Shown here one piece after another: positions 1 to 64,000 of a stretch of 64,000 bases of DNA (positions are counted from its first letter, which is position 1; every line of letters begins with the position of its first letter). Under the pieces are notes generated by a model. The model did no database searches. It was given only the letters and a program-made list of their open reading frames with translations, and had not been told where the DNA came from. This DNA is from Bolinopsis microptera (Eukaryota > Ctenophora > Tentaculata > Lobata > Bolinopsidae). The DNA is taken from the NCBI RefSeq assembly GCF_026151205.1, contig NC_087077.1, positions 3,968,001 to 4,032,000 of the forward strand. Reading direction: 5' to 3'. The position numbers were made by a program, and so were the translations under genes.

Positions 1-158
1 ATGGGCGTGGTCTAAAATATTCGACTTTTCAAATTTTGACGACGGAATCCTCGAACCAGTAAGTACAGTATGCCATCTGTAGCAAGCTCTCAAATATAAA
101 ACACGGCGGAGCTATTAAGGCCAACGTATGGGTACTGACTTTTGGCCCACCCTGTATA
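1..158. mobile_element. Right end of a mariner-like (Tc1/mariner) element, cut by the window start
   Basis: The bases up to 156 end in TTGGCCCACCCTGTA followed by TA. Read inward on the other strand this is TACAGGGTGGGCCAA, the terminal inverted repeat style of mariner elements, which duplicate a TA target. The rest of the element lies left of the window, so no transposase can be judged. The flank after the TA (from 159) recurs in reverse near 10555-10575 without the element, which looks like an unoccupied site. Confidence 0.6.
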
Positions 159-215
159 TCCATAAGACACAAATTGAATAATGAAAGTGAATTTGTTTAG
201 AGAATAAAATTTAGG

Positions 216-1039
216 TCTGTTATAGGTTGAATCGAGTTTTATTACATTCGATCATGATTCATCTAGAACTTCCCACCAGGACATCTGATCTCTCTGTATT
301 TATAAGTTAAAACCATGCGTCTGTAAGAAGGACAGTTAAACGTTTGGTTTGCTATTTGTTTTGACAATGGTTTAGTATTTGTTTAGACTAGACAACAATA
401 AGTGAGCTGGCCAAGCGTTAAGAATCTTATTTCGTATTCTACATAGTTAATTCCTAAATTGAGATTTTCACAATCGTTTGTTATATATTCAGCATGACGA
501 ACGATTCGCTACTCTGAAAGCGGCTTCGACCTTGTGTCGATATTTATGGCATGACTTTGGATCTGAAGCTTGCTTCTGCTAGGTTATATACAATATTGGA
601 CAATAAACAATTATAAACTTCGGACTTAAAGCGGGATAGGGATGTATTATGGAGGGGGTTGTCTGCACTGTACTCTAGATGATCTAGGATGTGAAACTTG
701 CTTAAGCCTAGAACACACGAGTTCCCCTGATATAGTAGCAATGGCTAGATTCACTTCCTTCCCACTTGCACTGTTGTTGACTTGTAGCTACAATATTAAA
801 TTGATTCGTGGAAATCGGTCTCGGATGTGAAGCTTCCTTAAGCGCCAAACCCTGAGAATACTGTATTACTCGAACTTCGAGAATTTTCTAAATGAATCTA
901 GACTAAAGGAGCCAACTTGAATCCATAAAATTTTGAATGCTACATTTTAAAATACCGCTCTATATTTACACCGTTCACCAGTTAATATGGCTACCGACAG
1001 CAAAAACATTTCAATAAATCCATAACACCTGGTCTTAAA
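216..1039. other. Non-coding stretch, no gene seen
   Basis: AT-rich sequence between two arm segments of the mirror locus. Short open frames exist on both strands but lack recognisable domains, and I see no splice-consistent coding block or RNA gene. A motif of the type GAAGC-TT-CTT recurs at about 523, 568, 697 and 832. Confidence 0.4.
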
Positions 1040-1872
1040 GTTACTTACAAGGCGGTCTAAGAGAGGAACCTCCTAGCCTGTCCAGCATCTGGGAGGTCTA
1101 CACAGGAAACAGTAGGTCATTTAGGTCACCAGGCTGTGACAATTGTCTTGATGTCCAACCAGTTCTGCGATTTACAGGTTACATCTAGGTTAAGAATAAG
1201 ATTAAGTTGAATGTGCTAATGATGGGATCCCGGAGGGCAAGATCAGGTTATAATAATATAACACCCTGGATTTTTAATGTACTATACTATAATATCTGAC
1301 AGAATCTCTTTAAATGTTTTTCTGTGACAAATGAATCTTGAATGTTTGAATAGAGTTGCTGGTTATTGTCTGGTGACATTACACACTCACTTAATCTTCC
1401 TCTTGGTCCAAGGGATATTTTAAGAAGGGCATTAATAACTGCCCTTACTGACATACTCACAAGTTACAACAAAACAGCTGCATTGCTTTGGACTTGTCAG
1501 TAGAATGCCTGAAGATCGGTTACCCATCTGTCTACTTGAATGAAAACCAAAACATGGGAAGAGATCAAGAGGCAGGCATAGGAAGAGTTTAAATAATGAA
1601 TTTATTAAGGATGCTGTGCAGAGATTGAACCGGAGTGGACTCAGGATTGATTGTATGAGAAGATTAGCTGCAGATCGAAGGAGATGGAGAAATGTTACCC
1701 ACTGAAGTTGTATAATCAAAAGTAATGACATGTTACCTGGTCCAATCCAATGTGATAAAAAAGAGTTTAAGATTCCAAAATAAAAATTAAACACTATAAA
1801 TATTTAATTCATTCACTGCCTTCTCTTTCAAGCACTCCCTAAAATCATGTAGGAGTATTGATAACATTGAGG
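1040..1872. repeat. Left arm of the major 0.83-kb inverted repeat
   Basis: The segment matches the reverse complement of 9316-10160 almost throughout, for example GGTTACATCTAGGTTAAG near 1180 and its complement near 9998. Small indels separate the copies, including a short tandem duplication in the right arm around 9625-9660. The arm includes the 3' end of a degraded LINE at 1380-1720. Confidence 0.85.
1380..1720 (+). pseudogene. LINE reverse-transcriptase C-terminal remnant
   Basis: Translated on the plus strand, the stretch reads like the C-terminal tail common to many LINE ORF2 proteins: a segment like RMPEDRLPICLLE, then KHGKRSRGR, then LAADRRRWR before a stop. An internal TGA interrupts it and no reverse-transcriptase core precedes it. 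A mirror copy lies on the minus strand in the right arm. It is a dead fragment; its clade cannot be set from the tail alone. Confidence 0.6.
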
Positions 1873-2014
1873 TTCATATATAAGATTACCATCATAAATA
1901 TGGCATTTTATTATCGTGGTATTTGAGAGCTAAAGACTAAACCACTAAATACAATCTAATTGCCTTTCATTAAACAGTAACTGCAGTTAACTCCCTCAAG
2001 CAATTCTAAAGTAG

Positions 2015-3210
2015 ACAGTTCAGAAGAGGTCTGTTCCTACCCTCCCTCAGATACTTGCCCTATGACGCATCCTAGAAGAGTGTAAAATCGGAAATCAATC
2101 AGCAGCTATCGTGTTCGTCGACTTTTCGAAAGCATTCGACAGTATCAACAGAGATGCCTTGTTTCACATCCTCTCCCTCTACGGCGTCCCTACTCCCATA
2201 ACTGATGCTATCAGGCTCCTGTATGACTCATCACACTCCAGAGTCAAAACCATTGACGGCCTTACGGACTTCTTTAGAACACTCATCGGGGTCCTCCAGG
2301 GTGATACACTCGCTCCTTTCCTCTTCGTCATCGTCCTCGATTATGTCCTTAGGAACTGCATGACTCTTGACCATGGCCTTACCATCATCCCCAGGCAAAG
2401 TTGGAGAGTACCTGCGGTCAGAGTCACAGATCTTGACGACCTGGCCTTGTATGCCGATAACATAGAGCAAGTCCAACAACTGCTCTCGGACTTAGAGACT
2501 GCAGCAGCACATGTCGGACTTGCGATGAATGCTTCCAAGACCGAATACATGACCATCAACATTCCTGATGCTGCCCTCGTGAACTCAATATCCGGTTACC
2601 AGATCAAGCAGGTTGATGACTTCAAATACTTGGGCTCATATATTGCAGAGAGCAGTCGAAGGACTTCAACACCAGGAAAGGCATGGCTTGGTCAGCTTGT
2701 ATCAAACTGCAGAAGGTATGGACCTCTGGCATTTCTAACCAGCTGAAAGTCAAGTTCTTCAGAGCATGCATCGAACCTGTTCTGCTGTATGGCTCAGAAA
2801 CCTGGACCTTGAACAAGCAGTTTGAGAAGCGTCTCGACGGGTGCTACACCAGGCTCCTAATGAAAGCCAGGAATCTTTCATGGAAGAAGCATCCAACCCT
2901 AAAGCAAATCTATGGTGACCTACCTTCCATCTCCACCATCGTTGCACAGAGACGTGCCAGATTTGCTGGGCATTGCATGAGAGCTTCAGACCAGGTCATC
3001 TCTACCATCCTTCCTTGGCGGCTGCCACAGTTCAGGCGTGGGAGGAGATCACTCTCTTTTCTTGACACCGTAGCCAGGGACACAAGGTTGCGGGTAGAAG
3101 ATCTCCGAACGGTTATGTGCGACAGAACCATCTGGAGACGTAGAGTGGAGGAGATTTCGATCGAGCATCGCCCAAAGTAAAGTAAGTAAAAAAGTAAGTT
3201 CCTTGCGAAG
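2015..3210 (+). pseudogene. Degraded LINE reverse transcriptase (family A)
   Basis: The frame gives a reverse-transcriptase core: ILAL-(stop)-RILEECK, then VFVDFSKAFDSINR (motif A), GVLQGDTLAPFLFVI (motif B) and LALYADNIEQ (motif C). The second catalytic aspartate of the usual YADD is Asn here. After a one-base insertion near 2655 the frame shifts and continues as GMAWSACIKL, LLYGSETWTL, FEKRLDGCYTRLL and RRARFAGHCMR, the typical thumb and tail of this class, ending at 3180. A TGA at 2062 and a frame break near 2035 lie upstream. The end is followed by an AAGT-rich tail. It is non-functional; the clade is uncertain. Confidence 0.8.
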
Positions 3211-3229
3211 GACCAGGCGCTGAGAGAAG

Positions 3230-3690
3230 GAAGAGGTAGTAACCAAGAAGAACCTGCTGAAGACATGCTACAATGTAGATTGTAGCTGAAGAGGAAATCC
3301 TGAAGGAGAAGATCAGAAAGGTGGAACACACTGTTGATCGATGCAAGAACAAAGAAAGCTGAAATCTTGTCAACAATATCTCAGTAGACAGAACCCAGTT
3401 ATGGACTCATTAGAGGGTGTAGGTCAGCAGAACGTCTTGAGACCTGGAGAAAACACTTCTCTTGGCTACTTGGTCAACTATACCTACAGGCCCAGACATA
3501 AATATTCCTATCAGGAATACACATTCTCCTCTAAATATTGAGACAGGCCCTTTTACCATTGAGGAGCTGCAGCTACAACCTGATACGAGTTTCAGCAACA
3601 ATGGAGAAATCGGGGAACTTAAGGCGGATAGAACTCTATGAAGACAGCACATCAATACTCGGATGCTTAAGCCGCCTTAAGTCAAGTAAG
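3230..3690 (+). pseudogene. Internally deleted LINE copy (family B)
   Basis: Translation shows the linker that precedes a LINE reverse transcriptase (ESWNLVNNIS, then ERLETW-like and PFTIEELQ segments in shifting frames). It then jumps to the extreme C-terminus (GEIGELKADRTL) and an AAGT-rich tail at about 3680-3700. The reverse-transcriptase domain is missing. The last 115 bases match the reverse complement of the end of the minus-strand LINE at about 5440-5540. Confidence 0.55.
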
Positions 3691-3995
3691 TAAAGAGTAA
3701 TTTAAGAAAAGTTGCTTAGAAGTTTACAATCATAACAATTATTCAAAATTACCTCTACTTGATACTGATAATCTGCTTTAAGGTCGTATTCCAGCCAGTC
3801 TATCAGATAGAAAAATAACTATAGAACGTATCATTAATCACAAGCAATAAAATAATTACAAAGTATATTTCATGAAACTTGACAAAATTTGTAGTGGCGC
3901 TCGATTCCAAACGATTTTTATATAATGATGCAAATTATTTAAAAATGCGCGGCGCGCAAAATTTATTATTTGAAATAGTCAAAACACACTTTATA
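3575..3995. repeat. Left arm of the inner inverted repeat
   Basis: This block pairs with about 5090-5530. Shared blocks include GGCGGATAGAACTCTA, CGCCTTAAGTCAAG, the segment around GTGGCGCTCGATTCC, and GCGCGGCGCG. The match runs past the LINE 3' tail into flanking DNA, so the two copies come from a duplication and not from two independent LINE insertions. Confidence 0.75.
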
Positions 3996-5089
3996 ACATG
4001 TTTTATAAAACATAGCTCTATCAATGTGTAAAAAATGAATTCCAAAATATAATACTTACTGGAGCAAAAACGACAAACGAGGAGCGCGCAAAATATATTT
4101 ATTTTAACAATTTTTTTAGTTTACGCTCAAAACAATGTAAGAATCATAACTAAAATTCAATTTGATTTTTGATTTTTGTCTTTTAAAATATTTTTTGCCG
4201 ACAGTCAAATGAAATTACCGATTCAAATTATTTATTGCAACATTGCAAATTCTTTTTTATTTTCATATATAAAATCATTTTTGTTAACTATTGACCGGGA
4301 TTCTAAAAAAAATTTAATATATATAAATGATAAATCATCAATGTAATTGTCAGTCAATGCCATGCCTTTTATTACTAAAGTAATACAATTTTAAATAAAA
4401 AAGTCAAAGATTGCAGTATGAGGAATTGCAGCAGAACAAAAATTGTTTTAGTGAAGATAACGGTTTACTTATTTTGTTTATTATATATGGTTCCTGTTTA
4501 AAGTCGCGAAAATTGTCAAAATAGATATAATTTTTGCGTGCTCCTCGGTTTTGCTCCCTTTAGTGTTATATTTTGAGATTATTCTTTTTTATATACTATT
4601 AGAACTATATATTACAAATTATTTTATGAAATATGTTTGAACTATTTCAAAAGCTATAAAAAATATAAATTTTTTCAAAATAATTATTGCACCGTCGGAG
4701 TTGGTACCTCAGTGCTTAGGAAACGAAATTTCGCCAAAAAATTCGAACGTTTAGAGTTGTTGGTATTATATGGGTTAAACCGATTAAGTATGAATGAATG
4801 AAATACATGACAATCCGCACTCCTATAATTCAAAAGCATGAGTAACTCGTAGTGATGTACGATTTCTAGAAAGTTTAAATTAAATTTGGCGCTCACAGGT
4901 CCTCGTGATCATGTGATCGCCGCATAATGTTCTGTAAATGCGCAGGGCACCTTCAAGCTTAAATTATTCACCATACTGAGGCAGTCAACCAACGCGCGGC
5001 TTTATTTTTATGATATGATATGTTTTGATTGTTATTAATAAATACCAAAATTTAAATTTGTTTTAAAAAAATTTGTTTTACTAATGATA
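3996..5089. other. AT-rich centre of the mirror locus, no gene seen
   Basis: About 1.1 kb of very AT-rich DNA between the inner arms. Only a 70-codon open frame is present, without a recognisable domain. I see no tandem array, RNA gene or transposase relic. Confidence 0.4.
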
Positions 5090-5530
5090 ATTTTTTCGCG
5101 CCGCGCATTTTGTCAAGAATTTGCATCATTAAACAAAATTCGTTTGGAATCGAGCGCCACTGGAAATTTTGTTATTTTCATGAAATATACCTTGGAATTA
5201 TTTCAGTGTACGTTCTACAATTTATCTCTTTCTGATAGATTGGCTTTCTGATAGATTGGCTTTCTGATAGATTGGCTTTCTGATAGATTGGCTTTCTGAT
5301 AGATTGGCTTTCTGGTAGATTGGCTGGAAGACGACTATCAAGCTGATTATCAGTAGCAATTAGTGGTCATTTTAAATAATTATTATGATTGTGAACTTTT
5401 AAACAACTTCTATTAATTCACTGTTTACTTGCTTGACTTAAGGCGGCTTCAGCGTCCGAGTATTGATGCAATGTCTCTGTAGAGTTCTATCCGCCATAAG
5501 TCCCGTGATTTCTCCAGAGTTAACTCAAAC
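5090..5530. repeat. Right arm of the inner inverted repeat
   Basis: Reverse-complement partner of 3575-3995. Unlike the left arm it contains a tandem expansion of a 17-bp unit (5226-5330). Confidence 0.75.
5226..5330. repeat. 17-bp tandem repeat, about six copies
   Basis: The unit TTCTGATAGATTGGCTT repeats without interruption; the last copy carries A-to-G (GGTAGATTGG). The left arm has the equivalent sequence only once (near 3798), so the expansion happened after the arms separated. Confidence 0.9.
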
Positions 5531-5838
5531 CCGTATCAGCTCTTAAGCTATCAACATAAGTTATGACTGTTCTTCCCCTGCGCAGCACACCATGGTTAGG
5601 TTCCCAAAGTATATATGGCAAGCTAGTCGCATCGTACGCTCTTGGATCTTCATAGTTGCTCTTGGTAGGCTGCCATATACTTCTCTATTGGACTTTCGCT
5701 GCTTCCAGTCTATGTTTAATGCCATCCTAAGCATTCTAGTGTAACAACCGTCAATGCTCTGTTTTAACAACTCTGTGAGTGTTCATGTTTCTGAAAATGA
5801 GAGTATTGGCTCCACTGTAGCAACAAAGAGACAGTTCC

Positions 5839-8230
5839 GGGGGGGGGTCAACCTCATTTTACCTCACGAGGCCAGCCAAAAAAGGCAAAATTGGGATGAG
5901 GTAAAATGAGGTAAAATGAGGTAAATAAATCTAGTTTTCTAAGCCTTTTTTTAGAGACAAAAAAGTTTTATTCGAAGTCATTATACTATAATTCGAGGCT
6001 GTGCATGGTCTCCCATGATATTTAATGTTTTATTAGGGGTGATGTGGTCCCTGGGAAGGGGCATTCCCAGTTTAACCTACTTACTCTCCAAACTTGGGGT
6101 AAATAAAACTTCGCATTATAATTATTATTTATGAAAAGAAAATTGAACATTTCAATTTCCATGATCCATTAGGATATTGTAAATAGCACTTGCTAAGTTT
6201 TGTAAAGGAATTAGCAATAACTTAAGTGTCACTTTGGCAGTTGCCAATTTATGGGGATATTTCCGCATTGCATGACATGGACCATTTAAATAATATCTTA
6301 ATTTGATATTGCGATTATCGAGTCACTCTGAAACAAATTGTGTCTAACTAGACCAAATGTAAACAACAGTTGTGCATGGAACTGGATTGGATATCTACAT
6401 GAATTTGCATGTCGAAATTGCATAGTGAAAGGTAATTTTATAATAAATTACTCATATAAACTCATACTTCATACAATTCTAAGTTCTTATGTACATGTTC
6501 AATGTTCATGATTCGCTGTAGAATAAAGGGCGGTTCACAAAACCACATTTCGTTTAAATAATTAGATATCACCTCTAATTAGTTGCTCTATAGGGTCGGG
6601 AACAACCAAAAATTTTTTTGTGTCTCTACGGTTTCGTATAATACTGACTTGGGCCACGCCCATATTTTTCACCAATTTTTAACAGGTAAAATTCTTTAAA
6701 TCGTCAATTTAGTCACAAAGGAGTATGGAAGGAGTTCTAAATGTGTGCTCCTCTAATATAAACAGTAGGAAATGGTTAACTTTAGTCGAGGTTTCAGATC
6801 TCTACAATGTCGGGAAGTTCCTGCAGGAATTTGCGCATTGCGCTGAAGCGCAAGATTCACAGCGCCAAAAGCGAAGGTCGTAGAGACATGAGACCTTGAC
6901 TAAAGTTAACCATTTCTTACCATTGCTATAAGAGTATGCCACTTTCAGAGTCCTGAACACACTCCTACAGCTCTTAATCGTCAATTACATGTATATGAAT
7001 TTTACCTGTTAAAATATATCATCTTTAACTGATATCAATTTAGTTTAACACTGTTAATTTTTGTTTTCAACATAATACTTCACACCAAACTAACGCACAA
7101 TATGATAATATAAAAAAGGAAGGTTTTCCTTGGATTCCAAATTCAACTTTGATTATATCCTGGCACTGATTATCATTTCTCGATTGTTCTCCATTTTCCA
7201 ATGCAGTCAGCAAGTTCCAATTAAGGTAGACATAGCTCGTCATTGATAGGATCAGTATTAAATGAGGTCGAATGATTACTTCATGGCTCGTCACTAACTG
7301 GATCAGCATAACATGACTAACAACTAACGCGAACGAGGTCCAGTGATCTCTTACTGATACGTCAAGACAAGATCAGTAAATAGCTAAAAATATCGAAAAA
7401 AATTAGCTTAGAAATTACAGAGTACAAATGCTTTCTTCACAACTAACTCTTCGGCCTCATCTTTTTAAATCACTCATTCCCTCTGAAACAAGATAATGCT
7501 TAGTTAACTTCTTGTATGATTCGGTAAGAGGAAAATTCCTTAGTAAGCTAACATTCTTTTGTAGGATGTTACCACTTATCATATCTGTTATCCAGCATAA
7601 TCCCACAACTAGACCCTCTTATTCTTGAGTCTTGACAATGACAGTAGCAATGTACACTATTTTGATGCTCGATCCAGGTCTCCAAGAAAACCTTCCTTTT
7701 TATATTCTCATATAGTGTGTTAGTTTGGTGTGAAGTATTATTTTCTTTTTTAAAACTAACAGTGTTAAACTAAATTGATATCAGTTAAAGATGATATATT
7801 TTAACAGGTAAAATTCATATAATTGACGATTAAGAGATATGGGAGTGTGTTCAGGACTCTGAAAGTGGCATACTCTTATAGCAATGGTATGAAATGGTTA
7901 ACTTTAGTCAAGGTCTTATGTCTCTACGACCTTCGCTTTTGGCGCTGTGAATCTTGCGCTTCAAGCGCAATGCGCAAATTCCTGCAGGAACTTCCCGACA
8001 TTGTAGAGACCTGAGACCTCGACTAAAGTTAACCATTTCTTACTGTTTATATTAGAGGAGCACACATTTAGAACTCCTTCCATACTCCTTCGTGACTAAA
8101 TTGACGATTTAGAGAATTTTACCTGTTAAAATTTTTGCCGAGATTTACCTCATTTTACCTCACGAGGCCAGCCAAAAAAGGCAAAATTGGGATGAGGTAA
8201 AATGAGGTAAAATGAGGTTGACCCCCCCCC
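5839..8230. mobile_element. Non-autonomous DNA transposon with G-run terminal inverted repeats (2392 bp)
   Basis: The left end begins GGGGGGGGGTCAACCTCA and the right end finishes with its exact reverse complement. Both are flanked by CAGTTCC (5832-5838 and 8231-8237), a 7-bp target duplication. Joining the flanks restores continuity of the LINE it interrupts. Each end carries a hairpin-forming block of about 75 bp (5848-5925 and 8149-8221) in the same orientation: TGAGGTAAAA arms around a loop containing GAGGCCAGCC. No transposase frame is visible. I cannot assign the superfamily. Confidence 0.85.
6675..8136. repeat. Inner inverted repeat with about 460-bp arms
   Basis: 6675-7135 and 7680-8136 are near-perfect reverse complements. 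Each arm is bounded by TAACAGGTAAAATTC and its complement. Each arm contains a smaller inverted-repeat unit (6771-6930 and 7890-8040) that begins AAATGGTTAACTTTAGTC and ends with its complement. This is a miniature element inside an inverted pair inside the larger transposon. Open frames here are shadows of the repeat. Confidence 0.85.
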
Positions 8231-9315
8231 CAGTTCCTTAGTCCCTTCTGAGGTCAAACTTCCACATCTTCTTGAGTTTGTGACAAGCTGCCCATCCTTT
8301 AGCGTTTCTCACTCTAAAGTCTCTCAGTTGTTGCTATCTATACCCCAAGGTATACAAAGTCTGTTACGTTTTCCAGCTGGTTTCCAGAATAGCTTTCAAG
8401 TCTACTTTCCTCTGTAGTGTTTAGAGTCACTAAATTTGTTTTAGAGTTGTTCAAGACTAACCCCAGTGCCCCACACTTTGTGCTGCTTCTTTTAGCCTGT
8501 CCAGGAGTAGTTTTGCCTGTTCAATGATATCAGTGATAAGGGCACCATAATCTGGGAATTTGACACATGCGATATTTTCAGCATAAATCCATCTACATCC
8601 CGTGCAGGCTTAAGAGTGAACCAGAGTCTGAGTCATCATCTATAGCCACTGTCATGATATAGTCAATCACGATGATATTCAGATTGACTAAAGGTATTAT
8701 TTACTATGCATTGAAATAGATCATTTCAGCTTGGTTATACGATTACTGGGTTTCATAGCTTATTACCTACAAACAGAACAAGTATGGAGTGTCTCTTTGC
8801 AGTACTCCCGATCCCGCCAGGACTTCGAAGACCCCAATACCATCAGTTGTGACTACTTAAGCCACTGTGCTTGTGTAGATACCCTCAATCAATCGCACTA
8901 TGTATTCTGGTATACCATTTGCTTTCAGTATCTTAATAAGCAAACCTCTATGTACACTGTCAAAGGCTTTCTTAAAATCTATAAACAACATAGTGGCCTT
9001 TAGACTCATGGCCTTTGGACCCTCTAATAATGTTCTTCACAGAACAAGAATGTGCGAAGTCGTAGAGCGACCAGGTCTGAAGCCATTATGATTGTCTCTT
9101 AGTGCTTCTTCAAGACTTGGCTTCATCCTGCTCAGCATTTTGTTAAGAGTTTTACTTTTTGTTTCTGATATATCTAGAAAATCATAAGATGGCACTTGGT
9201 AGCGCTCTGTTTGCAATAACTACCTACTAATGATATCCATTACCCATGACATGTATAGTTTCTTTTAGGGTTTAAAGAGGTGTCAGGATTCTAGCATCCA
9301 CAGCAATAGGTGATC

Positions 9316-10160
9316 TGGAACTCAATCTTATCAATACTCCTACATGATTTTATGGAGCGCTTGTAAGGGATGGCATATAAACAACTTGTTGCAGTGAATG
9401 AATTTAATAAATATTTGTGTTTAATTCCTATTTTGGCATCTTAAACTCTGTATATGATATTGGATTGAACCAAGTAACAAGTTACTAGCGAGATCTCTAT
9501 CCAAAAAGATTAGTCTGCGCAAGCTGTGTCATTACTTTGAATTATACATCTTTGGCGGAACATTTCTACTACATTTAAGCTCTTCCTAGGCCTGCCTCTT
9601 GATCTCTTCCCATTTTTGGGTTTTCATTCAAGTAGAAAGTTGGGTTTTCATTCAATTAGAAAGTTGGGTGACCGATCTTCAGGCATTCTACTGACAAGTC
9701 CAAAGCAATGCAGCTGTTTTGTTGTAACTTGTGAGTATGTCAGTAAGGGCAGTTATTAAAGCCCTTCTTAAAATATCCCTTGGACCAAGAGGAAGATTAA
9801 GTGAGTGTGTAATGTCACCAGACAATAACCAGCAACTCTATTCAAACATTCAAGATTCATTTGTCACAGAAAAACATTTAAAGAGATTCTGTCAGATATT
9901 ATAGTATAGTACATTAAAAATATAGTATATTATTATAACCTGATCTTGCCCGCCGGGATCCCATCATTAGCACATTCAACTTAATCTTATTCTTAACCTA
10001 GATGTAACCTGTAAATCGCAGAACTGGTTGGACATCAAGACAATTGTCACAGCCTGGTGACCGAAATGACCTACTGTTTCCTGTGTTGACCTCCCAGATG
10101 CTGGACAGGCTAGGAGGTTCCTCTCTTAGACCGCCTTGTAAGTAACTTTAAGACCAAGTG
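9316..10160. repeat. Right arm of the major inverted repeat
   Basis: Reverse-complement partner of 1040-1872. It includes a minus-strand LINE tail remnant at about 9545-9770, the mirror copy of the one at 1380-1720, with a local duplication of GGGTTTTCATTCAA. Confidence 0.85.
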
Positions 10161-11744
10161 TTATTGATTTAACGAAATAAGGCCAGAGGGGGGGGGGGGG
10201 GGGGGGAAGGATCGAAATTTTCGGCCTGATTGGGAATCGAGCGGTTTACTCGATTAATGTTTACTCAAAATTATAATACAAACAGTAATAGATAGAAAAT
10301 AGTAATGTTAAAGAATTCTTTTAAAAAAACCCTCTGGAAAGGGCACTGCACACTGTTATCAAAAAGTACACAGTGATCATGAAGTACTATGAACTACAGA
10401 TTTAAAAACACGACGCTTCACGCTACACATGATCATACACATCCATAATATCGATCCTATAGGTTAAGAAGTTTAGACTTGCACTGAACAGCTTGGACTA
10501 TTGTTTTTAAAATTTTGTGCCTAAATTTTATTCTCTAAAAAATTCACTTTCATTATTCAATTTGTGTCTTGTGGATATACTGGACCTGATATTGTGATGT
10601 AAGATGACGTGATAATACGGAATAACATTAAAGCCTTCCTTCAATTAACCTCATTTTTACGATATGAGCATATATACTTCCAAAATTTTCTGAAATCCGT
10701 TAGGGGATGGCCAGGTCAAATCAAACAGACTTTAAAAAGTCTAATCATAGTCCTAACTACAGTATATATAGGCATTTAATAACTATGATATATTGACTTG
10801 AAATTGAAAGTTATCACAATACACAAAGGAAAAATATATCATATAGTGCTCATTCTTCTTTGTCACAATTCTTGTTGACACTGATCACTATTTATTAATG
10901 ACAGCTAAGTAAAGTACAGAAATTGATTTGGTAAAATTTCCGTTTTTCAGACAGTCTGACTCAGACTGCTATTGAGCAAGTTTTTCCGAGACTTCTCACT
11001 GTTTAAACACAAAAATCTTACCTTGTGTGGGACATAGTCCTTGATCTGGTGTTTTGAGTTAGCTCTATTTCTTGTTTTACTTCTTTTAGTTCCCTGTCTA
11101 TTGGCTTGTAACAGGGGAATCAAATGGAGAGGGTCAGGTAAATCATATAATAGCACAATGTAATGTTATGATTACCCTTGACAGTTTTAGTTTACAATGA
11201 TATTTCAATTCCTTGTTTCTGTTGTAAAAGCAAGCACACAAATGAACCTTACTTCAATATTCCAGCTGACACTTTTCTTGACGTAAATAATCAGTTCTGC
11301 TAGGATACAACCAGTTGAGTTTTCCTATTTAAAAAAATCATATAGTTAATCCATTGAGTTGTGCCAAATGATATTGAATCTCCGAAAAAGAGTGACAGAG
11401 GTTTTGCTCATTAAATGTTCAGGAAGTAATTTTTGATTATATGTTCTAATTCTCGTTGCAGTGCTCTCGGATCATTGATAAACAACGTAAACTCAATTTT
11501 AAAAAACCAATATTTTCTGGCGTTACTGTATCCGCCAAAATTCCCTTACCTCAGGAACGAAAAATCTATTATACATACCATAAATTAAGTCAAACAATTG
11601 CCTAAAATTGTTGTAAAACAAATTTCATGGGAGGATCAGGACTTATTTTAAGGGAGACTAAAATTTCAGCACAGCATATACATGATATATGATTTAACGA
11701 ATTTAAGTATCGTTAACTTTATACAAGTCGCTACTGCGTGTTAT
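10161..11744. other. Non-coding stretch with a poly-G run
   Basis: A run of 19 G lies at 10188-10206. The segment at 10515-10575 is the outer mirror of 160-215 and seems to preserve the empty mariner target (GGATATACTGG). Otherwise it is AT-rich without a supported gene; a 69-codon minus-strand frame at 10947-11156 has no recognisable domain. Confidence 0.45.
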
Positions 11745-12064
11745 AGGCGGTCCGTGTAGGCCTTACACTGTGCTTTCAGCAATACTCATAAGTATTTCCG
11801 TGGCTGTGGTTGCAATGCGCCTAGTCTACTGGAATGATTCTTCGGAATTTCGCTGGATTGCACAACTTTCATCTTGGTAGATTCCAAACACAAGGAAATT
11901 TTCCTTTTGGTTGGTAATATACTCAATGATGGGAGTACAGTGTATTGGCTATGCCCCGCTTACTAGTTTAGCTCTAGTCCCTTGCTACACGGCATGTAAA
12001 CAGGGATTGGCTAGTTAGAGGCGGTCCGTGTAGGCCTTACACTGTGCTTTCAGCAATACTCATA
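11745..12064. repeat. 45-bp direct repeats 274 bp apart
   Basis: The segment from AGGCGGTCCGTGTAGG to CAATACTCATA occurs at 11745-11790 and again at 12019-12064 without a mismatch. The 228 bp between contains no clear coding frame. They could be the ends of a small element, or a recent duplication. Confidence 0.7.
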
Positions 12065-12831
12065 GGTAAATTTATGTCATGCTATGTAATTGATGTATGT
12101 AATGTTGGCTCGTCGTTGAAAAATTCCAAGATCAAGAATATTCTAGTCAAAAAAGCTAGCTGAATAAATAAAAACAAATTAAACGATATGGAAAAATGGT
12201 CTCAAAAATACGAGTAATATTGTTGTTGAAAATATTTGAAAAGAAAATTTGTGACTAAAATTATGGTAACCATAATATTTTAAATGGGAAACAAGGTTAT
12301 TGTGAACCAAATTTTTTCAGGCATGGTGGGCTGAACATGGAGCTACCAAGAGCTGCTGATCATTTAGAAATAAACTCAGATGCAGCAGACAGGCAGAAGC
12401 ATTAGTTTGAGTTAAGTTGTAAAGCCTCTTTAAACTTTTTCATCACAAAGAGAAATTTAATTTTTCTGATTCAAAGATAAGTTTGATCAATTTCGCTTGA
12501 TAGGAATGTTTTATCATTTCTGTAATAATTTCTCTATTCTGTTTATCCCGGTGCAAATTGGCTTCCACGTAATACTTCCAGCTAAGCGTGAGCGTTTTAA
12601 ATAAAGACTGAGATCAACGCGGCAGGACTGAATGAATCATCCATTTACTGCTCATGCTGTACAGGTATATCTCACCTCGTCTAGTAGGAATTTATTGAAT
12701 GCTCCCTAAATTTGAAGAAGTATATTGAACTATTGAAGAAGGTAAATTCAGTTTTTGCCCACTGAGGCCTCATATTGTTTAAGATGTATCATCTATCGTT
12801 TCAGCTTAAGTTATAAAGGAACCATCTCAAC
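12065..12831. other. Non-coding stretch, nothing recognised
   Basis: About 770 bp of AT-rich DNA without tandem repeat, RNA gene or supported coding block. Confidence 0.4.
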
Positions 12832-13162
12832 TGACCACGGCTGTTCTAGCGTGGATTTTAATCCGATAGGATTTTGCCATTCCTAGTTGGACGACGTTCG
12901 CTGTCCTAGGGTGATCCAATCGCATTTCAGATCGTCGTCCGATCGCTCCTGAGAGCTAGGCGCTCGGATTTTATTTTTAAATAGGAAACAAAAAATCTGA
13001 TTTCCTAGCTCTAGGATTTAACGTTTCCGAGAGGTGTGCTTTCGAAATTATGTTTCCGAGAGGTGTGCTCTCGGATTCATCATTTCCGGGAGATAAAATG
13101 CGTGTTGCGTGTTTCTGAACTCAAATAAAATTCCATCGAGATCGAAAACATGGACAAAATTT

Positions 13163-13620
13163 TTAATTATATTAGCTTTTAGTATGTTCACATTCTTCCG
13201 TAAAATTAATGAGAAAATATAGAGGAGCAAAATTCTTCATCGTTAGATACGGCCATACTCGGTTGAATACACCCCATCTCGTTCGATCTGTGAAGTTAAG
13301 CAACTGCAGGCCGGGTTAGTTCTTGGATGGGTGACCGCCCGGGAATTGCCGGTGCCTTATCCTTTTGTTATATTTCCGAAGAATTATTTTACTGAACAGA
13401 AGAAATTGTGTATGGCTTTTTCAGAATTGCAGTGATTATTAAGAATAGCATTTTATCCTTAGCAATATAGTTTATGTTCAAACGCAAGGAAATATTTCCA
13501 AATGTCAGAATAACATGGCTTAGAATAGCGACAAAGTTTTGTCTGAAAGGGCTTTGTTCTCTATGACTATATTTTCTCATTAATTTGACGGAAGAATGTA
13601 AACATACTAAAAGTTAATAT
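13163..13620. repeat. Inverted repeats bracketing the 5S gene
   Basis: 13163-13220 and 13563-13620 are reverse complements with few mismatches (core CATTCTTCCGT and TTAATGAGAAAATATAG). They enclose about 340 bp centred on the 5S gene. This could be a small cassette that entered the larger element as a unit. Confidence 0.7.
13245..13365 (+). rRNA. 5S ribosomal RNA gene (possibly an element-borne copy)
   Basis: About 120 nt align end to end with animal 5S rRNA. ACGGCCATAC near the 5' end, CCATCTCGTTCGATCT, the A-box region AAGTTAAGCAAC, and the very conserved TTAGTTCTTGGATGGGTGACC with CGCCCGGGAAT are all present. The termini can pair to form helix I with one mismatch. A TTTT stretch at 13363-13366 would end RNA polymerase III transcription. 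Internal promoter blocks look intact. It lies inside a transposon, so it may be a dispersed functional copy, a pseudogene, or the head of a 5S-derived SINE; no SINE tail is visible. Confidence 0.88.
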
Positions 13621-13631
13621 TTCAAATTTTT

Positions 13632-14910
13632 GAAGTGAACTTGAAGAGTACTAAAAGGTATCCTGAAGTTAACTTGAAGAGTTCTACAATGTACCCTTAA
13701 GTTAACTTGAAGAGTACTACAAGGTATCCTGAAGTTAACTTGAAGAGTATTACAATGTACCCTTAAGTTAACTTGAAGAGTACTACGAGGTATCCTGAAG
13801 TTAACTTGAAGAGTACTACAATGTATCCTGAAGTTAACTTGAAGAGTACTACAATATATCCTGAAGTTAACTTGAAGAGTATTACAAGGTATCCTGAAGT
13901 TAACTTGAAGAGTACTACAAGGTATCCTGAAGTTAACTTGAAGAGTACTACAATGTACCCTGAAGTTAACTTTAAGAGTACTACAATGTAAGTTAACCCT
14001 AAGAGTACTACAATGTACCCTGAAGTTAACTTTAAGAGTACTACAATGTACCCTGAAGTTAACTTTAAGAGTACTACAATGTAAGTTAACCTTAAGAGTA
14101 CTACAATGTACCCTGAAGTTAACTTTAAGAGTACTACAATGTAAGTTAACCTTAAGAGTACTACAATGTACCCTGAAGTTAACTTGAAGAGTACTACAAT
14201 GTACCCTTAAGTTAACTTGGAGAGTACTACAATGTACCCTTAAGTTAACTTGAAGAGTACTACAAGGTATCCTGAAGTTAACTTGAAGATTACCTCAATG
14301 TACCCTGAAGTTAACTTGAAGAGTACTACAAGGTATCCTGAAGTTAACTTGAAGATTACCTCAATGTACCCTGAAGTTAACTTGAAGAGTACTACAAGGT
14401 ATCCTGAAGTTAACTTGAAGAGTACTACAAGGTATCCTGAAGTTAACTTGAAGAGTACTACAAGGTATCCTGAAGTTAACTTGAAGAGTACTACAAGGTA
14501 TCCTGAAGTTAACTTGAAGAGTACTACAAGGTATCCTGAAGTTAACTTTAAGAGTACTACAAGGTATCCTGAAGTTAACTTGAAGAGTACTACAAGGTAT
14601 CCTGAAGTTAACTTGAAGAGTACTACAAGGTATCCTGAAGTTAACTTGAAGATTACCTCAATGTACCCTGAAGTTAACTTGACGAGTACTACAAGGTATC
14701 CTGAAGTTAACTTGAAGAGTACTACAATGTACATTGTACCCTGAAGTTAACTTGAAGAGTTCTACAAGGTATCCTGAAGTTAACTTTAAGAGTACTACAA
14801 GGTATCCTGAAGTTAACTTGAAGAGTACTACAATGTACCCTGAAGTTAACTTGAAGAGTACTACAATGTAAGTTAACCTTAAGAGTACTACAAGGTATCC
14901 TGAAGTTAAC
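13632..14910. repeat. 33-bp minisatellite, about 38 units
   Basis: The consensus is GAAGTTAACTTGAAGAGTAC followed by TACAAGGTATCCT. Variant units carry AATGTACCC, GATTACCTC or a shortened GTAAGTTAACC version. As 33 is a multiple of three, frames stay open on both strands (11-residue repeats), which makes the long open frames here a by-product and not evidence of a protein. Confidence 0.95.
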
Positions 14911-15502
14911 TGACAGAAAGCAGAAAGAGAACTACAAGTTAGCTTCAAGTTATCATGTATCTACTTAATTTAACCTAAAAAACCTCCATGTTGTTGTTGT
15001 TGTTGTAGCCTGCAGGCAACCGTGGATCAACTTGAGATAAAGCCATGATCTGATCCTGAAGTTAACTGACAGAAAGCATGAAGTTCTAACCTACAGTTAG
15101 ACATGTGTCGTCTTCCAATTATATCGGTCCTGATATTTGAAATTGTATCGCCTCTCGGATTTGCTCTCGGATCCTTTAGGATTTGAGTATCCTATCGGGT
15201 CCGAGAGCTAATTCTATCTGCACTCAGATTTGTTAAATCCTATCTCCGCTAGGATTAGCGCTCGGATCCGATAGGTTTTTAATTTCCTATCGGGTCCGAG
15301 AGCAAATCCTATCGCCTCTCGGAACTTACACATCCTATCGCTGAGCGATGGGAATTCATCGGAGGTATTCTAGGGGAACCGGATTGGGGTAAGGATTGAT
15401 AAAATCCAAGATATCTCGGAGGCGCTAGGATAAATCATAGCCCCTAGGGTAATCCTATCTGATTAAAATCGCAGAAATCACCCTTCTGAACAGCCGTGTG
15501 AC

Positions 15503-16301
15503 AATCTCTGTTGTGATCGTGATGGCAAGATTCCTCTCTCGGTGGTGATTTTGTAAGTAAGATTTGTTCGTTACTTTAAACAATTGATTTGCGGACTTAT
15601 AACAATCGAATATTCTGGTGCATTTCGCTTCTCGTCTGTTTAGCAAATGCGCGGAAATCCATCATAGTTAGGCGGGAAATTTTCATTGTAAGGCGGGAAA
15701 ATTTCATCACGTCGTGATAAATAAAATTCCTCGTTGAAATGTTTCGTACGCGTAGGGCGCGAGGTATTTTTTAAGTATTTTTAACAAATCCACGGTGCGC
15801 GCGAAGGTAGGTATTTGGAGGTTGTGTGAGCTGGCAGCAAGATGTTAGACCTTGCTGCAGGCCCTGCAGCCAGATGATATGACCTTGCAGCGAGCTCATA
15901 TTGAGCTCGCGACCAGATGATACGACCTTGCTGCGAGATGATATTTTTGACAGGGTAACTTCTATTCGTAAAATTTTACAAGATTTGTTTCCAGTTTCGG
16001 ACAAATTCACAATATTACTACATAACAACTTAGTAATGTAAGCAGTAAGGGCCCTCTCCAAATTTTAATCTGTAGAAGTGCACGTGCAAATAACGCGCAG
16101 CTTCAATGCAAAAATACGTGTGTGCTCTTGGCGCGCGCTAAAACTCTGCGCTGAAAATATTGGTTTGGTACGGTACCACAACGAGAGTTTTAAAATTCCC
16201 GCCAATTTCAAACTCCAGAAAAAGAATCCGAAATTTTGGGACAGCCTAAAACATATTCTGATTAATGCTTTTCGACTTTATTTGTCCGTAAACTGACAAC
16301 T
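15503..16301. other. Non-coding stretch with short local repeats
   Basis: Between 15835 and 15960 the motif GACCTTGC-GCGAG with GATGATA recurs several times. GGCGGGAAA-TTTTCAT occurs twice near 15670-15710. Open frames on either strand show no domain. Confidence 0.4.
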
Positions 16302-18591
16302 ACAGCAAATCTATTTTCTCTACGAACTTGGCCCGAGTTACTTGTTTTAAAATACAGCAAATCCATCTTCTCTACGAACTGGGCCCGAGTTACTTGTTTT
16401 AAAATACAGCAAATCCATCTTCTCTACGAACTGGGCCCGAGTTACTTGTTTTAAAATACAGCAAATCCATCTTCTCTACGAACTGGGCCCGAGTTACTTG
16501 TTTTAAAATACAGCAAATCCATCTTCTCTACGAACTGGGCCCGAGTTACTTGTTTTAAAATACAGAAAATCCATCTTCTCTACGAACTGGGCCCGAGTTA
16601 CTTGTTTTAAAATACAGCAAATCCATCTTCTCTACGAACTGGGCCCGAGTGACTTGTTTTAAAATACAGCAAATCCATCTTCTCTACGAACTGGGCCCGA
16701 GTTACTTGTTTTAAAATACAGCAAATCCATCTTCTCTACGAACTGGGCCCGAGTTACTTGTTTTAAAATACAGCAAATCCATCTTCTCTACGAACTGGGC
16801 CCGAGTTACTTGTTTTAAAATACAGCAAATCCATCTTCTCTACGAACTGGGCCCGAGTTACTTGATTTAAAATACAGCAAATCCATCTTCTCTACGAACT
16901 GGGCCCGAGTGACTTGTTTTAAAATACAGCAAATCCATCTTCTCTACGAACTGGGCCCGAGTTACTTGTTTTAAAATACAGCAAATCCATCTTCTCTACG
17001 AACTGGGCCCGAGTTACTTGTTTTAAAATACAGCAAATCCATCTTCTCTACGAACTGGGCCCGAGTTACTTGTTTTAAAATACAGCAAATCCATCTTCTC
17101 TACGAACTGGGCCCGAGTTACTTGTTTTAAAATACAGCAAATCCATCTTCTCTACGAACTGGGCCCGAGTTACTTGTTTTAAAATACAGCAAATCCATCT
17201 TCTCTACGAACTGGGCCCGAGTTACTTGTTTTAAAATACAGCAAATCCATCTTCTCTACGAACTGGGCCCGAGTTACTTGTTTTAAAATACAGCAAATCC
17301 ATCTTCTCTACGAACTGGGCCCGAGTTACTTGTTTTAAAATACAGCAAATCCATCTTCTCTACGAACTGGGCCCGAGTTACTTGTTTTAAAATACAGCAA
17401 ATCCATCTTCTCTACGAACTGGGCCCGAGTTACTTGATTTAAAAGACAGCAAATCCATCTTCTCTACGAACTGGGCCCGAGTGACTTGTTTTAAAATACA
17501 GCAAATCCATCTTCTCTACGAACTGGGCCCGAGTTACTTGTTTTAAAATACAGCAAATCCATCTTCTCTACGAACTGGGCCCGAGTTACTTGTTTTAAAA
17601 TACAGAAAATCCATCTTCTCTACGAACTGGGCCCGAGTGACTTGTTTTAAAATACAGCAAATCCATCTTCTCTACGAACTGGGCCCGAGTTACTTGTTTT
17701 AAAATACAGCAAATCCATCTTCTCTACGAACTGGGCCCGAGTTACTTGTTTTAAAATACAGCAAATCCATCTTCTCTACGAACTGGGCCCGAGTGACTTG
17801 TTTTAAAATACAGCAAATCCATCTTCTCTACGAACTGGGCCCGAGTTACTTGTTTTAAAATACAGCAAATCCATCTTCTCTACGAACTGGGCCCGAGTTA
17901 CTTGTTTTAAAATACAGCAAATCCATCTTCTCTACGAACTGGGCCCGAGTTACTTGTTTTAAAATACAGCAAATCCATCTTCTCTACGAACTGGGCCAGA
18001 GTTACTTGTTTTAAAATACAGCAAATCCATCTTCTCTACGAACTGGGCCCGAGTTACTTGTTTTAAAATACAGCAAATCCATCTTCTCTACGAACTGGGC
18101 CCGAGTTACTTGTTTTAAAATACAGCAAATCCATCTTCTCTACGAACTGGGCCAGAGTTACTTGTTTTAAAATACAGCAAATCCATCTTCTCTACGAACT
18201 GGGCCCGAGTTACTTGTTTTAAAATACAGCAAATCCATCTTCTCTACGAACTGGGCCCGAGTTACTTGTTTTAAAATACAGCAAATCCATCTTCTCTACG
18301 AACTGGGCCCGAGTTACTTCTTTTAAAATACAGCAAATCCATCTTCTCTACGAACTGGGCCCGAGTTACTTGTTTTAAAATACAGCAAATCCATCTTCTC
18401 TACGAACTGGGCCCGAGTTACTTGTTTTAAAATACAGCAAATCCATCTTCTCTACGAACTGGGCCCGAGTTACTTGTTTTAAAATACAGCAAATCCATCT
18501 TCTCTACGAACTGGGCCCGAGTTACTTGTTTTAAAATACAGCAAATCCATCTTCTCTACGAACTGGGCACGAGTTACTTGTTTTAAAATAC
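16302..18591. repeat. 52-bp satellite array, about 44 copies
   Basis: The unit ATCCATCTTCTCTACGAACT continues GGGCCCGAGTTACTTG and TTTTAAAATACAGCAA and repeats head to tail for 2.29 kb with very few differences. Marked variants recur at fixed spacing: TTGATTT at 16865 and 17437, and GAGTGAC at 16909 and 17481, both 572 bp (11 units) apart. GAGTGAC recurs again at 17637 and 17793, and GGCCAGA at about 17996 and 18152, in steps of 156 bp (3 units). This shows block amplification. Each unit has a GGGCCC palindrome. Confidence 0.97.
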
Positions 18592-19587
18592 GACAAAGTT
18601 AACTGCTGAATGTTCCCGGTCAAAAATTAATTATAGTTTATATTAAAATATTGTCTATTGTCTATGTTTTACTATAATGCTGGGAGCCTTGTTGTAAATA
18701 ATAGGGTACATACCATTCCTTGAAAGTCGTTATTTCGGAGTGAGCAATCATTTTGTTGACTAGCGAATCTAAATTGAAAGTCGAATATCACTCAATTTCA
18801 GTTGCAGGTCGACATCCTTAAAAAATAAAATTAGAGAGCAAATAATTTTATTTTGTACTCTACTTCAGTCAATATAAATAGAAATTACAGCAATTTGAAG
18901 TAACACCATATCAAGCTATATCATACATAATTATGAAAGCCTCGCAGAGATCTCGATTAAATCTGTAAACGTACATTTAACGGTAAGATATATAGATAGC
19001 GCGCAATATATACGCACGCATAAAACCAATATGGCTGCCACACAAAGCTACAAACTGGAACAAGAAATGAAAATTGTGAATTCAACCAGCTTGGATACTA
19101 TTATCCAACGCGACATTGGTTTGGGCGCATTATCGACACGTTTTAAATGCGCGGAAAATTTTTGTGCGCGGCACTGGCATTTTAAATTTTCAAAATTCAA
19201 ATCATAGCCAGAGTTATGGTTATTTTTCAAGACAAATTTTGAGGCAAATTTTACGTGTAAATTATTCATTTTTCATTCATGATCACTCATAATTTCAACA
19301 ATTTACCTTGGATTGAATTGAACTCTTCAGTATTCGATGATTAAAACAATTGTTTTAAGAACAGAGTAGTTTTAAAGCTAAACATTCGCAATTTGTCTTA
19401 ACAGGAGTCTTGGGAGAATTATAAAAATGAAATTTAAACGTTTTAGCGGCGCATGAAGCCCGCGGCGTTCGCTGGGGTGCCCCATGACGTATATAGTAGG
19501 GTTAAAATGCTTCCCTGGAGAGTTATGGGCAAAAAACCGTTTTGGTTACGTGACAGGCTAGTAAAATACGAATTCGATTGTTTAGGG
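18592..19587. other. Non-coding stretch, no gene seen
   Basis: Unique AT-rich DNA after the satellite. A 73-codon minus-strand frame (19048-19269) has no domain and unusual composition. No RNA gene seen. Confidence 0.35.
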
Positions 19588-19676
19588 CTCGGGTTAGGGT
19601 TAGGGTTGTGGTAAGGGTTATGGTTAGCTTCGGGGTTATGGTTATGGTTAGGGTTGGGATTAGGGTTTATGTAAAA
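19588..19676. repeat. Degenerate telomere-like TTAGGG tract
   Basis: Two exact TTAGGG units are followed by altered units (TTATGG, TTGTGG, TTGGGA) over about 90 bp. Animal telomeres use TTAGGG, so this may be a decayed interstitial telomeric insertion, but a GGTTA-rich simple repeat fits as well. Confidence 0.5.
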
Positions 19677-19860
19677 CCGTTTTGTACGGATGCAAAACCA
19701 TAAAAACCAAAGCCACGTGACATTTTTGGGCGAGCGAATTAGTAAAAGCCAGTCACGTGGGCGATAACAGTGCTCGCAGGCAGGTACGGTCGCACACTCG
19801 CAGGTACGGTCGCAAAGCTACCATATTTTTAAAAAAACCTCGATCGCTAACCCTTGTCCT

Positions 19861-19893
19861 TGACTCTTTTGTGCCTTCGGCACCTTTGAGTCA
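19861..19893. repeat. Stem-loop with a CTTCGG loop
   Basis: TGACTC, four bases, GTGCC-TTC-GGCAC, four bases, GAGTCA forms a two-part hairpin with an internal loop. It lies about 1.4 kb from the acidic-protein gene, on no known transcript. It could be a fragment of a mobile hairpin element. Confidence 0.45.
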
Positions 19894-20385
19894 TGGATCG
19901 GGAAAAAATCTCGAAGATCGACTGTAGAGTGATTTCAGATTTAGCATGCTCCGACCCGGACCCTTTTATTGTTTTCTTAGTTGTTTCACTTTGAATAGTC
20001 AGATATTATAGTGTATAGATAAGTAAGAGACGTCATATTTGTAAAAGAGGAAAGGTTTAAAATGATTTGTTATAGTGTATAATTTATCTAAATATCTAAA
20101 TCGCCGTACGGCCGATGTCTTCTCGATTATTTTGTCTTACTCTTCTATGTGCGTCATTTTCTCTACTTCGTCCGTGATCTGTTTCTACCTGAATTTGTAA
20201 AACAGTTAGTTGATGTTTCCTCAACCATCAACCTTCGTTAAATAAAGGAAGACAAATTCAAACATCAAAGACATGGCGTATTCAGATCTGAAAATGGTAA
20301 AATAATTCTTTAAAAAATAAAATGATAAAACTCTGAAATAATATTCACCTTGATTGCAGCTTATACCAATACCAATACCATTAAT

Positions 20386-21294
20386 CTATGAATGTGTTCG
20401 TCTCCGAGGATCTTTTTTATTCTTGAACTGAAATGTAAGTACCCCCTATTCCCGAAATTATTTCCAAATTTTCAAAATTTAACAGTCTGCTCTATTGTCT
20501 ATACCCGTTTTTAAAGAAACGTGTTTACCTGAACTCAAACGACATCAGACCCTAAGGCTAAAGGGTCGTCATAAATGTTTTGTTGTCCAAGTAAACCCGC
20601 CCTGCCCCTAGCATGCAAATTTAAAATTTTAACCGACCCAACTCCCAAGCTCTGTCAATAAATTGTAAGTGAAACTGAAGCCTGTTTACTTGAACTCAAA
20701 CGACTTCAGACCCCAAAGGGTCGTCATAAATGTTTTCTTGTCCAAGTAAACCCGCCCTACCCAATTTTAATCATAAAACAAATGTTGAGCCACGAAAATT
20801 TAAACAAAGTGATCAGACTTAAAACCAAGAAACCGTAACCATGAAAACTCTACCTTAGGTGGGTCACAACCATATCCTAGATGGAACCACACAGGCATCT
20901 CCTCCTCCGGGTATTCAAAAGCTATGATCAGTGGTTCAGGTTCCTCCTGATCTCCTAATTTGTCTTCGCGAGGTACTTCCACCTCTACGTCGATTATTTC
21001 CAAGTCCAACTCATCTTCAAAATCTGAGTCATCGGTATCTATAAGTGAAAAGTTTGACAAAACTTTAGTTTGGATATGGACAGCTTTTTCAGTTTGTATT
21101 TTTGCTAAAGAATTAGCACCAGAAATATGATCAAATTTGTCCGGGCTGTACTTCCTCATTTTTGGTTTGAAGTCGAGTGCTTTGAAAGTTCGTGAGAGAA
21201 AGTTGCGAGGTTTCCGGTCATCCTCCATTATGTACACCCGGTCAAGATTCCTCCTGCGGCAGAAAACTGATTTAATCCTTTTAACTGACAGCAT
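20386..21294 (-). CDS. Acidic protein of unknown function, two-exon model
   Basis: Exon 1 (20854-21294) starts at an ATG and encodes 147 residues; it ends in phase 0 at AAG followed by GTAGAG. Exon 2 (20386-20427) follows an ATTTCAG acceptor and adds 13 mostly basic residues before a stop, for 160 aa in total. The N-terminal half is basic (KRIKSVFCRRR and FLSRTFKALDFKPKMRK). The middle is acidic, with a casein-kinase-2-like cluster (DTDDSDFEDELDLE). Then comes a hydrophobic stretch, YPEEEMPVWFHLGYG. I do not recognise the family and see no signal peptide or membrane segment. Intron sequence includes a local duplication. The model rests on open frame, biased composition and plausible splice sites only; exon 1 read through to 20800 is an alternative. 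Confidence 0.45.
20528..20765. repeat. Direct duplication inside the intron of the acidic-protein gene
   Basis: 20528-20610 and 20688-20765 share GAACTCAAACGAC, CAGACCC and GGGTCGTCATAAATGTTTT, then GTCCAAGTAAACCCGCCCT. Each copy has a small hairpin of GACCC with GGGTC. Confidence 0.8.
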
Positions 21295-21383
21295 ATCGCA
21301 AGCAAATCGGAAGATTTTAATTGATAGCAAGTGTAAACAGTATGAAAAGTATTAGGGAAAGGTCGTTTTTGCCTAGTGCTGGG

Positions 21384-21391
21384 TATTTAAA
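21384..21391 (-). promoter_or_regulatory. Possible TATA box for the acidic-protein gene
   Basis: On the minus strand the sequence reads TTTAAATA about 90 bp upstream of the ATG at 21294, which would put the transcription start some 60 nt before the start codon. It is position-based inference only. Confidence 0.3.
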
Positions 21392-21394
21392 GGC

Positions 21395-22059
21395 TGGTGG
21401 TTGTCAGGGTAATTAGCAGAAGGTGCTCCTTTGGAATATGAACTATGTGCTCCTTGATCAACACAGGTTCGTTTCAGTCGTTACACATCCCCAAAATGAC
21501 AGTGCGCGGCGTATTATTAGTTTTATGTAAATTATGATTACACCACTACAAATCAATTAAATTTATCGCGCTATTACTAACTACTATACGCCAAAAAGTG
21601 CGCATAACTGCATCTTGGTGACAATTAGTGTAACCCGTGCGTACGGCCGGGACTTCACTATCGCAGTTAAAATGTTTTTCGACGTTTCTGTTATGCCTTT
21701 TAACAGTTTAAAATAGACAGTTGACGATGTCAATCCTTTCGAGCTCGTATGTCGTACTAGCGGCCCCCTCAATGTGTGCCGGTTGGCGAAAAGGGAAAAT
21801 GCAACATGTGTCAAAGCCTGCGTCATAGAATATGATTCATAATCAGCGCTCAAAAATAAACTGATGGCAGTCACTTTCTTACTGGGCCGCGCTCAGCCGG
21901 TCATTCCGCCAAATCTCTATTCTGTTTAACAACATTAAAGCCTGGGGTCCTAGGTAATCCTCAGGTAATCACTTTCATGCCCTCAGGATCTATTGAGAAG
22001 ACTATCTTGTATTTAAAATTTGGGCGAGTGATTTCAGATTTGAGATTTCGTGAGGGCGG
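21395..22059. other. Non-coding stretch, no gene seen
   Basis: It contains GACGATGTCAATCC near 21723, a motif that recurs near 55832 beside another mobile element. A 96-codon minus-strand frame at 21584-21874 shows no domain. Confidence 0.35.
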
Positions 22060-22067
22060 ACTATCTC

Positions 22068-22175
22068 TTGTATCACGTGGTGACCCCCACGGTCGCTTCA
22101 CTATAGTGTAGCGTCTTCGACGCTACAGGGGGAGCCGCGCACTTCGTGCGCGGCGGGTCATACAACGTATGACAA
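22068..22175. mobile_element. 108-bp hairpin-rich mini-element, copy 1
   Basis: The element starts TTGTATCACG, ends CGTATGACAA, and is flanked by a perfect 8-bp duplication ACTATCTC (22060-22067 and 22176-22183). Inside are CCCCC and GGGGG blocks that can pair. Three stem-loops follow: GTAGCG-TCTTCGA-CGCTAC, CCGCGCACTTCGTGCGCGG, and GTCATACAACGTATGAC. A second copy with its own duplication lies at 55417-55526. The 8-bp duplication suggests mobilisation by a hAT-type (or other 8-bp) transposase. No coding capacity. Confidence 0.85.
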
Positions 22176-22183
22176 ACTATCTC

Positions 22184-23049
22184 CGGGTACAGCTCCAGAC
22201 TTGATTGACTTTGTCGTGCTGCGCGCTATAAATCCGTACGTGATCACGCTGCCAAAACTGATCATTTCACCACAATGCAGACTTTGCGCAATACACAAAC
22301 GCGAAGTCTATTCAGGACTGTCCCTAATTTCGGGAACCTTGTGTAACATTTATTCTCGTCTCTACAGTGTTGGTTTAGCAAGGGGTTGTACTTTGTCCTA
22401 ATATTATGTTATAGAAATACGAGTAGCTATCTAAGAACAGAATTTAGATTCAATCGTATAACACAAATTCAATTGGGACATCTCGCTAACTAAAAATATA
22501 ACGCATTCAGAAGCTATAAATCATGAACTGTTAATAGCAGAAAATATAGTTATACAAAAAACAGTTCGTAAATTAACAATTGTCAAGGGAGTACGAGAAT
22601 GGAAAGTTATCTTTAAATTCATCACGTTGAAAATTGTACAAAATCCCTTGTATGGAAAATCAATCGGACCAACGGACTTAAATTTAAATTTAATGAAAAA
22701 GTATTACTATAAACCAATCAATTTTTAAATTCAGACAAAAAAACGTACGAAAAAGTTTTACATTTGATAACATATTGCTTGGATGATAATAAGTGTTTAC
22801 TCTGGGCTTAACTTGTGTATTATAGGGACACTACAATCTAATTATTGCACCAGTGCAGTGGTGGATTCTAATAAATATATTCTGCATGATTACCAGGTTA
22901 TTTCATGCATTAGAGGGGCATATACAAGAGCATGTGGGTATTAATATTGTGGGAATTCTAAAACGGCAAACAAACTGAACCTCACTGAAAACTCATAAAA
23001 ATAAAGGTATAACTTAACGTAAAAGAACTAAATGTGTGCTACTCTCAAA
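22184..23049. other. Downstream flank of PPP1R21, no gene seen
   Basis: AT-rich, with a 66-codon plus-strand frame (22201-22401) lacking a domain. It probably includes the PPP1R21 3' untranslated region, but I could not place a polyadenylation signal with confidence. Confidence 0.4.
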
Positions 23050-26000
23050 CTACCACTTTTTCCTGCCCTGCTTAGGAGTATCCAGCTTCAAGGTCTGGTT
23101 CTCCTCGTTCAGATTAACCAGCTTATCGTTCATAGCGCACAAGTGCTCGCTCATAAGCGCTATCTGCGCTTCATACTTGTCCTTTGTGAGAGTCAGTTCC
23201 TCTTCAAGCTGCTGTCTAACCTTGTCGTTGTTACACATGTCCACCGCGAACTGATTGTGTTGTTTCTCTGCTATGTGTAATCTCTTCTTCAATCCGATAC
23301 ACTCTCTTTTGTTGAGGATACACTCTCCCTCTGCCTTCTGGATCTGGGAGATTATCAAATATCATATTAAGAACTGAGAGGTTATCAGTAGAATTATTTT
23401 AACAGAACTGAGCTCATAATAAGGCTGAATTTGATAAATTTCTACGTCGATTATCAAGTTCAATAGTTGAGGGTCAAAGGGCCATTGAAACTACACGAAA
23501 ATTCATAAATGTCCAAAGATCATTTTCATTAAATAATCAAAAATAGAATACCGTTTCAATTTGCTCGTTGATCCTGTTAGTGTAGTGTAACCGTATAGCC
23601 TCCTCTCTAAGCCCTGAATCATCCCAAGGCAGCACAGTTTTAACTGAGCTGGAACTGTCAGTTAAATCTAGTAGTGTATCCACAGGGACATTGCTGGACG
23701 GGGAGGTCATTTTGTTGTTCTCAGCTTCTTTCAGTTGCTGTGGCGGGGGAGGTAGTGTCATTTACTTAATAAGAACTATTTACACATGGTTCAAGTTAGT
23801 TGAGTCAAATACTTTATCTGACAAGGAAGATCCGAAATTTACATAACGTTATTGTTTGGAATGTCCGTTGGACAATACTCAATTGTATCTAAGATTTTAC
23901 GAGGGCCAAATAATGTGCTTATCTACAAATTTGAAACATGAGAGCAATAAGGTAACATCATACTACATTCTTCTTCTGTTTACATATTATAAGAATGTGA
24001 TAATTTTCTGGTGCGATAACGTAACCTGGTTAATAGTCTTTTTGCTTCAGATTTTACTGTAAAAGAATTTAAAAACAGAAGATAATTTCAGCAGTCTGTA
24101 ATTTTGAGTCTTATAGTCTTAAAGTCTTGTCTATAGTCTTGATAATGTTTGAAACGTAGGGAAATTCTCATACATGAATATCAGTTAATTATTTTATCAA
24201 GCAGTTAAATATTGTAAACTACTTCGAATCTGTAAAATATTGAGATTTGGCAAATAAGATCTACAAGAATCATAAGTCGCAGCTGAAATATAATAAAATA
24301 GAGTTGGTTCTGCAGAAAATAAGAACTAAGTGCTCTAAAGGAACTCATGAAACGTAAGTACACGATGACACTAAGATTGGACACTAATGAGACAGTTGAT
24401 CGCAATGTTACAAAGATTACACAAAGAGAGGTATCATGTTGATATTAACCCCTTGTAAAGATCAGAAAACAGGTTATACTACACAAACTTACTGGTTTCT
24501 GTAATTTCTCAAGCAACCTCTGATGAAATCGTTTACTTCAACACTTCTTTACTTTTTAGTAAAACTTATCTTAAAATTTAAAAAATATGTAAAGTAAAAT
24601 CAGCTTCGACAAAAACCCCAAAAAAGTGTGTGAGACGCATACCTTCTGGGCTTTGTCGAGTTTAATAGTTAGAAGTTGTGCTTCTAGCATCCAGTGTTCT
24701 TTGCTTTGCTCTAACTTAGCAATCTTCTCTTTAGATATTTTCAACTGGGAACAGGGATGAATTTTAAATTATATCACAGTAATTAGTAAATGTATGATTG
24801 GACAAAACGTCAACATATCCCGAAGAGTAGCAAGTCAGAGAAATGGCTTAGTCGATCATAAGATGTAAACTGACGTACGGATAAAAATAACTACGGACAA
24901 TTAATTGAATAGCTGACTAATTAAGTAATTAACTAATTAACTAATAACCTTGTCAGTGAGATCAGGAGAAGGAGCAGGAAGAGGAGAGGTGGGGTCAGGA
25001 GAAGAGTTCCTATCTGAAAGAGGCTGAGAGCGATTAATAAGAGACAGGAACCCCTCACAAGTTGTGGTGAGAGTGGAGTTGTAGACAGACTCTTGTTCTG
25101 CACTGAACCTGACAGTTAATTAATTAGAATCTTACTAAACAGTAAACACCGAGATATAGCCAGATCTTTTTAATTAACCTACTATTCAAGAGGTTGACAT
25201 GATTGTGGGGCTATAGTTTACGATTATTATTTTATCAATGTTAGGTATGAAACAATGCAATTGAAAGGGTATTCAATTTTTGAGCACGCACGAGAGATAT
25301 TCGATAAACTTTGCAACAAGGCTATTAGAAACATTATCAAATACTTGATTTCTCTTGGAGAATTTCTCTTTACACTCTTAACTTGCGAACAAATTGAAGC
25401 AGCAGACTTTAAACTAGAAACTTTATTGAATAGAAATAATCATTCCACGTAACTACGTCTTCTTCAGTTCTCAAATTATTTGTTATATAGTAGTGTTGAA
25501 AGTATTAAAAAGTATTTTTTTAATACTTTCAACACTACTATATAACAAATAATTTGTTAAAGTCTGCTGCTTCAATTTGTTCGCAAGTTAAGAGTGTAAA
25601 GAGAAATTCTCCAAGAGAAATCAAGTTCAAATGCGACTCATAAATATAGCCCCCTTGAACTAATTATCAAATACCTGGAGGATTTAGTTAACAAGGATAA
25701 GCTATCCTCAAGGTGTCGTGCTATCTTGGTTAACGTGTTTACGAAGGATTGTAGGGACGCAACACAGCATTCATCAGTTGTCTTCAATCTGATAAAAGAT
25801 AAAGTTTAGGGCAGTAAATTGCCGCGAATCTTGTATTTGAATTCTGACGAAGACCTCAATCTGATCATGATGGTGCTAGTATAACTAATTGATCAACCAA
25901 TTAGTCAACTAACTGTCAATTAGTCAATTAACTATACTAATTACCTCTGAGACACAGAAGATAGTTTGTGAGCCAGTACAAGTTTAGGATGTATAGCAGA

Positions 26001-26368
26001 AATGTGGGACCTGACGTTAGTGCACACATCCTTAACATCTCCTATAAACGCTGGTATGTACTTAGCCGCTCCTGTACTGTCCTCTGTCATAGTTAGGTTA
26101 TTATAAACATGTCATATATTGATTATATAAGGTGTATAATGTATATAAAGTCAAATAAGTGTTCTAGTTACTGATCCTCTTGGCTCAATATAATGATCTA
26201 TCTAGTCACTCTCTCACAGGGTGTAACGTACCGACATTAGAGACGTGAGATAGAGACACAGCACTGTTTTGAAGAGCGAGAACTAGAGGCTGAACACTGT
26301 CACATATAACCGTGTTACATTCCTCCATTTGTAATGAACACGACATTGACATTGACTCTTCTGATAGA
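23050..26368 (-). CDS. PPP1R21: PPP1R21 orthologue, exons 10-16 (C-terminal half)
   Basis: The exons, all with GT-AG borders and matching phases, are 26232-26368, 25945-26083, 25675-25788, 24949-25108, 24643-24744, 23552-23737 and 23050-23343. Hallmarks of the family are LKTTDECC, FSAEQESVYNSTL, the near-invariant KEHWMLEAQL, LREEAIRLHYTNRI, and the final coiled coil with LMSEHLCAMNDKL, ending in basic residues (GRKKW, then stop). With exons 1-9 this gives 740 aa against about 780 in the human protein. PPP1R21 is a subunit of the FERRY complex, which links mRNA and ribosomes to Rab5-positive early endosomes; it is rich in coiled coil and has no catalytic domain. Exon 10 begins in phase 2, which pairs exactly with exon 9 across a 16.2-kb intron full of transposons. 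Confidence 0.93.
25343..25627. repeat. Snap-back inverted repeat in PPP1R21 intron 12
   Basis: 25343-25413 and 25558-25627 are perfect reverse complements of about 70 bp. Inside them 25472-25510 and 25518-25556 form a second perfect pair of 39 bp with a loop of only 7 bases. A 58-base segment (25414-25471) lies only in the left half, so the structure looks like one palindrome with an extra piece. In the pre-mRNA it would form long double-stranded RNA. Confidence 0.9.
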
Positions 26369-26879
26369 CTGACGGGGTTTAATTTCAGGTTTTACTGTTT
26401 TTATTTTATCAATCTTTGATTTAAGGAAAGTAAAGCTCAACAAGAATTGCGCCCGTTGTTTCGTTTTGGCGGACGCTAGATTTCCATTTCACATTTACTA
26501 TAAATTTAAGTATAAGCTCCAATCAGCTCACTTCAATCTTCATGATAATAATATTGATAAATTATGCATCAAATACGGGAAACACTTGAAATTCAGTTCA
26601 ATTGCCGTATATAAGTAGAACTTAACTTGTATCTTTAATTCAAGAAATTATCAGCAAAGGTAAACTATACTCGTGTACACATCAATACACTACGCGTGCC
26701 ACGTACAAATTGGGCGTATTACCTAATAGTAATATTATACATTACATGCATCATATACATTAAAACACAGTCGCGCCGCGCATTCATAGATCACAGGCTA
26801 TCTATACATCACATCTCCGCAAGCAATCCTCGCGCGCGCCCAACTTTTTCGTTGCAGGGTAACGAACGGAAGGAAGGAC

Positions 26880-28549
26880 ACACGACATATTTAAACCCAC
26901 CTATCTCGTTTGTTGGGGGAACAGAAATCCCCAGTCGGGAGGGTACAACCCAAGGCGATAACCTGGCAATGTCGCTCTTTGCCATTGCAACTTTACCAGT
27001 ACTACGGAAATTAGAAGATCACGAAAAAGTGGCACAAGTGTGGTTAGCAGATGACGCCACAGGGGTGGGTACTCTTCACGCACTTTTAGGCTGGTGGAAA
27101 GATATCATTGTAGAAGGACTTAAGTATGGCTACTTCGTGAACCAGGAGAAATCTTGCTTAATCCTGAAAAATCCTGAACATTTACATTCCGCTCAGGAAA
27201 TATTTTCAGATTGCAATATAGATATCAGGATAGATGGTCAAAGGCATTTAGGAGCTGTGCTGGGGACGCCTGAATTCAAGGATACCTACATTAACAACCT
27301 GGTAGTTGAGTGGAGTGATATGCTAAAAAAGTTAGTACATTTTGCCAAATCACAACCTCAGGCAGCCTACGCTTGTTTCACACACGGTGTCCGCCACAAA
27401 TTTACATATTTTATGAGGACACTAGATATCAGCTCTTATATGGGCTCTCTTGACAAAATTATCACCCACGAGCTAATTCCGACTATATTTGGTTGTCCAA
27501 TATCTCCTATACACCGAGAGCTTATGTCATTACCATTAAAGAACGGAGGTATGGGAATGCCACAGTTGGAGTATTTGGCAAAAAGAGAGCATGCTGCATC
27601 GCTTTTGGTAACCCGGGGACTGGTAAATTCGCTTGCTACAACCTTCTCGGAATCGACAGATGAGCTTCAAGATATATTAAAACAACGTGTTTCTGAATAT
27701 AAAGAACAACAAGAGAACATACTTAAAAAGGTTGATAAGAAGACTGCAAGGGTTTTGGATCAGATTAGCGAACCAGGGAGCTCAAATTGGCTCTCATGTC
27801 TACCACTAAGAAAACATGGATTCGTTCTAAATAAATCTGAATTTAGGGATTCTATCAGATTGCGGTACAACTTAGATCTGGATCGTTTACCATCACAATG
27901 TCCATGCGGAAAAACTTTTGATGTGAACCATTCTCTGAATTGCCACCTTGGTGGCTACATCATTATCAGACACAACGAAATTAGGGATTTTTTAGCAGGC
28001 TTGTTGAAGACGGTTTGCTCGGACGTGGAAGTTGAACCTCAGCTTCAAGAACTAGAAGGAGAGCAGTTCACGAGGTCTTCGACACTTACGGGTGACCAGG
28101 CGAGACCGGATATAAAAGCTCGTGGTTTCTATAGGGCAGGCCAAGTGGCTTTTTTCGATGTTAAAGTAATTAATCCTAATTCTAATTCCTACCTTCAACA
28201 TTCGACAAAGAAAGTCATGGAGAATGCCGAGAAACAGAAATCCAGATGTTACAACGAAAGGATTTTAAATGTAGAGCACGGATCATTTGCTCCATTAATC
28301 TACTCAGTGACGGGTGGCATGGGACCGCAGGCTAAGACGTTCGAGAAACTACTATGCAATAAACTTGCATATAAACAAAAACAGAATTACAACGATATTA
28401 TTAATTATTATCGGTGTAAGTTATCTTTTTTAATTAGAAAAATGATTTTATTATGTATAAGAGGATCTAGAAAAACCTCAAATAGAACTGTAGAATTATC
28501 TAACATGGATGATTTAGAATTTAACTCTTTCGAATCGAAAGTTAATTAA
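26880..28549 (+). pseudogene. 5'-truncated LINE with restriction-like endonuclease (copy 1)
   Basis: The open frame gives the second half of a reverse transcriptase: GGTEIPSREGTTQGDNLAM (motif B) and QVWLADDATG (motif C, both aspartates kept). After the thumb comes a zinc-binding segment, CPCGKTFDVNHSLNC, then a PD-(D/E)XK-type nuclease with RPDIKARG and VAFFDVKV, then VEHGSFAPLIYSVTGGMG. This order (reverse transcriptase, zinc knuckle, restriction-like endonuclease) marks LINEs such as R2-, CRE- or Utopia-type elements; near relatives are common in corals and Hydra as I recall. The finger, palm motif A and 5' end are missing. The frame upstream to 26696 is probably not part of the element. 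No stop interrupts the frame, so it is young or recently truncated. Confidence 0.82.
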
Positions 28550-30002
28550 TTTTTTCAGTCCCATGGACTGGTTTTTATTTTTGACAATGATGATATTCAT
28601 TATATATAACCTGTAATACTATTCTGTATATAATGGACACGTTCATTTGAGTTTGAGGATATTGGTAAATATAAGTGACCCTATTAAAAGGCACAGTGTA
28701 GTTGACTTTGTCACACTATGAAATTACTTAAACCCTTGATGGTTAGGATAATCGTCTCCTCCTCCAGGCTAACTTTGTCACATAACGATATCTTAATCAG
28801 GTGATAAGATATCGCTTAAATACGGCCGGCACGGAAATGGTTACATTGTCACACTATAAACATGTGACGGAGTAAATATGGACCCCTTGCTGCCGTTTTT
28901 GACCAAATTTTTGAGTGTCCAGTTGATTGGATGGGTACATATGACCATTACCTACATATTTGACGACTTTTTTCGTTAGATGGTGCATTCAGGTTTACTC
29001 TGTCACACATTAAAGAAAATATGTGATGAATGTTTAGGGCACCCTGATAAGCAATGCTGAGTAGTGTAAGTTTATTTGATGGCCTGGAAGTGCTGGGAAT
29101 TGTTATTATATCATATAGTCGTAAGGAATTAAAACACAGAAGGCACAACCAAGCTTACTTTGTCACATAATCTTGATGATATCTGAACATGTGTGAAATT
29201 GAACAATTAATGGTATACCAGCTTAAACCCCTTATATTATACGTACTATGGATCAAACAACACTGCTAGTACCATGCACCAGTCACATAAATCATTATCA
29301 GGTGGTAATATGTTAACAGAGTCACAATTAAACTACCGCTACATGGTCAAAAATAGGGTAATTTCGTCACAAAAAATTATTATAACTCTGTTAGCTCCTT
29401 GCTGGCAAAATAACTAGTTTATCGAAATTTTTTTGATGATAAAGTTACATAGTATTCTAATAGAGGTATAGTTCTTCAAAATAGGGGCAAGACATGTTTA
29501 CTTTGTCACATCAGTTATTATAAGAGTTAGGTAATCGTCATCAGATTAAAATATATTTTTCGTAGTTTGGATCGATTAATACTTTAATATACCTGTAATA
29601 AATCCTATGCCAATTTTAACACACTATCTTGATACTGTTGGGGCAGGGAAAGTTAATTTCGTCACATTTTCAATGTCTTTGACAAATTAATCTAAATTTT
29701 TAAAATTGAGTTCTTATGTTCTTGACAATATTCTTCCAATCGTTTCTGAAAGAATGTTGAATTCTAATAGAGTTATAGATCTTCAAAATAGGGGCAAGAC
29801 ATAAATAATAATAAAATAAATTCTAACATTTATTACACGCTTCGACATTAAAATATACCCAACAACGATGTACATTAAAGTCATTCAAGCGAGACTTAGT
29901 GTTGAAATAGCAAGATTATGGACTTTTTAAACAGTTCAGATTTTATGAACAAATATTTGTATGAAGTTACCAAAATTATGCACTTTCATATCAGTTCAGA
30001 CA

Positions 30003-31639
30003 TTATGGACAAATATTAGAAATATTATCAAAAGCTAGTTGGAAATAAAACGTCTTTAGGGCATTTTTAAAACATTCTACAGATGATAATGATCTCACTG
30101 AGTAGGGTAGTTCATTCCAAATTTTTGGTCCACAAAACATAAATGCAGCATCTGTTCGTCTGAAATGAGGAGCAGGAGGAACTTTCAACAAATAAAAGTC
30201 ATCATCTAGTCTGGAACTTTGTCTTCGTACTTCCCTTAGATTGACGTGTCCTTGTAAGTACTGAGGGGCTATGTTATTAAGACACTTGAAGACCAGAAGT
30301 GATATTTTGAACTTAATTCTGAACCGAACAGGCAGAAAGTGGAGCTTTTTGAGGTAAGGCATGATAGGTTCACGTATCTTTTTTCCGTAAAGACCAAAGA
30401 TAAATCTAGCAGCATTGTTCTGTATCTTTTGTAGCTTATGAAGATTCTTTTCTGTTAGTCCATAATAGACTGAGTTGCAGTAGTCTATGAAACAGAGGAT
30501 ATTGGAGTGAACTAGCTGAACTTTTAGGTCATGGGAAAGCTTCGAACCGATTCTTGCTAAGTCCCTTTGATTCAAATAACATACTTTGGAGACAGCATTT
30601 ATTTGAGAGTCCAGATTCATTTGGTGATCGAAAAGGAATCCCAGGTTCTTGGCCTTGCTAACAGGGCAGATTGAGAGGTCTCCTAAATCCATTGTCTGGA
30701 TTGGGCTGACATATGGTCCTATATCAATGAACTCTGTTTTTTCATCATTCAGTTTTAGGAAGTTAACTGTCATCCATTGCTTTATCTCCAGAAAGCAATT
30801 TTTCACAGCTGTTAAATCAGGATTAGAACTGTGAACATCAAAAGTAAAGTACACCTGTGTGTCATCTGCATACAAATGTATCGAGAAACCATATTTTGTG
30901 ACAATTTCTTCAAGATCTCTGGTATACAATATGAACAGTAGTGGTCCTAAAATGGATCCTTGAGGTACACCAATATCCAGATAGCCTTCAGAAGATGTGG
31001 CTTTTTTTACTTTAACCTTGAATGTGCGATTATTAAGGTAACATTGTAACCAGCTGAGTGCTAGTTCTGTAATACCATACGCATTCTTGAGTTTCGTAAG
31101 AAGGAGGTTATGGTTTATGGTGTCGAAAGCAGCTGATAGATCTAAGAGTAGAAGCACAACATTCGATTTGTTGTCAATCATCATTAGAATATCATTATGT
31201 ATTTTGGTAACTGCAGTTTCACAACTATGGAATTTTCTATAGCCTGATTGATATGGGGAAAACAGGTTGTTGACATCAGCATATTCATTTAATTGGCAAT
31301 GAACTACTTTTTCTAGTATTTTGGACAGATAAGTTAGATTGCTAATCGGTCGATAGTTTTTCAGCTCATCAACATCTAAGGTAGGTTTCTTGAGTCCAGG
31401 CCTAATAGATGCTTCTTTTAGGGCAGATGGAAACTTTCCGACTCTTAGTGATTCATTCACGATGTAATGGATGATTGGGAGAAGCTCGGGTAAGCAGTTC
31501 TTGAAGAGCCACATTGGTATGACATCGAGTACGCTTGATTTATTGGGAAGACTCTTAATTAAGGTTTCAAGGTCTGATAATGAGACTTCCTTAAACTGAT
31601 TAAGTCTACACTTTGCATTATCTATCGAAGTAGAGTCCT
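30003..31639 (-). pseudogene. CR1-like ORF2, C-terminal half (reverse transcriptase)
   Basis: This part encodes the full reverse transcriptase: LKNYRPISNLTYLSKILEK, FSPYQSGYRKFHSCETA, LLDLSAAFDTINH (motif A), GVPQGSILGPLLFILY (motif B) and HLYADDTQVYF (motif C, both aspartates present). The tail has LPVRFRIKFK and GPKIWNELP, typical of CR1 proteins. The frame is open from the insertion boundary at 31639 to the stop. Across the inserted LINE it is in frame with the endonuclease half, giving 983 codons in total once one copy of the 8-bp duplication is discounted. It is broken only by that insertion. Confidence 0.9.
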
Positions 31640-32391
31640 CCCCCTTTTGTTCTGGTCCAGAGCATTAGCCAGGCAGCTTCCCGGTTTTTCGGGCGGCTGG
31701 GTGGGTCTTGGGCGGGATAGGTATGGCTTCGGGCCCCTCGTGGTATGATCTGGGATCTGGGGGTTGGCACGGGGGTGTGGCGGGGACGGGTGAGTGATGC
31801 TGGCTGGAGGGACGGTTACTATTCTTACCGACCAGCTTAAGCAAGTAAAGTTGTTTGCAGTCGGGACGGATGGGAACTTTGAATCGACAGTTAGCATTGC
31901 GATCCTGGCTCTTGTCATGCTTTCGGGCCTTGGACCCGTTTCTCGGGGCAGGCACGGGGGGTTTGGACGCCCGCCTCTCGTCTGTGGGCCTCCTTGACGC
32001 CGTGAATTGCTGGGATTAAAAGTACGGCGGCGGAGTCAGTCCTGAGCACCAGAGCATTCGTGAAGACTCCGCCCGCTTACTCTGATTTTTCTGACTGTAA
32101 TTCCTTTCAATCCACTTCTTGTTGGTGTCTTTCATTCTCGGATTGATTGGAACTGCAGCCTGGAGTCAGTTAAGTGACCTTGACGTGGTAAGGGGGCTTA
32201 CTCGGCATCACTCGACCTGCCGAAACTAAGCCGTACTGTCCAGCTGGGCATCACTGGACATAAGTCGCACGTGCACTTCCTTTGGCTATTTAACTCACCT
32301 GATCCTTCCTCCCTGAGCACTCACAGCTTTCATTCACCATGAGCTATAGGGTTTTTGAAGTTTAGGGTGTGCGCTTCAGGTCGGGCCCTTA

Positions 32392-34191
32392 ATGCCGATC
32401 ATTAGCACCCATTTTCCCTGTTTTATTGGGCGGCATTTCAACACTGTCGTCGTAGTATTTCTCAGCATCTTTCTACATTTCGCAGAAAGTGTTAAAACTC
32501 ACGATACACCCTCACTGATCACCCATTTGCTTTATAGATCGTGGATAGAGTGTGCTTCGGCAAACACGAATGTATGTGTACGGACTCTTGGGTCTGACTC
32601 ATGCACTTTGTGCACCGTCCACGAACCCTATAAAGTAATATACTGTAACAACAACAACAAACAACCCTTATTACACACCAAAATCATTAACCACAAATCT
32701 ATCGTAGCAAGACAAGTTACAAAAATGTCCAACTCCGGTGAAACACAGCAAATCGACAACATCACGGAAACCGCAGGTAAGCCATTTCCTTCCCAGAGAA
32801 TTTGGCGCAATACAATCCTAACGACAATCACCAAATCTACAATCAAAGTACCAATGTTTTCGCGCGGAAACGCGCAATCTACACGAACGCAACATATTAT
32901 CACAAACAAAGAAAACAACCCAATTACCCCCACAGAGAGTGAATCGATCTCAAGCACGACGACGAACGAACTTCTACGACTTGAAGTATTGGAGGACAGC
33001 ACCTCAGTCTGTCCCTCTAACAATACCGACGATTTATTGAAATCACCCCAAATAGACAACTCAAATATACGACGAAAGTCGTGTATTAGTGAAAACTCTA
33101 CAAGCACGGACCACACAATCAGACAACAGCTCAAATACAGCAACATTAAAGGTGACGCCGTTGAGGATCTGAGACGGAGAAACCGGGAACTTCACAGACA
33201 GAGAAGAAATTCTGGACGTGATTCAGTAGCCTCTGGCAACAGAGGGCTCCACGATCAGGATCTCTTCGAGGACGAAAGTGATGTTCCGGTGGTCTCCCTC
33301 AGTTCTTCCGCGGAGGCGACTGCCGCCCCGTCCGAAGTCAGCCCAATGGAGGTGACGGATGCGAAAGCTCCCGTAGTTGAGCCCAAACCTGAGTTGATCC
33401 CGATCCAAGATAACACCGGGTCGGGATCCTCGGGAATGGACAAAACTCGGAAGCCGGAACAGCCTGAAACCTCCACCGCAATTCTACCAGTACAGAAAAG
33501 CGGGGCTGAGAAGAGGAAGAGGAAGCAGAAGTCCAAATCCGAAAAACAAAAGGAAACAGACAACTCAGACTGCGAAACAGAGGCTGTGAAACTGACAGAC
33601 CCCGACGAGGTTTTCAGGAAGGGTGATCCATTACTCACCCTGATCGTAACCAAGGCGGAGGCACTCAGTGACGCATGTGATCACATCACACGTCTTCTGT
33701 TCGTGGTCTCACAACCACTCAAAATCACCCTACTGCAACCAACCATCGACGGGGCAAGGATAGAGGTGGAGGATAAGCCATCGGCCATCACGATCGCAGA
33801 AACCCTTCGTAGAGAGGGGTGGAACGTGACTGAGACTGATGTGTGGAACCGATACCAATTTCCTGTTCCATTCCAGCTCTCTGGATTGGAACACGCTGCG
33901 GACGGGTTGGACCCAGTAACTTTGGTTCGCGGGCTTATATCTCGGAACGTCCAATACGGCTTGCCGTTGGACTCGATCCGATATGTATCGCACGCATGGG
34001 AAACAGTTAAGGTGGAGGCGGCTGAAGGTGGCACTGCGGCGGCGCGACGGCGGATGCGTTTATGGGTTGATGTCTCACCTCAGGGTGAAGCCTACCTCAT
34101 GAAGACAGGTCATCTCCTGTGCACGCTGACCGCTGCCGTGCGCCTCAGGGAGGCCCCCCGCAACCGCACCTTCCGTCGTAACAGGTCCTAG
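32392..34191 (+). CDS. I-type LINE ORF1 protein
   Basis: An uninterrupted frame of 599 codons; the natural start may be the internal ATG at about 32725 (MSNSGETQQ), as the first 110 residues look like leader. The N-terminal half is Ser/Thr-rich and low complexity. A basic cluster (KRKRKQKSKSEKQK) near residue 370 may bind RNA or act as a nuclear signal. The C-terminal 200 residues appear folded (LTLIVTKAEALSD, RLWVDVSPQGEAYL). I see no CCHC knuckles, unlike many R1 or I ORF1 proteins. Its role would be RNA binding in the retrotransposition particle. It ends a few bases before the ORF2 region. Confidence 0.75.
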   Translation: MPIISTHFPCFIGRHFNTVVVVFLSIFLHFAESVKTHDTPSLITHLLYRSWIECASANTNVCVRTLGSDSCTLCTVHEPYKVIYCNNNNKQPLLHTKIINHKSIVARQVTKMSNSGETQQIDNITETAGKPFPSQRIWRNTILTTITKSTIKVPMFSRGNAQSTRTQHIITNKENNPITPTESESISSTTTNELLRLEVLEDSTSVCPSNNTDDLLKSPQIDNSNIRRKSCISENSTSTDHTIRQQLKYSNIKGDAVEDLRRRNRELHRQRRNSGRDSVASGNRGLHDQDLFEDESDVPVVSLSSSAEATAAPSEVSPMEVTDAKAPVVEPKPELIPIQDNTGSGSSGMDKTRKPEQPETSTAILPVQKSGAEKRKRKQKSKSEKQKETDNSDCETEAVKLTDPDEVFRKGDPLLTLIVTKAEALSDACDHITRLLFVVSQPLKITLLQPTIDGARIEVEDKPSAITIAETLRREGWNVTETDVWNRYQFPVPFQLSGLEHAADGLDPVTLVRGLISRNVQYGLPLDSIRYVSHAWETVKVEAAEGGTAAARRRMRLWVDVSPQGEAYLMKTGHLLCTLTAAVRLREAPRNRTFRRNRS

Positions 34192-34195
34192 GACC

Positions 34196-37100
34196 TTGCA
34201 TGATGGAGGAGTATCAGTCGCTTCAACTACTGTTCCCCAGACCAACAATATCCCCCCTAATAACACCACCCATAGCAACACCAACATCAACACTCAACAC
34301 AACAACAACAACAACAACACTAACAACAACAAAAAGAAAAACAAAAAACGACACAATAAGACACAGAGGGGCAGACTGTGTCAAAAGACTACTCAAAAAA
34401 ATGGTAAGAATTGCTTGGATTCTTATTCTATTACTCAGATTAACCTCAAACGCAAGTTTAATGCATGGAAAACCCTCCTAGCCAACATACATGGCAGGAA
34501 AAATCCAGTCATTCTTGCTACTGAACCGTACTCGAATAACAAAAATATCATACCACCTATAAATAAAGATCTGTCCAACTTCTACTACAAAATCGGGGAT
34601 AAAAGACCCCGTGCCGCAATTGTACTGCACAAAAACCTGACAGCTAAATGTTGGGAACTTACACAATTCACAACACCCGATCAAGTGGCCGTTAAAATCA
34701 ACTCAGCTCGACAGAACTCATTCTGGCAGCTTCATACATGGATATAAACGGACCGGTACCGCCACAAGAAACATCACCTCTAGCAAAATATGCTAATGAT
34801 AACAACATCCCGCTCATTATAGGGTCGGACACGAATTCCCATCACACCCTTTGGGGGAACAAGACATGCAATACGAGGGGAGAGGAGCTACTTGACTTTC
34901 TCTCCTCCCTAGGGCTGTCATGTGCCAACAAAGGATCATCCCCAACCTTCCTCAACTCTCGAGGCCACAATTCAATTATCGATCTTACAATAACAAACCA
35001 GTTGGGAGGAGACCTCATTAGCAATTGGCATGTTAGTGACCTCTACTCCAACTCTGACCATCGCTATATTATGTTCGACATAACTACAGGGCCAAAGAAG
35101 GAACCCAAACAGATCCGACTAGTCAAAAACACTGACTGGGACAGATTTGATGAGATCCTATCGAATAACCCCAACCTTAACAACACACAAATCAACACTA
35201 CGACCGAAATTGATCACAAAATAGACATCATCAATACTGCACTTAAGGAAGCCTTCGAGGAGGCATGCCCCATTACTTACATCTCAAGTTCCGTCCGCAA
35301 ACCCCCCTGGCTAACTCGAGAAGTAGAGGAAGCACAGAGGGGAATAAGACAAAAACTGATTACAGCCCGAAAAAAGAAAACTGATGCCCTGTGGCTCGCT
35401 CTTAGAGAGAGCAACAAACAATACAACAGACTTATATCCAACTCCCAGCGTAATGCCTGGAGAACTTTTTGTCAGGAAACAGAGTCTGTTAAGGAATCCG
35501 GAAGGATGAACAAGATTCTGAAATCCTGCAACGACAACAAGCACACACTAGAAGCCGTTTACAAACCAAACGGAGACATCACCAAAAATGCAGAGGAGAC
35601 ACTGGAGGTCATGACACAAACCCACTTCAAGGATAGTGTCACTGACCCGCCAGTGCCTCCACCTGGACCTCTACCAATCACCACCACCTTACTCAATACC
35701 ATCTACAGCCCAGACAGAATCGAGGAGGCTCTTAAATCCTTTGATCCGTTAAAAGCTGCTGGACCCGACACCCTCAAACCTATCATCATACAGAAAGCTT
35801 GGACACACATCAAAGACATCACCAGAACCATTATGACAAAAAATCATGAAACCCAACACATTCCAACTTTGTGGAAAGAATCCCTTGGAATCTTTCTCCA
35901 AAGCCTGGAAAAACTGACTACAACCAACCAAAATCATTTCGCACTATCACCCTTTCTCCTGTGATGTTAAAACTACAGGAGAAGGTGATACTGTGGCATA
36001 TGCAACACGACCTTAATATCGCTAAAGACATCAACAAACGACAATTTGGCTTTAAGAAGGGATGTTCAACCGAAGCAGCCCTTCATAAAGTTACTCACAC
36101 CATCGAGCGCAGGATAGCTAAGAAGGGATATGTCTTAGGAGTCTTTCTAGATATAGAGGGAGCTTTTGATAATGTCTCTTTCAAGGCTATTTCTGACGCT
36201 ATCAAGACCACGAAAGTGGACCCGGCCACAGCACAATGGATTATCAACATGGTAACTAACAGATTCATCACATTAAATCATAAGGATAAGTCGAAAAGGG
36301 TTCGGATCCGGAGAGGGTGCCCCCAAGGTGGCATCCTTTCCCCTTTCCTTTGGAACCTGGTAGTCGATGATCTCCTGGCCTACACCGCAAGAGACATACC
36401 AGGTTATCTGCAAGCTTTTGCAGATGATCTGCTTTCTCTAGCGGAGGGGAATGATTTAGACATCATCTGGAACAGAACACGCAAAACCATCAACACAATA
36501 GAAAAATGGTGCCAAACCAAAGATCTATCCATAAGCGCACTCAAAACACAAATAGTCATGTTTACCTGGAATAAGAAATGGACCCTTAGACCTGTGGTGG
36601 TGGGTAACACCACTATAGGACTATCCAAATCTGCCAAATTCCTAGGAGTGACCCTCGACAGCAAGCTCAATTTCAATGAACATATCACCAATACCACCAA
36701 AAAAGCTACGGCATCCCTTATGCAATGCAGAAGAGCTGTCGGCCCCACTTGGGGTATGAGCCCTAAAACATGCAAATGGATGTACACCGCTGTCATCAGA
36801 CCTATTCTATCATACTGCTGTAGTATATGGATTAGGGCAACCCAAACAGACACCAACGCGAGGAAGTTCAAACGAGTTCAGGCATTGGCATTAAGAATGA
36901 TGTCTGGTGCCATGCCTAGTACTCCCTTCATCGCACTGAACCACCTCACTAACACTCCAGATATCATACTTTTCCTGAGAGGTGAAGCAGCAAAGGGCAC
37001 AGCCAGGCTTCAAGCATATGGAAGCCTAACCCTCGAAACTATCGCCCCCAGAAAAGGTACCATCACAACTCACACCACTATCAACAAACAATTCATGGTA

Positions 37101-38126
37101 GACCTCAACATACCACCCAAAGCAGAGAGAGACCTATCTATACCAACCATGATGCTTGAACGACGCTTCACGGTCACCACTCCTGGAGCTGACAACATTG
37201 AATATAGAGGCTCACTCCAAAACACCATCGACAACATCCCCAGTGAAACCATCACCTGCTACACAGACGGGTCACGCACAGACTCAGGTAGCGGGGCTGG
37301 TTATATTATCACCACAGACAACAACAAAACTACACTAGATGAAAGATCATTCAAGCTTCCTGATTATTGCACCGTTTATCAAACAGAACTCACTGCCATC
37401 ATCGAAGCTTGTAAATATCTATCAACTTACACAAACACACATATCATCATATGGTCAGACAGTCTCTCCTCTATTCAAGCTATATCCTCACCTTCAACGA
37501 GGAGTAGAACCACTAGAGACTGCTACGACACCCTCAATACACTCGGATCCACTAACACCTTAGAGATCAGATGGATAGCAGCACACATCGGATTGTGGGG
37601 TAATGAAAAAGCAGACGAGCTGGCCAAAAATGGCACAACCAGTGAATCCACTTTGAATTGCCCAATTCCACAATCTTACATCAAACGCCTGATCAACGAC
37701 AAAGTCACAAAACTTAATCAAGAATCATGGATTACTAATGGTCCCAGACACACTAAACTGACACTTGGACATAAAAACATCAACATCATCAAAAATCTCA
37801 ACACTACTCTCAGTAACAACAGACAAAATTACAGAACTGCAGTGCACCTCATCACGGGACATTGTGGCCTCAACAAACACCTACACACCATTCACAAATC
37901 AGACACAAGTGCTTGTCCTAAATGCGGCGACGGAGAGGAGACTGTCTCACACTTTCTCGGACAGTGCCCGGCTATTGCCCAAATAAGAGGTCAATATTTC
38001 CGGGACTACTACCTCTCTGTCAATGACATATTCGACAACCAACACATCTCCACCATTGTCAACTTTACAAACCACACTAAACGCTTAGTGGTGCCGGAGG
38101 AGTTGGACCAGACAGGTGTAACATAG
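34196..38126 (+). pseudogene. I-type LINE ORF2 (endonuclease, reverse transcriptase, RNase H) with two frame breaks
   Basis: Three overlapping frames make one protein. The first has an Asn/Thr-rich start and the endonuclease beginning (ITQINLKRKFNAWK, ILATEPY). Near 34722 the frame shifts by one base to AASYMDINGP, IIGSDTNSHHTLWG and NSDHRYIMF, completing the apurinic-type endonuclease. Near 35897 it shifts again to LSPKPGKTDYNQPKSFRTIT and the reverse transcriptase (IEGAFDNVSF, GCPQGGILSPFLWN, LQAFADDLL). Then RNase H shows its D-E-D-H set (YTDGSR, YQTELTA, WSDSLSS, AAHIGLWGNEKADELA), followed by a knuckle, CPKCGDGEETVSHFLGQC. Both breaks look like single missing bases, so this copy could not make full ORF2 unless they are sequencing errors. 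Confidence 0.88.
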
Positions 38127-38357
38127 CGACTACTTTAACGCCGTCTTGTTTCGCCCCTCTCTTCCACACTCAACCACCACTTAACCGTTTATCTATAACA
38201 CACCCCACAACACTTACCATCATCCGTGATTACACATCTTGATTCCACTGGCATCCTCCCACAGGACTGCCATACCCCAGAGGTAGGCAAAGCATCCATA
38301 TGCTATCCTCTCGTGGGCCAACCAGGCCCAGCCTCTCTTTAAAAAAAAAAAAAAAAA

Positions 38358-39680
38358 AGAGTCCTTGGTACCTTGACCGTTTAGGGAAGTGTTTTGAATT
38401 TCCTTCTCAATATTAGAGTAAATGGTCTTTACTTTTTGATCGAAGAAAGTCTTGAGTTTGGCAGCCACTTCGATATCTTCACCATTTGGCAATTTGTTGG
38501 AGCCATATTCCTTATCTAAAAGTTTATTTATGACTTTATAGGTCCCTTTCGAGTCTCCTTTGCAAGAACTGAGCTGTTTATCATAGTAGCCATCCCTAGC
38601 TCGATTGATAGTGATTTCTGCGTCAACACATTTTTCAAAATGAGTAGTTTTAAACTCATCATTCTCTGGATACTTTTTGGCTTTTCGTTTTGCCCTTCTC
38701 CTCTCTCTGACAGCAATTTGACATTTATTATCCCAAAAATCAGACTTTTCAGCAGTAAATCGTTTCGTAATAAGTGGGGCATGTTTGTCTAGCACCTGTT
38801 CAAGGACATTTTGATAAAGGTTCACAGTCTCGTCTAAGGATTGATATTCAGAAAGGTTAAGCTCTGAACAAAACAGATCTTCCCTGAACTTATCGATGTC
38901 AATTTTGCTTAGCTCTCTGACATCTTTTTCTTCATATGTACGAGCTTTATGAAGATCGAATGTGACTGGGACCTGAAAACTTACTAGATAGTGATCAGAG
39001 CTGGTTCCAGTGCTTGTCTCTACCATCATATCTGTTACAGACAATGAGTCACTTACACAGCCTAGAGTAAATAACAAGTCCAGTGTCCCGCCGGAGATGT
39101 GAGTAGGAGAGTCGACATGCTGAAGGAAGCCTTTGCTCTCACAAAGAGCAATAAAGTTCTGGGCAACATTATTGTTCAGGTCTTCAACATGGAAATTAAA
39201 GTCACCACAAATAATTGGAGATCCAGTTTTAAGCAGAAGATTGTCCAGGTATCCATCAAAGTCATCCATAAACTTAGATATTTTTGTTTCATCATATTTC
39301 GCTTTGGCCTGAGTGCTGCGATAAACTACACATAGCCTGATAATCTCACCAGCAGTTTTAATGACACATTCAAGTACTTCAAAAGATGAATATTTAGTAA
39401 CATCATTGCGTACAGGCGATATCATTTTGGGGTTGAAGAGAAAACCAACACCACCTCCCCTACCTCTTCGAGGGGCACTGATAATATCGAACCCAAAATC
39501 ACGGATTTCGGCAAACTTTGCCCGATCATTAGTTTTTAGCCAAGTTTCCGTGATACAACAGATAGAAATCGAGTTATCTTTAAGCATTTCTAGTACGCCA
39601 CAAGTTTTGTTGCATAGAGACCTTGTGTTGAAACAACCAATAGAAAGCTGTGATTTCTGTCGATTAGCACCTAATTTCAC
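38358..39680 (-). pseudogene. CR1-like ORF2, N-terminal half (endonuclease)
   Basis: It encodes an exonuclease-endonuclease-phosphatase domain: CFNTRSLCNK, ISICCITETWL (catalytic Glu), SPIICGDFNFH, and SSDHYLVSFQV with the terminal SDH. The linker to the reverse transcriptase follows up to the insertion boundary. The end reads TKDS and then runs into the poly(A) of the inserted LINE. The frame opens at 39680 overlapping the ORF1 stop (ATGTGA context), so ORF2 may be translated by termination-reinitiation or from a non-ATG codon. Confidence 0.9.
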
Positions 39681-41239
39681 ATTACGTTTTTTGAAATAAA
39701 ATCAGTGTTAGCAGCAATACGTTTAGTTTCTCTTACCAACACAGGACAATCGTAAGCTGCCGCATTATGTGTTCTTGAATTCTCGGCATCATTAGTGTGT
39801 GTTGAAGCCAAACATCGAGCACAGGCATGTTTGTCCTTCTTCTGCTTAAATTGGCATGCTGAAGACCGGTGACTTCCCATACAGTACATGCAGGTAGGAT
39901 GTTTATTTGTTTTGACTTCATTACAGTCAACAGAAGTGTGTCCAATCATTTGACAATGATAACACTGTTTGATGTAGAAGCGATCAGTTACTTTGTATCT
40001 GCGACTACCTAAATAGAGAGATCCTTGTTGTTGGTTAAAGAGGACTCTATAGACAGATGGTGATAGTTTGATTCCAATAGTGAGCTCTATGCGTTCCTGC
40101 TTATCGTTGGTGAAACGTTTTATCTTATTGAGATAGACAATACTGATAGTGTGCCCTGCTTCATACAAATCTTTGATGGACGAGTTTTTCTCCACAATTT
40201 GGGCGACTAAGTGGTTCTTTTCAAGATCCCTAAGTTTATCGGCATCATTCCCTACAGCTGTAGTGTCTATATCGTCAAGAACTTCAGAAGAAACACCATA
40301 AATAGTAACTTTTGGCAGCATTTTGTTGCCATTCTTAGACTGATATCCATACGAATCTAAGGTATTTCCATCATTGAGAAGTGAAGTAGCCTTATCACGA
40401 ATTTCAGCATTAGGGAAGCCAATTGAAACTTTCTTGTTGTTTTCATTACATCTGAGAAATACTACTTGACTGCTCTTTAATTTATCAGTAGCAAATTTTT
40501 TCACATTCGTCATTGTTGCAGCATTTACCGATTGTTCTTCTTTCGGGGACAGAATTAGAATCTCGGGTGATGAAGGTTGTGTACGTGTTGGAGCAATTGG
40601 AACATGTGGTGGTTGAGCAGATGGTGTGGAACTGTTTGAGTCGGTAAACAAGCTGGAATAGAGAACGTCCTTTGTATGAGAAACAGTACCAGATTTTGTT
40701 ACAACAGTGTTTACTTTATTGTCAATAACATCATTGATATTTTTCGTGAGGTCTTCTTTTAAAGATGAAAACTGTTCAGCAAATTGTTTCATAAAATCAA
40801 CCTGATCTGAGGATCGCTCTTGAGCTCTCTCAGGTTTCTGGGACAGTTGTTCCTTCAGCAAGGTTTTAAGTTCAGACATCTCTTCCCTGAACTCCAAATT
40901 TATGGCATCTATTTTATTATCTAACAATCCTACCCGATCTACGGTAGTAGCAGCCCTCTTTTCCTCCTCAGCAGTACTACAATCATTACAGATAAATAGA
41001 AAGCGACCAAATCGTTTAGCATAAGATGAAGTGTTGTTCACAGCATGAGACAGGTGAGCAGTAAAAACCGTGGGCGCACTGACATTGCAAGTTTCATCAC
41101 AGTTGATAGCATGAAAACTGTCCTTACACCAAAAACACTGTACAATGTCGGTACTTTTGACAACCTCATCATTCGAACAAGCTTTACATAAACCGTTGAC
41201 GAGAAGATTCTTTGCAGAGTTATGAGCAGACTTTTCCAT
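39677..41239 (-). CDS. CR1-like ORF1 protein (PHD-like finger and CCHC knuckles)
   Basis: 520 codons from the ATG at 41239 (MEKSAHNSAK). Residues about 15-90 form a PHD-like finger with the pairs CKAC, CFWCKDSFH, C-x-E-T-C and FICNDC. A coiled segment follows (LDNKIDAINLEFREEMSELK). The C-terminal third has an RNA-recognition-like region and zinc knuckles, CYHCQMIGHTSVDC and CMYCMGSHRSSAC, then HACARCL. This layout is usual for CR1 ORF1, which binds the element RNA. The frame is intact and overlaps the start of ORF2. Confidence 0.88.
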   Translation of the reverse strand: MEKSAHNSAKNLLVNGLCKACSNDEVVKSTDIVQCFWCKDSFHAINCDETCNVSAPTVFTAHLSHAVNNTSSYAKRFGRFLFICNDCSTAEEEKRAATTVDRVGLLDNKIDAINLEFREEMSELKTLLKEQLSQKPERAQERSSDQVDFMKQFAEQFSSLKEDLTKNINDVIDNKVNTVVTKSGTVSHTKDVLYSSLFTDSNSSTPSAQPPHVPIAPTRTQPSSPEILILSPKEEQSVNAATMTNVKKFATDKLKSSQVVFLRCNENNKKVSIGFPNAEIRDKATSLLNDGNTLDSYGYQSKNGNKMLPKVTIYGVSSEVLDDIDTTAVGNDADKLRDLEKNHLVAQIVEKNSSIKDLYEAGHTISIVYLNKIKRFTNDKQERIELTIGIKLSPSVYRVLFNQQQGSLYLGSRRYKVTDRFYIKQCYHCQMIGHTSVDCNEVKTNKHPTCMYCMGSHRSSACQFKQKKDKHACARCLASTHTNDAENSRTHNAAAYDCPVLVRETKRIAANTDFISKNVM

Positions 41240-42397
41240 TGCAATTGTGTATTTGTACTTGTATAGATGTACAAAGGTAAAGTACAAACACCGTGCAGTA
41301 GCAGTGCAGTGGCAGTTAAAATTTCCGATTAAACAGAGATAAGGGAGCTCTGTTTTTCAACACGTAACAAAACTACAATCTAAAATTGCATGTTTACTTT
41401 GTCACATCAGTTATTATAAGAGTTAGGTAATCGTCATCACATTAACATATATTTTTTTGTAGTTTGGATTGATTTATATAGGTAATAAAGCAGCCTATGC
41501 TAATTTTTACACACTATCTTGAAATTGTTGGGGCATGAAAAGTTAATTTTGTCACATTTTTAGTGACTTTGACAAATTTAACCTAAAATTGTTAAACTTA
41601 AGCTCTGATGTTCTGGCCAATATTCTAATAGAGGTATAGAATATAGATCTTCAAAATAGGGGCAAGACATGTTTACTTTGTCACATCAGTTATTATAAGA
41701 GTTATTGTAAGAGACTATTTCATTCTATAATCATTTTTTTTAATCTATTTACGATTTCGTATAATTTTTTGTGACAATGTTAACATCAACTGATCTTAAC
41801 TTGCATCAACTACATTGTCATCATATAAAATTTTCCCGCCTTTCAAACCAAAATCAGATATAAATAATTCGCCCAAAATTTTAAATTCCATATATTGTGA
41901 CAGAATTAACCTCATTTCCCAATAACCGAGTGCCTGTATTAGCTAACTACATATTTTTAGGGCTATGATTGGTAGAGCAACCATCAAATAATGAGTTGAA
42001 AGGGTTTTTAGGACAACTCACAGTAGAATAGAGGTATGGTATCATGAGTGTGACAAAGTTACCCAAATATTGCCTTGTAACCGTTCGATCCGTGCCCATT
42101 AACCAATGTTGTATCATAATTGTTAGATTGACCTAATTTACTATATTTCAGACCAAGGAATGATAATTAGACAACTGCAGATAACTAAGTCACACAAAAT
42201 GTGACATTTGAAACATTATAGTGCCTAACAACAATAGATTTTCTTTCTGAGCGGTGCATATGGGAGTATGGGTTACGTGGCTAATGTTCAGAACTTCTGA
42301 ACGTGCTAGGTTAATAGATGTCAAAATTAAGCCACTATCGTCAAAAACGCTATTATTTTTGTTTACCAATATCCTCAAACTCAAATGAACGTGTTCG

Positions 42398-42453
42398 TTT
42401 TTTTTGGAAAACGAAATTAGATATATATATCTAATTTCGTTTTCCAAAAAAAA
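42398..42453. repeat. Perfect 56-bp palindrome without spacer
   Basis: Two 28-base arms (eight T, GGAAAACGAAATTAGATATA and its complement, eight A) meet at the centre 42425/42426. It lies directly beside the right end of the nested DNA transposon, inside intron 9 of PPP1R21. Confidence 0.95.
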
Positions 42454-42601
42454 AAAAACCTATCTCGTTCTCCAAAATCCGCGTTTTTCTGCAAAAACCT
42501 CCATTCGTAACCTTTCACTATTGCCTTTTTTTTCAAAAGGGTGAAAAGGAAAAAATTTATAGAGATAGAAAAGGTTTAAAGTAATATGGACAAACTTGTA
42601 C

Positions 42602-45600
42602 CTTTTCTTGAAGAGATTGAGTATAAGAGAAAGATAGTTGGTTATATCAGTGTACTGGTTAGCGAGCACTTCTAGATTCCCACACGATTTCTGCTCATGG
42701 AGGGATAGGTATAATTAGTGATAAATATCTGGTAAGTTTTACAAATAACAACTGCTTTAAAGTTACAAGGATCTACCAGTGCCACGTTTTCAGCCGGTAC
42801 TTCACCGGGATAAAGGGGAAACTTATGAAAGTTTCACTTTTAATATACGTCTCGATATGATTAGTGCCTGATCCCCCCCCCCCCCCCCCCCCGGATATGA
42901 CAGCCTTTAAATTGATGAATCTAAGTTGCTCTATGCCCGAATGGTTTCAGCAGAACAATTTAACTTAACTTAAGTGGTATTCAGATCTAAATACTGTGAC
43001 CTCAAACAACAGGACCATATTTTGCAATAATAAAGCCATCTATGAAGCATTTAACTGTATTTATCAACAATAAATACAGTTTATAGTCAAGGATTGACCA
43101 GAGCCGCGAGTGAAACTTATCACGAGCGTTCCTTGGGTAAATACCCAAATCGCTATGTACCACTACCAACAATATAAACTATGCCTTTGTTCTTGAAAAT
43201 TAAGGTTAACATTCTAAAAGTGTGTGAATTTTGATGAATTTTGGGTAAGTGGTGTTGCCAAATCGAAGGATTTTGTAGCGAGGTTATCATAAACGAGGAG
43301 AAATATAGTCTCCTCGTAATAACACATGCAAATAAGTAACTAAGCTACTAATTTTACACATTCCACACCAAATGTTGACTTACCAAACTAAACTGGTTGT
43401 CCCTGACAGTAATAACGAACAAGCTCCACAGCTCCAACATAGGTCTGATATGAGATGTGTTCTCCAACAATAACCCACACATTTGTTGGGTATTGTGAGT
43501 GATAGGTTCCCCAAGGTCCGTGCTGTAGAGTTGGGTACGCTGTTCTAGGTAGGTACAGTAGTTCTGGAGGGAGACCACTATCTCGGTTATATACCCGCCC
43601 ACTACTTCTAGCGTGTTCTCTATCAGACTCTGGTGGAAGGTAGCGTAAATATACCTTTATTTGTTATTCTTAACTCAATTTAGAGCATTTACAAAGTTAG
43701 AAGAAGCAGATTCGTGATGGTTGAAGCACTTTCAAACACATGTTCGCCAGTCATAATGTGACTATTACCATCATTTTGCTATAGTGCGATAATATGACGC
43801 CGGAAGAAAATACCCTCAGCTTACTGTGCTTATAATATGATCCACTCTAAGAAATCGTTCGGGAAGCTCACTAGGCTTTCACTGTTTCTCTAATAAATAC
43901 AAAAGAAGTTAAAGAGTGTTAACTTACGGCTCGTTTCTTGTCTTTGGCGTACAAATTGAGGTTCTTACACTTCACCAACTTGGTGTCACTCTTGTTACTT
44001 GGTTCTGCAGACGTTTTACTGGCTCGACTGATTGGAGATTGAGACAAACATGAAATTGCTGTTTTATTATATAACTTATTTTCTATTGTAAAAAATGAAA
44101 GTAAATTTAAATTTGACTTCAATATTTGTAAGGGTTTGTAACTATGTTTTAAATAAACATACATTTTTGTTCATAACTTTAATTTATGAAAGTCAACTAA
44201 TCACTAAAGTCAACGAATCACGAAATGAACCATAAGTTAAGTCTGCAAAACCCCGAAATGCCCAACTTTGGTAAGATTCAATAATAACCCAACGCCTCCC
44301 TCCCTCCCATAACAAAAAGATAATTTGAAATAAAGAACCTCCTAGCAAGAGCAGCATTAGCAGCATCTAACTTAGCCTGTAGTTTATCTAGTTGTACTTG
44401 TAAAGTTGAGCTCCTTCTCTGCTCCTTAGATAGAGATAACTCAAAATCTTCCTGTACAGGATAACATGGGTCAGACAGGAAACAGTATTAGGAGAGAAGT
44501 ATTAAGTAACGGAGATGAATTCTAAATAACTGGAGAGATTATATTATCTTACTTTTGAGGTTTTGAGGAGGGTATCAGAATTACGTTTAGCGCTTGTAAG
44601 TGAGGCGTTCTCATCTTCTAACTTCTGGAGCTTCAGTCCATATCGCTCTTCTACTGTTTGCAACTGTGGAGTGAGTTTTTAATTAATTATAATTAAAAAT
44701 ATGTTTCAGAAAATTATGTAATGTAACGCAATGGAAGTTCTTTAAGTGGGCAATTCCAGTCCAAACCCTGGATACATGACATAAAAGATTCGTTTTCACT
44801 TGTTTGCATGAAAAGCATTAATAAAGTACTGCAAGTCAATTAAATGAAATGATGTTAATTAATTAAAGATTTTAGAGAAACAAAAATTGTAGAGAAAAGA
44901 ATAAGTAAAAGTAAAACTTACTTTAGTATGAAGAACTTCATTTTCCCTAATCTTTGATTCTAACTCTTCTAAATGTATACTGTCAACGTCTTTATTGGAA
45001 ACATCATTCCTACCTTGCTGCTTTCCCTTTCCCTGTTGAATGGTATTCATTACATTTCATTTTCATGAAAATAAATCAGCGCCAACCGATTGACGGTTAA
45101 CGTCTACTAATATACTGCATCATTGTAATTACAGCTGCCTCCCACCTTACAGCACACACTGTAACTTGTGGTGTGATCTTATAATATGTTATAATATGTT
45201 ATACTATGTTATAATATGTTATAATATGCTATAGTATGTTATAATACGTTATAATACGTTATACTATGTTAAAATATGTTAAAATATGTTATAATATGTT
45301 ATAATATGTTATAATATGTCATAATATGTTATAATATGTTATAATATATTATACTATGTTATAATATGTTATAATATTACCTTCTTCTTAGCAAGCGTGT
45401 CCAGCTGCTGTTGCAAGCTGTCTATTCGGGCTGATAGTTGCTTATTTCTGAATGTAAGACTGTCTACCTGGTAGAATATAGATTTAATCTATCGGAACCC
45501 AATCTGGCACATAGTCGTGTATCAAACACTTCTCAGTTAGATAAAAACACAAAATAAACTATAAAAGTGAACTAGTAAACTATAGAATGTATAATGTATA

Positions 45601-46043
45601 ATGTATAATGTATAATGTATAATGTATAATGTATAATGTATAATGTATAAGCGGACTTACTTCTTGTTCTAGGGTGCGGATCTTCTGTCCTTTCCCCACA
45701 TCGTTATCTTTAATGTAGCTGTGTTTTTCTCTTTCGTCTAACAATGCTTTCTTCAGTACCACTACTTGGGCCCGAACCTGGAAACATGCTTCTTTTTGGG
45801 ATTTTTTAGGAAACAAACTACATTGATGAAGAAGACTACAAATTCTTGATTTAGTCTTGAGCATCTATTCAACAAATAATCGTGTGTTGAACACGTAAAA
45901 ATGCGTTTTTAACTAACCTGAGCATACTGATTAGCAAGCCGCTGATACTTGCTCGCTAAATCCTCACTGTCTCTAGAACACGATGTGATACTGCTGGGAG
46001 GGGAGATACTTCTGTTATCCATCAAGCTCAACAAGTGAGTCAT
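42602..46043 (-). CDS. PPP1R21: PPP1R21 orthologue, exons 1-9 (N-terminal half)
   Basis: The exons are 45918-46043, 45661-45777, 45381-45467, 44922-45032, 44553-44663, 44339-44451, 43928-44018, 43384-43629 and 42602-42690. All have GT-AG borders and the phases agree. The start is MTHLLSLMDNRS; an in-frame ATG at 46022 is an alternative. The KLRAQ region of the family is clear: YQRLANQYAQ-VRAQVVVLKKALLDE, then VDSLTFRNKQL-RIDSLQQQL. A long coiled coil follows, then the helical block YCTYLEQRTQLY and LLLENTSHIRPML, and exon 9 with DITNYLSLILNLFKK. The protein continues in exons 10-16 (23050-26368). In human it is FERRY subunit Fy-2 on early endosomes. Exon lengths add up to 741 codons. Intron 8 holds a run of 20 C (42873-42892). 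Confidence 0.93.
45181..45377. repeat. 10-bp minisatellite flush with the exon 3 donor of PPP1R21
   Basis: About 20 copies of ATAATATGTT (variants with AAAATATGTT and ATACTATGTT). On the transcript strand, intron 3 begins GTAATATTATAAC, so the repeat starts within the donor site itself. Confidence 0.9.
45587..45652. repeat. 9-bp minisatellite next to the exon 2 donor of PPP1R21
   Basis: Seven or more copies of GTATAATGT. On the transcript strand it begins 8 bases after the GTAAGT donor at 45660. Confidence 0.9.
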
Positions 46044-46074
46044 CTCACGACACAAGTAGTGTGTCGGGGCTGAT

Positions 46075-47944
46075 CATATCACCTCATCTCATGGGCATGT
46101 AGTGCACTTAGCTAGGAATATTGTTAACTTAGATAAGAATATATCACCTTATCTACTGCACTTAGCTAGGAATAATGTTAACTTAGATAAGAATATATCA
46201 CCTTATCTACTGCACTTAGCTAGGAATAATGTTAACTTAGATAAGAATATATCACCTTATCTACTGCACTTAGCTAGGAATAATGTTAACTTAGATAAGA
46301 ATATATCACCTCATCTCATGGGCATGTAGTGCACTTAGCTAGGAATAATGTTAACTTAGATAAGAATATATCACCTTATCTACTGCACTTAGCTAGGAAT
46401 ATTGTTAACTTAGATAAGAATACATCACCTTATCTACTGCACTTAGCTAGGAATAATGTTAACTTAGATAATAATATATCACCTCATCTCATGGGCATGT
46501 AGTGCACTTAGCTAGGAATAATGTTAACTTAGATAATAATATATCACCTTATCTACTGCACTTAGCTAGGAATATTGTTAACTTAGATAAGAATATATCA
46601 CCTTATCTACTGTACTTAGCTAGGAATAATGTTAACTTAGATAAGTTCAATACATCACCTTATCTACTGCACTTAGCTAGGAATAATGTTAACTTAGATA
46701 AGTTCAATACATCACCTTATCTACTGCACTTAGCTAGGAATAATGTTAACTTAGATAAGAATATATCACCTTATCTACTGCACTTAGCTAGGAATAATGT
46801 TAACTTAGATAAGAATATATCAGCTTATCTAGTGCACTTAGCTAGAAATATTGTTAACTTAGATAAGAATATATCACCTTATCTACTGCACTTAGCTAGG
46901 AATAATGTTAACTTAGATAAGAATATATCACCTTATCTACTGCACTTAGCTAGGAATAATGTTAACTTAGATAAGAATATATCACCTTATCTACTGCACT
47001 TAGCTAGGAATAATGTTAACTTAGATAAGAATATATCACCTCATCTCATGGGCATGTAGTGCACTTAGCTAGGAATAATGTTAACTTAGATAAGAATATA
47101 TCACCTTATCTACTGCACTTAGCTAGGAATAATGTTAACTTAGATAAGAATACATCACCTTATCTACTGCACTTAGCTAGGAATAATGTTAACTTAGATA
47201 ATAATATATCACCTCATCTCATGGGCATGTAGTGCACTTAGCTAGGAATAATGTTAACTTAGATAATAATATATCACCTTATCTACTGCACTTAGCTAGG
47301 AATATTGTTAACTTAGATAAGAATATATCACCTTATCTACTGTACTTAGCTAGGAATAATGTTAACTTAGATAAGTTCAATACATCACCTTATCTACTGC
47401 ACTTAGCTAGGAATAATGTTAACTTAGATAAGTTCAATACATCACCTTATCTACTGCACTTAGCTAGGAATAATGTTAACTTAGATAAGAATATATCACC
47501 TTATCTACTGCACTTAGCTAGGAATAATGTTAACTTAGATAAGAATATATCACCTTATCTAGTGCACTTAGCTAGGAATAATGTTAACTTAGATAAGAAT
47601 ATATCACCTTATCTACTGTACTTAGCTAGAGAGCTAGGAATATTGTTAACTCAGATAAGAATACATCACCTTATCTACTGCACTTAGCTAGGATTTAGGA
47701 ATAATGTTAACTTAGATAATAACATATCACCTTATCTACTGCACTTAGCTAGGAATAATGTTAACTTAGATAAGAATATATCACCTTATCTACTGCACTT
47801 AGCTAGGAATAATGTTAACTTAGATAAGAATATATCACCTTATCTACTGCACTTAGCTAGGAATAATGTTAACTTAGATAATAATATATCACCTTATCTA
47901 CTGCACTTAGCTAGAGAGCTAGGAATATTGTTAACTTAGGTTAC
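46075..47944. repeat. 54-bp satellite array, about 34 copies, between DHX38 and PPP1R21
   Basis: The unit TGCACTTAGCTAGGAATAAT continues GTTAACTTAGATAAGAATAT and ATCACCTTATCTAC. A marker unit ending CTCATCTCATGGGCATGTAG appears at about 46090, 46310, 46490, 47040 and 47220. The last four show a higher-order repeat of 730 bp (46311 and 47041, 46491 and 47221). 54 is a multiple of three, so 18-residue frames stay open; I do not take them as genes. The array ends about 30 bp from the PPP1R21 start codon. Confidence 0.97.
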
Positions 47945-48331
47945 GATAAAAGACTGATAATTGTTAAATTGGAAGATTTAATTCGAGTCAGAGTTTTGGT
48001 TTGACAATCTTATCCTCTAGATTATAATCAAGAATTTCGATAAAGATCGGACACACTTTTGGTTTTAAAAGTTATAAAATGAAAAACAATATTAAACAAA
48101 TAGAATATAAATGTTCAAGCAGTTCAATTTTCGATAAATAAAAACCCAGTCATCTTCTAAGGCTGGGTACTGATACTGGTCAATGGGTGTTTTTTATACT
48201 CCAACTATTCACAGAGGTTAAAAGATATCTGCTTGTCAACGATAACAGCATAAAGCTTACGTTTCCCAGCACAAATAAACATATTCAAGTTCAGGCACTC
48301 TGATAATCTCACATCTGAAATTGTCCCATGT

Positions 48332-53261
<4,930 letters not shown>

Positions 53262-54089
53262 TCCTTTTGGGAATTAGTAGACTGATAGGTGTTTTATTCA
53301 TGTCATCATTGACCTGGAATGCAGATATTTTATTGAGATTAATATCACGTAACCATTTTTTTTACACTTGTAATTGTGGGTATATTGTATCACAAATGAG
53401 TGGATAAATCCAAAACCATAAAATTCTCTGCCAAGAAAACAACAATTTGCAGTATGTAAAACAAAGTTATCAGTGAGTATTATTAACAAATATCATTTAA
53501 TTATAGATTACGGCGACGAAATGAGAGTTTCCACTCACTGAAAAAACGAAATACATCATGTATTGTCAACGTTTCGGCTACATTCCTTTGTCATAGACGA
53601 AAATCCGGAAATTAACACACAGTTATCTGAGCCTATAAGTAATGGAGACTAAATTAAATATACTTGTAAATTAATGTAAGGAACTTTTCTTTATGAAGTC
53701 GATCTAGCTAGTTAAATTATGTGGAGAATATGTGAAACGGAATAAATTAGTTGAAATAAAGTAACGAGTTCCATCGTCAACAAAATACTTTATACACTTA
53801 ATATGTAGGGATTTTTAAATCCTATGTCAGGTAATGAATATATTAAGTAATTAAATATGGACCAATTGAGTACAAAAATATTTGATATGAGGAGTGTCAG
53901 ATTACGACTTAAGTTTGTCATGTGTATCTAGGAGACCTTATCAATCAAGGAAAAAGAAATTAACATGGTAAGAAGGCAAATTTAAAAACCGCAAAGTATT
54001 TAAATACACGACAAAGGCGTTTTTATGTAAAACAGCAACATTCATTAAATTCAAACGGTTCTTTCAGATCGCAAATGAAATTTGATGAA
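53262..54089. other. DHX38 5' flank, no gene seen
   Basis: Within 60 bp upstream of the ATG the transcript strand has an acceptor-like TTCCAG (about 53312), so the 5' untranslated region may be spliced. Beyond about 53550 the sequence includes CAACGTTTCGGC and TTTGTCATAGACGAAA, which look repeat-derived. Confidence 0.35.
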
Positions 54090-54781
54090 ATCTACTTAAG
54101 TGCCGACCTGCAAAGGATTGACATCATCAATTAATACATATTACAGTGACAACTCAGTAAACCACTCATTAATATGCAAAAGGGGTGGATATGTATCTCT
54201 TCGCCACAACTCATTGAGGGATGTGATAGCAGAGCTATTAGAAACTGCTGGCTGTAAAGATGTTACCACTGAACCTCTCCTCATTCCTGTCAACGGGAGA
54301 GAACTTCCTGCAGGGGCCAACAAAGCAGATGGAGCTAGATTAGATGTTAGTGCTAGGAGTGTATGGAACCCATTGGAAAGGGCATTTTTAGATGTAAGAG
54401 TATTTCATGCTCAAGCTCCTTCCAATAAGGCTCTTGGATCTCCAACCACTATGTACAATACTCACGAGAGACAGAAAAAGAATTTATACAATAAAAGGAT
54501 TGTAGAAGTGGAACATGGGACGTTTACACCGATAGTCCTATCAACCACTGGGGGTATGGGAAGGGAAGCTAATAAGTTCTTCAAGAAATTAGCGGATAAA
54601 CTTTCTAGGAAATCAGGCCAACGGTTGACGGTATAGTGAGGCAATGACATTTATTAGGAAGAGAGTAAGATTTGACCTATTGAGAACAACAGTCATAGCT
54701 CTTAGAGGAGAGAGAGGGTTAAAAAGTAGTAGTGCAGTAAAAATAGCAGAATTAGATATAAATTTGGTGCCAGTTCTTTAA
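54090..54781 (+). pseudogene. LINE with restriction-like endonuclease, 3' fragment (copy 2)
   Basis: It starts in the zinc-binding segment (VNHSLICKRGGYVSLRHN) and gives the nuclease: GARLDVSARSVW and AFLDVRVFHAQAPSN, then VEHGTFTPIVLSTTGGMGRE. Near 54635 a frame break leads to VRFDLLRTTVIALRGERG, which ends at a TAA at 54779-54781. The lysine of the nuclease core is Arg in this copy. It belongs to the same broad family as 26880-28549 but to a different subfamily, closer to copies I know from corals. The reverse transcriptase is absent. Confidence 0.8.
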
Positions 54782-55216
54782 ACTGGCTTACTTATACTAC
54801 TTAAAGGGTGTTTATAAATTTTATTTAGTGTTCTATTGAATTTATAATGAATTTTTATATAGGGTAATTATTATATTTATTTAATTATGTTAAACAATAC
54901 GTTAATCATTATTGGTTGTATAAATAGTTGATTCACGATTTCAATCCTTCGCAGCTCGGCGAGGCCCAGTGCACAGTGGTGCATTTGAAGAAAAGTGTGT
55001 CAAACAGTATATATACATTCAATTAAATCAAGTGATGCAATTGGCAGAGCACAATCAAATTTTAAGTGTTTCAATTGGCAGAGCACAATTCATTGCTACC
55101 AATAATTTGGTGCATTTTGCCGATCTAACGTTATCAGAGATGGTTGTTAGAATTAATTATTGGAAGCGCGGCGCGGCCTACCAGTAATGCATTTATCGAG
55201 CTACAGCATACAGTTT
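54782..55216. other. LINE 3' flank and short local repeat, no gene seen
   Basis: The probable 3' untranslated end of the LINE is followed by AT-rich DNA. CAATTGGCAGAGCACAAT occurs twice (about 55037 and 55074). Confidence 0.4.
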
Positions 55217-55915
55217 AACGGGTGATACTCGGCGCGCGTCCTGGTAGGTTGTAAACCTACAACATACAGTATAAATATCAATTAAATTTAATTTCGGTAC
55301 CAATCATGCAGTTATAATTAAATGTGAACTCCGCTTAGTCAGTAGTACGACATTAAAAATAGTAACCGCTCCAAATTGCAATACCAAATAATTTGTAAAA
55401 TCTACTGCTATATTCTTTGTATCACGTGGTGACCCCCACTGTCGCTTCACTATAGTATGTATCGTCTTCGACGATACAGGGGGAGCCGCGCACTTCGTGC
55501 GCGGCGGATCATACAACGTATGACAATACATTCCTTGACCAAAAATTAACTGTTGCCTTCTAATTCAACCGGGAAAACTTTAATTGACGATGTCAACCTT
55601 TCCAGATTGTTGCTCTGCGAATTAACAAAGCAACGATCTTAGATGCGAAGTAAGAATGATAGTTTGCGCGGCGCGTCGAAGTCCTTCAAGGAAAACTCAA
55701 TACAATGCTATCACCCGACATGGTAGATGAATGCGATGCTAAATTTTGCACCGATATAGCTGCATCTTAATAAAAGCAGAAACTATGGAGCGTTTCGAAT
55801 TAATACGTATAGTACATCGTACCATGCATTGATTGACGATGTCAATCCGTTGTAGGTTTACAACCTACCAGGACGCGCGCCGAGTTGGAACAGATATTTA
55901 ACGAGTATCACCCGT
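55217..55915. repeat. Inverted-repeat element enclosing the second mini-element copy
   Basis: ACGGGTGATACTCG and GGCGCGCGTCCTGGTAGG followed by TTGTAAACCTACAAC at 55217-55262 recur in reverse complement at 55850-55915. The right arm has about 20 extra bases between ACTCG and GGCGCGC. The inner end of each arm is itself a palindrome (GTTGTAGGTTTACAACCTAC). Between the arms lies the 110-bp mini-element and AT-rich filler. Confidence 0.75.
55417..55526. mobile_element. 110-bp hairpin-rich mini-element, copy 2
   Basis: About 90 per cent identical to 22068-22175, with the same ends TTGTATCACG and CGTATGACAA. The flanks TATATTCT and TACATTCC agree in 6 of 8 positions and look like an aged 8-bp duplication. 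The first stem reads GTATCG-TCTTCGA-CGATAC where copy 1 has GTAGCG and CGCTAC, a paired change that keeps the stem. Confidence 0.85.
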
Positions 55916-55926
55916 TAATCAATCCG

Positions 55927-57625
55927 TCGAGATCGATGCGAAGCAAGAATGCTAGTTCGCGCGGCGCAGTCCTCCAATACCATGCATTGTGCATTGATCG
56001 TACAATTTTGGATCCAAATCGATCAACACAAACTGCGCTTAGGTGCCGCGCGGTTGGCTACTCGAAGAGTTTTGGCGCGAACCTGTACAAGATAATACGG
56101 TATGTCGTAGGCCGCCGCTCATCACCTGGATCAAAATGAAACATTTTCCCAAAAATAATGTGCATTGTCCGCTTACTCTGCTCTACCTAGTACCTATGTT
56201 ATGCTCCCGCCAAAAACGTGGTTTAATGGCCTTTAATTAATAAATGCTCGTCAAAGGGATTTCGAAAGATACAAAAAGCAAGTCATGACTGGACCTAAGG
56301 ATCAGCCTGGATACATCATATATTTAGAGATATTGGCAGTATCCAGATAGCCCGACTGCCGAGATATTGATCTGAAACTAAAATTTCTTTAAGTGGTGTA
56401 AGGTAGAATGGCCTCCAGGTAATATGGTCTATGGAACAATCTGTTTTCTTGTAATTACGGCATAAAAATGATGAGATCGGACACAGTTGCTAATATAGTA
56501 CACAAAGTAAGTGAGTATGGTGAACGTCTGATATTATATGCTCTAAGAAAAATTCGTTTTCTGGAAAGTTTCACCGAAATTAAACTCTTACAAGACATTG
56601 TTTATTGTATCAGCAGACCTGATTTGCGATGCTTATAAGTTGTAGACTTAAATAAATAAAATAAAACGGAGAAACGGCATACTAATATCAATAATGTCCA
56701 TATCCTAAGTTTGTTGATTTGTAGCCTTACTTAAATTTCCCCCACCAAAACATGGTTTTGCTACCAATTGATAACATTTTATTTTGTTCAATAAAACAAA
56801 TTTTAATTCAACCAAAACAATTATTATAAATGTGGAAATCAAACAATCAATGGAACCGCACACTGTCAATTAAAAACCCTGCACACACTGTCACTAAGTA
56901 AAACAAATTGTCGAACTGACTCGCACAAAAGCTAATATGCTTCTAACAGAAACATAACTGTGTTATTGGGGACTTGCAGCACAAAAATTAAGGGTATATT
57001 TAGAAATCCACTCTAATGATTGGTCGACGAAAAATATTGTTTAAAACATGAAAATTTTCAGCAAAGGAGAAAATAATATCGGCCATCTTATTGCAAGGAA
57101 TAGTGGCAAAAGTATTGCAGATTTTGAAAAGACATAATGCACATAATGTAAACACAACATCAAACGAATATATTCACTATTGTACAAAATAAGTTAGGGA
57201 ATATAATTATAATGTACAAACATCAATCACCAGATATAAGTGTACATATTTTTCAAATATCTCGCACTTTTTAAAATCACTCGAACAAACATGTTTACAA
57301 TGAAGCGCGCCATGAATATCATAGTGATAAATAGAAAATAACATCTAGAATTAGTAAACATTGCTGGGCTACAGTTGCAATATGAAACATACTCTAGTCT
57401 TCGGCACTTGAAGAAAACTGATAGAAACTTCTCATGAATGCACGAAATTCTTTAAATTCTTTGGAAAACAGCGTTACCAGCGTTACCAGCGTTACCAAAC
57501 ATTCTCTATCAGCTTTTTAATGCTTCGTCTGAACATAATTTGAAACGGCATAATAATTTAGTAATAGATTATAATGATAAATTACATTACAGATCCGAAA
57601 TTGTCACCTCATCTCATCTTAAGAG
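55927..57625. other. Non-coding stretch, no gene seen
   Basis: Around 55930-56060 are GC-richer patches with GCGCGGCGCAG and GATCGATGCGAAGCAAGAATG, similar to 55640-55680, so a repeat pair. The rest is AT-rich without supported genes. Confidence 0.4.
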
Positions 57626-57674
57626 CAAACCGGTTGCCAGTAAACCAGTTGCCAGTAAACCGGTTGCCAGTAAA
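57626..57674. repeat. 15-bp tandem repeat, three copies
   Basis: The unit AAACCGGTTGCCAGT repeats three times, the middle copy with CCAGTT. Short and local. Confidence 0.9.
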
Positions 57675-57679
57675 CTTTC

Positions 57680-59486
57680 ACTTCAATTCTCAACCTGGAA
57701 CTTATATAAACGAATATTCATAACAAGAACCTATATAAATTAGCTACAAGAAATAAAATACGATCAAGTTACCATGGTTACATGGTTACATGCTGACCTC
57801 GTCAGAATGTGGTAAACGGTTCAGAGCCAAATATCTAATAACCCTGACTTGCAGTTGAAGACAATCTTATCTATCTGATCTACTACCAATGTTAAATAAG
57901 ATTTAAGGGAAGCTGTTAACTTTGGTTTTATGCTATATGACGAAAATATAGTACTTCATTCTAACAGAATTTGTTTTGCAGTGTAGTTTTCACTGATAAA
58001 GTCATCACCAAATAAGGATATTATTCAACATTTACTCGATTTAATAGACGTGGGTAATTCAATGGAGGAGAGGTGATACATATTTTAGCTTTAAAGAGGA
58101 AATAACTCTTTGGATAAGAAGCATGATATGCCTCAAATAATATGTCATAAACAAATTGCGATCCTATTTTATCCTTTTTAAAGCTTTCTACGGCCTTTTA
58201 AGAAATGTCACCCCCTACTTTACTATTACCCATGTCTAAAGTTACCAAAAGTTATTGTACATTAACCCGATAAATTATTATGCGATTGCTGAAGGTGCTT
58301 ACATAATACGATTCTGAGCTCCAAATTAGAGTTGTAAAATACAGCTGGTTGAGCCCGTAGTAACACCATCACTGTCAGGATATACAACATAATTTGAAAA
58401 AAATGGATATTCTTCTTCAAGTGTTAGTAGAACGTATATAATAATATGTTATCTCTGTTGAGAATTGAAATGTACTTGTTACAGTGCGACATGTTTACTG
58501 TTCTTTGCACATGCGTAGTACACTATAAAATATTAGTATGTCTCAAGTATAGCTTATCAAAAGTTATATACATCCTCACATTTAAAAAAGCTTGTACCAG
58601 TGGGCTTGAGAGATCAATTCAACATATTTACTATGTGAGCAACGAACAGGCGTTTAATCTGAAAATGTTTTGCCAAGTTTGAAATATGTTGAAGTTGACC
58701 AATCATGGTACAGTTGTTTTAGAATTCAACAATTCGAGTTAGACCTTACTGGAAATAAAATACAACTGATAATTGTATGATATGCATTTAATGTATTGAA
58801 AAATGTATAGAAATAAACAAAAATCATCCAAAATAAGTCCACCTATTTTATATGTTTTCCAGTAAGGTTTAACTAAGACCCGACAGTTTCAAGACAAAAA
58901 GTAGCGGGGATATCGAGAATGTAAAGTTATTAGCGCACATTTATTTTAAGCAGAAAACAATCAAAAATATATTTAAGGAAAGGGAGATCATTTAAAATTA
59001 TCAATAATTTACTACACATTTTCAAAACTCGTCATATATCAACAGGTCAAGCATTAGCCGAGATTTCATTTCGCAGAAATGGAAGAAGTCTTGTTCAGCT
59101 ATCAATAAAATACATTTTCGATCCTTAAATAGGACATCTCGTAACCGTTACAACAACTTAATAGTTTGTCAGTTTTTAGCTCAACTCAGACTTTCTAGCT
59201 GCATCCAGCCACTACGTTCTTAAAACGGTAATTTTTTCTCGGTCAAAACTCAGGGAAATTAACAAGTTTCCTTTAAAACTGCTGGATGAGGCAGGCAGAG
59301 TACAACAGATACCATTTCAACAGAAAAGTATTTCAGTCTTTGTTATACAACTCCAGTATATTATTAGTCCGTAAATGTGTTTAACCCTATTCCGATTTCT
59401 ACAAAAATAACACAAGTAACCCAGTCCTCCTTTCAAAACACCCCTCAAATCTCAATCGTCCCTATCTATCTGTAAGGAAAGAGGCG
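57680..59486. other. Non-coding stretch, nothing recognised
   Basis: AT-rich. A plus-strand frame of 78 codons at 58446-58682 has no domain. No RNA gene or mobile element end is evident. Confidence 0.35.
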
Positions 59487-59552
59487 TGGTCAACACGTGG
59501 TCAACACGTGATCAGCACGTGGTCAACACGTGGTCAGCACGTGGTCAACACG
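59487..59552. repeat. 11-bp tandem repeat with E-box cores
   Basis: Six copies of GTGGTCAACAC (variants GATCAGC and GGTCAGC); each junction makes CACGTG, an E-box. Further CACGTG-containing sites lie at 59848-59900 (GCACGTGC), close to the 3' end of the BH3 gene. Function is unproven. Confidence 0.85.
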
Positions 59553-59920
59553 CCAGTTCTAGGAAGGTTTTCAGCGCTAACATGCAGGGGCAACCAAATA
59601 CAGCGCAGCTTTTAGATCTCTTAATTATTTTAAATCTTTTAGAAAAACGATGTCAGACTTACCAGGGCGGAGAGAAAATAAAATAAAAAATAAATTTGTT
59701 TTACAAAATAGTTTTGAGTGAATAAGTCTGACAACGTGGTGATATTAGTAACGGGCGTTAGGGTAACATCATACAAAAATATTAGAAAAAAAACCTTTAC
59801 TTAATTTATAGATAGTCTGAGTGAAAGGGTTTGGGAAAACGTCTGATGTGCACGTGCATGAGAGACGAGCACGTGCACGCCGCGCATGAGCACGTGTGTA
59901 CTCCTAACTTTCAACCCCTC

Positions 59921-62900
59921 TCACGATTTGAGCCAGAGAATGGTGGTGGTAGCAATAGCAGCCAGGAAGCATCCTGCCAATATCCGCCGGTGGTTCTGAA
60001 GAAAACTCGGCTGACTGAAGTACTGGTAATCCATGGCGATGCCGATGATGCGAAGACGTGACGCTATCTCGTTGAGAACATGTGAAGAGTCGTCACCAGG
60101 TGACATGTTTGACCGGGAGTAGTAACGGTCGTTGAGCCGGTCCGCTATCACCGTTAAACGGGCTGCTATCACGTCTGCTTGGATGTCAGGGTGGCTTAGG
60201 ACACCTAGAGATAATGATATGTTAATTATGTAATGGGGTTAATGACTATGATAAAATTAATGATTATTAGTTAATTCTTTAGAATAAATCAGATTATCAC
60301 TTTAAATCATTTTAGTTTATGAACAATGGATTTTGAGTACGTGTGCATTATCTTATTATCGCCGTAGATCCTCCCCCATAAAATTTCAAATTTGCAATCC
60401 CTGACTCCATAGTTAATGACTATGCTATTGCTAAAATTAATGATTATATTTGTTAATTCTTTAGAATAAATCTGAACGTTACGTCTCAGGATTGATCAGC
60501 GATGTTTTATATTGAGAATTGAGGACACAATTTAGTAAGAAAGTGAGGTCAGGTACCCAAGTAAGTGGGTCACGTATATTATGTATGTTATATATTATGT
60601 CACGTATGTAATTAATTCATTCTCAGATTATCACTTTAAATCATTTTAGTTTATGAACAATGGATTTTGAGTACGTGTGCATAATTTAATCTATTATCGC
60701 CGAAGATCCTCCCCCATAAAATTTCAAATTTGCGATCCGTGACTACAAAAAACAAAGGCCATTAAGCAATGTGAGTAGGCATTAAATGGGAAGGCACTTA
60801 AGTCGCCATATAAATGAAGTGTCAAGATCAAGATCTATTAGGGATTCCCCCAGGACCACACGACCATAGAGACTACGTTCATTGGAGGAGAGCTCTTGAA
60901 GTCTGGCTCTGAGCCAATAATTTGAGAGTAAGAGTAGGTATTGCGTGAGGTTGTGACAAAGTGTTACAGACGACACAACCCGGCATCCTAACATAATCGC
61001 CTACCTCAGACAAATTCAGCCGCTAACTAGTCATAGTTGCCGACAAATGCGGGGACGTTAAGGCAGCAGATTTTTACCGTTATTAATATGCAATTCCTAT
61101 GCTCCGATCTTCACACATCACAGCGGAAATTTGAGGTTTAGAAATGCCAGGTTGAACAATTTTTTCACCGGGGAAACTCTACATATTCTGTAATTTCTTT
61201 GTAAAAGTTTCGAAAAGTCAAGTATGAAACTGACCACTGTTAAGACGCTCCAGGAACTCCTCATTGCTCCCCTCTGATAGCAGTCGCAACCGACTGTAGG
61301 ACTGAGGCGTTAAACTACCTGAAATAGAGAAGATTAGTCTTCTTATTATTATTAATACTATTACTACTGTCTACTAACTGTCTCTTATTAATTCTTATTA
61401 ATTTAGATTGAAACAAAGTGGCCTGGTCTTTCTTAGAGGTCATAATTCATGCGATTAAAACCAAGACACAAGTTGGTAACTCACCATGTATATGGGTACG
61501 TCTAAAGTTGTGAGGAATAGGTGCCAGTCTGTTAGGCTCACTAGGTTGACGCATAGGCGAGCTGGCGGTTAGGGGTGATCCCAGCGAGTCTATTATTATC
61601 GGCTGTAAAAACTTTCTATTATCTATCTGTTCGGCAGGTTACATCTTTTTTCTACACGATGTTAATATTCAAAATAAATTGTTATAATCTCTATTCAATC
61701 GAAAGTCAAGAAAAGCGAAGAGTTTCAAACACAAGAAAATATTTTAAAACGTACCACAGCTTCGTCCACTTCGTTAAATACGTCGTCCATCTCGTCGTCT
61801 GGTATCTCTGCGATTTCGTTGAGGTAAAGCTCGAAATCAGTCAAGGATTCCCCCACCCCTGAATGTATACCTGAATGTCAAGATCTCACGATAGAGTCCC
61901 AGCAAGACGGGCAGGACTTGTGGGACTGTGCCGCGCATGCACGTGCACAATACATGCAACTTATTATCATGCTCAGCCGGGTAAACCCGTAATTCATGGT
62001 CATAATTTGTTTCATATTCATTTACGTGAAAAGTTTGACATCAATCAGTTTAATCGAATAAATTGTATTATTATCAATATTATAATTAATTGATAATTAA
62101 TACTACAATTAGCCGATAAAATAGGCACATTATAATATAAAGAGGACTAACCGGAATCGTAACGGCTGAGATTTGGGCACCTGCAGTGAATGGGGCTGTC
62201 GGGGAGCGCATTATCTCGACCTGATCTGAAATAGTGGAAGCCTATTAAAATTCAATATACGCCATTAATGACTTTCTGATATCAACTGACAATGTAAGGA
62301 ACTAAAGTTTTGGATAGTAGTAAGGGATAACAATATGTCAAGCAGTAAAATATTGTCTCTGAAAATAGCCAGTTTAATCAATTGACAGATTAGCAACTAA
62401 ATACTAGAGAATTTATTGTCGCTATTTTTTTGACAGCGAAATTTCATTGGCTTATAAAAATGCATGAGTGATGGCAAATTGCCAAGTCACCGCACCACTT
62501 TCTGGTGAAGGGAATTGCTGAATTTGATTAATACCTTAATGACAACTGGCTCATTTCAGACAAATTGTTTTATTGGTAACATTTATCACAACTCAATTTG
62601 AAGATTGATTAAGAATCTGTCAACTCAGAAACTTCTTAATCTTATGATCTTGATCTTCGTAAGTGAGCTAAAATCGATGAAAATAAGACTAATGCTAGGT
62701 CGGTTCCTAACCAATGGTTGATTGATTATTCTGAAGAACGCAACTCGACTGCCATACACTAAAGAAGCCGGCACTGTTACTGTTGAAGACACACCAGTGC
62801 AGTGAAGACAGTGATTTTACTAACTCTGGCGCGATTATATCTACCAACACTTGCTCGTGTGCTGTCTGCACGAGCTTCTAATCAGACCAGAGATAATATG

Positions 62901-63555
62901 GCGGAGCACAATATCACGACAATATCACGACAGTACCAGAACAATACCAGGACAATACCAGGACAATACCAGTCCGACAATACCAGGACAATACCACGAC
63001 AATTATACCAGGACAATACCAGGACAATACCAGGACAATACCACGACAATTATACCAGGACAATACCAGGACAATACCAGGACAATACCAGGTCGATACC
63101 AGTCCGACAATACCAGGACAATACCAGGACAATTATACCAGGACAATACCAGGACAATACCAGGTCGATACCAGTCCGACAATACCAGGACAATACCAGG
63201 ACAATACCACGACAATTATACCAGGACAATACCAGGACAATACCAGGACAATACCAGGACAATATCAGGACAATCAGGACAATACCACGACAATTATACC
63301 AGGACAATACCAGGACAATACCAGGACAATATCAAGACTAAAATATATAGCAGATAAGATATAAAAGCGTGCGGTTGATAGTGTTTTGTTTCTAGCAGAT
63401 CGGTTTTTATATTTCCGTTTTATAATCCTGTTGATTTGTATATACCGTTTTGAAAATTTTTCAAATCTAAATCTAATATTTACTTACAGTAAAGTTGGGA
63501 GATCACGTGACTCTGGGTCCGGGCTAGGCGGTTCTTCTTTTCGTCTCTTTGACAT
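59921..63555 (-). CDS. BH3-only candidate, tail-anchored protein, six exons
   Basis: Exons 63488-63555, 62152-62225, 61755-61870, 61485-61602, 61235-61318 and 59921-60204 join in phase to 247 aa, starting MSKRRKEEPP. Residues 166-178 read IAARLTVIADRLN, which fits the BH3 consensus: hydrophobic positions I166, L170, I173 and L177, small A174, invariant D175. It is followed by DRYY much as in BIM. Residues 228-245 (ILAGCFLAAIATTTILWL) form a single C-terminal membrane segment flanked by HRR and KS, a typical outer-mitochondrial tail anchor. There is no BH1 (NWGR-type) or BH2 motif, so it is not a multidomain BAX or BAK. Residues 46-52, DSGIHSG, equal the beta-catenin degron core. Expected role: pro-apoptotic sensor binding BCL-2-like proteins. 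Other possibility: an unrelated tail-anchored protein with a chance BH3-like helix. Confidence 0.72.
60285..60745. repeat. Direct duplication in intron 5 of the BH3 gene
   Basis: About 60290-60410 and 60622-60745 share AGATTATCACTTTAAATC, TTATGAACAATGGATTTTGA, GTACGTGTGCAT, GATCCTCCCCCATAAAATTT and GATCC-TGACT, with a few changes. Confidence 0.85.
62925..63335. repeat. 11-bp minisatellite in intron 1 of the BH3 gene
   Basis: The unit CAATACCAGGA repeats over 410 bp with variants CAATACCACGA, CAATTATACCAGGA and CGATACCAGTC that recur as blocks of 60-90 bp. All six frames stay nearly open because 11 is not a multiple of three and the unit lacks stops; the resulting open frames are not genes. 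Confidence 0.95.
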
Positions 63556-64000
63556 GATCAATTGTTATAGCTAAGCGGAGAAGAGGGTTACATTTCTCGT
63601 TTGAGTCAAATATTATCAAAATTTAACTATCGGGGCTTTATCATAGTTCAAAAATATTTCAAACATTTTTAAATTTTAAGAAATGACAAATAAAGTTGGA
63701 CACAACAATTCGCCCCAAAACAAAGAAGGTAATAGAACAGTAAAAATAACAACTACGGTCCACAAGATGGGGCATGATGTCGTACTGAAGAAGAAACTTA
63801 ATTTCAACACTACAACTGTAATACATCCACTGAGGACTGAGGATTAATATCCACCACTAGAACTGGACTACTCCAGTATAATACTGGGGTTAATGTTGAA
63901 TGTTTAAAAGTTGAGGTTTACTAAAATAACACATAGCTGACAGAGTGGTTAAAAACTAGTGCTGCCTACTCAACTAATACTACTACTCAGCACTCACCAA
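63556..64000. other. 5' flank of the BH3 gene
   Basis: Upstream of the ATG at 63555 the region is AT-rich. No clear TATA box, other gene or repeat is seen up to the window end. Confidence 0.35.

What the first reader, a model, noticed from the sequence alone, without database searches (positions are those of the whole stretch)
61855..62160. A beta-catenin-type DSGIHS degron in the BH3 protein, with tandem acceptors that could remove it
Residues 46-52 are DSGIHSG, the same core that beta-TrCP reads in beta-catenin after GSK3 phosphorylation; S47 has S51 at +4, as GSK3 requires, and E55 lies at +4 from S51. The motif spans the exon 2/3 junction. The acceptor region reads CATTCAG-GTATACATTCAG-GGG: acceptors at exon starts 61870 and 61858, 12 nt apart and both in frame. 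The downstream acceptor would delete IHSG and leave DSGVGES, destroying the degron. This would be a splice switch for stability of a death protein.
Basis: partly seen in the sequence, partly recalled or inferred. Interest (0 to 1): 0.8.

Follow-up and report, generated by a model that had tools for sequence, protein, structure and literature searches.

The report
Split degron at tandem splice acceptors
A probable cell-death protein carries a short 'destroy me' signal right at a splice junction with two possible acceptor sites, but both ways of splicing leave a recognisable version of the signal, so the proposed on/off stability switch is not what the sequence shows.

Summary
On the minus strand exon 2 ends GATTCCG and exon 3 can begin at 61870 or 61858, both in frame. 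This gives DSGIHSGVGES (247 aa) or DSGVGES (243 aa) in a protein with a BH3 core (LTVIADRLN) and a probable tail anchor.

Three corrections. (1) The short form keeps a degron class: DSGVGES is DSG(X)3S, the spacing of NF-kB p105's beta-TrCP site DSGVETS. (2) A splice model from 25 introns of this genome favours the downstream acceptor (5.17 against 3.15). The only YTNAY branch-point motif lies 20 nt from it but 8 nt from the upstream AG. Both AGs outscore 79 of 80 decoys, so a real tandem site is plausible. (3) The GSK3 relay is incomplete: Glu55 is at the priming position. The genome's beta-catenin keeps the relay, and its DSG|IASG degron is split at the same glycine.

A beta-TrCP degron in a BH3-only protein, in a region missing from other splice forms, is known from BimEL. 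No RNA or orthologue data were available. Best reading: a candidate degron with a splice-variable spacer, not an on/off switch.

The parts
63488..63555 (-). exon 1, N-terminus MSKRRKEEPPSPDPESRDLPTL; holds two of the three lysines of the protein (K3, K6)
   Evidence: ATG start, donor CT|gtaagt; frame continues into exon 2; lysines
62152..62225 (-). exon 2, ends GATTCCG (D46, S47 and the first base of G48); donor gttagt
61859..61870 (-). the 12-nt optional segment GTATACATTCAG between the two acceptors; its inclusion adds four residues (DSG-IHSG-VGES instead of DSG-VGES)
61871..61872 (-). upstream acceptor AG (exon starts 61870): gives DSGIHSGVGES
   Evidence: genome-trained score 3.15, above 3 of 25 curated acceptors; no YTNAY branch point at -12..-30
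61859..61860 (-). downstream acceptor AG (exon starts 61858): gives DSGVGES
   Evidence: genome-trained score 5.17, above 9 of 25 curated acceptors; TTGAC with branch A at -20
61877..61881 (-). candidate branch-point motif TTGAC, branch A (61878) 8 nt before the upstream exon start and 20 nt before the downstream one
61755..61858 (-). rest of exon 3, encoding VGESLTDFELYLNEIAEIPDDEMDDVFNEVDEAV; begins with the G-run GGGTGGGGG
61485..61602 (-). exon 4
61235..61318 (-). exon 5
59921..60204 (-). exon 6: BH3 core IAARLTVIADRLN (residues 166-178) and C-terminal hydrophobic stretch ILAGCFLAAIATTTILWLK (228-246), stop
   Evidence: no second copy found in the genome

Best explanation
The gene encodes a tail-anchored BH3-only-like protein. 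Its N-terminal region carries a candidate beta-TrCP phosphodegron whose invariant DSG is made at the exon 2/3 junction. Shown: two strong in-frame acceptors 12 nt apart give either DSGIHSGVGES or DSGVGES. Inferred: the downstream acceptor (61858) is the main or co-main site, because the only good branch-point motif is at the normal distance from it and too close to the upstream AG. Inferred: either form can be bound by SCF-beta-TrCP once Ser47 and a downstream Ser are phosphorylated, the long form as DSG-Phi-x-S and the short form as DSG-Phi-x-E-S like p105. The acceptor choice would then vary the spacing and the kinase preference, or make little difference, and would not switch the degron off.
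For: Both frames confirmed. DSG(X)3S is listed as a beta-TrCP motif for ATF4 and p105, and DDG-Phi-x-D as one read without phosphorylation (passages of PMC10487276); the p105 motif is DSGVETS (passage of PMC10470808). Genome-trained acceptor scores are 5.17 (downstream) and 3.15 (upstream); downstream wins in 929 of 1000 bootstraps; the true AG was top within 30 nt in 25 of 25 leave-one-out tests. YTNAY in -12..-30 is present for 19 of 25 curated acceptors and for the downstream AG, absent for the upstream AG; over 4005 AGs of this strand 1371 have it. AGs under 12-15 nt from the branch point can be bypassed (passage of PMC1431707). beta-TrCP is present: D domain and most of the WD40 region. 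A split DSG|IASG degron exists in this genome's beta-catenin, so an intron inside such a degron is tolerated.
Against: No RNA, orthologue or binding data. A generic metazoan acceptor matrix scores the two AGs equally (3.94 upstream, 3.87 downstream). The genome-trained matrix rests on 25 sites, 4 of them from this gene. One curated beta-TrCP acceptor has its only YTNAY (CTGAC) at -9, and 6 of 25 curated acceptors have none at -12..-30, so the upstream AG is not excluded. By the usual first-AG rule the upstream AG could win. Neither form has been shown to bind beta-TrCP.
Confidence: 0.45

Rival explanations
1. The motif has no degron function. DSGIHSG is a chance product of a phase-1 junction beside a noisy tandem acceptor, where the G comes from the junction and the Ser from the acceptor's own TCAG.
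For: TCAG in 16 of 25 curated acceptors and G at +1 in 17 of 25; DSGxxS in 235 of 20,000 shuffles; 7 strong in-frame tandem AG pairs on this strand of the window; another phase-1 junction of the same gene gives NSGVLS at residue 152; only three lysines, K3, K6 and K246.
Against: All seven residues equal the human beta-catenin core (recalled), including the hydrophobic position; DSG plus hydrophobic plus x plus S in only 56 of 20,000 shuffles. BimEL is ubiquitinated on Lys3 and Lys112 in a published scheme (PMC4695108 legend), so few, N-terminal lysines do not exclude it.
Confidence: 0.3
2. The upstream acceptor is constitutive and the protein simply carries a beta-catenin-type degron.
For: First-AG preference (passages of PMC7317903 and PMC1431707); the upstream AG outscores 79 of 80 decoy AGs; the generic matrix gives it 3.94 against 3.87; beta-catenin of this genome has the same DSG|I.SG split in the same phase.
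Against: Lower genome-trained score and no branch-point motif at a normal distance; Glu55 in place of the GSK3 priming residue.
Confidence: 0.15
3. One reading: the upstream acceptor gives a degradable protein, the downstream acceptor a stable one, and the choice is regulated.
For: Both acceptors look real; a 9-nt G-run begins at the short exon start, a possible hnRNP H/F site (recalled, untested); shorter Bim isoforms made by splicing are known (PMC4695108).
Against: The short form keeps DSG(X)3S and puts Glu at the second phosphosite; local RNA folding is unremarkable (z -0.77, 42 of 200 shuffles as stable); no evidence of regulation.
Confidence: 0.08
4. The degron was borrowed from beta-catenin by exon shuffling, since both genes split it at the same glycine.
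For: Same motif core, same phase, same codon.
Against: No flanking similarity clearly beyond chance: donor side 46 of 500 shuffles as good, acceptor side 273 of 500; flanking protein sequence looks unrelated by eye.
Confidence: 0.02

Closest known systems
BimEL and its beta-TrCP phosphodegron (Dehan et al. 2009, not held here; seen as cited in PMC6193418 and PMC4695108)
   Same: BH3-only protein with a BH3 core (Bim LRRIGDEFN, here LTVIADRLN), an N-terminal lysine at position 3, a phospho-region read by beta-TrCP that other Bim isoforms lack.
   Different: Bim's site is Ser93/94/98 phosphorylated by RSK after ERK, not DSGIHS. Bim splice forms differ by 56 aa or more between BimEL and BimL; here the choice changes four residues and leaves a degron-like motif.
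beta-catenin N-terminal degron
   Same: DSGIHSG, identical over 7 residues to the human core (recalled). This genome's own beta-catenin reads DSGIASGSTTSPPS and is split by an intron at the same G.
   Different: beta-catenin has the Ser-Ser-Thr-Ser ladder for GSK3 and CK1; here the third rung is Glu55.
NF-kB p105 (DSGVETS) and ATF4 DSG(X)3S degrons
   Same: The short isoform DSGVGES has the same spacing, and a hydrophobic residue after DSG as in p105.
   Different: In p105 the motif is C-terminal; no phosphorylation data here.
Tandem in-frame 3' splice sites (NAGNAG and longer spacings)
   Same: Two YAG acceptors with a short in-frame difference.
   Different: Spacing is 12 nt, not 3; use of both sites is untested.

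Membership tests
beta-TrCP phosphodegron DSG-Phi-x-S | Sequence D-S-G-hydrophobic-x-S | tested here: met
   DSGIHS at residues 46-51 of the long form; absent from the short form
beta-TrCP phosphodegron DSG(X)3S | Sequence D-S-G-x-x-x-S | tested here: met
   DSGVGES at residues 46-52 of the short form; class described, p105 DSGVETS. DSG(X)2-4S as a class is found in 627 of 20,000 shuffles
beta-TrCP phosphodegron (either) | Cognate beta-TrCP present with degron pocket | tested here: met
   D domain 44.9 bits; 272 aa of hand-joined WD40 region, 458 bits to F-box/WD repeat-containing protein 1A. The arginines in GLRDNT, SKDRT and SGDRTIK, recalled as phosphate contacts, are kept in the alignment
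beta-TrCP phosphodegron (either) | Phosphorylation-dependent binding and ubiquitination | not testable with these tools
   needs a binding assay
beta-catenin-type GSK3 relay | Ser/Thr every fourth residue up to a primed site | tested here: not met
   S47, S51, then E55; intact in this genome's beta-catenin
BH3-only proteins | BH3 core L-x-x-h-small-D-x-h-N/D (pattern recalled) | tested here: met
   LTVIADRLN at 170-178; the pattern is met by 150 of 20,000 shuffles
BH3-only proteins | No other Bcl-2 homology domain; optional tail anchor | tested here: met
   no Pfam Bcl-2 match (made on preliminary joins; one search gave one sub-threshold match, HAAS, 15.2 bits against a cut-off of 27); best hydrophobic 19-mer is residues 228-246 of 247
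BH3-only proteins | Detectable homology to a known member | tested here: not met
   no Bcl-2 family match among PDB sequences (hits at E 0.15 or worse, unrelated) or in Pfam
BH3-only proteins | Binding to a Bcl-2 groove and killing | not testable with these tools
   a possible partner only: one weak Bcl-2 match in the genome, 21.6 bits, under the cut-off of 31.4
Alternative tandem acceptor | Two acceptors of real strength, in frame | tested here: met
   3.15 and 5.17 against 80 decoys of which 1 reaches 3.15
Alternative tandem acceptor | Both used in transcripts | not testable with these tools
   no RNA data

The most novel reading that the evidence does not exclude
The tandem acceptor is a spacing switch inside one degron: the same DSG is joined either to IHS (beta-catenin/IkB spacing) or to VGES (p105 spacing with an acidic residue at the second phosphosite). 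A four-residue splice choice would then change which kinases license destruction of a death protein, with the intron placed at the same glycine as in the animal's own beta-catenin.
Probability: 0.07. Interest if true: 0.6.

Novelty: new member of a known kind. Interest (0 to 1): 0.3.

Why it matters
If confirmed, it would extend beta-TrCP control of a BH3-only protein to another animal lineage and give a compact example of splicing that re-spaces a phosphodegron. It also shows a general trap: phase-1 junctions with TCAG acceptors tend to spell 'G..SG' when a tandem acceptor lies 12 nt away, so motif readers should expect chance DSGxxS-like matches at such junctions.

Tried and rejected
Exon shuffling from beta-catenin was tested by local alignment of both sides of the junction and found not clearly better than shuffles (donor side 46 of 500 as good, acceptor side 273 of 500).

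An RNA hairpin hiding one acceptor was considered; folding is not unusual (z -0.77).

A 12-nt duplication as the origin of the second acceptor: the units GACATTCAGGTA and TACATTCAGGGG agree at 9 of 12 positions by eye (sequence), but both contain the acceptor consensus, so this is not strong evidence.

A self-trained gene finder overfitted (1837 introns in about 112 kb) and was dropped. A stricter list of 30 exons was used only to find sites; a curated set replaced it. The first curated set of 21 gave 1.89 for the upstream and 5.0 for the downstream site; four DHX38 sites were added, which raised the upstream score to 3.15.

No orthologue search was run: the genome collections on offer are described as bacterial, archaeal, viral or plasmid, and metagenome scans were capped at 0. 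No structure prediction was run.

The exact-motif search for DSGIHSG in the genome gave 3 hits, none with both serines; it cannot see a motif split by an intron. The first beta-catenin query with the N-terminus found nothing; an armadillo-repeat query found the gene.

Prior work on a tandem acceptor editing a degron was sought in three searches (listings only). No such case was seen among the 2, 10 and 4 papers listed; one search counted 58 in all, so 48 were not seen.

Full report
What is there. The finding lies in a gene that I model with six exons on the minus strand. The assembled protein is 247 aa with the upstream acceptor and 243 aa with the downstream one. Its last exon carries IAARLTVIADRLN, a good BH3 core by a recalled pattern, which 150 or 172 of 20,000 shuffles match depending on the pattern used. 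It ends in a hydrophobic stretch ILAGCFLAAIATTTILWLK, a probable tail anchor. Bim's BH3 core is given as LRRIGDEFN in PMC4695108 (passage). No Pfam or PDB sequence match supports the family by homology (one search gave one sub-threshold, unrelated match), so 'BH3-only protein' rests on the motif plus the tail. The last exon has no second copy in the 264.7-Mb genome (one other match at E 8.2). The genome shows one weak Bcl-2 match of 21.6 bits, below the curated cut-off, reading VVAWIKSIGGW, which looks like a BH2 motif.

The motif. Exon 2 ends GATTCCG. With exon 3 starting at 61870 the junction reads D46 S47 G48 I49 H50 S51 G52 V53 G54 E55 S56; starting at 61858 it reads D46 S47 G48 V49 G50 E51 S52. 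DSGxxS appears in 235 of 20,000 shuffles of this protein and DSG-hydrophobic-x-S in 56 of 20,000.

Why chance is higher than those figures suggest. The glycine straddles a phase-1 junction, and 17 of 25 curated acceptors in this genome have G at +1. The second serine is encoded by the acceptor's own TCA-G, and 16 of 25 curated acceptors read TCAG. A tandem acceptor 12 nt apart in this phase will therefore often spell GxxSG. Another phase-1 junction of the same gene spells NSGVLS at residue 152. Strong in-frame tandem AG pairs (both at least 3.1, spacing 3 to 18) number 7 on this strand of the window.

Does the downstream acceptor destroy the degron? Not by published motif classes. PMC10487276 (passages) lists DSG-Phi-x-S, DSG(X)3S (ATF4, p105) and DSG(X)4S (CDC25A), and an unphosphorylated DDG-Phi-x-D in CDC25A/B. 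PMC10470808 (passage) gives the p105 motif as DSGVETS. The short form DSGVGES fits DSG(X)3S with a hydrophobic residue after DSG, and has Glu at the position of the usual second phosphoserine. Ser52 of the short form also has Asp at +3, a casein kinase 2 consensus (recalled). The short form does lose the stricter DSG-Phi-x-S form.

Which acceptor is used? A generic metazoan matrix (written from memory) gives 3.94 upstream and 3.87 downstream, a tie. A matrix from 25 acceptors of this genome (4 from this gene, 6 DHX38, 6 beta-catenin, 9 beta-TrCP, boundaries judged against recalled human proteins) gives 3.15 for 61870 and 5.17 for 61858. Without this gene's own sites the values are 3.37 and 5.91. 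The downstream site wins in 929 of 1000 bootstraps. In leave-one-out tests the true AG was the best within 30 nt in 25 of 25. Among 80 decoy AGs near those sites, 1 reaches 3.15 and that one also exceeds 5.17, so both AGs here look like real acceptors. The only YTNAY branch-point motif within 45 nt is TTGAC, with its A at -8 from the upstream exon start and -20 from the downstream one. YTNAY falls in -12..-30 for 19 of 25 curated acceptors, against 1371 of 4005 for all AGs scanned on this strand of the window. PMC1431707 (passages) states that AGs closer than about 12-15 nt to the branch point can be bypassed, and that AGs less than 12 nt apart compete; the spacing here is just 12. Against this, one curated beta-TrCP acceptor has its only YTNAY at -9, and the first-AG preference is strong in general (passage of PMC7317903). 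I put the downstream acceptor as main or co-main, with modest confidence.

The kinase. In this genome's beta-catenin (armadillo region 41% identical to a recalled human fragment over about 100 aa) the degron reads FIDSGIASGSTTSPPSDD, so Ser-Ser-Thr-Ser at four-residue spacing is intact. In the BH3 protein the third rung is Glu55. Glu might mimic priming, but the statement 'as GSK3 requires' goes too far; IKK- or CK2-like kinases are equally possible (inference).

An unexpected parallel. The beta-catenin degron of this genome is itself split by a 180-nt intron at the same glycine and phase, GACTCCG|gtcagt..actcag|GTATCGCTTCTGG, against GATTCCG|gttagt..attcag|GTATACATTCAGG here. Flanking similarity is not clearly better than shuffles (46 of 500 as good on the donor side, 273 of 500 on the acceptor side), so I read it as coincidence. 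It does show that a functional-looking degron can be split this way.

The beta-TrCP D domain is found at 44.9 bits, and 272 aa of hand-joined WD40 region score 458 bits against F-box/WD repeat-containing protein 1A in the PDB.

What is known. A beta-TrCP degron in a BH3-only protein is described for BimEL: Ser93/94/98 phosphorylated by RSK after ERK, ubiquitination on Lys3 and Lys112 (legend and passages of PMC4695108; passages of PMC6193418, which also notes doubts about the mechanism and says that the region with the ERK and RSK sites is in BimEL, with a binder that does not bind other isoforms). BimL and BimS arise by splicing within exon 2. The idea of splicing away a degradable region of a death protein is therefore not new. 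[quoted passage not shown] the phylum of this genome is not known to me.

Verdict. Observation confirmed, interpretation partly supported. The stable/unstable switch is unlikely as stated. A candidate degron with a splice-variable spacer is the fair description, and coincidence remains a serious rival.

Noticed in passing
locus L014 about 2380-2840, minus strand (G000:C6, about 19.299 Mb): The genome's beta-catenin is diverged (41% identity to a recalled human armadillo stretch) and its DSGIASGSTTSPPS degron is split by a 180-nt phase-1 intron after DSG.
   Followed up: yes
window 61235 / 60204, residues 152-157 of the protein: A second junction of the same gene gives NSGVLS, a near-miss of the same motif, again with a junction glycine.
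   Followed up: partly
window 59921-60204, minus strand: After the BH3 core a second amphipathic stretch IASRLRIIGIAMDYQYFS also resembles a BH3 motif but lacks the Asp after Gly (sequence; judged by eye).
   Followed up: no
window 62908-63338: A minisatellite of 11-nt unit ACAATACCAGG, about 36 copies, fills part of intron 1.
   Followed up: no
window about 48.5-53.3 kb, minus strand: The next gene looks like a DHX38/PRP16-type DEAH helicase with a large open frame 51060-53273 (DEAD domain; gene name recalled).
   Followed up: partly
L012 1501-1596, G000:C2:8745776-8745871: Weak Bcl-2 family match, an exon with a BH2-like VVAWIKSIGGW; a candidate partner for the BH3 protein.
   Followed up: partly
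window 61850-61858, minus strand: A G-run GGGTGGGGG begins exactly at the short exon 3 start; such runs can bind hnRNP H/F (recalled) and might influence acceptor choice.
   Followed up: no
window about 62058-62111 (intron 2) and L008 1501-1555: A 55-base piece of intron 2 is 85% identical to a place on another contig, perhaps a small repeat fragment.
   Followed up: no
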